The translations under genes and the position numbers were made by a program. The notes beneath the pieces are model-generated. The model saw nothing but the letters and a program-made list of their open reading frames with translations, did not search any database and was not told where the DNA came from. Positions 1 to 64,000 of a stretch of 64,000 nucleotides of DNA are shown here, one piece after another (the stretch's first letter is position 1; each line of letters opens with the position of its first letter). This stretch comes from Bryobacterales bacterium (GTDB lineage: Bacteria > Acidobacteriota > Terriglobia > Bryobacterales > UBA6623): contig JAPOOG010000074.1 in assembly GCA_026713545.1 (NCBI GenBank), positions 1-64,000 on the forward strand. Direction: 5' to 3'.

Positions 1-576
1 CGCGAGAGCCTGGCCATCCGGGTCCGGCGCAAGCTCTCCTCAGCTGACGTCATCGACGTACTGACCTACCTGTTCATCTTGCGTGGCATCCCGGCCTGGA
101 TCCGCTCCGACAACGGCCCGGAGTTTGTCGCTGAAGCCGTTCGGCGATGGATCGCTGCTGTTGGGGCCCGGACCGCCTTCATCGAGCCGGGCTCACCCTG
201 GGAGAATGGCTACATCGAGAGTTTCAATGCCCGATTGCGCGACGAGAGCCTGAATGGGGAGATATTTTACACTCTGAAGGAAGCCCAAGTTCTCATCGAA
301 TCGTGGCGGTGCCATTACAACGCCGCACGCCCACACAGCAGCCTGGGATACCGGCCGCCGGCCCCGGGAGACGATCGTCTTGCCAAGCTGGCCGCCCGGC
401 TCCGCTACGCTCCGCCGGCCATCCAGCTTGGCCGAGAAACCGTCAATGCACTAACATTCGAAGTGGACCAGTTGCCGGGGGCAGGTCATTCAACTACTCG
501 CTCTATTGTGGTAAGTTTAGAAAAAAACTTCCATGAATCCCGAAACGTCAGTGTTCGAGTAATAACAGCCGCATGA
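1..576 (+). CDS. IS3-family transposase (OrfB, DDE integrase core), C-terminal part
   Basis: The frame is open from the first base, so the gene starts before the window. The product is the C-terminal half of an rve-type integrase core. The second catalytic Asp lies in SDNGPEF (bases about 106-126), the third catalytic Glu in ENGYIESFNARLRDE, and the family-typical tail YNAARPHSSLGYRPP follows. The normal C-terminus probably ends near GAGHSTTRS (about base 500). The last 20 or so residues look like read-through into flanking DNA, so the 3' end of the element may be damaged. No terminal inverted repeat was recognised downstream. It would catalyse cut-and-paste or copy-out transposition of its own element; whether it is still active cannot be judged. 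Confidence 0.85.
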   Translation, partial: RESLAIRVRRKLSSADVIDVLTYLFILRGIPAWIRSDNGPEFVAEAVRRWIAAVGARTAFIEPGSPWENGYIESFNARLRDESLNGEIFYTLKEAQVLIESWRCHYNAARPHSSLGYRPPAPGDDRLAKLAARLRYAPPAIQLGRETVNALTFEVDQLPGAGHSTTRSIVVSLEKNFHESRNVSVRVITAA

Positions 577-1327
577 AGGCACTCGTCTGCTGGTTTTGCA
601 CCACTTATAAGCGCTGCCCGCAATCGAAGCTCAGGAGCTGCCGTACTCTCTACTACCCTCCTAAGTTCGTCTTTTTTTTGGTTGTCCTTGACTCGGGCCA
701 GTGGTTTCCCGAGATCTCCGAGCAAAGTGTTGATTTCAGCATTCATAAAATCTTTTGGAGCGGCCCAAGGCGATGTTAGTGTCTCCTGCTGTAGCTAGCG
801 ACCGCTAGATCGTAAATCGGTATCGGGTTGAACATTCTGAGGCGACAGGACGGTTAAAGACATAGTCCCTCCTGTCATGGCTAGCTAGCACTTCTGCTGA
901 TTGACCCACAATAAGGTTATATCAAATGTCACCGTTGAACGATGTGGGTGCCAGCGCCTCGGCGTGGCAGAGAGCGGTGCACTGGCCCTTGTAGCAGGGC
1001 TCCGCAGGGGCGGATTGCATCGGCGGCGCGTCGAGCGCTTCTCTTTGACACACCTTTCCGCCCCGTACGAGAGAGACGGCATCTCCTTTCCTTTCCGGCA
1101 TCCTTGGAGCCGTGCCATGCTTTAGTGCATTCTTGGATCGGTATTTGGTCGAGCCGGTTCGAAGGGGCCGAAACACGTCCGAAACTTCGTCTGAGAATCG
1201 CGGAATGGCTTGCGGCGGTGGAAGGGAGTGTTCTCTGCTGTCCGATTATCGGGGAGCATGAGGGTCAGATCATGCTCCGCACGAGACCGAAGTTGGGGTC
1301 GCGGAACCGTCCGGTCATCGCTAACGG
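577..1327. other. Non-coding stretch after the transposase
   Basis: No reading frame here shows a recognisable domain or a convincing start with ribosome binding site. Short frames on both strands have the composition of chance frames. Base composition is less GC-rich near 640-900 than in the rest of the window, consistent with insertion-sequence flank or decayed DNA. Nothing else was identified. Confidence 0.4.
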
Positions 1328-2689
1328 CTACGGCGTGGCGTCATTCGTCTCCATCTCGGATTCCCAGGCGTGGAGATCCGATAGCAGCCGCCCGGCCAGC
1401 TCCGGTCGTAAGGTAGAGAGATCGGAACGCTCACCGATATCGTCCGCCAAGTTGTAGAGCCCCGGGGCGGCCTCACCTATCACAACCAGCTTCCACGGTC
1501 CCTGCCGGACCGCTCTGCGATCTCTCATTCGCCAGAAAAGCGTTCGATCCGGAACCGATTCACCCTCAAGTAATAACCGCGTCAAGCTCACGCCATCCAG
1601 CTTCAGATCGGACTGCTCTCGCAGTCCCGCCAATTCCAGGAACGTGGGGAACAGGTCGAATGACGCGGTGAGATCGTCCACGACTCCGGGCTTGATCCGG
1701 CCCGGCCACCACGCAATCGCCGGCACGCGTATGCCGCCTTCGTAAACCTCGGTCTTCTGGCCTCGCAGCGGCCCGTTGCTCGAAATGTTGTGATACCCGC
1801 CCTCGTAAGTGAGATATCCGCCGTTGTCCGACGTAAATATGATCAGCGTATTGTCCGCCAACCCGTTGGTCCTGACGGCTTCGACGATCCGTCCGACGCT
1901 GCCGTCGATGGCTTCGACCATCTCCTTGACCTTGCCGCCAGGGTCCTTGTCTTCCTGAAAATAGCCGAGCTTGGTCAGGTTGTGATAGTCTTCGCCCTCA
2001 ATCCGATACCCGTCGTCACCAGGACCTTGCCAGGGAAAGTGGATTGCCAAGTGCGGCACGTAAAGGAAAAACGGCCGGTCTTTGTTGTGCTCGATGAACG
2101 CGACGCTGTGATCCGTAATCAGATCGACGCTATAGCCCTTCTCCATCTCGATCCGGTCGTTGCGCCACCAATCCTTGCGTCCCGAGCGATCGATGTGCGA
2201 GTGATGATCACCGTCTCCGCTCCCGAGTCCCCAAAACTCCTTGAAGCCGTGAGAGGTCGGAAGGTGCGGTGGGAAGCGTCCGAGATGCCATTTCCCGAAG
2301 GCCCCGGAAACGTAACCGGCCTCGCTCAGCGCTTCAGCGATGGTCACCTCGTCCGGAGGCAGCCCCTTATCGTCCGCACCGAGCGGAGTCTCGAAGTCTC
2401 GCCCGAGCCGGTTCTGGTAGCGCCCCGTCAACAGTGCCGCCCGCGTCGGAGTACACATCGGCCCATTCGAATGAAAATCGGTGAACCGCAACCCTTCGCG
2501 GGCGAGCTGATCGATATGCGGCGTCAGGTTGCGCGTGCTGCCGTAGGCGCCGGTGTCGCCGTAGCCCAGATCGTCGATGAGAATGACGATGAAGTTCGGG
2601 GGGCGCTCCGCATCGGGCTTGGTAAAGCAGCCGGCCAGCGTAAGAGCGGCGCATGCCGCAAGGAGGATGACAGAACTGATCCTGTTCAT
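1328..2689 (-). CDS. Sulfatase (arylsulfatase family), lipoprotein
   Basis: A 453-residue protein. The start at 2689 is chosen because it gives a clean lipoprotein signal (hydrophobic stretch, then LAGC with Cys21); a longer frame reaching back into glnA has no family sequence. The alkaline-phosphatase-fold sulfatase domain begins with the metal motif IVLIDDLGYGD (about 34-46). The formylglycine signature CTPTRAALLTGR has the catalytic Cys79, and GKWHLG and FTSDNGG motifs follow. It should hydrolyse sulfate esters of a polysaccharide or glycoside outside the cytoplasm, after Cys79 is converted to formylglycine by an enzyme encoded elsewhere. It lies 235 bases downstream of glnA on the same strand, probably as a separate unit. 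The substrate is unknown. Confidence 0.9.
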   Translation of the reverse strand: MNRISSVILLAACAALTLAGCFTKPDAERPPNFIVILIDDLGYGDTGAYGSTRNLTPHIDQLAREGLRFTDFHSNGPMCTPTRAALLTGRYQNRLGRDFETPLGADDKGLPPDEVTIAEALSEAGYVSGAFGKWHLGRFPPHLPTSHGFKEFWGLGSGDGDHHSHIDRSGRKDWWRNDRIEMEKGYSVDLITDHSVAFIEHNKDRPFFLYVPHLAIHFPWQGPGDDGYRIEGEDYHNLTKLGYFQEDKDPGGKVKEMVEAIDGSVGRIVEAVRTNGLADNTLIIFTSDNGGYLTYEGGYHNISSNGPLRGQKTEVYEGGIRVPAIAWWPGRIKPGVVDDLTASFDLFPTFLELAGLREQSDLKLDGVSLTRLLLEGESVPDRTLFWRMRDRRAVRQGPWKLVVIGEAAPGLYNLADDIGERSDLSTLRPELAGRLLSDLHAWESEMETNDATP

Positions 2690-2924
2690 TGCCGAGACAC
2701 CATAGCATCCCAGCCTCGGTGAAGCCGTGCGACCCGGGATGCCGTCCTGCCCAGCCGAGCACACAAGAGCCCGGCCGCCGGGATCGTCAGTGACCGGGCT
2801 TACAAGTCGAAAGACTGAACTGCCGACTGGAACGACCAGCTTTCTTCGCTCGCCAAGGTTCACCTTCGAGTCACGTTCACTCGGCGATCCGTTGTCCTGC
2901 TTGCCGGTGTGAGGCGGAGCCTCG

Positions 2925-4346
2925 CTAGATGTCGAAGTAGAGCGCGAACTCATACGGGTGAGGCCGCTGGCGCATCTCGTCGACCTCCGCCGTCCGCTTG
3001 TAGTCGATATAGGTCTCGATCAACTCTTCCGTGAAGACATCGTTCTGCGTGAGGTAATCATGGTCATTCTCGAGCGCTTCGAGGGCGCCCTCGAGAGAGG
3101 CCGGGAGCGACGGCACGGCGGACAGTTCCTCCGGCGTCAGATCGTAGATATCCTTGTCGAGCGATTCGCCAGGATCAATCTTGTTCTTCAAGCCGTCCAG
3201 GCCGGCCATCAGCATGGCGGCGAAGGAGAGATACGGGTTGCAGGATGGATCGGGGGAACGGAATTCGACGCGTTTTGCCTTCGGGTTAGCGGAGTACATC
3301 GGAATTCGCACCGCGGCCGATCGGTTGCGCCGCGAGTAGGCCAGGTTGACCGGCGCCTCGAAACCCGGCGCGAGCCGCTTGTAGCTGTTCGTCGTCGGAT
3401 TGGTGATCGCAACCAGGGACGGCGCGTGCTTCAGGATGCCGCCGATGTAGTGCAGGGCAGTCTCGCTGAGGCCCGCATACTGGTCTCCAGCGAAGAGAGG
3501 CACGCCGCCTTTCCAGATGCTCTGGTGGACGTGCATGCCGCTTCCGTTGTCATTCCAGAGCGGCTTCGGCATGAAGGTCACTGTGTGGCCATGCTGGAAC
3601 GCCACGTTCCGCGTGACCCACTTGTAGATCATCATGTTGTCGGCGGAGACAACGAGCGGAGCAAACTTCTGGTCGATCTCGGCCTGGCCGCCGGTCGCGA
3701 CTTCGTGGTGATGACACTCGATCACCAGCCCGCAGCGTTCCATGACCTGGGTCATCTCGGTGCGAATGTCCTGATTGTGATCCGTCGGAGGAACGGGGAA
3801 ATAACCCTCTTTGTAGCGCGGACGGTAGCCGAGGTTGTTGTCCTCGCGGCCCGAGTTCCAGCGCCCTTCCTCCGCGTCGATGTGATAGAAGCCGTAGTTA
3901 TAGGATTGATCGAACCGAACGTTGTCGAAAATGAAAAACTCCGCTTCGGCGCCGAAATAGGCAACGTCCCCTACACCCAGGAACTGCAAGTAGTTCTCGG
4001 CTTTCTTGGCAATCCAGCGCGGGTCGCGTTCGTAATGCTGTTTCGTGATGGGATCGACAATGTCGGCGATCAGTACGAGCGTTGACACTTCGGTGAACGG
4101 GTCCATCAGGGCCGTGTTGGGGTCCGGCACGATCAGCATGTCGCTTTCGCTAATGGCCTGCCAGCCGCGGATACTCGATCCGTCAAAGCCGAAACCGTCT
4201 TCGAATGTGGACTCTTCGAGTTGCTCGATCGGGTACGTGACGTGCTGCCACAATCCCGGTAAATCCGCAAAGCGGACATCAACCATCTTCGCGTCATGTT
4301 CCTGCGCGAAACGCAGAACTTCCGCTGGGGTTCGATTCGTGCTCAT
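2925..4346 (-). CDS. glnA: Glutamine synthetase, type I
   Basis: A 473-residue GSI enzyme that makes glutamine from glutamate, ammonia and ATP in the cytoplasm. Visible motifs are GFDGSSI (53-59), the metal-binding EAEFF (134-138), [10 protein letters not shown] (267-276) and the ATP-binding [10 protein letters not shown] (316-325). The loop [11 protein letters not shown] carries Tyr401 at the position adenylylated in enterobacterial GSI, so control by adenylylation is possible, but no glnE or glnB is in the window. A GGAGGA ribosome site lies just upstream; a GTG one codon before the ATG is an alternative start. The gene seems to be transcribed alone. Confidence 0.97.
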
Positions 4347-4538
4347 CACTCCTCCAGGATGCTAATTCAGGTGGGAAACTACGAAGTCCAACATCGTAGC
4401 ACAGGCTCAGCGCTCAAGCCGCCTCGAATCAACTGAATAAGAAGTTTTGATCGAGACGATTCCCAGGGGAACCAAACCGCCCCCGGGCGGACTCCCACAG
4501 GCATGCGGAATCTGTCAACCGTGCGACGCCAAAGCTGG

Positions 4539-4572
4539 CCTGCATTTCTCACCACGTAGTGAGAAATGCAGG
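4539..4572. repeat. Family A repeat, bare palindrome (copy A1)
   Basis: Two 14-base perfect inverted arms (CCTGCATTTCTCAC and its complement) separated by a 6-base spacer. It has the same outer sequence as the ends of the long family A elements but no interior. It sits in the glnA to PD40-protein intergenic region (4347-4747), where nothing else was recognised. As RNA it could form a strong hairpin. Confidence 0.85.
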
Positions 4573-4747
4573 CTATAAATCGCCTCCGCAGGCGCCCGCC
4601 CGCACAGGCCCTGATCCGGGGCGGAAACGAGAACAGCCCGCTTCAGCTTGGGACAGTCGTCAACCGCTGTTGCTGATTCGGCGCCAGCCACGAGAGCGGC
4701 GAAGGCACGACAATCAAAGCAACTCTGTTCGGCCAGGAGGATCGGAG

Positions 4748-6574
4748 TTAGCGGGCAGCCTGCTTTTGGGGCAGGAAGTCGGTCATAACCCAGATTTCGG
4801 ATTGCTGCTGGCCTGATGCAAAGGCGATGCGGCGGCCTTGGGGGTCAAGCCGGAAACGGCCGTTGTGATCGATCCGGATCGGCAATTGTTGGGGATCTCC
4901 TCCCGTTGCGGCTATCTTCCAGATCGAAGGAGTTGGTTTGCCGGGCGTCCCAACGAGCAAAGCAGAGCCGTCCGGCAGCCATTCGACAGCATGGAGCGTG
5001 GTATTCCGGGCGGTCAGAAGATTGCGAGGCGCGCCGCCATCGACGGTTAGCACTTGCAGTACTTCCGCATGTTCGATCAACGGGTCTTTGGTTGCGAAGG
5101 CGAGCCGGCTGCCGTCCGGGGAAAGCGCCAGGTCGTGCATTGGGAAGTTGGGTGGAGTGTCGTGAAGAGTTGATTCCTCGTAGGTTTCCACGACGAGCCG
5201 ACGGATGCTGAAGCCTTGCTCCGGCTCGTCGTAGATGTAGAAGACGGTCCTGCCGTCACGTGACCAGACGCCTTCAAAACCGCGGAAGTTCGTGCTGCGC
5301 TGGCGCACGATGGGCGTTGTCTCTCCGGTCTTGGCATTGACCTGAAACAGTCCGGCACGGCTCTTGCCATCGCTTCCGCCAACGAGCAGCGATCCGCCGT
5401 CGGGGGCCCAGCGTAGACGCTCCATGTAAGCGAGCTTCGGACTGACGATGCGCTCCTTGCCCGCATCGAGATCGCGGATCGTAACGACCCTCGATTCCTG
5501 CGCGTAATTCTCCGTTCCCCAGCGAGAGAGATAGGCGAGATAACGTCCGTCCGGCGACCAGGCCGGGGCGGTGTTGGTTCCGGTCAGGCGGCCACGCACC
5601 ATGGTGGGCTTGCCCTTCATGCTTGCCGCGCCCTGTTCCAGTTCGACCGTGTAGATGTCGGAATGCCCAGTCCGCAAGCCGTAATAGAAGTCACGCTGAC
5701 GTGTGATGCCCATCGGCAGAAAGCGGCCGAGTTTCTTCTTGAGCAATCTTGGCGGGCCTGCCGGTTTACCGTCGGCGACCGGTATCATCCAGGCATCCAT
5801 CGTGTCCCCCCGGTCGCTGGCGAAGACAACGGCTTTGCCGTCCGGGGTCCAGACGGGAAAGATATCGTTCGAGGGCTCTTCGATGAGCTTCACTTCGCTG
5901 CTGCCGTCTGCGGAAAGCAGAAAGATGTCGCGTGCGTCGGATTCCTCCGTGACCGTCGAGTCGTAGACGATGAAGCGGCCGTCGGGAGAGAACTCCATCT
6001 TTTTCGGATAAACCCAGTTCAACGACTTGAGGATTCGCGTGGAGCCGTCGCGGGCGGAAACGAGTGCGATCTGGCTGATGTTGTCTTTGCGGAAGAGCAG
6101 GGTCAGGATCTGTTCACCGTCAGGGGACCAGGAGCACGGCTGGACGAAACCAGCTTCCGGGTTGCGAAAGACAACACGCGGCTCGCCTGGCCGGATACGG
6201 CTTTCAGAGTCCGTCAACGAGACAAGGCGAAGCTCGTAAAACTCCTCGTCGTTGAACCAGGCATAGGCGACGCGGCTGCTGTCGGGCGAGATGGCCGAGA
6301 AGTAGGCGAACTCCTTGGATTCTGGCGGATTGCTGGTGAGACGGATCTTCTCTTTCGTCGAGAGATCGAGGACGGCGAGGTCGCCTGTCTCGACATCGAC
6401 CAGAGAAAGGTAGCGCCCGTCGAGGGAAGGAGCGCCGAGAAGGTTCGTATGGGCATCCACCCAGACGGAGCGGATGGTTGGCTCGGGGTCGGTGATCGCA
6501 TCCGTGGCAAGTAAAGGCACAGCGAAAAGGAAGAAGAACGGAGTGAGCCGTTTCAGTTGTTTCGCCATGTCCAT
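4748..6574 (-). CDS. Secreted WD40-like (PD40) beta-propeller protein
   Basis: About 608 residues with an N-terminal signal peptide (basic start, then FFFLFAVPLLA). At least nine PD40/TolB-type blades can be read, each marked by SPDG-like cores: ISPDSSRVAYAW, WSPDGEQILTL, FSPDGRFIVYDS, WTPDGKAVVFASDRG, WSPDGRYLAYLS, WAPDGGSLLVG, LSPDGSRLAFAT and others. Such proteins form one or two propellers in the periplasm; some carry a C-terminal peptidase, but none is visible here. The start at 6574 (or 6568) is chosen over a longer frame that runs into repeat A3. No function is assigned. It is divergent from the YkvI-like transporter gene with repeat A3 between them. Confidence 0.8.
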   Translation of the reverse strand: MDMAKQLKRLTPFFFLFAVPLLATDAITDPEPTIRSVWVDAHTNLLGAPSLDGRYLSLVDVETGDLAVLDLSTKEKIRLTSNPPESKEFAYFSAISPDSSRVAYAWFNDEEFYELRLVSLTDSESRIRPGEPRVVFRNPEAGFVQPCSWSPDGEQILTLLFRKDNISQIALVSARDGSTRILKSLNWVYPKKMEFSPDGRFIVYDSTVTEESDARDIFLLSADGSSEVKLIEEPSNDIFPVWTPDGKAVVFASDRGDTMDAWMIPVADGKPAGPPRLLKKKLGRFLPMGITRQRDFYYGLRTGHSDIYTVELEQGAASMKGKPTMVRGRLTGTNTAPAWSPDGRYLAYLSRWGTENYAQESRVVTIRDLDAGKERIVSPKLAYMERLRWAPDGGSLLVGGSDGKSRAGLFQVNAKTGETTPIVRQRSTNFRGFEGVWSRDGRTVFYIYDEPEQGFSIRRLVVETYEESTLHDTPPNFPMHDLALSPDGSRLAFATKDPLIEHAEVLQVLTVDGGAPRNLLTARNTTLHAVEWLPDGSALLVGTPGKPTPSIWKIAATGGDPQQLPIRIDHNGRFRLDPQGRRIAFASGQQQSEIWVMTDFLPQKQAAR

Positions 6575-6613
6575 TCGCCCGGCGCCGCCAGGATTCGAAC
6601 CGTATCGCAACCC

Positions 6614-6814
6614 AGCCTGCATGTCTCACCACCCGACGGCCGAGCCACGCGATACGACCGCCATGACTTCGCTTTTCCTTCGCAACGCTTGCTTGCCGTG
6701 CTCGACGTACTGTCAAGTACGCCTGCGCGCGCGTTTTTCCTCCGCCCGGCTCGCGCCTCGTCCTGACGGCCCTCTCACGCACCTCTCCTCGCCACTTGGT
6801 GAGAAATGCGGGCT
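6614..6814 (-). repeat. Family A repeat, long form with type I interior (copy A3)
   Basis: About 201 bp bounded by AGCCTGCATGTCTCACCAC and an inverted end (GGTGAGAAATGCGGGCT). Orientation is inverted relative to the copies at 25210, 48495 and 63714, with which it shares the interior (for example CATGACTTCGC and TGCTCGACGTAC). A stretch near GGGCGGAGGAAAAA, read on the minus strand, matches the type II copies, so this copy looks like a hybrid. It lies between the divergent PD40-protein and transporter genes. Confidence 0.85.
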
Positions 6815-6940
6815 TGTCTTTAGGATAATCCAGCGCCGTCACCGGCGAATGGACATGACCGTTGGCCTGCTCCTGATCCTGGTGAATCGGCCGAAGTTCA
6901 ACCAATCGCGCTATGATTGCCCAACGACCAGCGTATCCCC

Positions 6941-8038
6941 ATGCTCAGCTTCTACCGAAAATACCTACTCCCCGGCTTTGTCTTTCAATCCATCGTCATT
7001 GGCGGAGGATACGGCACGGGCCGCGAACTCGTCGAGTTCTTTCTGACCGAGGGCCCTGTGGGCGGCTACCTCGGCATGCTCATTTCCACGATGATTTGGG
7101 GCATCATTCTTGCGCTCAGCTTCGAGCTCGCCCGTGCAGGGCGCTTTTTTGACTACCGCACGTTCCTCAACTCCCTGCTTGGCCGGGGCTGGGTCGCCTT
7201 CGAAGTGCTGTACGTGCTGCAGGTCATCCTTACCGTCGCGGTCGTTGGTTCCGCTTCCGGCGAGCTTCTCCACGAAACACTTGGTTGGCCGCGCATTGCC
7301 GGAACGCTCATCATGGTCGCCGTCGTCGGTGTTTTCACCTACCGGGGCAGCGACTTGATCGAACGCTTCTTCTCGATCTGGTCGTTGGGCCTCTACTTGC
7401 TCTATTTTCTGCTGATCGTCTTCGTGCTCAGCGACTCCGGCGATACCATCTTCAGCAACATGAAGTTATCGACGCCGGACTCCGCCGGGTTCCTGGCCGG
7501 CATCAGGTACGCCGCCTACAATCTTGCGGCGCTGCCGGCGATGTTATTCGCCTTACGGCACGTCGAACATCGCCGTGAGGCTTTCAGCGCGGGGCTGCTG
7601 GCTGGCGTAATTGCGATGTTCCCCGGCGTGCTCATCTACACCACTTTCCTCGGTCACTACCCATCCATCGTCTCCGAAGCCATCCCCGCCAACTTCGTCC
7701 TCGGACAACTCGGCATGCCCTTGTTCCAAACCTTCTTTCAGATCATCCTGTTCGGTACGTTCATCGAAACCGGCACCGGGATGATCCACGGATTCAACGA
7801 GCGCATCGCCAGCATGTTGTCTGAACGCGGCCGCACCATGTCTCGCTCGCTTCGGCTTGCGGTAGCCGCCAGCCTGTTGATCGGCGCGATCTTCCTGGCT
7901 GAGCAATTCGGTCTCATCACACTGATCAGCAAGGGCTATGGCCTCACTACCTGGGCTTTTTGGATTCTGTTTCTCCTGCCGATCATGGTCGTCGGATCCT
8001 ATCGCATCTTGCCCACGCTCTTCGACAAGTCCGCCTAA
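6941..8038 (+). CDS. YkvI-like membrane transporter (APC-type fold)
   Basis: A 365-residue integral membrane protein with about ten hydrophobic segments spread over its length (for example IVIGGGYGTGRE, LYLLYFLLIVFVL, WAFWILFLLPIMVV). The N-terminal GGGYGTGRELVEFF pattern is typical of the YkvI family, which is distantly related to amino-acid/polyamine transporters. ATG 6941 is preferred to an upstream in-frame TTG. Substrate is unknown. It is followed by pgsA on the opposite strand. Confidence 0.75.
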   Translation: MLSFYRKYLLPGFVFQSIVIGGGYGTGRELVEFFLTEGPVGGYLGMLISTMIWGIILALSFELARAGRFFDYRTFLNSLLGRGWVAFEVLYVLQVILTVAVVGSASGELLHETLGWPRIAGTLIMVAVVGVFTYRGSDLIERFFSIWSLGLYLLYFLLIVFVLSDSGDTIFSNMKLSTPDSAGFLAGIRYAAYNLAALPAMLFALRHVEHRREAFSAGLLAGVIAMFPGVLIYTTFLGHYPSIVSEAIPANFVLGQLGMPLFQTFFQIILFGTFIETGTGMIHGFNERIASMLSERGRTMSRSLRLAVAASLLIGAIFLAEQFGLITLISKGYGLTTWAFWILFLLPIMVVGSYRILPTLFDKSA

Positions 8039-8234
8039 CTGACTCGGCGCGCATGTGCTAGAGGGAGGCATGGGGTGTTTTCGCGTTTGGCGCCAGTGCT
8101 GGTTGACACACGCTCCCGTAGAGTTCGGGCGAGTCGATTCCATTCCGGTAGAGGCAGAGTGTTGCTCTGAGAGACCAAAAGCCGCGAATCTCAGAACCTG
8201 GATGCGCGCTATTTGTTTTTGCGAAAAACGCGCC

Positions 8235-8864
8235 TCAAGTGGCCAGGTCCTTGCGTTCCTTGCGCATGACCAGCAGCTTCGGCGAGGTCTTCGGCTGGGG
8301 GGTGGGCGGCTGCTCGATACGATTCCAGAAACTGCGGAAGTAATCAATCATCGAGGCCGCCGCGAACAGAACAACCAGCCAGAGCGAGATGTGGGCCAAC
8401 TCGGCGAAGATCGTCCCGGGCGGTGAGATCAACAGCAGCGATACCGAGATCACCTGAGCGACCATCTTCGTCTTGCCGAGATCACTGGCGGCGATCTGAA
8501 ATCCTTTCGCGGACGCGATGCTGCGCAGGCCGTTGACGGCAAATTCACGGCCGACGATGATCACCACCATCCACGCCGGGACGCGATCGAGCTCGACCAG
8601 TGAAATGAACGCCGCGGAGATCAGCAGCTTGTCCGCGACCGGGTCGAGCAGCTTGCCAAAGGTCGTGACCTGGCGTCGTCGTCGGGCAATATAGCCGTCC
8701 AGCAGGTCGGTGATGGCGGCGAACAGAAAAATCACGAACGCAAGCCATTCCTTCGTCAAGACGAACGCACCGGTATCCCATTCGATGTCACGCCTCAGCA
8801 TGACTGCGAGAAGAAGAGGGACGAAGAAAATCCGCAACACCGTCAGAGCATTGGGGAGATTCAT
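8235..8864 (-). CDS. pgsA: CDP-diacylglycerol--glycerol-3-phosphate 3-phosphatidyltransferase
   Basis: A 209-residue CDP-alcohol phosphotransferase making phosphatidylglycerophosphate, the committed step to phosphatidylglycerol and cardiolipin in the inner membrane. The family signature D-G-x2-A-R-x8-G-x3-D-x3-D is intact: D56, G57, A60, R61, G70, D74 and D78. About five membrane helices are visible and a basic C-terminal tail follows. It is not in an operon with its neighbours. The assignment to PgsA rather than another CDP-alcohol transferase rests on overall length and the N-terminus NLPNALTVLRI, which is typical of PgsA. Confidence 0.92.
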   Translation of the reverse strand: MNLPNALTVLRIFFVPLLLAVMLRRDIEWDTGAFVLTKEWLAFVIFLFAAITDLLDGYIARRRRQVTTFGKLLDPVADKLLISAAFISLVELDRVPAWMVVIIVGREFAVNGLRSIASAKGFQIAASDLGKTKMVAQVISVSLLLISPPGTIFAELAHISLWLVVLFAAASMIDYFRSFWNRIEQPPTPQPKTSPKLLVMRKERKDLAT

Positions 8865-9174
8865 AAGGCGTTGTTTTGGCTGCGTGCCCGCCTTCTGCGA
8901 CGGATCCGACTAGCGCCTAGCGTATTATAAGTCCACTTTGCTTGCCGGAACCGTGTTTCGGTTCGGAACAGTTGTTTTCCCGCACACGCCAACTTTTATC
9001 ACAACATTTGATTTTCGACAATCGTGAACGGCCGTTTGAGGCGGGTTTCAGGGGAATAGGCTGTTCAGGCGTTGCCTGGCGATTGGATGTCTCGGAGTCA
9101 ATATGCATGAAATAGCTGCCCCTGCCGATCTCGCGGATAACGCTGGCGGCGATCCGGTTGCCGTCGACACCTGA
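8865..9174. other. Intergenic region upstream of pgsA
   Basis: About 310 bases between the pgsA start and repeat A4. The part nearest pgsA is comparatively AT-rich (GTATTATAAG near 8921) and may hold the pgsA promoter. No coding frame, RNA gene or clear regulatory motif was recognised. Confidence 0.4.
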
Positions 9175-9427
9175 CCTGCATTTCTCACCACCCGACGGCC
9201 GAAGCACGCGATAAAAGGCCGTGATTCGTGTCTCGTGATTCGTGAAAACCATGGGCGGAGGACTGGTTCGCTCCAGAAGAAACGTATGAGTTTCGTGACC
9301 CGAGGGGTGAAGGAGGCGATTTGGCAAGTACGCCTGCGCGCGCCTTTTTCCTCCGCCCGGCTCGCGCCTCGTCCTGGCGGGTCCTCTCACGCACTTCGCC
9401 TCGCCGCGTGGTGAGACATGCAGGCTA
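9175..9427 (-). repeat. Family A repeat, long form with type II interior (copy A4)
   Basis: A 253-bp element with the family A ends (CCTGCATTTCTCACCAC and GGTGAGACATGCAGGCT). The interior is shared with the copy at 34766, which is also 253 bp, and partly with the damaged copy at 61228 (for example TTCGCTCCAGAAG). It lies in inverted orientation to the 34766 copy, and the two differ at only a handful of positions by eye. The element is followed within 30 bases by two family B repeats. Confidence 0.9.
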
Positions 9428-9452
9428 GCGCCTCCCCCGCCCCGCTACGGGG

Positions 9453-9523
9453 GCGGATCATTCGAGCAAGAAACATCCGGATCGGCGTCAAGGCCGCTTG
9501 ATCCGGACGATGTTTCAGGTCAG
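9453..9523 (-). repeat. Family B 71-bp repeat (copy B1)
   Basis: A 71-bp element running from GCGGATCATTCGAGCAAGAA to TGTTTCAGGTCAG. An inverted pair GAAACATC/GATGTTTC encloses a second pair CGGATC/GATCCG, so the transcript could fold into a long hairpin. Three other copies of the same length exist in the window. Confidence 0.85.
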
Positions 9524-9562
9524 TTTTTCCTCTTTCAGTTTTTCGTTTTTCACCGCCCGTGC

Positions 9563-9633
9563 GCGGATCGTTCAAGCGGGAAACATCCGAACAGATGTCT
9601 ACCTCGCCTGGACAGGAGGATGTTTCAGGTCAG
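9563..9633 (-). repeat. Family B 71-bp repeat (copy B2)
   Basis: The same orientation and length as the copy 110 bases upstream, running from GCGGATCGTTCAAGCGGGAA to GGATGTTTCAGGTCAG. The outer stem GAAACATCC is kept but the middle differs from B1. The two copies form a direct tandem pair 39 bases apart. They lie upstream of the GHMP kinase gene and would be in its leader if transcription starts upstream. Confidence 0.85.
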
Positions 9634-9754
9634 CGGGGAGCGGAAGACAACCGACACAGCTTTGATGGACTTCATCGAGGCGATCCGGCATTGCCGCACG
9701 GCAACAGCCAGCATGTACACTGGGAGTCCCGCAAGGGCTCCACATCAAACCAAG

Positions 9755-10750
9755 ATGATTGAAACTTATGCTTACGCTCGAGCAGGGTTGCTCGGCAACC
9801 CGAGCGACGGCTATTACGGAAAAACCATTTCATTCATCCTGAGAAATTTTTGGGCGCGGGTTCTGCTGTACCCCAGCGCCCCGCTCGAGATCAAGCCGTC
9901 AAAGTCCGACATTCCATTGTGGGAGAACCTTGAAGACCTGCGTCGAACGACGCGTTGGAGAGGTTATTACGGCGGCATCCGAATCATCAAGGCGTTGCTG
10001 ATGCGCTTCAGCGACTACTGCCTGGAGCAGGGCATCCATCTGCCCAACCGAAATTTCACCATCGAGTATGAGTCGACCATCCCGCAACGCCTCGGCTTGG
10101 GCGGTTCGAGCGCCATCATTACCGCCGCTCTGCGCGCACTCCTGCGGTATTTCGAGATCCAGATTCCCCAACCCGTTCAGGCCAACTTGATTCTCGAGAC
10201 CGAGACGCGGGAACTTGGCGTCGCCGCCGGTCTGCAGGACCGCGTGATTCAGGTCTACAACGGGCTCGTCTACATGGACTTCGGCGAAAGCATCATGAAG
10301 ACGCGCGGCTATGGTCACTACGAACAACTCGATGCCGGGCTTCTTCCGAATGTCTACGTCGCCTACCGAACCAGCCTGAGCGAAGGCACGGAGGTGTTCC
10401 ACAACGACGTTCGCTCACGCTTCCTCCGCAAAGAGAAGAAAGTCGTGCAGGCTATGCATCGCTGGGCCGAGATTGCCGAAGAAGGCCGCGAGGCCCTTCT
10501 CACGGGAGACCGCAATCGACTCGACCGGCTTATCGATGAGAACTACGACCTGCGCGCAGAGATCTACCGCATCAGCGACGGCAATCAGGAAATGATACGC
10601 ACGGCGCGCCGAGTCGGTGCGACAGCGAAATTCACCGGTTCCGGCGGCGCCATCGTCGGCACATATCGCGACGGGCGGCACTTCCAGCAACTCGTCGAGA
10701 CTTTCCGCGACATCAACGTCAACGTGATTCGGCCGCAAGTTACGGCCTGA
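9755..10750 (+). CDS. GHMP-family small-molecule kinase (sugar/uronate kinase-like)
   Basis: A 331-residue protein with GHMP kinase architecture. It has an N-terminal substrate loop ARAGLLGNPSDGYYGK, the ATP-binding motif PQRLGLGGSSA (110-120) and a C-terminal motif 3, AKFTGSGGAIVG. The family phosphorylates sugars, mevalonate-type alcohols or homoserine. The N-terminus with GNPSDGYYGKT resembles glucuronokinase-like members, so a sugar or uronic acid kinase is likely, but the substrate is not certain. ATG 9755 is chosen because upstream in-frame sequence runs into repeat B2 and has no family similarity. It converges with the cyclophilin gene. Confidence 0.82.
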   Translation: MIETYAYARAGLLGNPSDGYYGKTISFILRNFWARVLLYPSAPLEIKPSKSDIPLWENLEDLRRTTRWRGYYGGIRIIKALLMRFSDYCLEQGIHLPNRNFTIEYESTIPQRLGLGGSSAIITAALRALLRYFEIQIPQPVQANLILETETRELGVAAGLQDRVIQVYNGLVYMDFGESIMKTRGYGHYEQLDAGLLPNVYVAYRTSLSEGTEVFHNDVRSRFLRKEKKVVQAMHRWAEIAEEGREALLTGDRNRLDRLIDENYDLRAEIYRISDGNQEMIRTARRVGATAKFTGSGGAIVGTYRDGRHFQQLVETFRDINVNVIRPQVTA

Positions 10751-10754
10751 CCAA

Positions 10755-10860
10755 GATCACAAGCTGGGGTCACGAAGTTTGAAATGACCCGCCAAAAAAT
10801 CGTGCCATCAGGAAAGGTTTTGTCAACAAATGGCAAAAAGTTGTCGATGGTCTCGGATTC
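10755..10860 (-). pseudogene. Cyclophilin-like fragment (decayed)
   Basis: Read on the minus strand, this stretch encodes NFLPFVDKTFPDGTIFWRV. It matches the intact cyclophilin's NFLQYVDDGFYDGTIFHRV (residues 110-128) at 12 of 19 positions. No start, remaining PPIase domain or proper end is present. The DNA is AT-richer and clearly diverged from the neighbouring gene, so it is an old duplicate or a remnant of a second cyclophilin gene rather than a recent copy. It lies immediately downstream of the intact gene, on the same strand. Confidence 0.45.
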
Positions 10861-10949
10861 GTGTCTGGAAAAAGCTCGATCTTGTTCGGTCGTTTCGAGG
10901 TGTCCACGCCGACAGCGGGAAGGGTTTGTTGATCTTCCGTGACCTCTCG

Positions 10950-11693
10950 CTAGTTCGCGCGGCGGATTGACTTGATGACGATGGGTTCTCCGGGCACATC
11001 GCCGTGCCCTTTGTGGAAACCGGTGGACACGGCGGCGATGGCGTCGACGACAGCAAGTCCTTCGGTCACCTTGCCGAAGACGGCGTATCCCCATCCTCTC
11101 GGATCCTGGTCCTTGTCGAGGAAGCGATTCGTTTTGTCGTTGATATAAAACTGTGATGTCGCGCTGTTGGGGTCACTGGTGCGAGCCATCGCGATTGCGC
11201 CGCGAAGATTCGCGAGTCCGTTGCCCGACTCGATCTTGATCGGCGGACGGGTGGGCTTCTCTCGCATGTCCGGCGTGAAACCGCCTCCCTGAATCATGAA
11301 CCGCTGCTTCACTCGGTGGAAGATCGTGCCGTCATAGAACCCGTCGTCCACGTATTGCAGGAAGTTCTTCACGGTGATCGGAGCACGGTCCGGTCTGAGT
11401 TCCACCTTGATGTTCCCCTTGGTGGTCTCGATCACGACAACAGGCTTTGCAGGGGGCTTGGGCGGCTCCGGTTTGGTCTCGGGCTTCTCGGCAGGCTTGA
11501 TTTCGGGTTTGGGCATGGTAGGCTCCAGCTTGGCGGTCTCGACGGGCTCCGGCTCGGTAACGGACTCTTCGGCCTCGGGTTCCGGCGTTTTCCCACCCGT
11601 TTCCTTCTCGGGCGGCGCTGATGGGCATGCGAGAAGTCCGAGAATGAGAACTACCAAGACGAGAAACACCTCTAAACGTTTGGTGCGGACCAT
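10950..11693 (-). CDS. Peptidyl-prolyl cis-trans isomerase, cyclophilin type, lipoprotein
   Basis: A 247-residue protein with a lipoprotein signal ending LLAC (Cys23). A proline/glutamate-rich linker follows (about 27-84), then a cyclophilin domain from about residue 86 to the end. The domain keeps FHRVKQRFMIQGGGFT, AMARTSDPNSATSQFYI and FGKVTEG, including the catalytic Arg of FHRV. It should catalyse proline isomerisation in proteins crossing the periplasm while anchored to a membrane by its lipid. The low-complexity linker would let the domain reach away from the membrane. Confidence 0.92.
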   Translation of the reverse strand: MVRTKRLEVFLVLVVLILGLLACPSAPPEKETGGKTPEPEAEESVTEPEPVETAKLEPTMPKPEIKPAEKPETKPEPPKPPAKPVVVIETTKGNIKVELRPDRAPITVKNFLQYVDDGFYDGTIFHRVKQRFMIQGGGFTPDMREKPTRPPIKIESGNGLANLRGAIAMARTSDPNSATSQFYINDKTNRFLDKDQDPRGWGYAVFGKVTEGLAVVDAIAAVSTGFHKGHGDVPGEPIVIKSIRRAN

Positions 11694-11860
11694 TTGGAAC
11701 TCTCCACGGAAACCCAGTTGGGTCGATTACAACCTACCACTTATTATCATATGCAAGCGTTTTACGACGGAAGGGGGAGTGACAAAGGGGTCTCGCGGCA
11801 GACAGGTCGTACGGAGCCCACACGAGCAGCGCAAGGTGCACCTTTGGAGGCGCCCACACC

Positions 11861-13363
11861 GTGAATAGAAACGCGCTGTTATCCCTCGCGCTCGTTGCCT
11901 TCAGCACCGTCGGCAATGGATGTTCCAACCCGGGAACCGGGCAGGCGGCCCTGAGCCTGACTTCCGATTCGCAACTGTTTGTCGACACCTTTTTGATCGA
12001 GATCTCCGACGGCGTCGTGAAGTCGTTGAACCGCCCCGACAAACACCCGGCCAACCCACTGGTACGAGCGGACAGGCCGTGGGAAGGCTATCTGGTCTTG
12101 CAGCCGGGTTCAGTCATTTTCGACGAGAAAGAGGGGCTGTTCAAGATGTGGTACAACAGCCTGCCCTCGACGAAACGGCCCGATGTCGAGGACTTCCTGT
12201 GTTACGCCACCTCGAAGGACGGCGTGCACTGGGAGAAGCCTGACCTCGGCTTGGTCGCGTACCGGGGCTCTACGGCGAACAATATTTTTCTCAAAGAGTC
12301 GGCGTGGACGCACAGCGTTATCAAAGATCCTGACGATAAAGACCCGAATCGCCGCTACAAGTTGGCATACTGGCGCACTCACGACCGCAGCGAGTGTGGC
12401 GTGTGGGTGGCGTTCTCTTCGGACGGGGTCCGCTGGACCAACCATCCCGATAATCCCGTCGTGCCCTGTTCGGCGACGGGCGATACCTTCAGCGTGATGC
12501 AAGATTCGGCATCGAAGCAATATTGGCTTTACCACAAGTCGAAGATCCGACCGATACGCAAGGTGGCCCGTCTGGTCAGCGATGACTTCGTCCACTGGAG
12601 GGATTCTCAGCTCGTGCTGGAACCAGACGAGCACGATCAGCCCGACACCGAGTTCTACGGCCTGTCGGCTTTCTCCTACGGCGGGCAGTATCTCGGCTTG
12701 CTGTGGGTGTTTCATACGTACTCGCAGCTCATGGATACGCAGCTCGTATCGAGCCGCGACGGTCTGGTGTGGGACCGAGGCGGGTATCGCCGCATCTTCC
12801 TTTCCCTTGGCTACATGAGGAACGAGTACGGCGGATCGAGCTTCGACAGCGGGATGGTGTTTCCCGCCAGCGCTCCCGCAGTGAAAGACGACAAGCTTTG
12901 GATCTACTACTCCGGATTCTCGAATCTTCACAACGCGCTCGCGGAAGAACATACGGGCGAGATCGGGCTGGCGACGTTGCGGTTGGACGGATTCGTCTCG
13001 CTTGAAGCCACCAGCGAAGCGTCTGTGGTGACGCGTCCAGTCACGTTCCAGGGATCCTCCATGACGCTGAATGCGCGAACGCGGGCCATGGAGCAGCAAG
13101 GCGGCGCGTTCAATCCTGTGTGGAAGGAGCTTTTCACCGATGTGCCCGACGGCAAAGGGTCGATCCGGGTCGAAGTCCAAGATCCGGATGGACAGCCGAT
13201 CAGCGGGTATCGAGCCGAGGAGTGCATCCCTGTCCAGGGTGACGGCGTGGGACTCGGTATCTCTTGGGACGGCGACAAGGACCTGAGTGCGCTCAAGGGC
13301 CGCGCTGTCCGATTCAAGTTCGTAATGAGCAACGCGAGCCTCTATTCCTTCAGGATCCGGTAA
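11861..13363 (+). CDS. Exported five-bladed-propeller glycosidase-like protein
   Basis: A 500-residue protein starting at GTG, with GGAGG ten bases upstream. It has an N-terminal export signal with a possible lipid Cys at 21. The body has repeated W-x-S-x-DG-x-W units (YATSKDGVHWEKP, AFSSDGVRWTNHP, SSRDGLVWDRGG) and an acidic residue pattern typical of the GH32/43/68/130-like propeller fold. A C-terminal beta-sandwich region (about 385-500) follows. It probably acts on a plant or microbial glycan, or is a non-catalytic relative; the catalytic residues cannot be assigned with confidence. It is divergent from the cyclophilin gene. Confidence 0.65.
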   Translation: MNRNALLSLALVAFSTVGNGCSNPGTGQAALSLTSDSQLFVDTFLIEISDGVVKSLNRPDKHPANPLVRADRPWEGYLVLQPGSVIFDEKEGLFKMWYNSLPSTKRPDVEDFLCYATSKDGVHWEKPDLGLVAYRGSTANNIFLKESAWTHSVIKDPDDKDPNRRYKLAYWRTHDRSECGVWVAFSSDGVRWTNHPDNPVVPCSATGDTFSVMQDSASKQYWLYHKSKIRPIRKVARLVSDDFVHWRDSQLVLEPDEHDQPDTEFYGLSAFSYGGQYLGLLWVFHTYSQLMDTQLVSSRDGLVWDRGGYRRIFLSLGYMRNEYGGSSFDSGMVFPASAPAVKDDKLWIYYSGFSNLHNALAEEHTGEIGLATLRLDGFVSLEATSEASVVTRPVTFQGSSMTLNARTRAMEQQGGAFNPVWKELFTDVPDGKGSIRVEVQDPDGQPISGYRAEECIPVQGDGVGLGISWDGDKDLSALKGRAVRFKFVMSNASLYSFRIR

Positions 13364-13740
13364 CGCGCTTGCGTCTGCCGTCTTGAGAACGGACAGGGCG
13401 AAGCCCATGGCGACCAAAGCCGGGCGAGGGATAGACGATGCGAAATGCTCGCAGCGAGTTATATCTATCCTGGTTACACCGAAAACGCCGGCGCTCCCGC
13501 AGTATTTCCGACTCTGTCCGGCGCTGCAAGATGGCCTGCTGGAACATTTTGCCGTTCACCCTTGCCCTGTCCCGGCCTGTTGCAAGGAAGTGATCGAGAG
13601 CGATCACCACTGCGTATCGTGGCCGTGTCGTAACGTATTCCTCTTTCAGCCCCAGGCGGGAGTTCGCATACCGGGTCGAGAGTGAATCGACTTGATTGAT
13701 GGCGCCGTCTGGAGAGCGCCTCTTGCGTTTTCAACACGCC
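13364..13740. other. Intergenic stretch, nothing recognised
   Basis: About 377 bases between two convergent genes. Short frames exist on both strands but show no domain, no plausible ribosome binding site and no protein-like composition. No clear intrinsic terminator was seen. Confidence 0.4.
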
Positions 13741-14532
13741 TCAAGGGATGCCATCAGGCGGCGCATGATGATCCAGCGGGCCGGAGCCTCGCCCCAACCC
13801 CGGCGCCGTCAGAATGGCGCTCGTGATGAAACTTTTGGCGGCGCGGACGGCCGTGCGAAGCGGCTGCCCCTTCGACAGACCCGCCGCGATCGCCGCCGAC
13901 AGCGTACAGCCGGTTCCGTGCGTATGCCTGGTATCGATCCGGAGCGTGGGCAGCATTTCGACTTCGCCTTCCGAGAGCAGGAGATCGGTGGGGTCGCCTT
14001 CCAGATGTCCGCCTTTGACCAGCACGGCTGCGCATCCCATGCCGGCGATCCTGCGGGCGGCTTGTTCCATCTGAGCCGTATCGCTGACTTCCATTGCTGC
14101 CAGCGCGGCCGCCTCGGCAAGGTTCGGTGTGATCAGCGTGGCGCACGGCAGCAGACGTTCCCGCATCAAGGCCTGTGCGCCTGTGTCGAGCAGAACTGCG
14201 CCGTGCTTGCTGATCATCACCGGGTCGACCACCAGCGGGAAGGAGATCTGCTCCGCCCAGGACGCAACCACTTCCATGATCGAAACCGTCCCCAGCGCGC
14301 CGGTCTTGGCAGCGTTGGGTGGAATGTCTTCCGTCACTGACCGCAACTGCCTTTCCACATATGCGGGATCGAGCGGATCGACTGACTCGACGCGCTCGGT
14401 GTTCTGCACGGTCAGCAGCGTGACGGCGCTCATCCCGTAGACGCCGAATTGATGGAACGTCTTGAGATCCGCTTGCAGGCCTGCGCCCCCGGAAGGGTCC
14501 GAGCCCGCGATCGTGAGCGCAACCTGGATCAC
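13741..14532 (-). CDS. thiD: Hydroxymethylpyrimidine/phosphomethylpyrimidine kinase
   Basis: A 263-residue ribokinase-fold enzyme phosphorylating HMP and HMP-phosphate in thiamine synthesis. The start TIAGSDPSGGAGLQADLKT, the DPVMISKHG segment (103-111) and the anion-hole/catalytic GTGCTLSA (206-213, Cys209) are all family-typical. No other thiamine gene adjoins it, and no TPP riboswitch core was found in the 430 bases upstream. It is divergent from rpmI. Confidence 0.94.
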   Translation of the reverse strand: MIQVALTIAGSDPSGGAGLQADLKTFHQFGVYGMSAVTLLTVQNTERVESVDPLDPAYVERQLRSVTEDIPPNAAKTGALGTVSIMEVVASWAEQISFPLVVDPVMISKHGAVLLDTGAQALMRERLLPCATLITPNLAEAAALAAMEVSDTAQMEQAARRIAGMGCAAVLVKGGHLEGDPTDLLLSEGEVEMLPTLRIDTRHTHGTGCTLSAAIAAGLSKGQPLRTAVRAAKSFITSAILTAPGLGRGSGPLDHHAPPDGIP

Positions 14533-14805
14533 AGCGATTCATGCGGGGCAGGGGAGGCCCCGGCCCGATTCCGTACCCAAGGATGTGATCTGCAATCGCA
14601 GGCGTCGGGCCGCAAGGGCGCGCTACGTAATGCGCCTGTCGCTCGCAGGGACCATGAATCTGTCATCCGCCGCTTTGGACCCGCGTGGTCCACACCCGCC
14701 TTCGAACGGTCTTTCCGTACCTGCCGCAACGGGCTTTCTTCAACAATCTCCCGAGCAGGAACGGGTCCCGGCCCCGGCATCGCCGAATGCCTCACCAGCC
14801 GATGT

Positions 14806-14841
14806 TATACTAATCAGTACCATTTCGGACCCAGCGGGTCC
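14806..14841 (+). promoter_or_regulatory. Possible -10 element and leader hairpin of the rpmI-rplT unit
   Basis: A good -10 hexamer TATACT lies at 14806-14811, about 150 bases before rpmI. The perfect 6-bp hairpin GGACCCAGCGGGTCC (14827-14841) would lie at the very 5' end of the transcript. The -35 position is poor. In many bacteria L20 binds the leader of this operon, so the leader could be regulatory; that part is inference. The rest of 14533-14960 holds no gene. Confidence 0.3.
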
Positions 14842-14960
14842 ACTGCAGATCATTTCCCTGATCGTCGGAACCGTAAGCAGGCGTGTTGACGGCTGCCTTG
14901 CGCCTCCAAGGGTAAGTGGTATCGGAAAGACCCGTGCTGAGCGGGCGCCGAGGTGACATC

Positions 14961-15155
14961 GTGCCAAAGCAGAAATCACATCGGGGGGCGAGTAAGCGCT
15001 TCAAAACCACCGCAAGCGGCCGAGTCGTGCGCCGCCACTCGATGAAGAGCCATATCCTCACCAAGAAGACGAGGAAGCGCAAACGGAAGCTGCGGCAGAG
15101 TACGCTCATGAGTTCCGCGATGGAAAAAGCGGTCAAAGGGATGATCGCTTCGTAG
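14961..15155 (+). CDS. rpmI: 50S ribosomal protein L35
   Basis: A 64-residue basic protein starting at GTG with AGGTGA seven bases upstream. The sequence [19 protein letters not shown], then [16 protein letters not shown], is diagnostic of L35. It is the first gene of a cluster with rplT, pheS and pheT. The usual upstream partner infC is absent; thiD lies there on the opposite strand. Confidence 0.97.
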
Positions 15156-15260
15156 CAAGTTTCTCCGGCGAGCGAGCAGCGCCCAAGGCACGTGCCTGCT
15201 TCGCCGCCCATCCACACGGCACGCCGATCTTGACGGGCGATTGGCCGAAGGAGGAAAACC

Positions 15261-15650
15261 GTGCCCCGAGTCAAACGCGGCTCCAAACGCCGCGATCGAC
15301 GCAAGAAGATCCTTGCCCAAGCCAAGGGCTACTATCAACGCAAGAGCAAACTCTTCCGTTACGCCAAGGAGGCCGTCGAACGCGGACAGAAATTCGCTTA
15401 CATCGGCCGCCGCCTCAAGAAGCGCGATTTCCGCTCTCTCTGGATCATCCGCATCGGCGCCGCGGCGCGCGGCCATGGGCTCTCCTACAGCCGGTTCCTG
15501 CATGGACTGAAGCTTGCGGGCATCGATCTGAATCGCAAGATGCTTGCCGATATGGCGATTCATGACGAGTCCGGCTTCGAACAACTTGCCGCCGCCGCCA
15601 AGAGCGCGCTCGAAGCCCGGCCCGCCTCAGAGGTTCCCGCCGCCGACTAG
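15261..15650 (+). CDS. rplT: 50S ribosomal protein L20
   Basis: A 129-residue protein starting at GTG with a strong GGAGG site. The N-terminus [20 protein letters not shown] and the segment [11 protein letters not shown] are diagnostic. L20 is needed for early 50S assembly and in known cases represses its own operon. A short alanine/proline-rich tail extends beyond the usual end. The stop codon lies inside a terminator hairpin. Confidence 0.98.
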
Positions 15651-15670
15651 GTTGTCGGCGGAACTTTTTC
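15640..15670 (+). terminator. Intrinsic terminator overlapping the rplT stop codon
   Basis: A perfect 8-bp stem CCGCCGAC/GTCGGCGG with a 6-base loop that contains the rplT TAG stop, followed by AACTTTTTC. It should end or attenuate transcription between the ribosomal protein pair and pheST. Ribosomes finishing rplT would cover the stem, so translation could influence read-through. Confidence 0.7.
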
Positions 15671-15706
15671 GGTTATTGCAGCCGAAGGCAGGGCAAGGCT
15701 TGTAGC

Positions 15707-16750
15707 ATGACGATCGACGAGAAAACCGGCCGGGACCTTGACGACTTGTTGGCCGGCGGCGGCTCCATCGACGGCCTCTACGAAGAGTTGCGCTCCTCGT
15801 TTGACGCCGAGAAAACCGCGATTACTTCCGAGGAGCAGCACAAGGCTTTTCGCGACCGCTGGGCCGGCCGCAAGAACGGCTTGCTGACCCACGCCAACGA
15901 CCATTGGCTCAAGAAAGCTCCGCGAGAGCTCAAGCCGCAAGTCGGACGCCTGCAGAACGAGGCCAAGAAGCACGTCGAGGCCGGTCTTGCCGGCGTGAAA
16001 AAAAAGCTCGGCCCATCACAAGAGGCCAAGAGCAGCATCGACGTCACCCTCCCCGGGCCGCCGCGTCTGCTCGGCGCGCGCCACCCGCTGCAACTTGTCT
16101 TCGATGAAATCGAGCACATTTTCCACGGGCTCGGCTACTCGGTCGCCGAGGGTCCTGAAATCGAAAGCTACTACTACAACTTCGAGGCCCTCAACTTTCC
16201 CGCGGACCACCCCGCTGTCGACGAGATGGATACGCTGTTCCTCGAAGACGGCTCGCTGCTCCGCACGCATACGTCGCCGAACCAGATCCGCATCATGGAG
16301 GCCAGCGAGCCGCCGCTGCGCTATCTCGTCCCCGGCAAGGTTTACCGCAACGACACGGCGGATTCGACGCACAGCCCGATGTTCCACCAGATCGAGGGCT
16401 TCGCGGTCGACCGCGACATCACTTTCAGCGACTTGAAAGGAACGCTCGACTACTTCCTCCGCCGCTTCTTCGGGCAGGACACGCGTATCCGTTTCCGCCC
16501 CAGTTTCTTCCCGTTCACCGAGCCCAGTGCGGAAGTCGATATCTACTGGGAAGGGCGAGGTTTCATCGAGGTCCTCGGCTGCGGAATGATCGACCCGAGT
16601 GTGTTCCACTACGTCGGCTACGACCCCGAGGAGTACTCCGGCTTCGCCTTCGGACTGGGCATCGACCGCTTCGCGATGCTCAAGTACGACATCACTGATA
16701 TCCAGCTTCTCTTCCAGGGGGACATCCGCTTCCTGAGGCAGTTCCGCTGA
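15707..16750 (+). CDS. pheS: Phenylalanyl-tRNA synthetase alpha subunit
   Basis: A 347-residue class II synthetase catalytic subunit. It has an N-terminal coiled-coil tRNA arm (about 1-105). The core includes FHGLGYSVAEGPEIE, LLRTHTSPNQIR, PGKVYRNDTADSTH, RFRPSFFPFTEPSAE and motif 3 GLGIDRFAMLKY. With PheT it charges tRNA-Phe as an alpha2-beta2 tetramer. Its TGA overlaps the pheT ATG by one base, so the two are translationally coupled. Confidence 0.97.
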   Translation: MTIDEKTGRDLDDLLAGGGSIDGLYEELRSSFDAEKTAITSEEQHKAFRDRWAGRKNGLLTHANDHWLKKAPRELKPQVGRLQNEAKKHVEAGLAGVKKKLGPSQEAKSSIDVTLPGPPRLLGARHPLQLVFDEIEHIFHGLGYSVAEGPEIESYYYNFEALNFPADHPAVDEMDTLFLEDGSLLRTHTSPNQIRIMEASEPPLRYLVPGKVYRNDTADSTHSPMFHQIEGFAVDRDITFSDLKGTLDYFLRRFFGQDTRIRFRPSFFPFTEPSAEVDIYWEGRGFIEVLGCGMIDPSVFHYVGYDPEEYSGFAFGLGIDRFAMLKYDITDIQLLFQGDIRFLRQFR

Positions 16751-18777
16751 TGCGCATTCTCTACAGTTGGCTGAAGGACTACGTTGATATTCCGGAAACC
16801 CCGGAAGAGCTTGCCGACAAGCTCACGATGGCCGGCTTGACCGTCGACGAAATCCTTGAAGAGGCTGCGGAGACCGTCTACGAAATCGAAATCACCGCCA
16901 ACCGCCCCGACGAGATGAACCATCTCGGCGTAGCGCGCGAGATTTCCGCGATTTGCGATCGTCCGCTCAAGGCGCCTGCGGTCGAAATCCCCGAGCAGGA
17001 GCCCGACGCCTCTAGCCGCGCCGCCATCGAAATCGCCGATGCGGGCCTCTGCTCTCGCTATGCCGGACGCGTCATCGTTGATGTCGAGGTCAAACCGTCC
17101 CCGGCGTGGATGTCGCAGCGGCTCGAATTATGCGGCATTCGCACCATAAATAATGTCGCTGACATCACCAACTACGTCCTGCTCGAAACCGGTCAGCCGA
17201 CGCACGCCTTCGATCTCGACCTGCTCGGAGAGAATCGCATCATCGTCCGCAGCGCCCGGCCGGGCGAAAGCCTGCAAACTCTCGACGGGATCGACCGCGA
17301 ACTCAGCGGCGAGCATCTCGTGATCGCCGACGCCGCAAAGCCGGTGGCCTTGGCCGGAGTGATGGGAGGACTCGACACCGAAATCTCCGAGGAAACGCGA
17401 AACGTCTTGATCGAAAGCGCTTGGTTCCAACCGAGTTCCGTTCGCAAGACGGCCCGCCGGTTCGGCATGCACACCGAAGCCTCGCATCGGTTCGAACGCG
17501 GCGCCGATGTGGAAGCAACGGTCCCCGCGGCCGATCGCATCGCGGCGCTGCTCGCCGAGTTCGCCGGCGGCAAGGTTCTCAGGGGCGTCATCGACGTCTA
17601 CCCGTCATTCTCCGATCGTGCGGCGATCCGCTTGCGCCGCGGGCGCCTGAAGCAAATCCTCGGCGCATCGATTCCCGGCGCCGAGGTCGAACGCATTCTC
17701 GCCGCTCTCGGTTTTGGCGTCACTGTCGTCGGCGATGGCTGGAACGTCATCCCACCCGCAGGGCGCCTTGACGTCGAGCGTGAGATCGACCTTATCGAGG
17801 AAGTCGTGCGTATCTTCGGTTACGACCGCATCGCGAACACCTTGCCGCAAGCGAGTGTCCCGCCCGAGGACCCGCCCGAGCGGCGCGCCGCCAACAAGCT
17901 TCGATCCGTTGCGCGCTCACTCGGCTACAGCGAAACCATCTCCCTTTCCTTCATGGACTCACGGGATGCGGCCCGGTTCGGCCGCTGGCAAGTCGTGCCT
18001 TTGAAAAACCCGCTAACCGAGTTGCAGGACTGCCTGCGCAATTCGTCCGTTCCCGCCATGCTCCGTTCCTTGATGTGGAACCTCAACCGCGGCGAGAACG
18101 ACGTGCGGCTTTTTGAGATGGGCAGGCTGTACCGCGCAACCAACGGCGGCCACGAGGAACCGGCCATCCTGACGATAGGGGCCACCGGCTCAGCGCGTCC
18201 TGCATCGCTGGGCGACCCCGGACAGCCGCTGGACTTTTTTCAATTGAAGGCCGATGTCGGAGCGCTGCTTGGCGCTTTTTCCGTCGAGCTCGGCTTCGAC
18301 ACGGAAGACATCCCCGCGTACTACCGGCAGGACGCGGCCGCCCGCATCACCCGCGGGGATGAGACTCTCGGCTTCCTGGGCAGCATCGATCCCCGCTGCC
18401 TGCCGGAAGAAAAACTTCGCCGTTCCCTGTGGGTTGCCGAAGTCCTGATCGACCCGCTGTTTGCCGCCTCGCTGCGCCAAACTCGATTCGAACCGATCTC
18501 CAGGGTTCCTGCCGTCCACCGCGATCTCTCAGTGCTCGTCCCCGAGGGCACGTCGTTCGCCCAGATCGCCGCCGCCGCCGGCAAGCCCGAGCATCTTGTC
18601 TCGATCGAGCCGCAAGAGGTCTTCCGGGGCAAGCAAGTCCCTGCCGGTCGCTATGGCTTGCTGCTGAGAACGGTCTGGCAAAAGCCCGCGGAAAGCCTGA
18701 CTGACGAGGAAGTCAACGCCCGCACCGAAACGGTGCTCAAGAAGCTTGCCGCGCTGGGCATTCAGCAACGCAAGTAG
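16750..18777 (+). CDS. pheT: Phenylalanyl-tRNA synthetase beta subunit, lacking the OB tRNA-binding domain
   Basis: A 675-residue beta subunit. It begins MRILYSWLKDYVDIPETPEE and carries the B3/B4 editing core, the B5 domain and a C-terminal FDX-ACB domain (about 580-675, RVPAVHRDLSVLVP). E. coli-type PheT is close to 800 residues. Here the sequence passes straight from MAGLTVDEILEE (27-38) to YEIEITANRPDEMNHLGVAR, where other PheT proteins have a roughly 110-residue EMAP/OB fold (domain B2). The reading frame is intact, so this is a real domain loss rather than a frameshift. Confidence 0.95.
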   Translation: MRILYSWLKDYVDIPETPEELADKLTMAGLTVDEILEEAAETVYEIEITANRPDEMNHLGVAREISAICDRPLKAPAVEIPEQEPDASSRAAIEIADAGLCSRYAGRVIVDVEVKPSPAWMSQRLELCGIRTINNVADITNYVLLETGQPTHAFDLDLLGENRIIVRSARPGESLQTLDGIDRELSGEHLVIADAAKPVALAGVMGGLDTEISEETRNVLIESAWFQPSSVRKTARRFGMHTEASHRFERGADVEATVPAADRIAALLAEFAGGKVLRGVIDVYPSFSDRAAIRLRRGRLKQILGASIPGAEVERILAALGFGVTVVGDGWNVIPPAGRLDVEREIDLIEEVVRIFGYDRIANTLPQASVPPEDPPERRAANKLRSVARSLGYSETISLSFMDSRDAARFGRWQVVPLKNPLTELQDCLRNSSVPAMLRSLMWNLNRGENDVRLFEMGRLYRATNGGHEEPAILTIGATGSARPASLGDPGQPLDFFQLKADVGALLGAFSVELGFDTEDIPAYYRQDAAARITRGDETLGFLGSIDPRCLPEEKLRRSLWVAEVLIDPLFAASLRQTRFEPISRVPAVHRDLSVLVPEGTSFAQIAAAAGKPEHLVSIEPQEVFRGKQVPAGRYGLLLRTVWQKPAESLTDEEVNARTETVLKKLAALGIQQRK

Positions 18778-18865
18778 GGCCTTCGAGACGCCGGCCGCGC
18801 CTCACCGTTTTTGCGCGTCTTTCTTCCACCCTTGCCGAGAGTCCCTGAAAAGGGAAAAGGGACCG

Positions 18866-18887
18866 CCCGAGGAATGGAACCCTCGGG
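18866..18887. terminator. Hairpin between convergent pheT and pal
   Basis: A 7-bp perfect stem CCCGAGG/CCTCGGG with an 8-base loop lies between two convergent genes. There is no U tract on either side, so it is at best a weak or Rho-assisted bidirectional terminator. Confidence 0.3.
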
Positions 18888-18922
18888 ACGCGCCCCTTGA
18901 TACCCGGTGTGTGAAATACAGC

Positions 18923-19687
<765 letters not shown>

Positions 19688-19766
19688 GAGAACTCCTTAC
19701 GCCTCCTCCAAGGTGTTTGGACACAAACTGGTGCTAACCGGTGAAAAGGAAATAATAGCAGGTTCG

Positions 19767-19813
19767 CAAGGGATTGCAAGTCAACAAGGGATTGCAAGTC
19801 CAAATTGCAAGTC
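19767..19813. repeat. Direct repeats between tolB and pal
   Basis: Two exact 16-base copies of CAAGGGATTGCAAGTC lie at 19767-19782 and 19785-19800, with a third partial copy ATTGCAAGTC at 19804-19813. The period is 18 bases. They lie in the tolB-pal intergenic region, so they could be a binding site array for a regulator of pal or a slippage product. Confidence 0.7.
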
Positions 19814-19846
19814 CGTACGATCAGATTCTTCTGCCGGATCGCCCGG

Positions 19847-21226
19847 CTATCGAATGCCCCAGACCGGCATCTCGTTGCGCCCTCTCGACGTGAGCCGTTT
19901 GAGGTCGGAGCCGTCGGCGCGCATGGTCCAGATCTGGTTATCCCCAAGACGGTTGGAAGAGAACACGATGTGCGTGCCGCTCGGCGAGAAGTAGGGGTTC
20001 TCGTTGCGGCCTGCCCCGTACGTCAGTTGAACCAGCTTCTGCGTGGCCACATTCATTACGAAGATGTTGTAGTTGCCGGGTTCGAAACCGCGGGTCCAGG
20101 CAAACGCCACGTTCTCGCCCTGCGGGTCCCAGACGGCTTGCACCGCATCGCCGCCGCCCAGCGACAACATGCGGACATTCGCCCCGTCGATATCCATGAC
20201 GTAGACCTGCGGGAGGCCCGAGCGGCCCGAGGTGAACGCGACCTGCGTTCCGGTCTTGGGATTGATGGCCGGATCGACTTCCAGCCCGCGTGAATAGGAG
20301 ACCCGCCGAAAGTTCCGTCCGTCGAGGTCGGCCATGTAAATCTGCGAGCGGCCCGTAGCCGACGACGCGAATGCGATCTGCTGGCCGTTGGGGTGGAAGT
20401 TCGGTGTAGTGTTCAATGACGCTTTCTGGTTGTAGAACGTCAGCCGGCGGTTTGTTTCGAGCGAGTGCACGTAGATCGCCGGCAGCCCATCGACGTACGT
20501 GGTGAACGCGATGCGAGAGCCGTCCGGCGAGACGGCCGGGGTGATGCTGATGTTCTCGTATCGAGTAATCTGTTGCTCGTTTCTGCCGTCGTAGTCCATT
20601 CCCCAGATCTCTTTGTGTCCGGTGCGGTCCGATACGAAGTAGATGCGCGTACCGGCCAAGCCCATTCCGAGGCCCAGGTTCTGCGAGATGTCGCGGGCGA
20701 ACTCGTGTGCAAGCTGACGCGCTCCCGCGATGTCGAGACTGGAGAAATAGCGCTTTCCGAAGATGTGCGCGTTGCGCACTTCCTCGGCGGCGGCGTCGTA
20801 GAGATACCCCGAAAGGACCAGGCGCTCGCCGCTCTTGTCGAGCGAACCGAACGTCAGATAACGCGTGGTTGCCGGCGGGTCTGACCAACCGCGCAGCCAG
20901 AAGCCCTGCGCCCCCTTGTCGGCGGGCATGCGCTGGTCGGCCGACTTGAGATCCTCGGGACGCCGCGGCAGCGTTCGCGGATAGAGGCTCTTCGAGACCA
21001 TTTGGAATTGCGCCGAGCTTTCCAGGTCGTTCCACAACGTGTTGTTGAAAGCGGAGATTTCCCGGGACAAATCGCCCGGTCCCGGCATGTCCGGAACCGC
21101 GATACGCGGTGCTTGCATATCTTCGGTGATGATGCCTCGAAGGTCAGGCCGCTGCCCAAGCAGTGCCCAGGCCGACAACAACGAACAAAGAAAAAATACG
21201 GTGATTTGGGAGATTTTTTGTTTCAT
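19847..21226 (-). CDS. tolB: Tol-Pal system periplasmic protein TolB
   Basis: A 459-residue protein with a signal peptide (FFLCSLLSAWALLGQ). It has an N-terminal TolB_N domain (about 35-180, with FNNTLWNDLESSAQFQMVSK) and a C-terminal propeller of PD40 blades (VSPDGSRIAFTT, FHPNGQQIAFAS, FSPSGTHIVFSSNR). TolB shuttles between Pal and the inner-membrane Tol complex during envelope constriction. The start at 21226 overlaps the stop of the upstream TonB-type gene (ATGA), which supports it over a longer frame. Confidence 0.95.
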   Translation of the reverse strand: MKQKISQITVFFLCSLLSAWALLGQRPDLRGIITEDMQAPRIAVPDMPGPGDLSREISAFNNTLWNDLESSAQFQMVSKSLYPRTLPRRPEDLKSADQRMPADKGAQGFWLRGWSDPPATTRYLTFGSLDKSGERLVLSGYLYDAAAEEVRNAHIFGKRYFSSLDIAGARQLAHEFARDISQNLGLGMGLAGTRIYFVSDRTGHKEIWGMDYDGRNEQQITRYENISITPAVSPDGSRIAFTTYVDGLPAIYVHSLETNRRLTFYNQKASLNTTPNFHPNGQQIAFASSATGRSQIYMADLDGRNFRRVSYSRGLEVDPAINPKTGTQVAFTSGRSGLPQVYVMDIDGANVRMLSLGGGDAVQAVWDPQGENVAFAWTRGFEPGNYNIFVMNVATQKLVQLTYGAGRNENPYFSPSGTHIVFSSNRLGDNQIWTMRADGSDLKRLTSRGRNEMPVWGIR

Positions 21227-22014
21227 CGCACTTGAAACCACATTTCGACTCGGATGGAACGCCTCGGTAGCCCCCGCGGTAGCGGTTGAAATGGATTCGT
21301 ATTCATGACCGCTCGAAACGCTGATGTGTCCAGCGAGCGGTTTCCGCTTGTTCTGCCAACTCGGATATCGCGAATGGTGCCATTGCTCAGGATCGAGAAA
21401 CTCATCACGACCGGTTTGGAACTCGTGCCCCGTGATTGCCCCAGTGATGTTCGCCACTCCTGGGCCAGGCGGCGCTGCAAGGCGTCGGCGTACCACCCGA
21501 ACCGGGCGCCGAACGGACTGCCCTTGCCGAAGCCGACGCCTCCTCCTCCGCTTTGCTGTCGCCTGCCGGTGTAGATCGGAGAGCTGACCGCGGCCCCCGT
21601 CGACGACGCCAACTGGTTTTTCCGGGGCGGTTCTTGATACTTCTGCTGGTTGCCGGCCTGGTGTTTGCGCCGCTTGCGTTCCTTCTCGATCGGCACGGCA
21701 TCGGGTTCCGGTTCGGCAGGCTCCGGTTCCGCCCTGGGTTGAGGCGGCTCGGGAATCGACGGCACGTTGTGCTGCACGGGATTCGCAACGGGATTTTCTC
21801 TTTGCGCTCGAGGCCGAGGCAGAGGGATGCCGTCGATCGGATTGACGACGACGGCCCCTCCGGGGTTTTCACTGGGATCGCCCAATGAAAAAGGCGCGTC
21901 GAACAGAGACCAGACCATCGTGGTTGCGAAGAGCGCCACGTGGCAGCTAGCCGAAAGCATCAGCGGCTTGCGCAACGGTTCGGTTTGCTCCAGAGGATCG
22001 ATGCGGGTGCTCAT
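21223..22014 (-). CDS. TolA analogue with TonB-type C-terminal domain
   Basis: A 263-residue protein with one N-terminal membrane helix (about 18-38) and a proline/acid-rich periplasmic linker (60-150). The C-terminal TonB/TolA domain (about 175-263) includes FSILSNGTIRDIRVGRTSGN and SIRVEMWFQVR. By position between tolR and tolB it should bridge the inner-membrane motor to TolB/Pal, the job of TolA. It lacks the long alanine-rich helical domain of enterobacterial TolA. It overlaps tolR and tolB by 4 bases each. Confidence 0.88.
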   Translation of the reverse strand: MSTRIDPLEQTEPLRKPLMLSASCHVALFATTMVWSLFDAPFSLGDPSENPGGAVVVNPIDGIPLPRPRAQRENPVANPVQHNVPSIPEPPQPRAEPEPAEPEPDAVPIEKERKRRKHQAGNQQKYQEPPRKNQLASSTGAAVSSPIYTGRRQQSGGGGVGFGKGSPFGARFGWYADALQRRLAQEWRTSLGQSRGTSSKPVVMSFSILSNGTIRDIRVGRTSGNRSLDTSAFRAVMNTNPFQPLPRGLPRRSIRVEMWFQVR

Positions 22015-22433
22015 CTCTTCCTTCGCGGATTCCGCTCCAGAGGCTTGGTGACCATATTGACCACGACTTTACTGGCGCCGCATTCGGCGACAACCTGGGC
22101 TACGACTTCCCAGGGGGTCTCCTTGTGGGCCCGCACATAGACGCCGGGACCTTTCTCGCCCTGCCGTTCCTTGATGCGCGGCGCGATGTCGTAGACGCTG
22201 ATCGGTTCGGTGTTCAGGTACAGTTGGCCGTCGGAGGTGATGTTGACGAAATCATAGTCCTCGCTGGTGCTGGCGACCTCGCGCGTGCGCGGCACGTCGA
22301 TCTCGAGGCCGAACTCCACCACTCCTGCCGTGATCATGAAAATGATCAGCAGGACCAACACCACGTCCACGAACGGCGTGATGTTGATGTCAGCTATGGA
22401 CTCTTCCTGTCTGTTCCGGTTCGAAAACGCCAT
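22011..22433 (-). CDS. tolR: ExbD/TolR biopolymer transport protein
   Basis: A 140-residue protein with the diagnostic ADINITPFVDVVLVLLIIFM helix. The conserved Asp in PFVDV is the proton-path residue, and a periplasmic domain follows. It pairs with TolQ to harness proton motive force. Its start lies 44 bases inside the 3' end of tolQ; this start is required because the hydrophobic helix begins at residue 14 and no later start would keep it. Confidence 0.94.
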   Translation of the reverse strand: MAFSNRNRQEESIADINITPFVDVVLVLLIIFMITAGVVEFGLEIDVPRTREVASTSEDYDFVNITSDGQLYLNTEPISVYDIAPRIKERQGEKGPGVYVRAHKETPWEVVAQVVAECGASKVVVNMVTKPLERNPRRKR

Positions 22434-23202
22434 CTGCTTCTCCGTAGCTGCGCTCTGCGAGGTTGTAAAACTCGAGCCCGAAGTCCTCCATGTGGGCGCG
22501 CATTTCGCGGATGCGTTGCGAGAACATGTTGAAGAAGATCAGCGCCGGGATCGCCGCGAACAGCCCGAACGCCGTGGCGACCAGGGCCTCCGCGATACCG
22601 GGGGCCACCGCTCGCAACGTGGCTCCGCCCGCTTCGCCTAATCCTCGAAAGGCTTCGAGAACGCCCCACACGGTTCCGAAGAGCCCGATGAAGGGCGTCG
22701 CCGACGCCGTCGTGGCGAGCCATCCCATGTTCTTTTGGAGATGCGTTACTTCTTCGTTGATGCCGAGTTGCAGGCAGCGCTCCAGCGCGCCGCCGTTGCG
22801 AAGCCGTCCGAGGTGGTTGACCTGCCGGGCGACTTCTTCGTAGCCAAACTCGAACACCGTAACCAGTGGCGCCGGACGGTATTGTTCGCTCGCTGCGCTC
22901 AGCTCCGCGAGTCGGCCGACGCGCCGAAAGGTCTTCAGGAAATTGAGGTCATTGCGCCGCGATGCTTTCAGCAAGCTGTGCTTGGAAAAGGCGATCGCCC
23001 AGGAAGCGACCGAGAAAGCGAGCAGCACCGTCAGGACCACCATCGCGAGCGGCGATCCCGAGAGGATCAGCTCGAGAAAGCCGCTCTGCTCCAGGGCGGC
23101 CGCATCCATCGCCGCCTCGATTTCTTGGGCAGCCTCCGGCAACTCGCTCGCGCCGGACGGGTCTACAGCTTGCAGTAGGAGGGCAAGGGTTGGTCGTATC
23201 AA
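22390..23202 (-). CDS. tolQ: TolQ/ExbB proton channel protein
   Basis: A 270-residue MotA/TolQ/ExbB protein with three membrane helices: about 48-70, then two in the C-terminal half (TPFIGLFGTVWGVLEAF and GIAEALVATAFGLFAAIPAL). The TATASATPFIGLFGTVWGV and ALVATAFGLFAAIPA motifs are typical. An N-terminal extension of about 40 residues, rich in Ala/Glu, precedes the first helix. It is the first gene of the Tol cluster (Q-R-A-B-Pal order), divergent from recN across 300 bases with no other recognisable feature. Confidence 0.93.
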   Translation of the reverse strand: MIRPTLALLLQAVDPSGASELPEAAQEIEAAMDAAALEQSGFLELILSGSPLAMVVLTVLLAFSVASWAIAFSKHSLLKASRRNDLNFLKTFRRVGRLAELSAASEQYRPAPLVTVFEFGYEEVARQVNHLGRLRNGGALERCLQLGINEEVTHLQKNMGWLATTASATPFIGLFGTVWGVLEAFRGLGEAGGATLRAVAPGIAEALVATAFGLFAAIPALIFFNMFSQRIREMRAHMEDFGLEFYNLAERSYGEADGVFEPEQTGRVHS

Positions 23203-23502
23203 GACGTCTCCTCAGACGGTCCAGCCGTCCAAAAATCGTAGCGGCAGACTCTCTGCTCGCCCGTCGCCGCCGGTACAACCGGACTTATCGTCGAAAGACA
23301 CAAGCCCGGCCTCCTCAATACCTGCGGCTAATCAGGGAACGCCTCGGAGTCACTTTGACGCGACTCAACATCCAAAATGTACCACATACTACACTACGTA
23401 CGTTGGTCTTTGGACGCCTGACCGCCGCCCGGCGGTTACATTTTTTCTGTGCGTCCGAGCCGCCGCCGCGCGGAACCTGGATCGAATCCGTCCCGTCCAC
23501 TG

Positions 23503-25212
23503 ATGCTGCTCGAACTCAACGCCGAGAACTACGCCGTCGTAGAGAAACTGCGCGTCCGTTTTCACCGCGGTCTCAATCTGCTGACGGGTGAAACGGGCAG
23601 CGGCAAATCGATCATCGTGGACGCGCTGTCGTTGCTGCTCGGCGCTCGCGCATCCAGCGACGTCATCCGCGCCGATAGCCGGCGGGCCCGCGTCGCGGGG
23701 GTGTTCGAAGTGGATCACGGCTTGACGGGGAATGGTTCACTGTCCCAGGCAGGGATTGAGCCGGAAGACGGCGAGCTGATCGTTGAGCGCGAGATTCTCG
23801 CAAACGGCAAGTCGCGCGCTTACGTGAACGGACGCGTGGTGACTCTGGGTGTTTTGCGGGAGCTTGCCGGTGCACTGGCCGACATCCACGGACAGCACGA
23901 GCAGCAGCGGCTTTTCTCGGCAAGGGCTCAGCTCGATATGCTCGACGCTTTTGCGGAAACCGCCCCGCAGTTGGCGGAAGTCGCTGAAGTCTATCGAGAG
24001 TGGCGCGCGGCGGCGGACCGTCTGCGCGAGCTGCGCAACAACGAACAGGAGCGACTGCGCTTGCTCGATCTCTACCGCTTCCAGCACAGCGAGATCGCCG
24101 AAGCGAAATTGGATGCGAGCGAATGGCGGGCGCTGACACGCGAACGCGACGTGTTGAGTAATATCGAGCGCGTTCTGGAAAGCGCCGCGCGGGCCTATGA
24201 CGCTCTCTATGATGCCGAGGACTCGGCGACGGCGCAGCTTGCCGCGGCGCAGCGTGACGTCGAAGAGCTGTCCCGGTTCGACACGGAAGCGGCTGCTTGG
24301 CGGTCGCCGCTGGAGAGCGCTCGCGCCTGTGTGGACGATGTGGCCCTTGATCTCCGCTCGTATCGGGACCGGTTTGAGCCGGACCCCCGGAGGCTGGGGG
24401 AGATCGAGGACCGGCTGGCGCTGATCGAAAGACTGTGCCGCAAGTACGGGCCGACGCTGCCCGAAGTGATCGCCTACGGACAGGAAGTCGAGCGGCGTCT
24501 CGCCGACCTGGAATCCGGCGACGAGCAGATCGAGCGGATCGAGGCGGTTCAAGCTGAGTCGGCAACCCGTTACGCGGCCCGAGCGGCCGCTCTCTCGAAG
24601 AAAAGGCAACAAGCGAGCAAGCGGCTGAGCAAGCTCGTCGAAAAAGAGCTGGTTTCGTTGGCGATGGAGAAGGCTGTTTTTCAGGTGGATTTCGGGCCGC
24701 CTGACGACGCGCCTTGGGCGCCGTCGGGCATCGACAAGGTGCGCTTCTTGATTTCCACCAATCGCGGTCACCCGCCCCGTCCGCTGGCCGATGTGGCCTC
24801 GGGCGGAGAGCTGTCACGGATCGCTTTGGCTCTCAAGACGTGTCTTGTTCCGACGCTTCCCGTGAAAGGAACCGCCATCCCCCGCACGCTGGTATTCGAT
24901 GAGATCGACAGTGGGATCGGTGGACGCGTGGCGGAATCCGTCGGACGGCGTCTCCACGATCTGGCGCGCAGCCATCAGGTTCTTTGTGTGACGCACCTGC
25001 CGCAGGTCGCTGGCTTTGCCGACGCCCACTATCATGTCCAGAAGCGCGAAGGGACGACGACGGCATTCGCGACGCTCTCGGAGTTGTCGGAACCGGAACG
25101 GGTCGCTGAGTTGGCCCGGATGTTATCCGGCGAAAACGTAACGGCTTCCGCCGTCGATCACGCCCAGGAAATGTTGAAGGCCCAACGACGCAAAGCGGCG
25201 CAAGCAGGTTAG
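23503..25212 (+). CDS. recN: DNA repair protein RecN
   Basis: A 569-residue SMC-like ATPase acting early in double-strand break repair. Walker A is GETGSGKS (29-36), the two coiled-coil arms span about 160-370, the ABC signature is ASGGELSRIALALK and Walker B is LVFDEIDSGIGG. ATG 23503 fits the family start MLLELNAENYAVVEKL. The last three bases (TAG, 25210-25212) are the first three bases of repeat A5. Confidence 0.96.
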   Translation: MLLELNAENYAVVEKLRVRFHRGLNLLTGETGSGKSIIVDALSLLLGARASSDVIRADSRRARVAGVFEVDHGLTGNGSLSQAGIEPEDGELIVEREILANGKSRAYVNGRVVTLGVLRELAGALADIHGQHEQQRLFSARAQLDMLDAFAETAPQLAEVAEVYREWRAAADRLRELRNNEQERLRLLDLYRFQHSEIAEAKLDASEWRALTRERDVLSNIERVLESAARAYDALYDAEDSATAQLAAAQRDVEELSRFDTEAAAWRSPLESARACVDDVALDLRSYRDRFEPDPRRLGEIEDRLALIERLCRKYGPTLPEVIAYGQEVERRLADLESGDEQIERIEAVQAESATRYAARAAALSKKRQQASKRLSKLVEKELVSLAMEKAVFQVDFGPPDDAPWAPSGIDKVRFLISTNRGHPPRPLADVASGGELSRIALALKTCLVPTLPVKGTAIPRTLVFDEIDSGIGGRVAESVGRRLHDLARSHQVLCVTHLPQVAGFADAHYHVQKREGTTTAFATLSELSEPERVAELARMLSGENVTASAVDHAQEMLKAQRRKAAQAG

Positions 25213-25392
25213 CCTGCATGTCTCACCACGTGGCGAGGCGAAGTGCGTGAGAGGGCCGTCAGGACAAGGCGCGAGCCGCTTGGCGAGCGCAGGCGTACTT
25301 GACAGTACGTCGAGCACGGCAAGCAAGTGCAACGAAGTCATGGCGGTCGTATCGCGTGCTTCGGCCGTCGGGTGGTGAGAAATGCAGGCTAG
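25210..25392 (+). repeat. Family A repeat, long form with type I interior (copy A5)
   Basis: A 183-bp element starting TAGCCTGCATGTCTCACCAC and ending GGTGAGAAATGCAGGCTA-like. Its first three bases are the recN stop codon. The interior (GGCGAGGCGAAGTGCGTGAG, then the AAGTCATGGCGGTCGTATCG block) is shared with the copies at 48495 and 63714 and, inverted, at 6614. Confidence 0.9.
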
Positions 25393-25449
25393 TTCTTGAT
25401 CGCAGAGCCGCGCCTCATGTGAGGCCGGAAGGAAAATCCCGTAAAGGCC

Positions 25450-26220
25450 ATGCCGGTAATGGATCTGCCCTACCTCATCGCAACCGCCCGCGAGGCGGGA
25501 CGAGCCATCCTCGAAGTCTACGAGACCGATTTTCAGGTCGAGCGGAAGAGTGACGCCTCCCCGATTACCGAAGCGGACCTCCGCGCTCATCGAGTGATTA
25601 CCGATCGTCTCCGCGAACGCTATCCGGACATCCCGATTCTCTCCGAGGAGAGCACCGAGCAAGTTCCCTACGACGTCCGGCGGAAATGGACTCGGTTCTG
25701 GCTCGTCGATCCGCTGGACGGCACCAAGGGGTTCGTGAAGCGCGACGGTGGGTTCACCGTGAATATTGCCCTGGTGAAGAACGAGCGGCCTACTTTGGGC
25801 GTGATCTATGTGCCGGTGTTGGACCGGCTCTATCACGGTGTTGACGGCCAGGGCGCTTGGAAGACGGAGGGTGGCGTGCGGACGGTTCTTCCCGTTCCTC
25901 GCGTTGTGGAAGGTGACGGCGTCGTGATCGCCGGAAGCCGCTTCCATCCGACGCCGGAGATGGACGCCTTCCTCGAGGAGCAGCGGTCCGAGCACGGCCG
26001 GGTCGAATTCATGGCGATGGGCAGTTCCTTGAAGTTCTGCCTCGTGGCGGAAGGCGTGGCCGACCTGTACCCTCGATTCGGTCCGACGATGGAGTGGGAC
26101 ACGGGCGCGGGCCACGCCATTGCCAACGCCGCCGGCCGCAAAGTGATTCGGTTGGGGTCGGAAGAGGAGCTGCGCTACAACAAGCCGGACCTGCACAATC
26201 CGGGTTTTATCGTGCGCTGA
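25450..26220 (+). CDS. cysQ: 3'(2'),5'-bisphosphate nucleotidase
   Basis: A 256-residue member of the inositol monophosphatase superfamily. Metal and catalytic motifs are SDASPITEAD (34-43), EES (66-68), DPLDGTKGF (87-95) and WDTGAGHAI in the C-terminal part. CysQ hydrolyses 3'-phosphoadenosine 5'-phosphate to AMP, removing a product of sulfate assimilation or sulfotransfer. No sulfate-assimilation gene adjoins it. Start is 25450 or the second ATG at 25459. Confidence 0.9.
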   Translation: MPVMDLPYLIATAREAGRAILEVYETDFQVERKSDASPITEADLRAHRVITDRLRERYPDIPILSEESTEQVPYDVRRKWTRFWLVDPLDGTKGFVKRDGGFTVNIALVKNERPTLGVIYVPVLDRLYHGVDGQGAWKTEGGVRTVLPVPRVVEGDGVVIAGSRFHPTPEMDAFLEEQRSEHGRVEFMAMGSSLKFCLVAEGVADLYPRFGPTMEWDTGAGHAIANAAGRKVIRLGSEEELRYNKPDLHNPGFIVR

Positions 26221-26287
26221 CCGCCTACCTGCGGAGCGATGGACTCCTCAGGTTTGCTTTCCGCCGGGATTGTCTAAGATACAGCAT

Positions 26288-28282
26288 ATGCTCACCCGCC
26301 TCTTGCTTCTTGCTCTCTTGCATCTGTCACTCTCGTGGGGCCAAGCCATCAGTTCCTGGACTCCCCAGGACGCCATGACCGTCGACACGATCGGCGAGGT
26401 CGTGCCGTCGCCCGACGGAAGTTGGGTTGCCTTCACGCGGACGCAAGCCGTGATGGAGGAAGAGAAGAGTGAGATGTTGACGCAGATTCATCTCGCCCGC
26501 CACGACGAATCGCGGGGTTTCCCACTGACGGCGGGTAAAAAGAGCGCCGATTCTCCGGCATTCTCGCCGGACCATCGGTTCGTCTACTTTCGGTCCAGCC
26601 GCTCGGGGAGAGCGAATCTGTGGCGCATTCCCGTCGCCGGGGGCGAGGCCGTGCGGCTCACGGACTGGGACGGCTCCATCGGCGGATTCCGCGTTTCGCC
26701 TGATGGGCGCTGGCTCGCTTTCAGTGGACGCGGGAAAGACCGCGAGATCGAGAAAGCCAAGAAGCAAAAGCTTGACTTCAGGATCGTCGGCGAAAAGCCC
26801 GGCAACCTTGGGCTGTGGATGGTCAGTGCCGATCCCGAAAAGAAAGGGCAAGAGCCCCTCGAAATACTGACCGCAGACAACCACGTCGCTGCCTTCGAGT
26901 GGTCGCCCGACTCGGAGAGGATCGTCTTCGAGCATTGGCCCCGCAACGAGCCCGACTACTGGCTGCAGGCGGACATCTCCGAGGTTGAGACCGAGGGCGC
27001 CGCTGTACGGAAGCTCGCCGCCGGCGCCCTGTCGGAACGCTCTCCGAAATACTCCCCCGACGGCAAGCTGCTTGCCTTCGTTCGAAGCAGCGTGCCCAGT
27101 AACTGGGCCAGTGACGGACGCCTGGTCGTCAAGGACCTCTCATCCGGCCAAGACCGCATCCTCGCTCTGACCCAGGACGAGTTCGGGCGCGGCTCGAATC
27201 TTCTCGGGTTTGGATCGGATTCGGATCGTGTTTTCTTTACCGAGACTCGGGGAACTCGCAATGTGCTGGTTGCGCTCACCTTCGATGGCGAACCGCGGGA
27301 ACTCGGATTCCCTGAGCAGGGCACGCTGTCTTTCTATGGCCGCGGCGCCCGGCTCAATGCCGCGGGCACGCACATCGGAGCTGCCGTTGAAAGCTCCGGT
27401 CGAGCTGTCGAGGCCTATGTGCTTGCACTGGGCGGGAAGGCGTTGCAAGCAAGCGATGTCCATGCCTCGTTGCGTTCACACGCTTTTGCCCGCACCGAGG
27501 TCATTCGCTGGAAGTCGAAAGACGGCCGCGAGATCGAGGGCCTGCTGACGTATCCGCTGGGTTACCGGGAAGGCAAGCGAGCGCCCCTCGTTCTGGTGAT
27601 TCACGGCGGGCCTTTGGGCGTGTTCACCGAGACATTTATCGGCGCGCGCAGCCGCTACCCGCTCGCTTCTTTCGCGGCGGAAGGCTACGCCGTCCTGCGG
27701 CCGAACCCGCGTGGCTCCTCGGGCTATGGGTTGGAGTTCCGCAAGGCCAACTCCGAAGACTGGGGCGGCGGCGACTACGAAGACATCATGTCGGGCGTCG
27801 ATCACGTCATCGAGATGGGCGTCGCCGACCCGGACCGTATGGCGGTCATGGGTTGGAGCTACGGCGGGTTCATGACGAGTTGGGTGATCGGCCAGACAGA
27901 CCGCTTCAAGGCGGCCTGCGTCGGAGCGGCCGTAACGAACCTCTGGAGCTTCGCCGGCACCTCCGACATCCTTGACTTCCTGCCGAGCTATTTCAACGGC
28001 GAGCCTTGGGAGAACTTCGAGGCCTATCGCAAGAACTCACCGATGAGCTACGTGCAGAACGTCAGCACGCCGACTCTCGTGCTTCACGGCGAGCAGGATG
28101 TTCGGGTGCCGATCTCGCAGGGATACGAGTATTACAACGCTCTGCAACGCCTCGGCGTGAAGGCCAGGATGGTCGTCTACCCGCGCACCCCCCACGGTCC
28201 CCGCGAACCCAAATTCGTGCTGGATTTGGCCAAGCGGCACATGGGGTGGGTGGAAGAGCACTTGAGGCCCGCCCGGAAGTAG
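26288..28282 (+). CDS. Exported S9-family prolyl oligopeptidase
   Basis: A 664-residue protein with signal peptide LLLLALLHLSLSWGQA. An N-terminal PD40 propeller (about 40-390) is followed by an alpha/beta-hydrolase peptidase domain. The nucleophile is Ser524 in GWSYGG, with Asp604 in HGEQDVRVP and His636 in TPHGP completing the triad. It should cleave peptides in the periplasm or outside, with the propeller acting as a size filter. ATG 26288 gives a clean signal peptide; an in-frame TTG 18 bases upstream is less likely. Confidence 0.92.
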   Translation: MLTRLLLLALLHLSLSWGQAISSWTPQDAMTVDTIGEVVPSPDGSWVAFTRTQAVMEEEKSEMLTQIHLARHDESRGFPLTAGKKSADSPAFSPDHRFVYFRSSRSGRANLWRIPVAGGEAVRLTDWDGSIGGFRVSPDGRWLAFSGRGKDREIEKAKKQKLDFRIVGEKPGNLGLWMVSADPEKKGQEPLEILTADNHVAAFEWSPDSERIVFEHWPRNEPDYWLQADISEVETEGAAVRKLAAGALSERSPKYSPDGKLLAFVRSSVPSNWASDGRLVVKDLSSGQDRILALTQDEFGRGSNLLGFGSDSDRVFFTETRGTRNVLVALTFDGEPRELGFPEQGTLSFYGRGARLNAAGTHIGAAVESSGRAVEAYVLALGGKALQASDVHASLRSHAFARTEVIRWKSKDGREIEGLLTYPLGYREGKRAPLVLVIHGGPLGVFTETFIGARSRYPLASFAAEGYAVLRPNPRGSSGYGLEFRKANSEDWGGGDYEDIMSGVDHVIEMGVADPDRMAVMGWSYGGFMTSWVIGQTDRFKAACVGAAVTNLWSFAGTSDILDFLPSYFNGEPWENFEAYRKNSPMSYVQNVSTPTLVLHGEQDVRVPISQGYEYYNALQRLGVKARMVVYPRTPHGPREPKFVLDLAKRHMGWVEEHLRPARK

Positions 28283-28533
28283 CCGCGCACGGACGGAGAT
28301 CATGCTGAAGGCGGTAGCCCGTCGCCGCCCGCGAAACACCGCTGACGCATTCCGGGAGCGCTGTCGCGAAAGGATCGGGTGCGGCAGAGCGGAAACGCAG
28401 TGATCATCACCAGCTTGGACAATCCGACGGGCGGGTTCGCGCTGGCCGCGCTGAGATCCGCCCTGGGGAGAAAGGGTCTGTTCTCGCCGGTCCGCCGCCA
28501 TCGGGCAGTGGCAAGGTAGCCCGTTGTGCCCCT

Positions 28534-28559
28534 AACTTTTTCCTTCCGAACGCGTCTAA
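28534..28559 (+). promoter_or_regulatory. Candidate ECF-sigma autoregulatory promoter
   Basis: AACTT at 28534-28538 and CGTCTAA at 28553-28559 are spaced like the AACTT/GTCTAA elements recognised by many RpoE/SigW-type ECF sigma factors. The pair lies directly upstream of an ECF sigma gene, as expected for autoregulation. The preceding 250 bases (28283-28533) hold nothing else recognisable. Confidence 0.5.
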
Positions 28560-28580
28560 AGGTTATTGCAGGTAGCCAGA

Positions 28581-29195
28581 GTGGAAACAGTCAGCGTGGC
28601 GAACCAGCCGTGGCCCGAAGCGCTCAGCGAGAAGACTCTGATCCGGGCTGCCCAGCGGCAGGACCACGATGCCTTCGAGCAGCTTGTTCGGCGCTACGAC
28701 CGCAGCGTGCTGAGGGTGGCGCTGCATCTGCTGCGGTCTGAAGAAGACGCCCGCGACGCTTACCAGGAGATTTTCCTGCGGACCTATCGCAGTCTGAACA
28801 GCTTCCGGTTCCAGTGCAGCTTCCACACCTGGCTCTATCGGGTTGCCACGAATGTCTGTCTCGACTTCCTGCGCCGCAAGAGAGCGCACAGGGACCGATG
28901 GACGGCTGCAGGGACGAGCGCTGAAGGCCTCGGTCCCCTCGATACGGCGTCTGACGACAGGGCTTCAAGCAATCCGGACAGCCTCCTCGCCTGCCGCGAC
29001 ACCGCTGGGCGCATCGCCAAGGCGCTCGAACTGTTGACGCCGAAGGAGCGCATGGTTTTCGAGCTGAAGCACTACGAAGGTCTGCGGCTGCGGGTGATCG
29101 GCGACCGGCTCGCGATCAGTGAGGAAGCCGCGAAGAACGGTCTTTTCCGGGCGCACCGGAAACTGAGGGCGGCATTGAAGGACGTGCCACGATGA
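28581..29195 (+). CDS. ECF-type RNA polymerase sigma factor (RpoE-like)
   Basis: About 204 residues. Region 2 includes FEQLVRRYDRSVLRVALHLL and EDARDAYQEIFLRTYRSL, ending in FHTWLYRVATNVCLDFLRR. A variable linker follows, then region 4 LLTPKERMVFELKHYEGL with the helix-turn-helix AISEEAAKNGLFRAHRKLR. The start is uncertain: GTG 28581 has AGGTAG five bases upstream; TTG 28566 and GTG 28596 are alternatives. Its TGA overlaps the ATG of the anti-sigma gene, so the two are coupled and probably form a sigma/anti-sigma pair. Confidence 0.9.
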   Translation: METVSVANQPWPEALSEKTLIRAAQRQDHDAFEQLVRRYDRSVLRVALHLLRSEEDARDAYQEIFLRTYRSLNSFRFQCSFHTWLYRVATNVCLDFLRRKRAHRDRWTAAGTSAEGLGPLDTASDDRASSNPDSLLACRDTAGRIAKALELLTPKERMVFELKHYEGLRLRVIGDRLAISEEAAKNGLFRAHRKLRAALKDVPR

Positions 29196-30148
29196 GCTGC
29201 GAATCCATCCAATCACAAATCAGCCTCTATCTCTACGATGAACTTGGCTCAGTCGAAACGGAAGCGCTCGAGGCGCACGTCGAATCGTGCGGCGCCTGTT
29301 CTCGGGCTCTCGCAGAGGAACGGGAGTTCTTCGCCGCGATGAGCGAACTGCCCTCGGCGGAGCCGTCGCACGCGTTGGTGGCCGAGTGTCGCCATGATTT
29401 GATGCGCGAGGTCTACCGGACGGCGCCGGAACCGTCTACGGCGTGGACCCGATTCACACGGTGGTTTTCCGGAGAGACTGAGAACCAATTCGCCTGGCGG
29501 CCGGCTTTGGTCGTCGCATCGCTTGCGCTGGCTTTCGTCGTTGGCCGTACCACAAGTTCTGATTTTTCGGGGCTGTTTACAGATGTTGAAGAGCCGTCGT
29601 TGGAGGGGCCGATGACTTCGTTTCCATCCGAACCTCTGCTCTCCGGCATAGAGTCGATCGCCCTCGACCCTCGTCGGAACCGGGTCGAGATTGTCGTGGA
29701 GGAGGTGAGCCGGCGCAGGTTCGCTGGACATCCGCACGACCCCCAAATCCACGACTTGCTCCTTTCGACGGCCCGTAATTCCCCGAACTCCAGCGCCCGG
29801 CTTGACTCGCTGGACATCCTGACCGGACGGGTCGACGAGCTCGATGTGCGCCGGACGTTGTTGCATTCGATGGTCAGGGACCGGAATCCGGGGGTAAGGC
29901 TGAAGGCGCTCGAGGCGTTGAGACGGCAAAAAGACGACCCGGAGGTCCGGCGGGCGCTGATCGACGTTCTCCGCCGCGACCCGAATTCCGGTATGCGCGT
30001 CTACGCCATCGATTTGCTCACTGAGCAGCCCGACCGCAAGTTGGTTGGTGTGCTGCAAGAGCTTGTCGAGACCGAAGGCCATGAATATGTCCGGTTGCGG
30101 TCGAGACGGGTGCTGCAGGATTTGAACGCCTCGGTTGACCGTTTCTAG
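29192..30148 (+). CDS. Zinc-finger anti-sigma factor with HEAT-repeat sensor region
   Basis: A 318-residue protein. The N-terminus is a zf-HC2 anti-sigma zinc finger (Cys3, His29, Cys33, Cys36). A membrane helix lies at about 104-119 (ALVVASLALAFVVG). The C-terminal part (about 186-312) has HEAT-like helical repeats (SARLDSLDIL, NPGVRLKALEALRR, DPEVRRALIDVLRR, NSGMRVYAIDLL). By topology the zinc finger would hold the sigma factor in the cytoplasm and the HEAT region would lie outside the membrane as a sensing or docking surface. A HEAT domain is not part of a standard anti-sigma factor. Confidence 0.85.
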   Translation: MSCESIQSQISLYLYDELGSVETEALEAHVESCGACSRALAEEREFFAAMSELPSAEPSHALVAECRHDLMREVYRTAPEPSTAWTRFTRWFSGETENQFAWRPALVVASLALAFVVGRTTSSDFSGLFTDVEEPSLEGPMTSFPSEPLLSGIESIALDPRRNRVEIVVEEVSRRRFAGHPHDPQIHDLLLSTARNSPNSSARLDSLDILTGRVDELDVRRTLLHSMVRDRNPGVRLKALEALRRQKDDPEVRRALIDVLRRDPNSGMRVYAIDLLTEQPDRKLVGVLQELVETEGHEYVRLRSRRVLQDLNASVDRF

Positions 30149-30174
30149 ATGATGGAAACCGACGGAGGATGAAA

Positions 30175-31353
30175 ATGAGACTCGTCAACTGGACGGCCGG
30201 ACTGCTGGTTTTTGGGCTCGTGCTGCCGGCTGTGGGCGCCATCCGGAAGGAAGGCCGCTATTGGGTCGAGGAGAAGGAAGGCGCCGTACTCGCCGGTACG
30301 AGGCTGCGGGTTGCATCGGTTGGTCCGGTGTCCATCACGGGAGACACGGGGAACGATGTCCGGTTCAAGGTCACGCGGAGAGTGCGCGCCGACAGTCAGC
30401 GGGAAGCAGAGCGATGGTTCGAGGAAGCGCCTCTGACGGCCTCGCTGCAGAACGCAACGACAGTGATTTCTCTGCAAAGCCCTCGCTGCGGGCGCTGCGG
30501 ATTCTCAGCTTCGCTCGAAGTGTCAGCCCCTCGACGCACCCATCACACGACGATTGACTCGGAGGGCGGCTCGCTCACGGCGCAAGCGCTGGAGGGTCGG
30601 CTCAATGCCAGTACGCAAGGAGGGGCGATCCTCATCGAAGATATCGGCCGCTCGGTGCGTGCCGACACGGCGGGAGGCAATATCACGCTGCGCGCGATCG
30701 GGGGGGAGATTTTGTGTGACACCGCCGGCGGAGCGATCTCGCTCGATGGGGCCGGCGCGAACGCCACGCTCACCACAAGCGGCGGATCGATCACAGCTCG
30801 CAACGTTGCCGGGACCCTGCGGACGGAAACCGCCGGCGGGAGCATCACGGCGGAGAAAGTCGGCCGCAGCCTCGTTGCCGAGACCTCGGGCGGTTCGATC
30901 AACGTGACCGACGTGGCCGGCCGTGTTCGCGCCGAGACCGCCGGAGGATCGGTGAACATCCTCTCGGCGCCGCATGGAGTCCGGGCCGAGACCGCCGGCG
31001 GCAAAATCTATCTGCGTGATGTCGCGGGCGCCGTCACGGCCTCCAACGCTACCGGAAGCATCCAGGCTTATTTCCTGCGCGGCGGGCTGCTGCAGGATTC
31101 CGTTCTGGAGACGAATGTGGGCAGCATCGACGTCTGGCTGCCGCCGGATCTCAAAGTCACGATCGAAGCCATCGTCGAATTGACGAACAACGACCGCCGC
31201 ATCCAGAGCGACTTCGAGGCGATCCGTATCCGGCGGGACCGGGACCGGTTCGGCCCAAGCTCGATTACAGCGGAGGGCGCTCTGAACGGAGGCGGCCCGG
31301 TCCTCCGCATTCTGAACACGGCCGGTCACATCAAGATCCACCGGCTGGAATAG
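30175..31353 (+). CDS. Exported DUF4097 repeat (beta-helix) protein
   Basis: A 392-residue protein with a signal peptide (MRLVNWTAGLLVFGLVLPA). ATG 30175 is preferred because GGAGG abuts an earlier ATG at 30169 with no spacing. About eight repeats of roughly 20 residues with cores TAGGNI, TAGGAI, TSGGSI, TAGGSI, TSGGSI, TAGGSV and TAGGKI build a right-handed beta-helix of the DUF4097 adhesin-like type. It is the third gene of the sigma/anti-sigma operon, so it is probably an output gene made on envelope stress or contact. Its partner is unknown. Confidence 0.82.
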   Translation: MRLVNWTAGLLVFGLVLPAVGAIRKEGRYWVEEKEGAVLAGTRLRVASVGPVSITGDTGNDVRFKVTRRVRADSQREAERWFEEAPLTASLQNATTVISLQSPRCGRCGFSASLEVSAPRRTHHTTIDSEGGSLTAQALEGRLNASTQGGAILIEDIGRSVRADTAGGNITLRAIGGEILCDTAGGAISLDGAGANATLTTSGGSITARNVAGTLRTETAGGSITAEKVGRSLVAETSGGSINVTDVAGRVRAETAGGSVNILSAPHGVRAETAGGKIYLRDVAGAVTASNATGSIQAYFLRGGLLQDSVLETNVGSIDVWLPPDLKVTIEAIVELTNNDRRIQSDFEAIRIRRDRDRFGPSSITAEGALNGGGPVLRILNTAGHIKIHRLE

Positions 31354-31378
31354 AGAAACCTTCTGAAGGAGAGAAGCC

Positions 31379-32287
31379 ATGACACAGTTGAGTCGCTTGA
31401 GTCTCGGATGCCTGGTTGCCTGGGTGGCCGCGTCCGCGCAAGTGGTGATCGACCCTGCCCGGCCGTTTCCCGGCTACGGCTCGTATGGGTCGGGGGTCGA
31501 GGTCTATGCCGCACAGTTCGGGAAGGGGGGCAGCTATCTCGGCGTCCATCTGATCGAGGTGGACGAAGACAGGGCCGGCGAGTTGAACATGTCCGCCCCG
31601 TCCGGCGTCGAGATCACCAGTGTGGCGGAGCGCAGCCCGGCCGATCAGGGCGGCATTGTCGAAGGGGATGTGATCCTGGCCTTCCGGAATGAGAAGGTGG
31701 CGGGCGTCGAGCACTTCATGCGGTTGGTTCGAGAAACGCCGGTCGGTCGTGAGGTGGCGGTCGCCGTTTGGCGAGACGGCTCCGAGCAGGCACTGGAGGT
31801 AAGAATCGGAAAGCGTCCGACCGCCATGGTGGTCAACCCGCTGCTGAAGAACTGTGAGGATGGAGAGGACTGCCAAGGTCAAGCTTTCAACTTCTCGATG
31901 CCGGACATCGATATCCATGTTCAGGTGCCTCAAATGGTCATGCGAACGAGGGTCCTGGGAGCGCAGCTCGAGCCCGTCAAGGGTCAGCTTGGCGAGTACT
32001 TCGGAGTGGAAGAGGGAGCGCTGGTCTGCTCGGTGGCCTCGAATTCGCCGGCGGAGCGTGCTGAGCTTCAAGCGGGTGATGTGATCATCGCGGTGGACGG
32101 GGAAACCGTGAGAACGCCTCGTCAGGTGCACAGTGCGATCCGGTCCGCTGATGAAGACGGCGTCCCGATCGAGGTGATGCGCGACCGGTCCAGGAAAACG
32201 CTCCGGATTGAGGCCTCGCGAGCGGGTGGCAGGTGGGGGCAGCCCGCTCGGCGGAGAGGACCGGCGGTGCAAACGCGGCGGCTCTAG
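31379..32287 (+). CDS. Exported protein with two PDZ domains
   Basis: A 302-residue protein with an N-terminal export signal. PDZ 1 (about 52-148) contains SYLGVHL and ADQGGIVEGDVILAF; PDZ 2 (about 195-285) contains GALVCSVASNSPAERAELQA and GDVIIAVDG. No protease domain is attached, unlike HtrA/DegP. It is the last gene of the sigma operon, 25 bases after the DUF4097 gene. A periplasmic scaffold or protease adaptor recognising C-termini is a reasonable guess. Confidence 0.82.
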   Translation: MTQLSRLSLGCLVAWVAASAQVVIDPARPFPGYGSYGSGVEVYAAQFGKGGSYLGVHLIEVDEDRAGELNMSAPSGVEITSVAERSPADQGGIVEGDVILAFRNEKVAGVEHFMRLVRETPVGREVAVAVWRDGSEQALEVRIGKRPTAMVVNPLLKNCEDGEDCQGQAFNFSMPDIDIHVQVPQMVMRTRVLGAQLEPVKGQLGEYFGVEEGALVCSVASNSPAERAELQAGDVIIAVDGETVRTPRQVHSAIRSADEDGVPIEVMRDRSRKTLRIEASRAGGRWGQPARRRGPAVQTRRL

Positions 32288-32305
32288 CCGGCAGACGGTG
32301 AGTCA

Positions 32306-32470
32306 CTAATAAAAGTCCGCGCAACTCATGAAGTAGCCGCAGGTCTCACACAATAATTTGCACCGGCGCTCGGTAAGGCGCTTGGAACAGCACGGGCAGT
32401 AAGAGGCAGCGTCCGGATGGTCCTGCAATGTAGGTTGATGCGTTTCCGCGGTAGTCTTCGCGTCTTCCAT
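32306..32470 (-). CDS. Small zinc-ribbon protein (54 residues)
   Basis: Reads ATG at 32470 to TAG at 32308-32306. A polar N-terminal third is followed by CPCCSKRLTERRCKLLC and ETCGYFMSCADFY, giving Cys pairs at 25/28 (or 27) and 41/44 plus extra Cys at 37 and 50. The ending CGYFMSC-x-DFY is recognisable from a small conserved zinc-ribbon family seen in acidobacterial and related genomes, as far as I recall. A GGGAGAG lies about 12 bases upstream of the ATG. It converges with the PDZ gene and is divergent from the E1 alpha gene. Function is unknown. Confidence 0.75.
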   Translation of the reverse strand: MEDAKTTAETHQPTLQDHPDAASYCPCCSKRLTERRCKLLCETCGYFMSCADFY

Positions 32471-32668
32471 GGGCCGCAACACTCTCCCTCGGGTTTGTTT
32501 TTTGATCGATTGTATCAGCTTGGGGACGCTGTCACTGCTAGCGTACGGTCTGCGGATATTACCTTTCGGATACGAGCTCGCTGGACCGAGTTTCTGAGGG
32601 TGTGTGCTGTCCCACCGTAAAGTGGTGGTTGCAAACCATTTGTGGGTTCGGTAAGGTCACTTGATGGT

Positions 32669-33667
32669 ATGAGCGCAACAGCCATCGCGTCCGTCAGCCA
32701 GGAAGTCACATCTGAACTCGCCGACAAGCTCCTCTATTACATGGTCATGATGCGGGAGTTGGAAGACCGCATCGAGTTGAAGCTCTATCGCCAGGGAAAA
32801 ATCGTCGGCGGGTGCTATACCGGCCGCGGACAAGAAGCGATTCCCACCGGCAGCGCGGTTCTCTCTCGTCCGGACGACTATCTTTGCCCTTCGCACCGTG
32901 ATATGGCGGCGTTCCTCATTCGGGGGATGACGCCGCGCGAAGTGCTCGCGCAGTACCTCGGACGGGCGACGGGGCCGACCGGCGGACGAGACGGCAACAT
33001 GCACATGGGTTGTGCCCGGAGGCATCTGCTGCCGATTATCTCCAGTATCGGAGCCAGCGTCCCGGTGGCGAACGGTATCGCGCTTGCCATGAAGTACCGC
33101 GGCGAGCCGAACGTTGTCTTCAACTATTGGGGAGACGGAGCGACGAGCCGCGGTGACTGGCACGAGGGGCTTAATTTCGCGTCGGTCCAGAAGTTGCCGA
33201 TCGTCTACCTCTGCAACAACAATCTGTATGCCTACTCGACGCCTCTGGAGAAGCAGATGGTGGTAAAAAACGTGGCTGACCGCGCTTCGGCCTACGGATT
33301 GCCGGCGGAGATCGTGGACGGCAATGACGTTTTTGCCATTTATGATGCTACCCGGCGTGCCGTCGCCCACACGCGCAATGGTCTTGGGCCCTACCTGATC
33401 GAATGCAAGACGTTTCGAGTCAGCGGACACTCGGCTCACGATGCCGCGGACTACGTGCCCCAGCATGTCCGTGAAGACTGGTCCAAAAAAGACCCGATCC
33501 TGCGATTGCAAAAGGACATGGTCGAGCGGGGCTGGGCGACGGAGCAGGATTTCAGGCAAGTTCGCCAGGGCGTTCTCGACGAGATCGACGACGCGGTCAA
33601 CTGGGCTTTGGAGCAGCCGTTTCCCGACCCGGCAACCCTGCGAGAGGGCGTCTACGAAGTCATCTGA
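32669..33667 (+). CDS. pdhA: Thiamine-diphosphate dehydrogenase E1 alpha subunit
   Basis: A 332-residue subunit of a 2-oxoacid (pyruvate, branched-chain or acetoin) dehydrogenase. The TPP motif GDGATSRGDWHEGLNFAS begins at residue 155 and ends in CNNNLYAYS; the phosphorylation-loop region is HSAHDAADY. ATG 32669 is preferred to a GTG 27 bases upstream. The beta subunit follows after 37 bases. Whether it uses pyruvate or branched-chain oxoacids cannot be settled from the sequence alone, so the symbol is tentative. Confidence 0.85.
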   Translation: MSATAIASVSQEVTSELADKLLYYMVMMRELEDRIELKLYRQGKIVGGCYTGRGQEAIPTGSAVLSRPDDYLCPSHRDMAAFLIRGMTPREVLAQYLGRATGPTGGRDGNMHMGCARRHLLPIISSIGASVPVANGIALAMKYRGEPNVVFNYWGDGATSRGDWHEGLNFASVQKLPIVYLCNNNLYAYSTPLEKQMVVKNVADRASAYGLPAEIVDGNDVFAIYDATRRAVAHTRNGLGPYLIECKTFRVSGHSAHDAADYVPQHVREDWSKKDPILRLQKDMVERGWATEQDFRQVRQGVLDEIDDAVNWALEQPFPDPATLREGVYEVI

Positions 33668-33704
33668 ATCCCCGGTTCGGTGCGTTGCGAGCAGCAAGAT
33701 TCCT

Positions 33705-34679
33705 ATGGCTGAAACAACCTACGTCGAGGCAATCCGTGAGGGATTGCTCGAAGAGATGCGCCGCGACGAGTCGGTCTTCGTGATGGGCGAAGACATCGGG
33801 GTCTACGGGGGCGCGTTCAAGGTCACCAAGGGTTTCATCGAAGAGTTCGGGGAGCGGCGGGTCATCGATACCCCGCTCTCCGAGTCGGCGATCGTGGGCG
33901 CCGGAACGGGCGCCGCGATCAACGGGCTTCGGCCGGTGATCGAGATGCAGTTCTCCGATTTCATGGCTTGCGGCTTTGATCAGATCACGAACTTCGCCGC
34001 CAAGTGCCGTTACCGCTGGGGCGCGGCCGTCCCGATGGTGATTCGCGCTCCGGCGGGTGGCGGGATTCACGGCGGTCCGTTTCATTCGCAGAACCCGGAG
34101 ATGCCTTACGTCCATACGCCGGGGCTCAAGGTTGTCCAGCCGGCTACGGCGTACGACGCCAAGGGGCTGATCAAGGCGGCCGTGCGCGACAACGATCCGG
34201 TGATCTACCTCGAGCACAAGCATCTCTATCGCAAAATCAAGGAAGAGTTGCCGCAGCACGAATATGTGGTTCCTTTAGGCCGGGCTGCGGTGCGCCGGGA
34301 AGGTTCCGATCTCAGTATCATCACCTACGGTTGGATGGTCCACGTGGCGCTCGAGGCGGCCGGTCAGCTTGCTTCCGAAGCGATCGATGTCGAGGTGGTC
34401 GATCTGCGGACCCTCGTGCCGATGGACCGCGAAACGGTCCTGACTTCCGTCAAGAAAACGAACAAGGCGATCCTGCTGCACGAGGACACTCTGACCGGCG
34501 GCCTGGCCGGTGAACTCGCGGGCATCATCAGCGAGCATGCGTTCGAATATTTGGACGGGCCGCTGGTGCGGATCGCGGCGCCCGATACGCCGGTCCCCTT
34601 CAGCCCCCCTCTGGAGGAGGCCTTCCTGCCGAACACCGAGCGGGTTGTCGAAAAGGCCCGTTGGCTGCACCGTTACTGA
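33705..34679 (+). CDS. pdhB: Thiamine-diphosphate dehydrogenase E1 beta subunit
   Basis: A 324-residue transketolase-like subunit pairing with the upstream alpha chain. Motifs include VMGEDIGVYGGAFKVTKGF, DTPLSESAIVGAGTGAA, RAPAGGGIHGGPFHSQ and the C-terminal LEEAFLPN. No lipoyl E2 or E3 gene follows, so the rest of the complex must be encoded elsewhere. The stop TGA (34677-34679) is part of the conserved end of repeat B3. Confidence 0.87.
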   Translation: MAETTYVEAIREGLLEEMRRDESVFVMGEDIGVYGGAFKVTKGFIEEFGERRVIDTPLSESAIVGAGTGAAINGLRPVIEMQFSDFMACGFDQITNFAAKCRYRWGAAVPMVIRAPAGGGIHGGPFHSQNPEMPYVHTPGLKVVQPATAYDAKGLIKAAVRDNDPVIYLEHKHLYRKIKEELPQHEYVVPLGRAAVRREGSDLSIITYGWMVHVALEAAGQLASEAIDVEVVDLRTLVPMDRETVLTSVKKTNKAILLHEDTLTGGLAGELAGIISEHAFEYLDGPLVRIAAPDTPVPFSPPLEEAFLPNTERVVEKARWLHRY

Positions 34680-34746
34680 CCTGAAACATCCTCCTGACCA
34701 AGCGGAGTTGACACGGGCCCGGATGTTTCCCGCTTGTATGATCCGC
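34676..34746 (+). repeat. Family B 71-bp repeat (copy B3)
   Basis: Begins CTGACCTGAAACATCC, whose TGA is the stop codon of the E1 beta gene, and ends CCCGCTTGTATGATCCGC. The stem GAAACATCC/GGATGTTTC encloses about 30 bases. Repeat A6 begins 20 bases further on. Confidence 0.88.
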
Positions 34747-34765
34747 ACGCGGGCGGAGGAAAAAC

Positions 34766-35018
34766 TAGCCTGCCTTTCTCGCCACGCGGCGAGGTGAAGT
34801 GCGTGAGAGGGTCGCCAGGACGAGGCGCGAGCCGGGCGGAGGAAAAAGGCGCGCAGGCGTACTTGCCAAATCGCCTCCTTCACCCCTCGGGTCACGAAAC
34901 TCATACGTTTCTTCTGGAGCGAACCAGTCCTCCGTCCATGGTTTTCACGAATCACGAGACACGAATCACGGCCTTTTATCGCGTGCTGTGGCCGTCGTGT
35001 GGTGAGACATGCAGGCTA
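34766..35018 (+). repeat. Family A repeat, long form with type II interior (copy A6)
   Basis: A 253-bp element with ends TAGCCTGCCTTTCTCGCCAC and GGTGAGACATGCAGGCTA. The interior contains TTCTTCTGGAGCGAACCAG and CACGAATCACGAGACACG, nearly identical to the inverted copy at 9175. The flanks to 35195 hold no gene. Confidence 0.9.
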
Positions 35019-35195
35019 GCCGAAGACAGGAGTTGGCAGAACCTGCCTCGGTCCGCCCCCCTGATCGGCGGAGCAGATCTTGAGGTTGCGTGTCTATGAT
35101 GCCGGCAGCGGACCGTTTCGGCGAGCAGATCTCGACCCTGGCTCCCCTGTCAGTGTGAGCCGGGATCGTTAGAATAGACGATTCTCCAAGCTGTC

Positions 35196-37457
35196 ATGCC
35201 TCATTCCCGCTACCTGCCCGAGGAAATGGGCACTGCAAAGATTGCGCCGGCCGGCTCGTTTGAAGCGGGTTCCTACCAGTCATTCACGTTGACCTACACC
35301 GCAGGCCGCTTCGGGATGGACGACACCGCCAGCCTGAAGATCGTGTTCCGCTTCGCCGCCGATATGGGCCGGCTGCAGTTTGACGATCCACAGGCCGCCA
35401 ACTACGTCACGGTCGAGGCGAGCAACAACGCCGTGCTGGAAACACGCTATGACCCGAAGGGAAATATCCGCCCCTGGGATAAGACGCTCTACATCAAGGT
35501 CGTCAAGGGTTTCATGAAGCAGGGGGACCAGATTGTGGTGCGCTTCGGCGACCCTCGGGAGGGTTCGCCCGGCTTGCGGCTGCAGACGTTTTGCGAGTCG
35601 ACGTTTGAGTTCCGAGTGCTCGTTGATGCCATAGCGACATACAACTACGTGCAGTTGCCGAAGTCGCCCACGATCGCCATTGTGCCGGGTCCGGCGGTGG
35701 CTTGGAAAGCGGTTCTCCCGACGATGCGGCGGGTAGGCCAATCCTTTCGCCTGGGACTCAAGGCGGAAGACCGCTGGGGGAACCCGACGGATCAAGTCAG
35801 CGCGAAGGTCCGGCTGCGTTCGACTCTCCCGGTCGCGAACCTGCCTGCCGAAGTTTCCTTCGAACCCGGCCGGTTTTCGGCTTCTGTGGACGATCTCAGA
35901 ATGGATGAAACGGGCGATCTCACGATCGAGGTCCTGGATGAAACGGGCGATGTCTTGGCCGAGTCGAATCCGCTGCGCATCGTGGAATCAGCCGGGTTGC
36001 TGCCTTATTGGGGCGATCTTCACGGACAGACGGAAGAAACGATCGGCACGAACTCGGCTCGGGAATATTTCGCCTTTGCACGCGACCGGGCGTTTCTGGA
36101 TATCTGCGGGCATCAGGGGAATGACTTCCAGATCACGAACTCGTTCTGGAAAGATCTCAACGACGCGACGCGAGAGTTCGATAAGCCGGGTCGCTTCGTG
36201 GCGGTGCCGGGCTACGAGTGGTCGGGAAATACGGCCCTTGGCGGGGACCGGAACGTTTTTTTTCGGCATGAGGGCGAGACGATCCGGCGATCCTCCCATG
36301 CGCTTCTCGACGACCTGTCCGACGCCGCCGACGATTGCCATACGGCCGCCGGTTTGTTCGAGGCGCTGACGGCGAGCGGTGAAGATTGCGCCGTCATCGC
36401 ACACGTCGGAGGACGCTACGCCAATATCAGAATGGCCCACGACGGGCGCATCGAGCGGGCCGTGGAAATCCACTCGGCCTGGGGCACTTTCGAGTGGCTG
36501 TTGGCGGACGCCATCGAAAAAGGCTACCGGGTCGGGATTGTTTGCCACAGCGACGGTCACAAAGGTCGGCCCGGAGCCAGTTACCCGGGCGCGTCGTGGT
36601 TTGGGGCCTATGGAGGGCTGACCTGTTACTTGATGCCCGAGTTGAGCCGCCAGGCCTGGTTCGACTGCCTTCGGAAACGCCGGCACTATGGCACGACCGG
36701 CGCTCGGATGATTCTTTCTCTGCGGACGTCCTTCAGTGGGCCGGTGACGGTCTTCGATGATGATCCGAACCTTGGCTCGACAGATCGTCGACACCAGACG
36801 AGCGCCATGATGGGTGACATCGTGGAAACGTCGCTCGAGGCAGCGCGGATGCATGTGGATGTGGTCGCGTCGGCGCCGATCGAGCGGATCGAGGTCCGCA
36901 ATGGAATGCGGCCGGTGGAAGTGGTGCGGCCGGCGGCTCGAGAAGCGGCCCAAGGAAGCTGCATCCGCGTAATTTGGGAAGGCGCTGAGTACCGAGGACG
37001 GTTCCGGCAGACCGTTTGGGATGGACAAGCGCGGTTTGAGGACAATCAAGTCGTCGCCGCCCGGCCCATTAACTTCTTCAACCCGGACAAGGTATTGGAG
37101 CGGGTCGGGCGGGACGGTTTGCGATGGCGGTCCGGTACTACGGGTAACTTCGCCGGCTTCGACGCCGTGGTGGCCGATCCGCAGTGCGGGAATCTGCGGT
37201 TCCGTACGGAACTCGTCGAGTTTGCCATACCGCTGCGCGAAGTCGGCGTGGAAGACCGCGCTTATGAGGCAGGTAAGCTGGGCCGGCGGGTCCGTGTCTT
37301 CCGGATGCCCGAGACCAATCCTTATCGAACGTGCCGGTTCGAGAGCACGGTCGCACTTGCAGCAGGTCGAGATAATCCGATCTACGTCGTTGTGACGCAA
37401 GACGACGGTCACCGGGCTTGGTCAAGCCCGATCTGGGTGCATCGATCAACTGGTTAG
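35196..37457 (+). CDS. DUF3604 protein (PHP-like metal-dependent hydrolase fold)
   Basis: A 753-residue protein with no obvious signal peptide. The N-terminal third is beta-rich (Ig-like). From about residue 268 the DUF3604 region has the metal motifs of the PHP superfamily: YWGDLHGQT (Asp274, His276), GHQGNDF (His306), VPGYEWSGN and CHSDGHKG (His451, Asp453, His455). The reaction is unknown; PHP relatives hydrolyse phosphoesters. The TAG stop (37455-37457) is the first triplet of palindrome A2. Confidence 0.78.
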   Translation: MPHSRYLPEEMGTAKIAPAGSFEAGSYQSFTLTYTAGRFGMDDTASLKIVFRFAADMGRLQFDDPQAANYVTVEASNNAVLETRYDPKGNIRPWDKTLYIKVVKGFMKQGDQIVVRFGDPREGSPGLRLQTFCESTFEFRVLVDAIATYNYVQLPKSPTIAIVPGPAVAWKAVLPTMRRVGQSFRLGLKAEDRWGNPTDQVSAKVRLRSTLPVANLPAEVSFEPGRFSASVDDLRMDETGDLTIEVLDETGDVLAESNPLRIVESAGLLPYWGDLHGQTEETIGTNSAREYFAFARDRAFLDICGHQGNDFQITNSFWKDLNDATREFDKPGRFVAVPGYEWSGNTALGGDRNVFFRHEGETIRRSSHALLDDLSDAADDCHTAAGLFEALTASGEDCAVIAHVGGRYANIRMAHDGRIERAVEIHSAWGTFEWLLADAIEKGYRVGIVCHSDGHKGRPGASYPGASWFGAYGGLTCYLMPELSRQAWFDCLRKRRHYGTTGARMILSLRTSFSGPVTVFDDDPNLGSTDRRHQTSAMMGDIVETSLEAARMHVDVVASAPIERIEVRNGMRPVEVVRPAAREAAQGSCIRVIWEGAEYRGRFRQTVWDGQARFEDNQVVAARPINFFNPDKVLERVGRDGLRWRSGTTGNFAGFDAVVADPQCGNLRFRTELVEFAIPLREVGVEDRAYEAGKLGRRVRVFRMPETNPYRTCRFESTVALAAGRDNPIYVVVTQDDGHRAWSSPIWVHRSTG

Positions 37458-37494
37458 CCTGCATTTCTCCCCTCGTGGTGAGAAATGCAGGCTA
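37455..37494. repeat. Family A repeat, bare palindrome (copy A2)
   Basis: Perfect 15-base arms TAGCCTGCATTTCTC and its complement flank a 10-base spacer. It is the second copy with no interior. The first three bases are the stop codon of the DUF3604 gene, so the hairpin would begin at the very end of that coding region and could act as a 3' mRNA stabiliser or terminator. Confidence 0.9.
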
Positions 37495-37533
37495 GCATCG
37501 AACGGGTTTGGTGTGAGGCCTTGGGAAGCCTTT

Positions 37534-37776
37534 CTATTCTTGGGCTTCTTGCGCCTTGCGGCGTTCAGCCCAATACTGCTTCATTCGTTCGGAGACCTCT
37601 TGCCGCTTGGCGGCGCTCATCGGCTTCCGGCCGCGCTTCTTTGCCTCTTTGTTTTTCGTGCCCGGTGGACGGCCGGGTCCTCGTCTGGGCGTGGGTGTGG
37701 GTTCACCCTGAAGAATTTCGATCGCACGGTTCAAGCGATCTCTTTCAGCGATCAATATCGCAAGTGCATCGGACAT
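37534..37776 (-). CDS. Small basic protein with AT-hook-like motifs
   Basis: An 80-residue protein. A short helical N-terminus (DALAILIAERDRLNRAIEIL) resembles a coiled-coil segment. A central basic region holds two AT-hook-like cores, RGPGRPPG and KRGRKP, and a charged helical tail (ERMKQYWAERRKAQ) ends it. It probably binds DNA or RNA through the GRP motifs; no family with known function was recognised. The regular composition and helix pattern support a real gene. Confidence 0.6.
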   Translation of the reverse strand: MSDALAILIAERDRLNRAIEILQGEPTPTPRRGPGRPPGTKNKEAKKRGRKPMSAAKRQEVSERMKQYWAERRKAQEAQE

Positions 37777-37845
37777 AACATACCAATGCTAACATGAAAT
37801 CCCTCCTTACAACCACAAAAAAATAAAAAAGGAGTTTTGGACTCG

Positions 37846-38817
37846 ATGGACAAACAGAAGATCGCCCATACCGGCCTGGAAGTATCACGTGTATGTATGG
37901 GAACGATGACCTTTGGCTCCCAGGCCGACCTGGATGAGTCGGCTCGCATCGTGGACTGCTCCCTGCATGCGGGTGTCAATTTCTTCGATACGGCCAACAT
38001 ATATAACCAGGGGCTCTCAGAGGAGGTGCTAGGCCGCATTCTCGGTGCCCGGCGGAAGGATATCGTATTGGCAAGCAAGGTCCGGGGAGCGATGGGGAAG
38101 CAGCCGGAATACGTTGGTCTATCTCGTGAGGAGATTCGCAAAGGCATTGAGGGATCCCTGCGCAGGCTGAATACGGACTATCTCGATATCTACTACCTGC
38201 ATCAGCCCGACTACGATACGCCGATAGAAGACACACTGGATGCAATGGAGGAACTTCGGCGAGAAGGCAAGATTCGTTATCCGGCTACCTCGAACTACAG
38301 TGCTTGGCAACTCTGCGAAATGCATGGGATATGCGAACAGAGGGGTTATGAGAAGCCTTGGATTGCACAACCCATGTATAACCTGGCGGCGCGGGGTATC
38401 GAGCAGGAATATCTGCCCTTTACCGAAAAAGTGGGAATCAGTAATGTCTGCTACAACCCGCTGGGTGGTGGGCTGTTGACGGGTAAGCACAGGAAAGGGG
38501 AGGCTCCGCTGCAAGGTACGCGCTTCGACGGTAATGAGATGTATTTGAAACGCTACTGGCACGATCCCTACTTCGAAGCTGTCTCTGAATTGGAGCAGAT
38601 AGCGAAAGAAGGCGGAATCAGCATGGTGCAGCTTGCCTTTGCCTGGCTCTTGCAGCAAAAGCAAGCGCATTGCATTATCGTGGGGGCGTCGAGGCTGGAT
38701 CAACTCGAGCAGAATCTGGCGGCGCTGGAAACCGATGCTTTGAGTCCGGAGCAGCTTGCGGCTTGTGACCGGGTGTGGCGGAAGTTGCGTGGACCGACTC
38801 CGTTCTACAACCGTTGA
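37846..38817 (+). CDS. Aldo/keto reductase
   Basis: A 323-residue TIM-barrel oxidoreductase using NADPH. The catalytic tetrad is visible as Asp and Tyr in FFDTANIYNQG, Lys in LASKVRG and His in YLHQPD. GGAG lies 11 bases upstream of ATG 37846. The coding region and its 5' flank (runs of A) are noticeably less GC-rich than the neighbours, which may mark transfer from another genome. Substrate unknown. Confidence 0.88.
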   Translation: MDKQKIAHTGLEVSRVCMGTMTFGSQADLDESARIVDCSLHAGVNFFDTANIYNQGLSEEVLGRILGARRKDIVLASKVRGAMGKQPEYVGLSREEIRKGIEGSLRRLNTDYLDIYYLHQPDYDTPIEDTLDAMEELRREGKIRYPATSNYSAWQLCEMHGICEQRGYEKPWIAQPMYNLAARGIEQEYLPFTEKVGISNVCYNPLGGGLLTGKHRKGEAPLQGTRFDGNEMYLKRYWHDPYFEAVSELEQIAKEGGISMVQLAFAWLLQQKQAHCIIVGASRLDQLEQNLAALETDALSPEQLAACDRVWRKLRGPTPFYNR

Positions 38818-39012
38818 GGATCAGCCGTCACCTTTGCGGCGTCAAGAAGGAGCGGCAAGGCCATTGCATGGCCGGAGAGTCGAATCGCGGCAGCGCAAGA
38901 CGTTCTTTTTCCGTTTTCCGCATGGGAACGTCTTGACGCAGACGCCATCGGATTCGGGAACAAGTCGTGCTCCGGCCGATCTCCCGGAAGCGGTGGCCGC
39001 AACGCTTGGCGG

Positions 39013-40269
39013 CTAGCGTTGCGACGGTCCCGACCGGCCCAGCACCGAATATACATCGACCACCTGGTCGCCCTTGCAGACGAACATGCGGTCGAAGCAG
39101 TTGACGCTCATGTCGAGGTTCGACATCACGATCTCGAGTTGATCGCCCAGCTTTGGCTCCCGATCGGTCTCGTCCCATTCGATACGGCCGTATTCGGCGC
39201 CGGCCCGCCGTACGCGCAACTCGGGCCGGCCCTTGACCATATCCGTCGGCTGCGTCATCGACTTGTTGCCGGCGTCAACGGCGACCTTCTTCGGATAGTG
39301 CTTGCTGATAACCGTGGTAAGCACGGTCAGCGCCAGCCCGAAGTCGTCATACGTCTCGTCGCCGTCCTTGCTGCCGATGCGGCTGTAGTTGGAATCCATC
39401 AGGGCGTACGAACCGGCCTGCAACTCCGTCAAGCCGTCTTTGCGTTGGCTGTCGATGTTGTAGCTGCCGGTGCTGCCCCCGGTTACGATGCCTACCGGAA
39501 TGCCCGCTTTGCGGCACAGGTGAACTGACTCCATCAGATTGTCGACCTCATGGTTCGACACATCCCAGCGGTGCTTCCAGCCTTTGGCATGCGAGGCGGC
39601 TCCCGAATACCCCATCAGCCCGGCCAGCTTCAGATGCTTCGCCTTCATCACGCGCTGGCTCAGTTCCAGGCCTTCCTCGCCGGGCATCACCCCCTGCCGG
39701 CCGATGCCCACGTCGATGTCGACGACTACGTTGAACGTCACTTTCTCGGCGGCGGCGAGTTCTTCGAGCTGATCCACGATCATCGGATCTTCGACGACGA
39801 ACATGAAGGTCGGATCTTTCTTCGTCAGCGCCACGATGCGGCTGAACTTGTTGGGGCCGACCGGCTGGCAGGTCCACAGAATTCCCGGCGCGCCGGCATC
39901 CATCATCACCTCGCACTCCGAGATCGTCGCGCAGCACAACCCCAGCGCCCCGGACTTGATCTGCAGCATGCCGATCTCCGGGCTGCGATGCACCTTCACA
40001 TGCGACCGCAAATCGAAGTCGTTCTTCTTGCAGTGCTTGGCCATCGTCTTGAGATTCTTGTCGAAGACATCCTTGTCGAGGACAAGGTTCGGCGTAGGCA
40101 GATCACGCTTGGTGAGACCCGAGAAGTCGCGGCGTTTGACTTTTGCTTCCAGTTCCGCGTGGGAGTAGGACTTCGTGCGCGCCGCGCTCATCAATGGCGC
40201 AAAGGGCCGCGAGCCGGCCAGTGTGCTGCCCGCTGCCGCGGCGGCGAGAAAGGATCGTCGGGAGTGCAT
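39013..40269 (-). CDS. DSD1-family PLP enzyme (D-threonine aldolase/racemase-like), Tat-exported
   Basis: A 418-residue protein. A twin-arginine signal (SRRSFLAAAAAG) leads a fold-type III PLP domain of the alanine-racemase barrel. The Lys expected to hold PLP is in LRSHVKVHRSP, and a C-terminal beta domain with a metal site typical of D-threonine aldolase/D-serine dehydratase relatives follows. Tat export fits a folded, cofactor-loaded protein in the periplasm. Substrate unknown; a D-hydroxy amino acid is likely from the family. It is divergent from a second Tat-exported PLP enzyme, with 269 bases between them. Confidence 0.8.
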   Translation of the reverse strand: MHSRRSFLAAAAAGSTLAGSRPFAPLMSAARTKSYSHAELEAKVKRRDFSGLTKRDLPTPNLVLDKDVFDKNLKTMAKHCKKNDFDLRSHVKVHRSPEIGMLQIKSGALGLCCATISECEVMMDAGAPGILWTCQPVGPNKFSRIVALTKKDPTFMFVVEDPMIVDQLEELAAAEKVTFNVVVDIDVGIGRQGVMPGEEGLELSQRVMKAKHLKLAGLMGYSGAASHAKGWKHRWDVSNHEVDNLMESVHLCRKAGIPVGIVTGGSTGSYNIDSQRKDGLTELQAGSYALMDSNYSRIGSKDGDETYDDFGLALTVLTTVISKHYPKKVAVDAGNKSMTQPTDMVKGRPELRVRRAGAEYGRIEWDETDREPKLGDQLEIVMSNLDMSVNCFDRMFVCKGDQVVDVYSVLGRSGPSQR

Positions 40270-40538
40270 AGAGGAACCTCCGTAGGTTGGTTGGATTGAT
40301 TGTAATCGATGGACGCAATCCAGTCACCTTTTTACGTTTCCGGCTCATCTCGTTCAAACTGCGCATCACATCCGGGCGCACGCGTGGCGCCGAGTTTCCA
40401 GAGTGACCAGGGGTTGCTCCATCGGCCCCAGGGCGCGTAACGCCGCCCGCGCGACTTCCGCCACGGGCTGCTAAACCACCCTATACTTAGGGCGCGTCCA
40501 TTGCGGTACGCACCAGCATCGATCAGCAAGGATCCATC

Positions 40539-41822
40539 ATGAGAACCAATCGCCGACGCTTCCTCACTTCCGCCGCGGCCCTCGCCGCCGCGCCCGCGGC
40601 CGCGGGTGCCGACATCGGCCCCAAGATCACCGATGGCCAGGTCGACTGGGACGCCGTTCGCAACGACTTCCCTTGGATTCAAAACTCCCTCTGGCTCAGC
40701 GCCTCGGACTACCACCCGCTCAGCATCTACTCGCAGCGCGCCCTCGAAACCTACTACAAGTGGCGCATCGGCGGGCCGCGGGGCGGCGGCTCCCGCTTCA
40801 GTGGCGGCATGCAGCGCGAGACCAAAGAGATGTTCGGCCGGATCATCAATGCCAAGCCGAACGAGATCGCCTTCACCCACAACACGACCGAAGGCGAGAA
40901 CATCGTCATCGCCGGCATGGACCTCGTCCGCAAGAAGGGCAACGTCGTTGTCGATGACCTGCATTACCAGGCTTCGAAGTTCATCTACCACATGCTCGAA
41001 CGTGAAGGGGATATCGAGCTGCGAGTCGTTCGCAGCCGTAAGGATGACTTTTGGCGCACGGATCCCAACGACATGATCGCGGCCATGGACGACAACACGC
41101 TGCTCGTATCCATGGCGCTGGTTTCGAACATCAACGGCTTCCTGCACGATGCCAAAGCCACCAGCGACGCCGCCCACGCCCACGGCGCTTATGTCTACGC
41201 CGACGTCATTCAGGGAGCGGGCGCGGTTCCCATCGATGTCAAGGCGCTGGGTATCGACTTCGCGTCCGCCGGAACGTACAAGTGGCTGCAAGGCGACATG
41301 GGCTTCGGCTTCCTTTACGTGAAAGAGGACTTGCAGGGCGCCGTCGTCAAGCAGACCCGTTACGGCACGCGCCAGTTCTCGAACCCCAACCGCGCGCAAG
41401 CCGACTCGAAGTTCGATCTTCGTTCCGGCGCGGTGATCTACGAATCGAGCAGCACGCTCCCTTGGGCGCAAGGGATGATCGCCCACGCCGCCCTCAAGTA
41501 CATCACGACGCTCGGCATTCCCACCATCCGTAAACGAGTGAAGCCCATGACGGACCGTCTCCTCAAGGAGATGCCCGCTCTTGGCTACCCGGCGATCACG
41601 CCCCCGGGGAACCCTACCCCCATCGTCAGCTTCCTGACGCCCGATCAGGACAAGGTCCGCGCCAAGCTCGACAAGGCCTTCGGTTACTTCGTGATCGCTC
41701 TCAAGCGCTGGGAGTTCACGCATCCCTCGGGCGGCACCCGAGTCATCAAGGGCGTCCGCATCGGCCCGTCCATCTATAACAATGACGACGACCTGGATCG
41801 GCTGCTCAACGCGCTGGCCTGA
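40539..41822 (+). CDS. Class V aminotransferase-like PLP enzyme, Tat-exported
   Basis: A 427-residue fold-type I PLP protein with Tat signal (NRRRFLTSAAALAAAPAA). The core resembles isopenicillin-N epimerase/cysteine desulfurase relatives: FTHNTTEGENIV for phosphate binding, DVIQGAGAVPIDV with the Asp that pairs with the pyridine nitrogen, and SAGTYKWLQGDMG with PLP Lys248. The reaction is unknown; members include epimerases, lyases and desulfurases. Divergent from the DSD1-type gene. Confidence 0.82.
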   Translation: MRTNRRRFLTSAAALAAAPAAAGADIGPKITDGQVDWDAVRNDFPWIQNSLWLSASDYHPLSIYSQRALETYYKWRIGGPRGGGSRFSGGMQRETKEMFGRIINAKPNEIAFTHNTTEGENIVIAGMDLVRKKGNVVVDDLHYQASKFIYHMLEREGDIELRVVRSRKDDFWRTDPNDMIAAMDDNTLLVSMALVSNINGFLHDAKATSDAAHAHGAYVYADVIQGAGAVPIDVKALGIDFASAGTYKWLQGDMGFGFLYVKEDLQGAVVKQTRYGTRQFSNPNRAQADSKFDLRSGAVIYESSSTLPWAQGMIAHAALKYITTLGIPTIRKRVKPMTDRLLKEMPALGYPAITPPGNPTPIVSFLTPDQDKVRAKLDKAFGYFVIALKRWEFTHPSGGTRVIKGVRIGPSIYNNDDDLDRLLNALA

Positions 41823-41854
41823 CTTCTTTCGTTGATTGTTTGGCCGCCCGGGTC

Positions 41855-42232
41855 CTACTGAGTAAGGTCGCGGTCCTTGAGTTGGATGATCAGCGATCGG
41901 AACGGTCCGCTGCCGGTGTTCACGAGCTTCGGGGCCATCTCGCCGCGGCTGTGCCAGATCACGTCGCCCGCCTTGCGGCTGCGAGAGATGGTCTCGCCGG
42001 TCCGGGAGTCGATGCGGTCATAGCTCGCATCGTTCAGGAACACGATCACCTGGTCCGTCGGCCGGATATAGGGAGTGCGCTCTCCTCCGGACGGGATGGT
42101 CCGCTCGATGACTTCCACCCGCACGTTCTCCAACACCGCTTCGCGCGTCATCGCCGGGGCGGCCCCCAATCCGTAAACCAATAGCAGCGTCAACAATGAC
42201 GAAGCGCCTGCTGTGATCGCAATTCGTTTCAT
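41855..42232 (-). CDS. Exported small cupin-domain protein
   Basis: A 125-residue protein with an N-terminal membrane/signal helix (ITAGASSLLTLLLVYGLG) and a single cupin-like beta barrel (RTIPSGGERTPYIRPTDQVIVFL, then GDVIWHSRGE). A GGAGGGA site precedes ATG 42232. The canonical His-rich metal motif is incomplete, so it may bind a ligand rather than catalyse. It is downstream of the TonB receptor on the same strand, 114 bases away. Confidence 0.65.
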   Translation of the reverse strand: MKRIAITAGASSLLTLLLVYGLGAAPAMTREAVLENVRVEVIERTIPSGGERTPYIRPTDQVIVFLNDASYDRIDSRTGETISRSRKAGDVIWHSRGEMAPKLVNTGSGPFRSLIIQLKDRDLTQ

Positions 42233-42346
42233 GGCTCCCTCCAGAGCAGAATATCTCCCCTCAATGACGGTCAGCGGAGACTCCCCCACGCGTTCCGGCG
42301 TGCGTCGAGTCTGACCGTCACCTGAGCACACTGCCGGCTCGCGTCG

Positions 42347-45007
42347 TTAAAACCCGAACCGCAGTGTAAACCGAAAAGTTCGGCCGTCGTTGAGAGTGTT
42401 CGTGATCGCCGCGAAGTTGTCGTTGCTGACATTCCTGCCTGGCTCGGCGAACTGCGGTGTGTTGAAAAAGTTGATCGACTCGGCCCGCAAGGTGACTTCG
42501 TTGTCGCCCCCGAATGGCCAGCGGCGCGCGAGAGCGAAGTTGATGTTCCGGATGCCGTCCTTGCGGAACGTGTTGCGGCCGATGTTGCCTCGTAGGTCCT
42601 GCGGGCCGATGAATCCGAAGGCCGAAGTCGGCAGCATCTTTCTCGAGGTGTCCGGGTGGTCGATGACGCGGCCCAGGACTGACGGATCAAGCACATGGAC
42701 GCGGTCGCTGCCCGAACCGTCGACGTTGCCGAAGCCCGGGGCGTCCGAGCCGGACCTGACGGTGAACGGCGTGCCGGATTTCAGCAGCACCACGCTGAAC
42801 AATTCCCACCCGCCGAACAGGTTTTTGATCCATCCCGGCTGCTTGGCCAGGCTCGGCGTTCCATAGGTCGCGCGCCATAGGGCTGCATGTGGTTGGTCAA
42901 AGCTGCTCAGGCCTTTCATGTCGCCGTGAGCGTCTACGCCCGACTGTGGGCGCGCGCGGCGTCCGTCTCGGCCGGCAGCGGTGTTCGTATAGCCGGATCC
43001 GAGATCGATCGCCTTGCTGAACCAATAGGAGGCGTCCAGGCTGAATCCTCGCCACTGCGCCACCGACAACGACACTTTCGCCGCATCGTAGTAGCCGAAT
43101 GAGCCGTTGAGAGTGCGCCGGATGTCGAGCAGGCGTTGATCGGGCCGGCGATCATTGATCGTGCCCGTGATTTGCTCGATGCCTTCGACGGGCCGTGCGC
43201 GGTTGAAGTACCACAAGGTCAGCAGCTTCGGCGATCGGCTGCCCACGTAGCCGAGACGCACGGTGGCGTTTCCGAATACTTCTCGTTCCCAACTGAAGTT
43301 GTACTGGTGGGAATAAGGAGCCACAAGGTCGTCGACGAGGTCGAACAGGACACTCGGCTGGTTCGGGTCGATATCATCCGGGTCGATTGCCCCCAGTGGA
43401 TTGAGAATGTCAGGTTGGGGCAGCGAAAGCCGAACCACCTGCGGGGAATTGAAGCGCGCCTGGCTGTAGGTGACAGTGTAGATGCTGCCGAAGTGCGTGC
43501 CGTAGGCGGCGCGCAGAACGCCGCCGTTGCGGCCGAGCTGATAGGCCGCTCCGAAACGCGGCGCCCAGTTGTTGCAGTCGCAGCGGTAGGGGATGTTCGT
43601 AAGTCCGTCGACTTCGTCCGGCGCCGTGACGGGCTGGAATCGGATTCCCATGTTGAGCGTCAGGTTGGAATTGACCTTCCAGTCGTCGCCGAAGTAATAC
43701 TGCATCTCCCAGTTGCGAAAGCCGCGGTGGGCGTTGCCCAGGGCTCTGCTGTAGGAGCTCGGCCGTCCCTGGAGAATGTTCGTGACGTTGTCCTGGCCGA
43801 AGTCGGCTCGGAAGGAAAACAGGCCGCGGTGGCTGTTTGATTCGATCCCGTTGACCTGTCGCCGCAACAGCTCGAAGCCTGCTGTGTAGAGGTGCCGCCC
43901 GCGCGTATTCCGTAATGCTCCGGCGTAACGGAACTCGTTCTGGGCGCGGTCGATGGGAATGTCCGAGCTGGGGCCGAGGTATTCCCAGAGATTGCTCGTG
44001 AGGATCACCGGCCCGATCGATGTTTCGTCCGACACCAGCAGCGACCCGATCCGTTTGAACCCGCCCGAGAACTCGGTCACGGTCGAAGGTGACCACGAGT
44101 GAATCCAGCTCGCGCGCGCATCATGGGATTTCGTGGTCGTATCCGGGTTCTGCCCGCCGTAAAGCTGGAACGCGTCCACTTTCTGGGACGTGAGCTGGTA
44201 ACGCAGAACCAGTTGGTCGTTCTCACTGAATTGCTGGTCGAGCGTGCCGCCGATGTTGTCGTTGTTGATGATCTGCTGCGCGTTCGTGTTGAGAGCGTGG
44301 GGATCGATATCCGTGCGGTTCGGCTCCTCGTTGGGATAGCCGTCGAGGATGCGTTGCACGAAAGCCCGCACGGCGGGATCGGTTGCCAGAGGTGTGCGCT
44401 CATACGCCGCGGGAACGAGGATGTTCCCGTTCACGTTGCCGCGCAGGCGTTGCTGGCTGGCATCGAGCGTGAAATGGCCGCCGCGCCAGGTGGGCGCACT
44501 GAAGTCGAGGCCGTAATCGTTGTCGCGTGCCGGCTGCACTTCGCCGACCTGAAAGAACGAACGCGCCCGAAGCAGGCTGTTGTCATGGGACCAGTACAGG
44601 CTGCCGTGGACGCCCGAGGCGCTGGTCGGCGAAAGGTGGAACGGCGCGCTGGGGACCGAGCCGAATTCAGCCCCGAAGTAGCCCCGCTCGGGCTTGAACT
44701 CTTCGATGATGGTGGCGGTCGTCCCCATCCGGATGTTCAGCTCTTTGAGAACGTTGTTGTCGATGAGATTGATCGAAACGTTCTCGTTCCGGCGGCTCTC
44801 GCCGGCATCCGAATCGACTTGACCCAGCAGGTTCAGTTCCTCGCGGCTGGCATTCCCGGAGGTGTTCCCGGTGGCGGCTTGCGTATCACCGGGAGCCGTT
44901 GCCGTTGCGGCGGCCTCGGACGCCGGGGGCGAAGGTCCGGCCGTATCCGTGCTCCCGGTTTCCTGTCCCGGACACAGAGGCAACAGCCAACTCCCGAGAG
45001 CAAGCAA
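42347..45007 (-). CDS. TonB-dependent outer-membrane receptor (Oar-like, acidobacterial type)
   Basis: About 886 residues. A signal-like stretch (LALGSWLLPLCPGQ) and a low-complexity Ala/Thr/Ser segment are followed by a plug-like region (NENVSINLIDNNVLKELNI, EFKPERGYFGAEFG). A large beta-barrel then ends in the typical aromatic terminus TFRFTLRFGF. It lacks the N-terminal carboxypeptidase-regulatory domain of the longest Oar proteins. The start is uncertain: TTG at 45007 cuts into the signal, while the frame stays open upstream to a CTG that follows GGAGGG by four bases. It should import a large substrate using TonB energy; the substrate is unknown. Confidence 0.82.
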   Translation of the reverse strand: MLALGSWLLPLCPGQETGSTDTAGPSPPASEAAATATAPGDTQAATGNTSGNASREELNLLGQVDSDAGESRRNENVSINLIDNNVLKELNIRMGTTATIIEEFKPERGYFGAEFGSVPSAPFHLSPTSASGVHGSLYWSHDNSLLRARSFFQVGEVQPARDNDYGLDFSAPTWRGGHFTLDASQQRLRGNVNGNILVPAAYERTPLATDPAVRAFVQRILDGYPNEEPNRTDIDPHALNTNAQQIINNDNIGGTLDQQFSENDQLVLRYQLTSQKVDAFQLYGGQNPDTTTKSHDARASWIHSWSPSTVTEFSGGFKRIGSLLVSDETSIGPVILTSNLWEYLGPSSDIPIDRAQNEFRYAGALRNTRGRHLYTAGFELLRRQVNGIESNSHRGLFSFRADFGQDNVTNILQGRPSSYSRALGNAHRGFRNWEMQYYFGDDWKVNSNLTLNMGIRFQPVTAPDEVDGLTNIPYRCDCNNWAPRFGAAYQLGRNGGVLRAAYGTHFGSIYTVTYSQARFNSPQVVRLSLPQPDILNPLGAIDPDDIDPNQPSVLFDLVDDLVAPYSHQYNFSWEREVFGNATVRLGYVGSRSPKLLTLWYFNRARPVEGIEQITGTINDRRPDQRLLDIRRTLNGSFGYYDAAKVSLSVAQWRGFSLDASYWFSKAIDLGSGYTNTAAGRDGRRARPQSGVDAHGDMKGLSSFDQPHAALWRATYGTPSLAKQPGWIKNLFGGWELFSVVLLKSGTPFTVRSGSDAPGFGNVDGSGSDRVHVLDPSVLGRVIDHPDTSRKMLPTSAFGFIGPQDLRGNIGRNTFRKDGIRNINFALARRWPFGGDNEVTLRAESINFFNTPQFAEPGRNVSNDNFAAITNTLNDGRTFRFTLRFGF

Positions 45008-45176
45008 CTCTGCCAGGCGGCGAACCCGCCGCCGGCCTGTTTCATTGTTCAGAAAACCCTCCGGACAAGCCCGCCGCCCTCACACACAGGCCCATGCTCG
45101 CCCCAGCAGACCCGAACCCATCATAACTCACCGGCTTGGTCCTCTCGTCGAGTAAATGAGCCAACGGACGAGCTTG

Positions 45177-46486
<1,310 letters not shown>

Positions 46487-46490
<4 letters not shown>

Positions 46491-47263
46491 AGCTCGAAGA
46501 CCTCGCTGGCGCGATGCTGCTCGGCGATCACGAGCCTCGTCCCGACAGCGCCTTTGTTTCTTAGAGCGTTGTCGGCGAATAGCCGCGCCACTTCGGGATG
46601 GTTGTTGCTTTCGCTCAGGTGGGCCAGCACCAGCCAGCGGCACGAGAGGTCGAATTCGGTGGTCAGAAACTGCGATACGGCATGATTCGACAGATGACCG
46701 ACCCGGCTCATCACGCGCTGCTTGACGAACCACGGATAAGGACCGACCTTGAGCATGTCGAGGTCATGGTTCGACTCGAGCAGTAGCAGATCGCAGCCCC
46801 GTATCTTGTGCTTGACCGACTCGGTCATGTAACCGAGATCGGTCACCACGCCGGCTTGCAAGCCGCCGCAGCGCACCCGGAAGGCGACGGGATCGACCGC
46901 GTCATGGGGAATCGTGAACGAATCGATCGCGATGTCGCCGATGTCGATCGTCTGTCCCGCTTGGAAAGTCTCGAGCCGCGGCTCGATCTTTCCCCAATCG
47001 AGCGTCTGCTCAGTCAATTCCGTGATGTAGATCGGGCATTGAAGACGCTTGGCGATCTGCGGCAGGCCCTTGACGTGATCGGAATGCTCGTGCGAAACAA
47101 GCACTGCGTCGAGCCGCTCGGGGTGTTCGCCGATGCTCTCGAGCCGCTTGGTGATCACGTTGAAGCTGAAGCCGGCGTCGATCAGCAGCCGCGTTCGTTC
47201 ACCGGCAACGAATGTGGCGTTGCCGCTGCTGCCGCTACCCAGAGAGCAGATCCGAAGGCTCGT
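46487..47263 (-). CDS. walJ: WalJ/YycJ-type metallo-beta-lactamase-fold hydrolase
   Basis: A 258-residue protein if read from ACG 47263. The family N-terminus LRICSLGSGSSGNATFV is encoded upstream of the first standard start (GTG 47158), which would remove 35 conserved residues. No ATG, GTG or TTG precedes it in frame, but AGGGGAGG lies five bases before the ACG. Metal motifs are SHEHSDH and, further on, the His/Asp residues in FTIPHDAVDP and VTDLGY. Relatives are exonucleases linked to DNA metabolism and cell-wall stress. It is upstream of and overlapping purB. Confidence 0.82.
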
Positions 47264-47442
47264 GGCCGCCTCCCCTATGACGATTCCAGGTTGAGATTGG
47301 GTATCGGCGGTTGTGCGCCGCCGACAACGGAGACACTTCTTTGTAGCAGGAAGATATGGTGGCTGACAAGCTGCGAGTCCTACCGGGAGTATGCCGGCTG
47401 ATCCCGGAGCCTGGGACCGGTCGTCTGCGGGATCGGTGCGAT

Positions 47443-48462
47443 TTACCGGCCCGAGCGGAAAATCGCCTTCGGTACGGTGGCGTGAATCCCTTTTTTCCCG
47501 TCGACCAATTGCGTGATATGCAGGTCGACCGCATTGCTGGAGAGCATGTAGGCCGTGTCGCGGTCGAGCCCCTTGTCATGGACGAGTAAATCGATCATCT
47601 CCCGCAAGGCGATGCGGATGGCCGTGTCGAGATCTTCGTTGAAACCCATCGTCATCAGATGGGTCGGGGTCTCCGCCCGCGGCCAGCCAAGTCGCATGTC
47701 CTTGCGAACGGTAAACCGGAAAGTTCCGGTCAATGCCGTTTCAAGCGCCGTGACGTCGACTTCGCCGGCTCCTTGCGCGGCGTGGGCGTCTCCGACAAAG
47801 AAGAGCGCTCCCGGCTCGTGGACGGGAATGAAGAGCGTGGTGCCGGCGACGAGGTCTTTGTTGTCGATATTGCCGGTGTGCACCCAGGGCGGCGCGCTGC
47901 TGATGCGGCCCAGTTCTTTGGGCGGAGCCACGCCCATGCTGCCGAAGAATGGCCGCAATGGAATCTCGATGTTGTCGGTGAATCTCCCGACCATGCGCTC
48001 TTCGTCGAGCGGAATGATCCTGAGCTTTTTGTATGGGTAGTCGTTGGGGAGCACGCCCAATCCCGGCAAGAAGATATTGAGGGCATAGGGGAGAGCCAAT
48101 CGGATCGACTCGATCTCGACCTCGAGCACATCGCGCGGCGCGGCTCCTTCGACATGGACCGGGCCGGTCAGAATGTGCGGTCCCGGGCCGCGGTCCGTGA
48201 CCTGGCTGTGGATGTCCCGCAGCGACGGCTTGATCTGATCGCTCGCCAGGCCGGCCTCCTCCAGCATCTCCGGACTCGCGATCATCGAGGTCGTGATTTC
48301 GACGCGGTCGCCTGAGCGAATCCGCAGTACCGGTGCGGCGGCGGCATCGTAGTAGCCGAAGACGACCGTTTCGGGCGTGGACGTGAGACGGTGCAGCGTG
48401 GGCGACTGCGCAGAGAGAGCAATGCCCGAGAGCGCCCATAAAATAAAGCCATTCCGTAACAT
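47443..48462 (-). CDS. Exported acetamidase/formamidase-family protein
   Basis: A 339-residue FmdA/AmdA protein with a signal peptide (FILWALSGIALSAQS), unusual for a family that is mostly cytoplasmic. Family motifs include GPGPHILTGPVHVEGAAPRD, FFGSMGVAPP and GDAHAAQGAGEV. It should hydrolyse short amides to ammonia, here outside the cytoplasm. ATG 48462 is chosen; 48474 is an alternative. Upstream in-frame sequence is repeat A7. Confidence 0.85.
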   Translation of the reverse strand: MLRNGFILWALSGIALSAQSPTLHRLTSTPETVVFGYYDAAAAPVLRIRSGDRVEITTSMIASPEMLEEAGLASDQIKPSLRDIHSQVTDRGPGPHILTGPVHVEGAAPRDVLEVEIESIRLALPYALNIFLPGLGVLPNDYPYKKLRIIPLDEERMVGRFTDNIEIPLRPFFGSMGVAPPKELGRISSAPPWVHTGNIDNKDLVAGTTLFIPVHEPGALFFVGDAHAAQGAGEVDVTALETALTGTFRFTVRKDMRLGWPRAETPTHLMTMGFNEDLDTAIRIALREMIDLLVHDKGLDRDTAYMLSSNAVDLHITQLVDGKKGIHATVPKAIFRSGR

Positions 48463-48494
48463 GCCTGAGATCATCTCACACCGCTCGCAGGACC

Positions 48495-48686
48495 AGCCTG
48501 CATGTCTCACCTCGTGGCGAGACGAAGTGCGTGAGAGGGCCGTCAGGGCGAGGCGCGAGCCGCTTGTCGTGCGCAGGTGTACTTGAAGGTACATCGAGCA
48601 CGGCAAGCAAGCGTTGCGAAGGAAAAGCGAAGTCATGGCGGTCGTATCGCGTGCTGCGGCCGTCGGGTGGTGAGAAATGCAGGCTA
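48495..48686 (+). repeat. Family A repeat, long form with type I interior (copy A7)
   Basis: A 192-bp element with ends AGCCTGCATGTCTCACC and GGTGAGAAATGCAGGCT. It fills the whole space between the divergent acetamidase and selA genes, so any promoters for both must lie in or be replaced by the repeat. It has the same interior as the copies at 25210 and 63714. Confidence 0.9.
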
Positions 48687-48691
48687 AGCCC

Positions 48692-50179
48692 ATGTCGCCG
48701 TCGAACGTTGACGGCTGCACCGGCGAATGCTCCAATGGGTCGGTGAGCGTGGATCTGGAGAGCCGGCTGCGGGCATTGCCTTCCGTCGACCAGATGCTGC
48801 AGAGGCCGCGTATCGGGCAGCGGATCAACGGAGCGGGCCGTGCCCTCGTCGTGGCCGAGACCCGCGCCGTCTTGGAGCGGCTGCGCGCGGCATTGCGCGG
48901 CGGTCTCTCCCCGCACATTGACTCGGTTGACCTGATCGAGCGGGCCGAACGGCAGGTGATCGAGCGGCTGGATGGGCTCGCTTCTCCGTCGTTGCGCCCG
49001 GTGATCAACGCCACCGGAGTCGTGCTGCACACAAACCTCGGCCGCGCCCCTCTCTCGGCCGAGGCCGTGCAGGCCATCCGCGACACTGCCCGCGGCTACA
49101 CCAATCTCGAATACGACGTGGGCTCGGGACGGCGGGGCAAGCGGGATGTACACGCCGCGGCATTGCTTGAAAAACTGCTGAACGCACCGGCGATCGTTGT
49201 CAACAACAATGCAGCGGCGATTTTTCTTGTTCTTCATACCATCGCCGCCGGCGGCGAGGTCGTCGTTTCGCGCGGCGAACTCATCGAAATTGGTGACGGC
49301 TTTCGGATTCCCGACATCATGGCGGGCAGCGGGGCGCGGCTCCGTGAGGTGGGGACGACGAATCGCACAAGGATCTCCGATTACCGTGAGGCCGTCGGCG
49401 AAGCGACGCGGCTGCTGATGCGCGTTCATCCCAGCAACTTCCGCATGGTTGGCTTTACGGCGCGGCCGCATCTTGAAGAGCTCGTGCGGCTCGGCGCGGA
49501 GTTCGGGCTGCCCGTCGTGGATGACCTCGGCAGCGGCTGCCTGTACGATTTTTCGAGAGAGGGTTTCCGTGACGAGCCTCCGGTCGTTGAGAGCTTGCGA
49601 GCTGGAGTCGACCTCGTCACCTTCAGCGGCGACAAGCTGCTGGGCGGACCGCAGGCCGGCATCATCGCCGGTAAGCCCGAGTGGGTGCAGCGCGTCCGCC
49701 GCAATCCGCTTTTCCGCGCGCTGCGCGTCGACAAGCTCACCTGCGCGGCGCTCGAGGCGACGCTGCGCGATTACCTGTTCGGCCGCTACGATCGGGTTCC
49801 GGTGCTCCGAATGATCCGCCAAACCGCCGAGAGAATCCAGGCCCGCGCGGAGAAGTTCATTGCCGTCCTGCGATTCGGCGATCAAGTCTCGATCGACCTG
49901 AAGCCCGGCTCATCCGTGCTCGGCGGAGGTTCGACGCCCGAACAGTCAGTTCCTACGACGCTGGTTCGACTCCGCTCCAACGGCGGCATCAAGATCACCG
50001 ATGTCGAGAAGGCGCTCCGCAAAGGGTCTCCCCCCGTCATCGCCCGCATCGAAAACGATTCCCTGCTGATCGACCTGCGCACCGTCCTGGAGGACGAAGA
50101 GGAAGCGCTCGCCGGTTGTCTGGTCCGAGCGCTCGACCAGGCTAAGCCCGGCTCTGGTAACTCCCGTCAGTGGTGTTGA
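48692..50179 (+). CDS. selA: L-seryl-tRNA(Sec) selenium transferase
   Basis: About 495 residues, fold-type I PLP enzyme turning Ser-tRNA(Sec) into Sec-tRNA(Sec). It has the N-terminal LPSVDQML, the core RPVINATGVVLHTNLGR, EVVVSRGELIEIGDGFRIPD, and PLP Lys315 in FSGDKLLGGPQAGI. The start is uncertain: ATG 48692 lies six bases after repeat A7, and GTG 48742 or 48748 would also keep the domain. selB, selD and the Sec tRNA are not in the window, and no in-frame Sec TGA was noticed in a neighbouring gene. Its 3' end overlaps efp by 38 bases, tail to tail. Confidence 0.93.
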   Translation: MSPSNVDGCTGECSNGSVSVDLESRLRALPSVDQMLQRPRIGQRINGAGRALVVAETRAVLERLRAALRGGLSPHIDSVDLIERAERQVIERLDGLASPSLRPVINATGVVLHTNLGRAPLSAEAVQAIRDTARGYTNLEYDVGSGRRGKRDVHAAALLEKLLNAPAIVVNNNAAAIFLVLHTIAAGGEVVVSRGELIEIGDGFRIPDIMAGSGARLREVGTTNRTRISDYREAVGEATRLLMRVHPSNFRMVGFTARPHLEELVRLGAEFGLPVVDDLGSGCLYDFSREGFRDEPPVVESLRAGVDLVTFSGDKLLGGPQAGIIAGKPEWVQRVRRNPLFRALRVDKLTCAALEATLRDYLFGRYDRVPVLRMIRQTAERIQARAEKFIAVLRFGDQVSIDLKPGSSVLGGGSTPEQSVPTTLVRLRSNGGIKITDVEKALRKGSPPVIARIENDSLLIDLRTVLEDEEEALAGCLVRALDQAKPGSGNSRQWC

Positions 50180-50702
50180 CCCGGATCGTCTCGCCTTCCT
50201 TGATGAAGGGCGGCACCTGCACGACAAGTCCCGTCTCGAGCTTCGCAGGTTTCGTCACATTGGTGACAGTGGCTCCCTTGATGCTCGGCTCGGTCTCGAC
50301 CACTTTCAAATCCATGCTCGACGGAAGGTCGATATTGAATGGCCGGCCCTCGTAGAACCGCACCTTTAACGTGCTGTTCGGCAAGAGGTAGAGGATCTGA
50401 TCGCCGAGATCCTCCCGGGTGAGATGCATCTGCTCGTAGGTCTCGGTGTTCATGAAGTAATAGAGCCCGCCGTCCTCGTACAGAAACTCCATCTCCTGAT
50501 CGTCCAGGGCGACTTTTTCGACGAAGTTCTCCGAGGCGAACTTGTAGTCGATCATCGCTCCGCTGTCGAGATTGCGCATCTTGGCCTGCACGAACCCTCT
50601 TTTGTTGCCGGGAGTGCGATGCTCGGTTCGGAACACGGAGAAGAGCTTGCCCTCGAACTTGATGAGCATGCCGGGGCGAAGTTGAGTTGCCTGAACATCC
50701 AC
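50142..50702 (-). CDS. efp: Translation elongation factor P
   Basis: A 186-residue three-domain EF-P that relieves ribosome stalling at polyproline. The tip loop reads RTPGNKRG with Lys34 at the usually modified position, so a lysine-type modification is possible; no epmA/B or ymfI-like gene is in view. The C-terminal VVQVPPFIKEGETIRVNT is diagnostic. EF-P is relevant here because Pal and other neighbours carry long proline runs. Confidence 0.96.
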   Translation of the reverse strand: MDVQATQLRPGMLIKFEGKLFSVFRTEHRTPGNKRGFVQAKMRNLDSGAMIDYKFASENFVEKVALDDQEMEFLYEDGGLYYFMNTETYEQMHLTREDLGDQILYLLPNSTLKVRFYEGRPFNIDLPSSMDLKVVETEPSIKGATVTNVTKPAKLETGLVVQVPPFIKEGETIRVNTTDGSYQSRA

Positions 50703-50911
50703 GTGAGAATCGACCTTTCTAAGCGCAACTCCGGCTCATTGTAGCAACGGCCGAATAGCACGCCGCCGTGTTCGAAAGCGCCATGGGGCCTTTCGTGGAT
50801 GGCGCGGCCTCATCGCTGTGCCTCGGTATGAACGAGGCGGAGGCGTTGAACGAACGCTCCATCTGGTTGCGAAGCAGCGAGGGCGCCGTGTATCTCCCCT
50901 GTACCACGTGG

Positions 50912-51340
50912 TCAAGGCAACGTCGCGAAGGGGTCGATCGCCTGGATGTCGAGTGGTGTGAAGTGACGCAGGTTGCGCGTCAGGATGGTCATGCCATGGT
51001 GCCCGGCCGTGGCCGCGATGGCGACATCTGCAAAGCCGGGCGAATGACCGGCTGCGCGCGCCTTGTCTGTCAATTCTCCTGCTAAACAGGCCACAGAGAC
51101 ATCGAACGGCAGCACCCGCTTTCCGTAGAGATGGAGCACAAGTTCAAGACAATTCCCGAGGATCGCGGCCCTGGAGGCCGAGCCGGTCCATTTTAGCTTG
51201 GCAATCCCGTCGGAGATTTCGGCTGCGGTCACCGCCGACAGAAAAAGAACGTCCGTATGCACGTCCATCCACTCGACCAATTCCGCGGATCGCTCGGCCC
51301 GGCCGGGAGCCCCAACCGACAGTACATTGGTGTCTACCAG
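50912..51340 (-). CDS. PIN-domain toxin (VapC/FitB-like) with 5' end formed by a repeat
   Basis: About 142 residues read from LVDTNVLSVGAPG to IDPFATLP. The PIN acidic residues are visible: Asp in VDTNV, Glu in SAVTAAEISDG and Asp in FADVAIAATA, followed by TILTRNLRHF. The codon where the start should be is CTG at 51340-51338, exactly at the edge of repeat A8, and no ATG, GTG or TTG in frame lies near. No antitoxin gene is next to it. The gene was probably cut or altered at its start by the repeat; it may use CTG or be dead. Confidence 0.65.
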   Translation of the reverse strand: MVDTNVLSVGAPGRAERSAELVEWMDVHTDVLFLSAVTAAEISDGIAKLKWTGSASRAAILGNCLELVLHLYGKRVLPFDVSVACLAGELTDKARAAGHSPGFADVAIAATAGHHGMTILTRNLRHFTPLDIQAIDPFATLP

Positions 51341-51421
51341 TCTGCATTTCTCACCACGTGGCGAGGCGAAGTGGGTGAGAGGGCCGTCAGGACGAGGCGC
51401 GCGCCGCTTGGCGCGCGCAGG
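51339..51421 (+). repeat. Family A repeat, left part only (copy A8)
   Basis: Starts AGTCTGCATTTCTCACCACG and continues through GTGAGAGGGCCGTCAGGACG and the GC-rich GCGCGC block, then stops matching. The right half and right end are missing. It abuts the first codon of the PIN toxin gene. Confidence 0.8.
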
Positions 51422-51559
51422 GGCGGGCAAGCCTGAAGAACACGAATCCGTCTTGTCGGGATTGATGTGCGCCCGAAGATGTCCCGGGCAAACGGCATTC
51501 GCCGAACGAAGGCCCATGATAAGCTGTGCCTCAGTTTCTGACTGCAGGAGGCCGGCCTC

Positions 51560-52672
51560 ATGGCGGAGCACAATGTTTCTCGGCGCGCGTTCGTCACTCT
51601 CGCGGGTGGTGTCGCGGCGGTTCCGGCCGCCGCCGCGGCGGGGCGCAAGGCGGTGGTCGCGCCGGCGGCGCTCAACATGGCCGCTCCGCAAGCGCAAGGC
51701 GATCCCATTCGCATTGTGACCTCGTACCGCTTTGCGGCCAACGAGATCCGGCAAATCGAGCAGGCGGCCGCCCCGACGAAAGTGGACATTATCCACTGCC
51801 GCGACCGTGACGAATTCAAGCGCCGCCTTCCCGAAGCCGAAGTGATCTACGGCGGGCTCCGCCAAGGCGAGCTCGATAGCGCCCCGAAGGTGCAGTGGAT
51901 CATGAATGGCGGCGCCGGCGTCGAGCACATGCCGCAGGATTTGCGCGGCCACCCGGTCGCTTTCACGAACTACGCCCGCACCTTCGCCCCCGGTATTTCG
52001 GAAACCGCCATGGGCCTGCTACTCGCGCTGACACGTCGCATCCACACCTACATGAAGCAGTTTTACGTCGACAAGGAGTTGAAACCGCTTGGGACACCCA
52101 AGACCGGCCATCACGGCGAGTTGGCCGGTCGCGTGATGGGCGTCGTCGGCATGGGTGGCATCGGCGAAGCCATCGCCCGGCGTGCTTACTACGGTTTCGA
52201 CATGCGCATCGTGGGCACCGACGCCAAACCGATCCCCAAGCCGCACTTTGTCGATGAGCTCCACGACCCGACTTGGTTCGACGAGATGGTGCCTCAAGTG
52301 GACGTGCTTGTTTCTGCGGTCCCGCACACACCCCTTACCGAGCGCATGTTCAATGCGGACGTCTTCCGCGGGATGAAGGAAACCGCCTATTTCATCTGCA
52401 TGTCGCGCGGCATGGTTTTCGATGACATGGCGCTCGTCAAGGCGCTCGAGGAGGGCTGGATCGCAGGCGCCGGCCTCGATGTCTTCGCGCCCGACCCGGC
52501 GCCCAAGGGCCACCCGATCTACGAGCTCGACAACGTCGTGATGACGCCTCATACCTCCGGCTGGAGTCTCGATCGACAGGTGCGGCTCATCAACTTTTTC
52601 TCGGAGAACATCCGCCGCTACGCCCGCGGCCAGCCGCTGATCAACGTCGTCGACAAGCAGGCGGGTTACTGA
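51560..52672 (+). CDS. D-2-hydroxyacid dehydrogenase, Tat-exported
   Basis: A 370-residue NAD(P)-dependent dehydrogenase. A twin-arginine signal (VSRRAFVTLAGG) precedes the catalytic domain. The dinucleotide motif is GVVGMGGIGEAIA, catalytic Arg sits in CMSRGMVFDD, the acidic residue in GAGLDVFAPDP and His in MTPHTSGWS. A Tat signal on this usually cytoplasmic family implies export of a folded, cofactor-bound enzyme. The TGA stop (52670-52672) is part of repeat B4. Confidence 0.87.
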   Translation: MAEHNVSRRAFVTLAGGVAAVPAAAAAGRKAVVAPAALNMAAPQAQGDPIRIVTSYRFAANEIRQIEQAAAPTKVDIIHCRDRDEFKRRLPEAEVIYGGLRQGELDSAPKVQWIMNGGAGVEHMPQDLRGHPVAFTNYARTFAPGISETAMGLLLALTRRIHTYMKQFYVDKELKPLGTPKTGHHGELAGRVMGVVGMGGIGEAIARRAYYGFDMRIVGTDAKPIPKPHFVDELHDPTWFDEMVPQVDVLVSAVPHTPLTERMFNADVFRGMKETAYFICMSRGMVFDDMALVKALEEGWIAGAGLDVFAPDPAPKGHPIYELDNVVMTPHTSGWSLDRQVRLINFFSENIRRYARGQPLINVVDKQAGY

Positions 52673-52739
52673 CTTGAAACATCTTCCTGATCAAGCGGCG
52701 TTGATACCGGCCCGGATGTTTCCCGCTTGAATGATCCGC
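52669..52739 (+). repeat. Family B 71-bp repeat (copy B4)
   Basis: Begins CTGACTTGAAACATC, its TGA being the stop codon of the dehydrogenase gene, and ends CCCGCTTGAATGATCCGC. It has the same length and orientation as B3, with the GAAACATC/GATGTTTC stem. The sequence from here to 52895 holds nothing else recognised. Confidence 0.88.
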
Positions 52740-52895
52740 ATACGGGCTAGGCCGGGGTTGTCGGGTCTTTTTCCGCGTAGCGCGTTCCGTTGTGGCATCA
52801 GGGGAGCCCGCGGGGACGGGCGGCAGCGTTCTTGATCGACTCTGCGATCCGCCTGCCGCAGCACGATCCTGCTCGATCACGCCTCCGTCTCGGGT

Positions 52896-53828
52896 CTACA
52901 TGCGAGCGCGCGTGCTGACATATTGCTGACCGCCGCGGGTCAATTGCTCCTGCTTTCCGGATGCGATGTTGATGCGCCAGATTTCCCACTGCCCGCTTCT
53001 GTCGGACTCGAACACGATCCAGTTGCCGTCGCGCGAGAACCAGGGATGACCGTCGTTGCCCTTCGCCTTGGTCAGATTGCGTGCGTCCGAGCCGTCGATG
53101 TTGGCGATGAAGATCTCGTCCTCGCCGGCCGCGGCGCTCTGCCACGCCAGCCGTTTCCCGTCGGGTGAGATGGCCGGCCGCCGATGCAGATGCTTCGCGT
53201 CGGTCAGGTACTGCGCCTTTGCGCCGGGGCCGTGTCCCCACATCCGGACCAAAGCGACCTCCCGCGGCTTGATGCCGCGGTTCTTCTCGTGCATGAAGAT
53301 GATGCTGTCCGGCAGCGCGACGCCGTTCGTCGCCTGCATGGTCACTTCATACCCATCCTCGGGGGTGCCTACCCACATTGCCCGGCGGTTGCCGCAGTCA
53401 CGGTGGTAAGCCAACAGATCGTCAATCGGCGATAACGTGGCGTGATGCAGCGCGCAGCCCGGCGCATGCAACATGACTTCCTTTTCGCCGCTTTGGATGT
53501 TGATCTTTATCAGCCTCCCTTCGGCGTGATGGTCGAGACGGTTCGTCGGGAACTCCGCGTAGAGCACGTGCTCCTGGTCCGAGTAGAACGAAGGGTGCTC
53601 GTCGTAGCCGTCACCGAACGTCAACTGCCGTAAATGCGTGCCGTCTTCCTCCATGACCCACAGCTTGCCCGCGATCACCTGTGCGCCTGTTCCCGTGTCG
53701 AGATGGGCCCGCTGGAAAACGATCGGGTGGCGATAGCGGTAGGCCGGCCCTTGCGCCTGCGCGGCCCAGGCCGTCAGGATCATCAGCACGAAAGTGAAGG
53801 CGGCGGTGCAACGAGTACGGTCCGGCAT
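52896..53828 (-). CDS. Exported PD40 (TolB-like) propeller protein
   Basis: A 310-residue protein with a signal peptide (AAFTFVLMILTAWAAQAQG). PD40-type blades include ISPDGKRLAWQSAA, FSRDGNWIVFESDRSG and earlier weaker ones (FYSDQEHVLYAEF, LSPIDDLLAYH). Histidines and an HRDCGNRRAMW segment are unusual for plain TolB-like propellers. No catalytic domain is seen. ATG 53828 gives the signal peptide. It is followed upstream by metF on the same strand 33 bases away, but a functional link is not evident. Confidence 0.75.
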   Translation of the reverse strand: MPDRTRCTAAFTFVLMILTAWAAQAQGPAYRYRHPIVFQRAHLDTGTGAQVIAGKLWVMEEDGTHLRQLTFGDGYDEHPSFYSDQEHVLYAEFPTNRLDHHAEGRLIKINIQSGEKEVMLHAPGCALHHATLSPIDDLLAYHRDCGNRRAMWVGTPEDGYEVTMQATNGVALPDSIIFMHEKNRGIKPREVALVRMWGHGPGAKAQYLTDAKHLHRRPAISPDGKRLAWQSAAAGEDEIFIANIDGSDARNLTKAKGNDGHPWFSRDGNWIVFESDRSGQWEIWRINIASGKQEQLTRGGQQYVSTRARM

Positions 53829-53861
53829 CAATGAGATGGTACCGTATGGCAATCCCGGGTC

Positions 53862-54749
53862 TCAGGCGGCCGGTTTGTCGGCGAGCAGGCCTTTGATGGA
53901 CTGGTAAATCGCCCGCGTCGCCGTCGAGCGGTTCAGGGTGTAGAAATGAATGCCCGGTACGCCGTCGCGCAGCAGATCTTCGCACTGCCGGGTGGCGTGA
54001 TAGATGCCGACCTGCCGAACTGCTTCCGCATCGTCCTCGACGGCTTCGATCTTTTGCCGCAGAGCGTTCGGTAGACTCGCTCCGCACATCCGGGTGAAGC
54101 GCTTGATCTGTTTCACGTTCAGAATCGGCATGATGCCGGCCAGGATCGGCACCCGGACCCCGGCTGCCACGGCTCGCTCGCGAAACCGCAGGTAGTCATC
54201 GTTGTCGAAGAAGAGCTGGGTAATCAGGAAGTCGACTCCGGCGTCGACCTTGCGTTTGAGGTTGTCCAGGTCGGCTTCGGCGCTGGGCGCTTCCGGATGC
54301 GTTTCCGGATAGCAGGCCCCGCCAAGGCAGAACGAATGCCTCTCGCGAATGAACGCCACCAACTCGTTGGCATAACGGAAGCCGCCGGGCGTGGGGACGA
54401 ACTCCGACTCTCCCTTCGGCGGATCGCCCCGCAGCGGCAGTACGTTTTCCAGCCCTGCTGCCGCAAGATTGTCGAGCACGGAGTCGATCTCGTCGCGGTT
54501 GGCGCCGACGCAGGTCAGGTGCGCCATCGACTCGATCCCGATCTCATGTTTGATGCGCTTGACGAGTTCCACGGTCTTGCGGCGCGTGCTGCCGCCGGCG
54601 CCGTAAGTCACCGAAACGTAGCTCGGATCGAGCGCCTTCAGCGCCTCGATCGTCGCGAACAAAGATGCGAACCCCGCATCATCCTTGGGAGGGAAGAACT
54701 CGAACGAGACCGCCCGGCGGTCCGTCCTCAAGATGTCGGAGATTCTCAT
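53862..54749 (-). CDS. metF: 5,10-Methylenetetrahydrofolate reductase
   Basis: A 295-residue FAD-dependent TIM barrel that makes methyl-THF for methionine synthesis. Motifs are SFEFFPPKDD, VSVTYGAGGSTR, HLTCVGANRDE, VLPLRGDPP, GGACYPETHPEA and DFLITQLFFDN. No SAM riboswitch was recognised upstream (54750-54867). Confidence 0.96.
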   Translation of the reverse strand: MRISDILRTDRRAVSFEFFPPKDDAGFASLFATIEALKALDPSYVSVTYGAGGSTRRKTVELVKRIKHEIGIESMAHLTCVGANRDEIDSVLDNLAAAGLENVLPLRGDPPKGESEFVPTPGGFRYANELVAFIRERHSFCLGGACYPETHPEAPSAEADLDNLKRKVDAGVDFLITQLFFDNDDYLRFRERAVAAGVRVPILAGIMPILNVKQIKRFTRMCGASLPNALRQKIEAVEDDAEAVRQVGIYHATRQCEDLLRDGVPGIHFYTLNRSTATRAIYQSIKGLLADKPAA

Positions 54750-54867
54750 GCAGCCTCTGGAATCCTACCCAGTCTAATGGAATTGCATCGTGCCACAGCA
54801 CACCCGCTGCGGTGGCGCGACCGCTGCATCCGGCCGCCGGCTGCCGGCTTCCGATCCCGCTCCGTGC

Positions 54868-55191
54868 TCAGAGATCCCGGTAACGATGCTCCTCCATCCG
54901 TACCCGCCGCCCCGCGAACCGAACGCCCTCGGTCTCCAGGCGCATCCTCTGCTCCAGGCCGGCCTCGCCCGGCAACGCAATGCGGCCTCCCGCGGCGAGG
55001 ATGCGGTGCCACGGAAGCCCGAGCCCGTGCGGCGCCCGCCGCAACGCCCAGCCCACCTGCCGCGGCGAACAGCGTGGGTGAACGGCCCGTGCGATGTCGC
55101 CGTAGGTGGCCACGAATCCGGCAGGGACGCGCCGTACCGCTTCCCGGATTCGTTCCGCCAGCGCTTCAGACTGTGGCCGCGGCTCTTTCAC
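54868..55191 (-). CDS. Alkyltransferase-like protein (ATL; inactive MGMT homologue)
   Basis: A 107-residue protein of the O6-alkylguanine transferase DNA-binding fold: AGFVATYGDIARAV, helix-turn-helix RQVGWALRRAP, then LPWHRIL. Active MGMT has PCHR; here Trp61 replaces the acceptor Cys, which defines ATL proteins. ATLs bind and flip alkylated guanine and hand the lesion to nucleotide excision repair. Start is taken as GTG 55191 because the upstream in-frame residues are Cys/Ser/Arg-rich with no family similarity; no strong ribosome site is seen. Confidence 0.85.
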   Translation of the reverse strand: MKEPRPQSEALAERIREAVRRVPAGFVATYGDIARAVHPRCSPRQVGWALRRAPHGLGLPWHRILAAGGRIALPGEAGLEQRMRLETEGVRFAGRRVRMEEHRYRDL

Positions 55192-55376
55192 GGAATAGGG
55201 CTGACATGCGGCCCGGCGACACGAGGATGACCCTCGACAGCAGCGCTCTTGCACGGCTTGCGGAAGACCGCGCGGTTCTGTCCGGGTATCGGTTTCTGGT
55301 TATGGATTACCATTTCATCCGGATCGGTCAGTGCGCCTCATGCACGAGTCGAGGCGTGGTCTCGATGGACAGCCGA

Positions 55377-56069
55377 TCAATCGCTCTCGGGGCAGAGCGC
55401 AAGCACTTCTCGAGCGACCGGCGCGGCCTCGGAAATGTCGAACATGGCGGTCCAAACGATGTCGTGGTCCACTGTGCGCACGGCCAATTTGTGGTGTGCT
55501 CCCGTGGCTAGGCGTTCAAGGAACGTCCACGGTGAATATCTCTCATTTTGAATCCAAGCTGGGAGACTCACGATGTCTCGAAGCCCGCGGCCGCAGCACG
55601 TCTCCCATCGTTCAACTTCTGGTTTCTCGCTGTCAAACCGAATAATCACATCACGATCCACCGTTTCGAACAAACTAAGAATGTCATCAAAGTCGGATTC
55701 CGACCTCAACACGGGAGACTTGATATCGACATCGAGGGCAAAATCCTTTTCCAGATCTCCCTGTGGGGAACGAACGACGTAAGTGCCGATGGTGCTGCAC
55801 CAGATACTTATGGTGGGGTCGCCGGTGATGGCGCCGTCACGGGTCATCGTATCTACTGTTCGACCACGCAATGAAGCAAACACTCTTTTTTCATCCGTGA
55901 TCGGATCGGTCTCTCGATCCGCATACCACTTGGGCGGATCTGGCAGTTCTTCTTGCGCTAGTCCTTCGTTGGCAAACAGTAGCAGGCAGCAGGCAGCAGT
56001 CAACCATACGGTTTTCTGAATGCTCGAACCTGTGAATGGAGTTACCTGCAGCGATATGTGAATCCTCAT
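55377..56069 (-). CDS. Hypothetical exported protein
   Basis: About 230 residues with a signal helix (TVWLTAACCLLLFANEGLA). The mature part has WYADRETDPITDEKRVFASL near the start and ends LAVRTVDHDIVWTAMFDISE. The layout (an ISIWC strand in the middle, and a closing Phe-Asp-Ile strand before a final Cys) is reminiscent of the periplasmic VasI-type or invasion-associated locus B-like folds, but the match is weak. Composition is less GC-rich than the neighbours. No function is proposed. Confidence 0.6.
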   Translation of the reverse strand: MRIHISLQVTPFTGSSIQKTVWLTAACCLLLFANEGLAQEELPDPPKWYADRETDPITDEKRVFASLRGRTVDTMTRDGAITGDPTISIWCSTIGTYVVRSPQGDLEKDFALDVDIKSPVLRSESDFDDILSLFETVDRDVIIRFDSEKPEVERWETCCGRGLRDIVSLPAWIQNERYSPWTFLERLATGAHHKLAVRTVDHDIVWTAMFDISEAAPVAREVLALCPESD

Positions 56070-56152
56070 GAAAGGAGGAGACTCGGAAGCCCGGGGCAGC
56101 TTCCATGGAATCCAGCACCTTGATTTGGGTCCGGCCACGCTAGGCTTTGGCC

Positions 56153-56395
56153 TTAGTTGGCGGCGACACGCCCAGTGATGGCCTCGCGCAATCCTTCCAG
56201 CAACCCTTCGAGCTTGGCTTGGCTATGCTCCAGCCGCGACACGCGCTCTGCCAGTTGCTTCATGTCTTCTCGCAGCCGCGTCTCCATCCGGGCTATCTCC
56301 TCCCGCAGTCCGCGGCCGCTGGTCAGGATCAGCCCGGCCAAGGCCACTCCCACCGCCACGACTGCGGTCAAGATGCTGATTAGTTCAACGCTCAT
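56153..56395 (-). CDS. Small membrane-anchored coiled-coil protein
   Basis: An 80-residue protein. One N-terminal membrane helix (ISILTAVVAVGVALAGLIL) is followed by a charged coiled coil (LREEIARMETRLREDMKQLAERVSRLE, shortened here) with heptad leucines. GGAGG lies seven bases before ATG 56395. Proteins like this occur widely as unassigned small membrane anchors, sometimes beside toxin modules; no such module is recognised here. Confidence 0.7.
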   Translation of the reverse strand: MSVELISILTAVVAVGVALAGLILTSGRGLREEIARMETRLREDMKQLAERVSRLEHSQAKLEGLLEGLREAITGRVAAN

Positions 56396-56642
56396 GTTTC
56401 CTCCAACCAGTGTAATACCATTCTCCCACTCCCCGGATAAGAACGGCAGAGAAATAAGAGCAATAAGCCGACACCCGCTCGGCGAAGAACCCCGCCTGAT
56501 GGACAGCGCCGCTCTACAGTGAAGAATCCCGTCGAGCAACCCTCCGTTCCTGTCGGCTCCGATCCGGGCGGATGCCATACCCGACGGTGCCTTACAACGA
56601 ATGTACAGAAGGACGAGCAGGGCGGAAAATGTTCCCGGCACA

Positions 56643-58094
56643 CTAGGCCAGGAGCTTTTGGATCACGTTTCCGCCCACGTCGGTCAGGCGAAAATCACGG
56701 CCCTGAAACTTGAAGGTCAGCTTCTCGTGATCCAGGCCGAGCAGGTGCAGCACCGTCGCCTGCACGTCATGAACCGAGACCTTGTCCTCGACCGCGTTGA
56801 AGCCGAGTTCGTCCGTCTCGCCGATCATCTGGCCCGGCCGAACCCCCCCGCCCGCGAACCACATCAGGAACGCATCGATGTGATGATTGCGTCCGATCGT
56901 CTCCCGCAGTTCGCCCATCGGAGTGCGGCCGAATTCGCCGCCCCACATTACGAGCGTCTCATCCAGTAGACCGCTGGACTTGAGGTCTCGGATCAGCGCA
57001 GCGACCGGCTGGTCGATCTGCCTCGTGACGTTGTCGAGAGCCTCGTTGAGGTTCTGGCCGCCCGTGCCGTGATGATCCCAATCGGTGTGATATAGCTGGA
57101 CGAACCGCACGCCGCGCTCGACCAGCCGCCGCGCCAGCAGACAGTTGTTCGCGAACGAGTTCGCGCCGGGCTCGACGCCGTACATCTCGAGAGTCTTGGG
57201 GCTTTCCTCGGCGAAGTTGATCAATTCCGGCCCGCTGGTCTGCATGCGAAACGCCATCTCGTACGATGAAATGCGCGTCGCGATCTCGGGATCACCCGTT
57301 TCCTGAAGGTGATCGAGGTTCAGGCGCCGGATCGTCTCGATGGTCCGGCTTTGGCGCTGGCGGCTCATGCCCTCCGGGTTCGAGAGGTTCAGAATCGGGT
57401 CGCCGCCTCCCTGAAAAGGGACTCCCTGATAGGCGGTGGGGATGAATCCGCTGCCCCAGTTCAGCGCGCCGCCCCGCGGCCCGCGCGGCCCGGACTGCAG
57501 CACGACGAAGCCCGGCAATTCGTCTGACTCGCTGCCGAGCCCGTAGGTCACCCAGGCCCCCATGCTCGGATGCCCGAATCGGGGCGTCCCGGTGTTCGCG
57601 AAAATCTTTGCGGGCGCGTGGTTGAAATTCTCGCCCTGGATCGTCTTGATGAACGCCAGGTCATCGACCACCTGCGCGGTGTGAGGCAGGCACTCGGAGA
57701 CCCACTGGCCCGACTGGCCGTAACGCTTGAACTCGCGGCGGGTTCCCAGCAGTTGCGGAACCTGCTTCGAGAAGCTCTCCATGAAGGCGAAGCGCTTCCC
57801 TTCGAGGAACGATTGCGGAATCTCCTTCCCGCTGTAGCGTTGTAACTCTTTCTTGTGCTCGAACAGTTCGAACTGGCTCGGTCCTCCGGCCATGAACAGG
57901 TAGATGACGCTCTTGGCCTTGGGAGCGAAATGCGGAGCCTTCGGCGCGAGCGGGTTGCTGACCTTGGGCAGGTTCGCCGCGCGTGCGCTGGCGCCCAGGT
58001 ACGACCCGAGAGCCAACGGCCCGAGACCAACGAAACATTGATTGAAGAACTGCCGCCGTGTGCGGTTCAGAAGATTCCGTTGCTCGGGGCCCAT
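56643..58094 (-). CDS. DUF1501 protein (alkaline-phosphatase-fold, Tat-like signal)
   Basis: A 483-residue protein. The N-terminus RTRRQFFNQCFVGLGPLALG is a twin-arginine signal. The DUF1501 domain carries SVIYLFMAGGPSQFELF, GHPSMGAWVTYGLG, LYHTDWDHHG and VMWGGEFGRTP, with metal-type His/Asp residues as in the sulfatase/phosphatase superfamily. In planctomycete-like genomes it normally pairs with a DUF1553 cytochrome gene; none is adjacent. Substrate unknown. Confidence 0.85.
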   Translation of the reverse strand: MGPEQRNLLNRTRRQFFNQCFVGLGPLALGSYLGASARAANLPKVSNPLAPKAPHFAPKAKSVIYLFMAGGPSQFELFEHKKELQRYSGKEIPQSFLEGKRFAFMESFSKQVPQLLGTRREFKRYGQSGQWVSECLPHTAQVVDDLAFIKTIQGENFNHAPAKIFANTGTPRFGHPSMGAWVTYGLGSESDELPGFVVLQSGPRGPRGGALNWGSGFIPTAYQGVPFQGGGDPILNLSNPEGMSRQRQSRTIETIRRLNLDHLQETGDPEIATRISSYEMAFRMQTSGPELINFAEESPKTLEMYGVEPGANSFANNCLLARRLVERGVRFVQLYHTDWDHHGTGGQNLNEALDNVTRQIDQPVAALIRDLKSSGLLDETLVMWGGEFGRTPMGELRETIGRNHHIDAFLMWFAGGGVRPGQMIGETDELGFNAVEDKVSVHDVQATVLHLLGLDHEKLTFKFQGRDFRLTDVGGNVIQKLLA

Positions 58095-58360
58095 GCTTTG
58101 GTTCCGTGATTGAATCGTATGATATCACCGCTCAGGGCGCGCTTCCTGCCCCACGGACCGCGTCATGTGGCGACGGCCTCGGCGTTCACGTCCTCGTCCG
58201 TAGGCTGGCGCCGGTTCGGGGAGCGGCGCGTGCATGCGCGCAGATCGGAATCTTCTTGCGCGGTCAGAGGTCTCTGCTCATCGGCAAGTGCTGCTGAGCC
58301 GTCCGCCTTCACTGTTGTTGCATGACGCTGGGAGCAATCCCCCTGTGGGAAAATGCCCAC

Positions 58361-60064
58361 ATGATCCCGCCCGTGCGCCGCCTTCGGCTTTCCACCGTGA
58401 TCGCGGTGGTTGCCGGGCTTTGGCCCTGCATGGCCTTTTCGGAAGCGGCAGCCCAGCTTCCCGTCTTCACCGAAAGACGGGAAGCCGCCGGTATCGCCTT
58501 CAAGCACCGCGCCAACCCGACTGCCGACAAGTACCTCGTCGAGACGATGGGAGGCGGTGTCGCCGTATTCGATTTCAACAACGACAGCCGTCTCGACATC
58601 CTGTTCGTGAACAGCGGTTCGTTGGTCAAGACGGATCAGGGGGGCATGATCGACCGCTCGCAGGCCGCGTTCTGGAACCGCCTCTACGAGAACGAGGGCG
58701 ACGGCGCGTTCAGCGACGTCACGGAGAAGTCGGGCTTGTCCGGAAGCGGTACCGCGGTCTACGGCATGGGTGTCGCAACGGGCGACTACGACAACGACGG
58801 TCTCACCGATGTTTTGCTCACCGGATTTCCCGAAGCCCGGCTTTATCGCAACCGGGGCGGCGGACGCTTCGAGGATGTCACCGGCGGCAGTGGCCTCGTT
58901 GTGCCCGGCTGGTCCGTCTCCGCCGGATTCTTCGACTACGACCGTGACGGCCTCCTCGACCTGTTTGTCACCCGCTACCTCGATTGGGACTTTTCCAAAC
59001 ACATCGAATGCGGCAAGGCCGTGCGCGTCTACTGCACGCCGAAGCGCCACCAGCCTGTGAGCAACATGCTGTTCCACAACGATGGCGATGGAGCTTTCAG
59101 CGATGTTTCGGCGAGGTCGGGCGTCGGGCGGGTGCTTGGAAAGGCCCTCGGCGTCGCGTTCCATGACTACGACGCGGATGGCTGGACCGATGTCGTCGTC
59201 GCCAACGACTCGGTTGCGCAGCTTCTGTTCCGAAACAATCGCGACGGCACGTTCAGCGAGCTGGCGCTCGAGTCCGGCTTGGCCTACAACGATGAGGGCG
59301 GCAGCTTCTCCGGTATGGGAGTCGCCTTTGACGACTACAACAATGACGGCCTGCCTGACGTCTTGATCACCAATCTGGCCAAGGAACTGTATGCGCTCTA
59401 TCGCAACGATGGACAGGGCTTGTTCACCTACGTGACACGGTCCTCCTACATCGGCCGGATCACGAGCTTGATGTCCGGTTGGGGCACTCGCTTCTTCGAC
59501 CACGATCTCGACGGCCGAAAGGACGTTTTTGTCGCGCAGAGCCATGTGATGGATAACGTCGAGGTTCTGGACTCGGCCCTCGTTTACCGCCAGCCGCCGC
59601 TCATGGTGCGCAACATCGGTGGGAAGTTCGAGGATGTTTCGGCTTCCAGCGGCGCGGCCTTCCGGCAAGACTACGCCGGACGTGGAGCGGCCTTCGGGGA
59701 TCTCGACAATGACGGCGATATCGACGTTGTCATGGCGGTGCTCGACGCGGAGCCGTTGCTCCTCTACAGCGGCGCGTCTGAACGGGGCGGGCACTGGCTG
59801 ATCGTCAACCCCGAGGGGAGGGCTTCGAACCGTCCAGGAGCGGGCGCGAAGATTCACATTCGCGATGCGAACGGTGGCGAGCAGTGGGGATACTCGACCA
59901 CCGCGGGGAGCTATCTGTCCGCAAGCGACCACCGTGTCCATTTCGGACTGGGCGCCACCGACCGGCTCGAGTGGGTACGGATCGAGTGGCCGAGCGGGGC
60001 ACAGCGGGAGCTGAAGGATGTCGGAGCGGACCAGATCCTTTCCATCGAGGAGCCTGCGCCATGA
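58361..60064 (+). CDS. Exported FG-GAP/VCBS repeat protein with ASPIC/UnbV domain
   Basis: About 567 residues with a signal peptide (STVIAVVAGLWPCMAFSEAAA). Calcium-type FG-GAP repeats recur about every 55-60 residues: VFDFNNDSRLDILF, TGDYDNDGLTDVLL, FFDYDRDGLLDLFV, FHDYDADGWTDVVV, FDDYNNDGLPDVLI, FFDHDLDGRKDVFV and FGDLDNDGDIDVVM (seven). The C-terminal ASPIC/UnbV domain (about 480-567) includes RPGAGAKIHIR and VHFGLGATDRLEWVRIEWPSG. A secreted or outer-surface seven-bladed propeller is likely. Its TGA overlaps the ATG of the following TPR gene. Confidence 0.87.
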   Translation: MIPPVRRLRLSTVIAVVAGLWPCMAFSEAAAQLPVFTERREAAGIAFKHRANPTADKYLVETMGGGVAVFDFNNDSRLDILFVNSGSLVKTDQGGMIDRSQAAFWNRLYENEGDGAFSDVTEKSGLSGSGTAVYGMGVATGDYDNDGLTDVLLTGFPEARLYRNRGGGRFEDVTGGSGLVVPGWSVSAGFFDYDRDGLLDLFVTRYLDWDFSKHIECGKAVRVYCTPKRHQPVSNMLFHNDGDGAFSDVSARSGVGRVLGKALGVAFHDYDADGWTDVVVANDSVAQLLFRNNRDGTFSELALESGLAYNDEGGSFSGMGVAFDDYNNDGLPDVLITNLAKELYALYRNDGQGLFTYVTRSSYIGRITSLMSGWGTRFFDHDLDGRKDVFVAQSHVMDNVEVLDSALVYRQPPLMVRNIGGKFEDVSASSGAAFRQDYAGRGAAFGDLDNDGDIDVVMAVLDAEPLLLYSGASERGGHWLIVNPEGRASNRPGAGAKIHIRDANGGEQWGYSTTAGSYLSASDHRVHFGLGATDRLEWVRIEWPSGAQRELKDVGADQILSIEEPAP

Positions 60065-61227
60065 ATCGCCCTCACGACGCCGTAGGCGCGCGCCGCGCCG
60101 TGCCTGTTTGCCTGTCGGTGCTGGGGTTCCTCGTGACCGCTTTCTCCCCTTTCTCTTCGGATCTGCTGCGTTCGCAGACCCCACCCGGCCCGGAAGTCGT
60201 GGCGCGCGTAAAGGCGGGACTCCGAGCTCGCCAGGAACAACGCCACGCCGACGCCCGCCGCGAATTGGAGGCGGCCGTCAAGCTGGCCCCGCAGATCGCC
60301 GAGATCCATTTGAACCTGGGTCTCGTTTACCACGAACAGGGTGAGCCGGAGTTGGCCGTGGGGGCGCTGGGGAAGGCGCTCGTGCTCAAGCCCGAAGTGA
60401 AAGACGCCCGCATGCTGATGGGCTTCAACCTGCTGACGCTCGGACGCTTCGGCTCGGCCGCGGAGCACCTCGAGAAGGCCTATCAGGAGGAACCGACTCC
60501 CCGGATCGGCTACTGGTTGGGGTTGTCCTACTTGAAGTCGGGCCGGCCGCGCCAGGCGATTCCCAGGCTCGAGGAGGCGCTTGAAGAACAACCCGAGAAC
60601 GCCGACCTGCTCTATTACGCCGCCAGGGCCTATTCGGCCGTGTCGGCGCAGCTCCGGTTGACTTTGCTGCGAACGGCTCCTGACTCCGCTCGCGCCCGCC
60701 AGGCGATCGGCGATGACCATGCCCTCAACGGCCGCACGGACCAGGCCATCGTGGAGTACGAGGCGGCCTTGGAGCGGACTCCCCAGGCTGTCGGCATACA
60801 CACGGCGCTGGGCGACCTTTACCGCGAAGCGTCACGCCTCGATGATGCGGCCCGGCACTACGAGCTGGAGCTGCGCCACACCCCCGGCGACTTGGAGACG
60901 AACTATCGCTACGGGTCGGTTCTGTTGCAACTCGGCCGCTCCGAAGATGCGGTCGGCTATTTGCAGACAGCCGTTGACGGCGATCCCACGCACACCGAGG
61001 CGCTCTTCAGCCTGGGTAAGGCGCTGTTCGATCAGTCGGACCTGGGTGCTGCGGAAGATGCTTTTCGCGAAGTCCTGGCGAATCGCCCCACCCTGCAGCA
61101 GGCCATGTCGTCGCACTACGAGATCGCCCAGATCCTGCGAAGGCGGGACATGCCGGAAGCCGCCGCCGAGCATCTGAATGTGTTCAGGAAGCTGCGTGGT
61201 CAGTTGATCCGCGCGGAGCAGAAGTGA
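60061..61227 (+). CDS. TPR-repeat protein
   Basis: A 388-residue protein with an N-terminal hydrophobic export or anchor helix (PVCLSVLGFLVTAFSPF). About nine TPR units follow (for example AEIHLNLGLVYHEQGEPELA, ADLLYYAARAYSAV, VGIHTALGDLYREASRLD, EALFSLGKALFDQSDLGAA). ATGA overlap with the FG-GAP gene indicates co-translation; FG-GAP/ASPIC plus TPR pairs are frequent in this bacterial group and may form one envelope complex. The stop is followed directly by damaged repeat A9. Confidence 0.85.
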   Translation: MNRPHDAVGARRAVPVCLSVLGFLVTAFSPFSSDLLRSQTPPGPEVVARVKAGLRARQEQRHADARRELEAAVKLAPQIAEIHLNLGLVYHEQGEPELAVGALGKALVLKPEVKDARMLMGFNLLTLGRFGSAAEHLEKAYQEEPTPRIGYWLGLSYLKSGRPRQAIPRLEEALEEQPENADLLYYAARAYSAVSAQLRLTLLRTAPDSARARQAIGDDHALNGRTDQAIVEYEAALERTPQAVGIHTALGDLYREASRLDDAARHYELELRHTPGDLETNYRYGSVLLQLGRSEDAVGYLQTAVDGDPTHTEALFSLGKALFDQSDLGAAEDAFREVLANRPTLQQAMSSHYEIAQILRRRDMPEAAAEHLNVFRKLRGQLIRAEQK

Positions 61228-61491
61228 TAAGCCTGCATTTCTGACCAGGTGGCGAGACGAAGTGCGGAAGAGGACCGCCAGGACGAGGCGCCCGCCGCCC
61301 GCGCCTGCAACATGGCCTTGAAGGTTTTCGGGAATCAAGAGTCACGAAACACGGCTTTCCCCGAAACACGGCCTTCACGGTTCACCGGCCGTCAGACATT
61401 TCTTCTGGAGCGAACCAACCCCCGCCAAAGGTTTTCACGAGACACGAGACACGAAACACGGCTTTTGTGCTTTTCACGAATCATGGCCTTT
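61228..61491 (+). repeat. Family A repeat, damaged type II copy (copy A9)
   Basis: Begins TAAGCCTGCATTTCTGACCA right after the TPR gene's TGA. It keeps the left end and part of the type II interior (TTCTTCTGGAGCGAACCA, CACGAGACACGAAACACG), with short internal duplications of the CACGAAACACGG kind. The right terminal inverted end is missing. Its last matching bases run into the final codons and stop of the MauG-like gene. Confidence 0.7.
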
Positions 61492-62497
61492 CCTCATCGA
61501 GCCCGTCGCGCACCGGCCCGGTCAGCGTGTGCAGGAAAGACACCAGCGCTTCCTTTTCCGCGTCCGTGAGCCGTAGCGGCAACAGTTCGCGGTCGAGCCA
61601 CGGGTTCCGATTGCCGCCGCGATTGTAGTAGTCCGCTACGTCGCTCAACGTGGCAAGGCTGCCGTCGTGCATGTAGGGCGCGCGGCTGGCGGCATTGCGC
61701 AGCGTCGGCGTCTTGAACGAACCGCGATCGTTCTCCCTCTTCGTGAACCGGAAACGGCCCAGGTCCGCCAACTCGCCGTTCTTCCACGCGATGCCGGTGT
61801 TGCGGAACTTCTCGTCGGTGAGGTTCGGGCCCAGGTGGCAATCGGTGCAATTGCCTTTCCCGCGAAAGATCTCGAGGCCGCGGCGCTCCAACTCGGTCAG
61901 CGCATCGCCTTCGCCGTTCAGGTACCGGTCGTAGCGGGAGTTGCCCGCGAGAATTGTCCTCACATAGCCGGCCAAGGCGTGCGATACGTCCTGCTCGGTG
62001 ATGGCATGTCCGAAGACGCTGTCGAACTCCGCGGCGTACGCCTCGTCTTTCCGGAGCTTCGCCACGACTTCCTCCAGCGTCATGTCCATCTCCTTGTCGT
62101 TGATGATCGGCTGGAGAACCTGCTCCTCGAGTGTCGGGATGCGTCCGTCCCAGAAAAAAGCCGTGCCGTAGCCGCGATTGAGAATCGCCGGGACGCGGCG
62201 GGCGCCGATGCGTCCGAAGACGCCTTCGGCCAGCGGCTTGTCGTCGGTGAAGTTCCGCTTCGGGTCATGACACGTCGAGCAGGCGACCGTGCCGTCTCGG
62301 GAAAGCTGTTTCTCGTTGAAGAGCCGCCGGCCGAGCTCGACTTTCTCTCGCGTGAGCGGGTTGTCTTCCGGGACCGGCAGGTAGTTGTCGAGTCCGAGAG
62401 GGATGTCGAGACGTTCGGCGGCCGGCAAGGCAGCCAGAGTTGCGGCAAACACGCCGGCAACGAGTGCTGAAAGGCGCATCGTTTCCCATATTTTCAC
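61481..62497 (-). CDS. Diheme cytochrome c peroxidase/MauG-like protein
   Basis: A 338-residue exported protein (signal SALVAGVFAATLAALPAAE) with two c-type heme sites, CSTCH (about 74-78) and CTDCH (about 217-221). Family motifs are DNPLTREKVELGRRLF, RRVPAILNRGYGTAFFWDGR and RNAASRAPYMHDGSLATL. It reduces hydrogen peroxide or oxidises a protein substrate in the periplasm. It is divergent from a heptaheme cytochrome gene across only 15 bases, so the two are likely co-regulated and may exchange electrons. Confidence 0.92.
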   Translation of the reverse strand: MKIWETMRLSALVAGVFAATLAALPAAERLDIPLGLDNYLPVPEDNPLTREKVELGRRLFNEKQLSRDGTVACSTCHDPKRNFTDDKPLAEGVFGRIGARRVPAILNRGYGTAFFWDGRIPTLEEQVLQPIINDKEMDMTLEEVVAKLRKDEAYAAEFDSVFGHAITEQDVSHALAGYVRTILAGNSRYDRYLNGEGDALTELERRGLEIFRGKGNCTDCHLGPNLTDEKFRNTGIAWKNGELADLGRFRFTKRENDRGSFKTPTLRNAASRAPYMHDGSLATLSDVADYYNRGGNRNPWLDRELLPLRLTDAEKEALVSFLHTLTGPVRDGLDEERP

Positions 62498-62512
62498 TCA
62501 CGAGTCACTACG

Positions 62513-63694
62513 ATGGAAATGAGACGGAGTATGAATTCGCGATCCGGAATGACACTCCTCGACGGCAGCGGCCGCGCTTGGGCGGCGGCCTGCTCGTCTT
62601 TCTTGATGGCAATGGTCGCCTTGGCTCTGCCTTTGTCGGCCTCGGATGCGGCTCCGGAGGACCGTGGCGGAGGCTACGTCGGCGCGGCCATCTGTGCGGG
62701 CTGCCACATGGATCAATTCGAGCAACAAAGCCGTAGCGGGCACGCCCGCTCGCTGCGACCGCTCTCGCAGCACGAGGATCTTCGCTCGCTCTTGGACGGC
62801 ATCGAGGTGGAACGGGAACCTGGATACCGCTATCGTTTTTTCGTCGAGGAGGGAGAATTGCGGGTCACCGTCAGTGGCGGGGACACGCAGAAGACCGTGC
62901 CGGTCGAATGGGCCTTCGGCGCGATGGAGCAGGCCATTACCTTTGTCAGCCAGGTCGACGAGGACCATTACGTAGAGCACCACCTCAGCTACTATGCCGC
63001 TTCGCAAGGGCTGGCGCCCACGCCCGGCCATCAGGGGTCGCAGGCCGCGGACGCGGATGAAGCTCTGGGCGTTTACTACGAAACGTTCGATCCCCAGCCG
63101 AAGATCATGCGCTGCTTCCAGTGCCACTCGACCGGGCCGCTGGCGCTAGGTCCGAACCTTTCGTTGGAGCCGCGCGAGTTGGGCATCCGCTGCGAGGCAT
63201 GTCACGGACCCGGCCGCGCCCACGTCGAGGCCATAGCCGGGCGCGAACCCGCGAAGATCCGGGCGTCGATCCGCAACCCGAAGAACATGTCGGCCCGGCA
63301 GCAGACGGAGTTCTGTGGAGCTTGCCATCGTCCGCCGGCCTCCGACGGAGCTTCCATCGACTGGCGCGATCCTTGGAACGTTCGCCATCAGCCGGTCTAC
63401 CTCACGCAGAGCAAGTGCTTCGTCGAAAGCCCCGGATCGCTGAGCTGCTTCCCCTGCCACGATCCGCACAACCCGCTCCTGCAAAATGCCCCGGCTTACT
63501 ACAGCGCTAAGTGCCGCTCGTGCCATGACCGGCCGGCTCACCCGGAGAGACTGCGGTTGTCCGGCAATCAAGAGGATGCCTGCATCGGATGCCACATGCC
63601 GGCGGTCGTTCCGCAAGAGCATCTTAGGTTCACGAACCACTGGATCGGAGTGTATGCCCCCGGCGCCGTGCTCCGGCCCGCGCGGGCGCGTTGA
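62513..63694 (+). CDS. Heptaheme c-type cytochrome
   Basis: A 393-residue exported protein (signal SSFLMAMVALALPLSASDA) with seven CxxCH heme sites: CAGCH, CFQCH, CEACH, CGACH, CFPCH, CRSCH and CIGCH. The layout, with YVGAAICAGCH at the start and GIRCEACHGPG in the middle, resembles the cytochrome c554/multiheme family used in periplasmic electron transfer. The start may be ATG 62513, 62519 or 62531. No terminal reductase lies beside it; the divergent MauG-like protein is the nearest redox partner. Confidence 0.9.
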   Translation: MEMRRSMNSRSGMTLLDGSGRAWAAACSSFLMAMVALALPLSASDAAPEDRGGGYVGAAICAGCHMDQFEQQSRSGHARSLRPLSQHEDLRSLLDGIEVEREPGYRYRFFVEEGELRVTVSGGDTQKTVPVEWAFGAMEQAITFVSQVDEDHYVEHHLSYYAASQGLAPTPGHQGSQAADADEALGVYYETFDPQPKIMRCFQCHSTGPLALGPNLSLEPRELGIRCEACHGPGRAHVEAIAGREPAKIRASIRNPKNMSARQQTEFCGACHRPPASDGASIDWRDPWNVRHQPVYLTQSKCFVESPGSLSCFPCHDPHNPLLQNAPAYYSAKCRSCHDRPAHPERLRLSGNQEDACIGCHMPAVVPQEHLRFTNHWIGVYAPGAVLRPARAR

Positions 63695-63713
63695 TCGTCG
63701 ATGAACCTGCATG

Positions 63714-63894
63714 TCTCACCACGCGGCGAGGTGAAGTGCGTGAGAGGGCCGTCAGGACGAGGCGCGAGCTGCTTGGCCCGCGCAGGCGTACTTGATGGTA
63801 CGTCGAGCACGGCAAGCAAGCGCTGCGAAGGAAAAGCGAAGTCATGGCGGTCGTATCGCGTGCTTCGACCATCGGGTGGTGAGAAATGCAGGTT
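63714..63894 (+). repeat. Family A repeat, long form with type I interior (copy A10)
   Basis: A 181-bp element with ends AACCTGCATGTCTCACCAC and GGTGAGAAATGCAGGTT. It has the same interior as A5 and A7. Both terminal dinucleotides changed together (GC to AC, and GGCT to GGTT), keeping the palindrome. Its right end overlaps the stop codon of the following minus-strand gene. Confidence 0.9.
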
Positions 63895-64000
63895 AACCGA
63901 TGCGGTATTTGTCGATCGTCTCCTCGTTCACTTCGACGCCCAGACCCGGTCCTTGCGGCACCGCTACGTAGCCGTCTTCGATACGCAGCGGCTCCTTGAC
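63893..64000 (-). CDS. C-terminal end of an enolase-superfamily enzyme (mandelate racemase/dehydratase type)
   Basis: Only the last 35 codons are inside the window. They read [20 protein letters not shown] and [14 protein letters not shown]. The P-x-GPGLG-V-x-(V/L)-x-E ending is typical of mandelate racemase/muconate cycloisomerase-type enzymes. The TAA stop (63895-63893) is formed by the end of repeat A10. Confidence 0.75.

Follow-up and report, generated by a model that had tools for sequence, protein, structure and literature searches.

A conserved ECF sigma factor operon of the Bryobacterales encoding a HEAT-repeat anti-sigma factor and a double-PDZ protein

Organisation of the operon and its products

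The window, that is, the whole stretch of 64,000 nucleotides that was analysed, carries four tightly packed genes behind a promoter of the ECF type (Table 1). All four reading frames of the operon described in the initial annotation were found where it had placed them, and the domains that it had assigned to the sigma factor, the anti-sigma factor and the double-PDZ protein were borne out by Pfam. The sigma factor gene shares its last 4 bases with the anti-sigma factor gene. Pattern scans gave no housekeeping promoters or terminators above chance, and no RNA family was found. Downstream follows a pyruvate dehydrogenase E1 gene, and a 58-residue frame rich in CxxC pairs lies between it and the operon on the minus strand (32306-32482).

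Table 1. Features of the operon, with positions in the window.
Feature	Position	Strand	Basis
ECF-type promoter AACTTT-N12-CGTCTAA	28534..28559	+	footprint conservation upstream of the sigma gene
ECF sigma factor gene	28581..29195	+	Sigma70_r2 and r4, TIGR02937
Anti-sigma factor gene (zf-HC2, one membrane helix, HEAT repeats, conserved C-terminal tail)	29192..30148	+	Pfam, structure model, profile matches
Tail codons for A-S-V-D-R-F-COOH	30128..30145	+	residue conservation, synonymous codon variation
Gene for probable DUF4097/Toastrack beta-helix protein, predicted exported, 18-residue coils	30169..31353	+	family alignment, LiaG match, structure model
Gene for double-PDZ protein, predicted exported, without protease domain	31379..32287	+	PDZ_2, HtrA/DegP PDZ relatives

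The first product contains Sigma70_r2 (residues 40-106, E=9e-18) and r4 (153-202), and no region 3 model of Pfam was matched, so that it consists of regions 2 and 4 only, as is typical of an ECF sigma factor. It also matched TIGR02937 (6e-31), and its identity to relatives is 47-61%. Its frame is open from TTG 28566, with GTG 28581 and GTG 28596 in the same frame. Since TTG 28566 would sit at about the likely transcription start, either of the two GTG codons appears to be the likelier start.

The second product matched zf-HC2 at residues 3-36 (E=4e-9, above the cut-off) and HEAT_2 at 189-268 (E=7e-11), and hydropathy places one hydrophobic helix near residues 100-118. With an HxxxCxxC zinc finger at its N-terminus and a gene adjoining that of the sigma factor, it classifies as a zinc-finger anti-sigma factor. 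In profile searches, residues 1-63 matched the RsiW structure 5wuq, and there were also matches to alphaRep HEAT-like proteins. An AlphaFold model, built on a shallow alignment of two near-identical sequences (the window and one 96% relative), shows eight HEAT helices over residues 184-317, with which Foldseek retrieved generic helical-repeat proteins only. In the alignment of relatives, identity to the window protein is 32-43%, and the zinc ligands C3, H29, C33 and C36 are kept in 52-53 of 61 loci. At L035, L037, L039 and L041, from sister genera of the same family (f1), the zinc-finger cysteines are gone and the operon and, nearly, the end of the protein are kept. The window's genome contains a second, weak anti-sigma-like gene (L002, G000:C38:9924-10448) with 30% identity over residues 2-188. 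No description of a HEAT-type anti-sigma factor was found in the literature searched.

The third protein of the window has no Pfam match at E 0.1. The label of DUF4097 beta-helix given to it initially is supported by way of its relatives, 18 of 20 aligned members of the family matching DUF4097, and of its model, a beta-helix with pLDDT 77 from an alignment just as shallow, again of the window's protein and its 96% relative; taken by itself, the window protein supports the label weakly. The protein matched the LiaG model at 3e-5, and the top PDB match of its model, a weak one (E 0.06), was 4qrk, one of two structures given as Toastrack in the accessible text of PMC11237479. DNA repeats at a spacing of 54 bases, or multiples of it, occupy positions 30718-31011 of the gene and match the 18-residue coils. 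The fourth protein, of 302 residues, has two PDZ domains in separate stretches (PDZ_2, E=8e-28), and Pfam found only PDZ-type domains and no trypsin-like protease domain in it, which sets it apart from the HtrA proteases. In the PDB, these domains resemble the PDZ domains of HtrA proteases and above all those of DegP/DegQ, and their carboxylate-loop motif [YFW]LG[VI] is conserved. Both proteins have signal-peptide-like N-termini by hydropathy. The domains of the proposed exported, protease-free double-PDZ protein are thus as described, its export being a prediction from the N-terminus.

Conservation of gene order and promoter

Relatives were collected by whole-genome searches, a first collection scan having given one near-identical locus only. 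The near-identical locus L032 (96% identity) lies on a Bryobacterales metagenome contig, which marks the window's genome as acidobacterial. Of 150 Bryobacterales genomes, 146 gave a match to the anti-sigma protein, and 60 loci were taken across the genera of the order, or 61 with the window included. Among the 60, the four-gene arrangement is complete in 45, lacks only DUF4097 in 13, is cut by a contig end in one, and is reduced to the sigma and anti-sigma genes in one. The order sigma, anti-sigma, optional DUF4097 and PDZ is seen in 58 of the 60, with genes overlapping or close; in two of the 13 loci without DUF4097 the PDZ gene is 664 and 1592 bases away. At L091, the sigma and anti-sigma genes, the latter ending in ...KASPVTY, are followed by neither a PDZ nor a DUF4097 gene. 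An opposite-strand gene run, whose products resemble flagellar proteins and FliA by eye, faces the operon downstream of the PDZ gene at L058, L070, L072, L082, L090 and L092.

Beyond the Bryobacterales, the module was also found in orders belonging to the same class and in a single additional family of the phylum. The 40 loci compared from those other orders and from elsewhere in the phylum all have the sigma and HEAT anti-sigma genes side by side; a PDZ gene is present in 26 and all four genes in 22, some of these loci being cut by contig ends. Conservation of the four-gene order, on which the initial annotation had made its proposal depend, therefore holds within the order and extends to others. 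On the anti-sigma tree, the DUF4097 gene shows about 10 gains or losses, and it is therefore optional; judged by gene content, the core of the module in the class is sigma factor, anti-sigma factor and PDZ protein. A second, weaker DUF4097-like gene separates the first one from the PDZ gene at L151, L155, L158, L163, L169, L170 and L174-L176, all from other orders.

The promoter claimed for the operon is present and conserved in relatives at its exact spacing. Upstream of the sigma gene, AC-N-TT-N13-CGTC occurs in 40 of the 61 loci of the order, compared with 0.3 in shuffles, while any other spacing tried gave 0 to 4 of the 61; in other orders it occurs in 14 of the 40 loci (0.1 expected in shuffles). 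A scan for the same promoter had been proposed. In 24 genomes, six of the seven matches to the strict consensus lie directly upstream of the operon. No regulon stood out, the looser AACNTTN13-14CGTCYA giving 5 matches in the window's genome and 6 for the reversed control. A wide or enriched regulon was accordingly dropped as a candidate, the loose pattern equalling its control and the strict consensus finding mostly the operon itself; it is not supported. By this phylogenetic footprint, autoregulation, as proposed at the outset, is well supported, and the best-supported target of the sigma factor is its own operon.

The carboxyl end of the anti-sigma factor

Across the order, the anti-sigma factor closes with the six-residue pattern A-S-x-[G/E/D]-x-[F/Y]-COOH. 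The alanine is kept in 61 of 61 loci and the serine in 60; the chain ends in an aromatic residue in 60 as well, F in 42 and Y in 18, and in H in one. On an anti-sigma tree built without the tail, the last residue underwent about 10 changes, nearly all of them exchanges of F and Y, the single H being the sole non-aromatic end. Among loci, the tail is encoded by different synonymous codons, and the distance to the following gene ranges from -23 to more than 1000 bases. These two observations rule out a cause at the DNA level, such as the ribosome-binding site of the next gene, and they indicate selection on the protein sequence of the tail.

HtrA-type PDZ domains, as in DegS, bind free C-termini that have an aromatic last residue and lie outside the membrane (PMC8103513). 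The tail looks like a PDZ ligand, and in this order the double-PDZ protein of the operon may bind it, a tentative assignment to which we give somewhat less than even odds. Outer-membrane proteins have similar ends: of the 32 outer-membrane-protein frames looked at in this genome, 31 have F, Y or W as their last residue, and its two Omp85 proteins end in QTF and RTF. The third-last residue is mostly F, L or V in outer-membrane proteins and G, E or D in the anti-sigma tail, so that any mimicry of these proteins by the tail is only partial. In other orders, the anti-sigma factor ends otherwise (PEID, REVQ and the like) and the PDZ gene, with an equally conserved groove, is kept, which rules out an obligate pairing of tail and PDZ gene. 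A role of the tail as PDZ ligand would thus be a lineage-specific elaboration, since related orders have the PDZ gene without such a tail.

The same tail could be structural only, its aromatic residue closing the HEAT solenoid of an ordinary ECF sigma/anti-sigma pair that is accompanied by exported accessory proteins. We regard this as doubtful, though it has points in its favour: in the low-depth model the last helix continues through the tail to residue 317, as it would if the tail simply capped the solenoid, and in relatives from beyond the order the protein stops a few residues sooner or has another end, the HEAT domain being kept. Against it, the free C-terminus holds the alanine, the serine and the aromatic residue fixed among variable neighbours, and a purely structural cap need not fall exactly there. 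The pLDDT of the tail (63) is below that of the HEAT core (80-90), which speaks for a ligand. Given both this lower confidence and the continuous helix, the model does not decide between the two roles.

In the same autoregulated operon, the tail might instead be a cleavage tag read by a PDZ-bearing protease, either HtrA/DegS-like or RseP, in which case the PDZ protein of the operon would work elsewhere, for instance as a chaperone of outer-membrane proteins. This genome does encode three HtrA-type proteases and an RseP-type site-2 protease (G000:C22:88720-89970, over the cut-off) whose frame also matches the HtrA PDZ, and the PDZ gene is retained where the tail is absent. In nearly every locus, however, the PDZ gene comes next after the anti-sigma gene or after its DUF4097 neighbour, an arrangement that speaks for a direct partnership, and we think a cleavage tag rather unlikely. 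That the four genes are mere neighbours with no common function or regulation, for which one could cite the want of housekeeping signals above chance, is highly improbable given the conservation of promoter, gene order and close packing in the Bryobacterales and beyond.

Proposed mode of action and known systems

We read the locus, with a probability of roughly 0.75, as an autoregulated sigma/anti-sigma ECF operon for envelope signalling, similar to sigma-E/RseA and with a different sensor; the four-gene switch probably detects disturbances beyond the inner membrane. The N-terminal zinc-finger domain of the anti-sigma factor would hold the sigma factor, and the HEAT domain, presumably periplasmic, would be the sensor or a platform. 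On a signal, the anti-sigma factor would become open to cleavage first by a site-1 protease and then by RseP, and the freed sigma factor would transcribe its own operon from the promoter, a step to which conservation lends support. The exported PDZ and Toastrack proteins would be the induced output and give feedback. The several same-family relatives without zinc ligands argue against this reading. In the hypothetical sensing step of the initial annotation, HEAT or PDZ domains would bind misfolded or surface proteins and thereby release the sigma factor. As for the earlier suggestion that release of the sigma factor makes more of the beta-helix protein, the promoter fits it, but the repeated gain or loss of DUF4097 shows that the system is not built around this protein.

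For this order, the reading may be extended. The C-terminus -A-S-x-[GED]-x-[FY]-COOH of the anti-sigma factor would dock as a ligand on the double-PDZ protein, and unfolded outer-membrane proteins, with their aromatic ends, would compete for it, with the PDZ protein taking RseB's part as a titratable cap. The tail would then be an outer-membrane-protein-like PDZ ligand, and unfolded proteins would act as the trigger by competing for the cap and not by activating a protease. We consider this competition unlikely enough to be put forward as speculation.

Among known systems, RpoE-RseA-RseB with DegS/RseP (sigma-E of E. coli; AlgU-MucABCD in Pseudomonas) shares with the present operon an autoregulated ECF sigma factor, a single-pass anti-sigma factor, exported partners in the operon, the involvement of PDZ domains, RseP in the genome and a promoter of the AACTT...TCTAA type. 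Here, however, a HEAT domain replaces the periplasmic domain of RseA and zf-HC2 replaces RseA_N, of which no match was found in this genome; the operon is without an RseB-like gene, the PDZ protein is without a protease and a Toastrack gene is added. By the tests made, the operon works like sigma-E/RseA and yet is not an RseA system. SigW-RsiW of Bacillus and other zinc-finger anti-sigma factors have in common with it the zf-HC2 N-terminus and the profile match to RsiW, but they differ in what lies past the membrane helix, here a HEAT domain, and in the PDZ and Toastrack partners. The PDZ tandem of HtrA/DegP/DegQ is the closest to that of the operon, whose protein lacks the serine protease domain. 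An operonic linkage of DUF4097 proteins and sigma factors is proposed in general terms in the accessible text of PMC11237479 on Toastrack stress neighbourhoods (LiaG), and the present operon shares it; the HEAT anti-sigma factor and the PDZ partner are not described in that text. No account of the whole four-gene system was found in the literature searched, and what is new here is the tail conserved on the anti-sigma factor throughout the order.

Acidobacteriota are abundant in soil. A single operon that is near-universal in one of their orders, and in which both the promoter and a C-terminal peptide are conserved, lends itself to a few direct tests. Should the tail bind the PDZ protein, this would be a logic of sigma factor release that works without a PDZ-activated protease.
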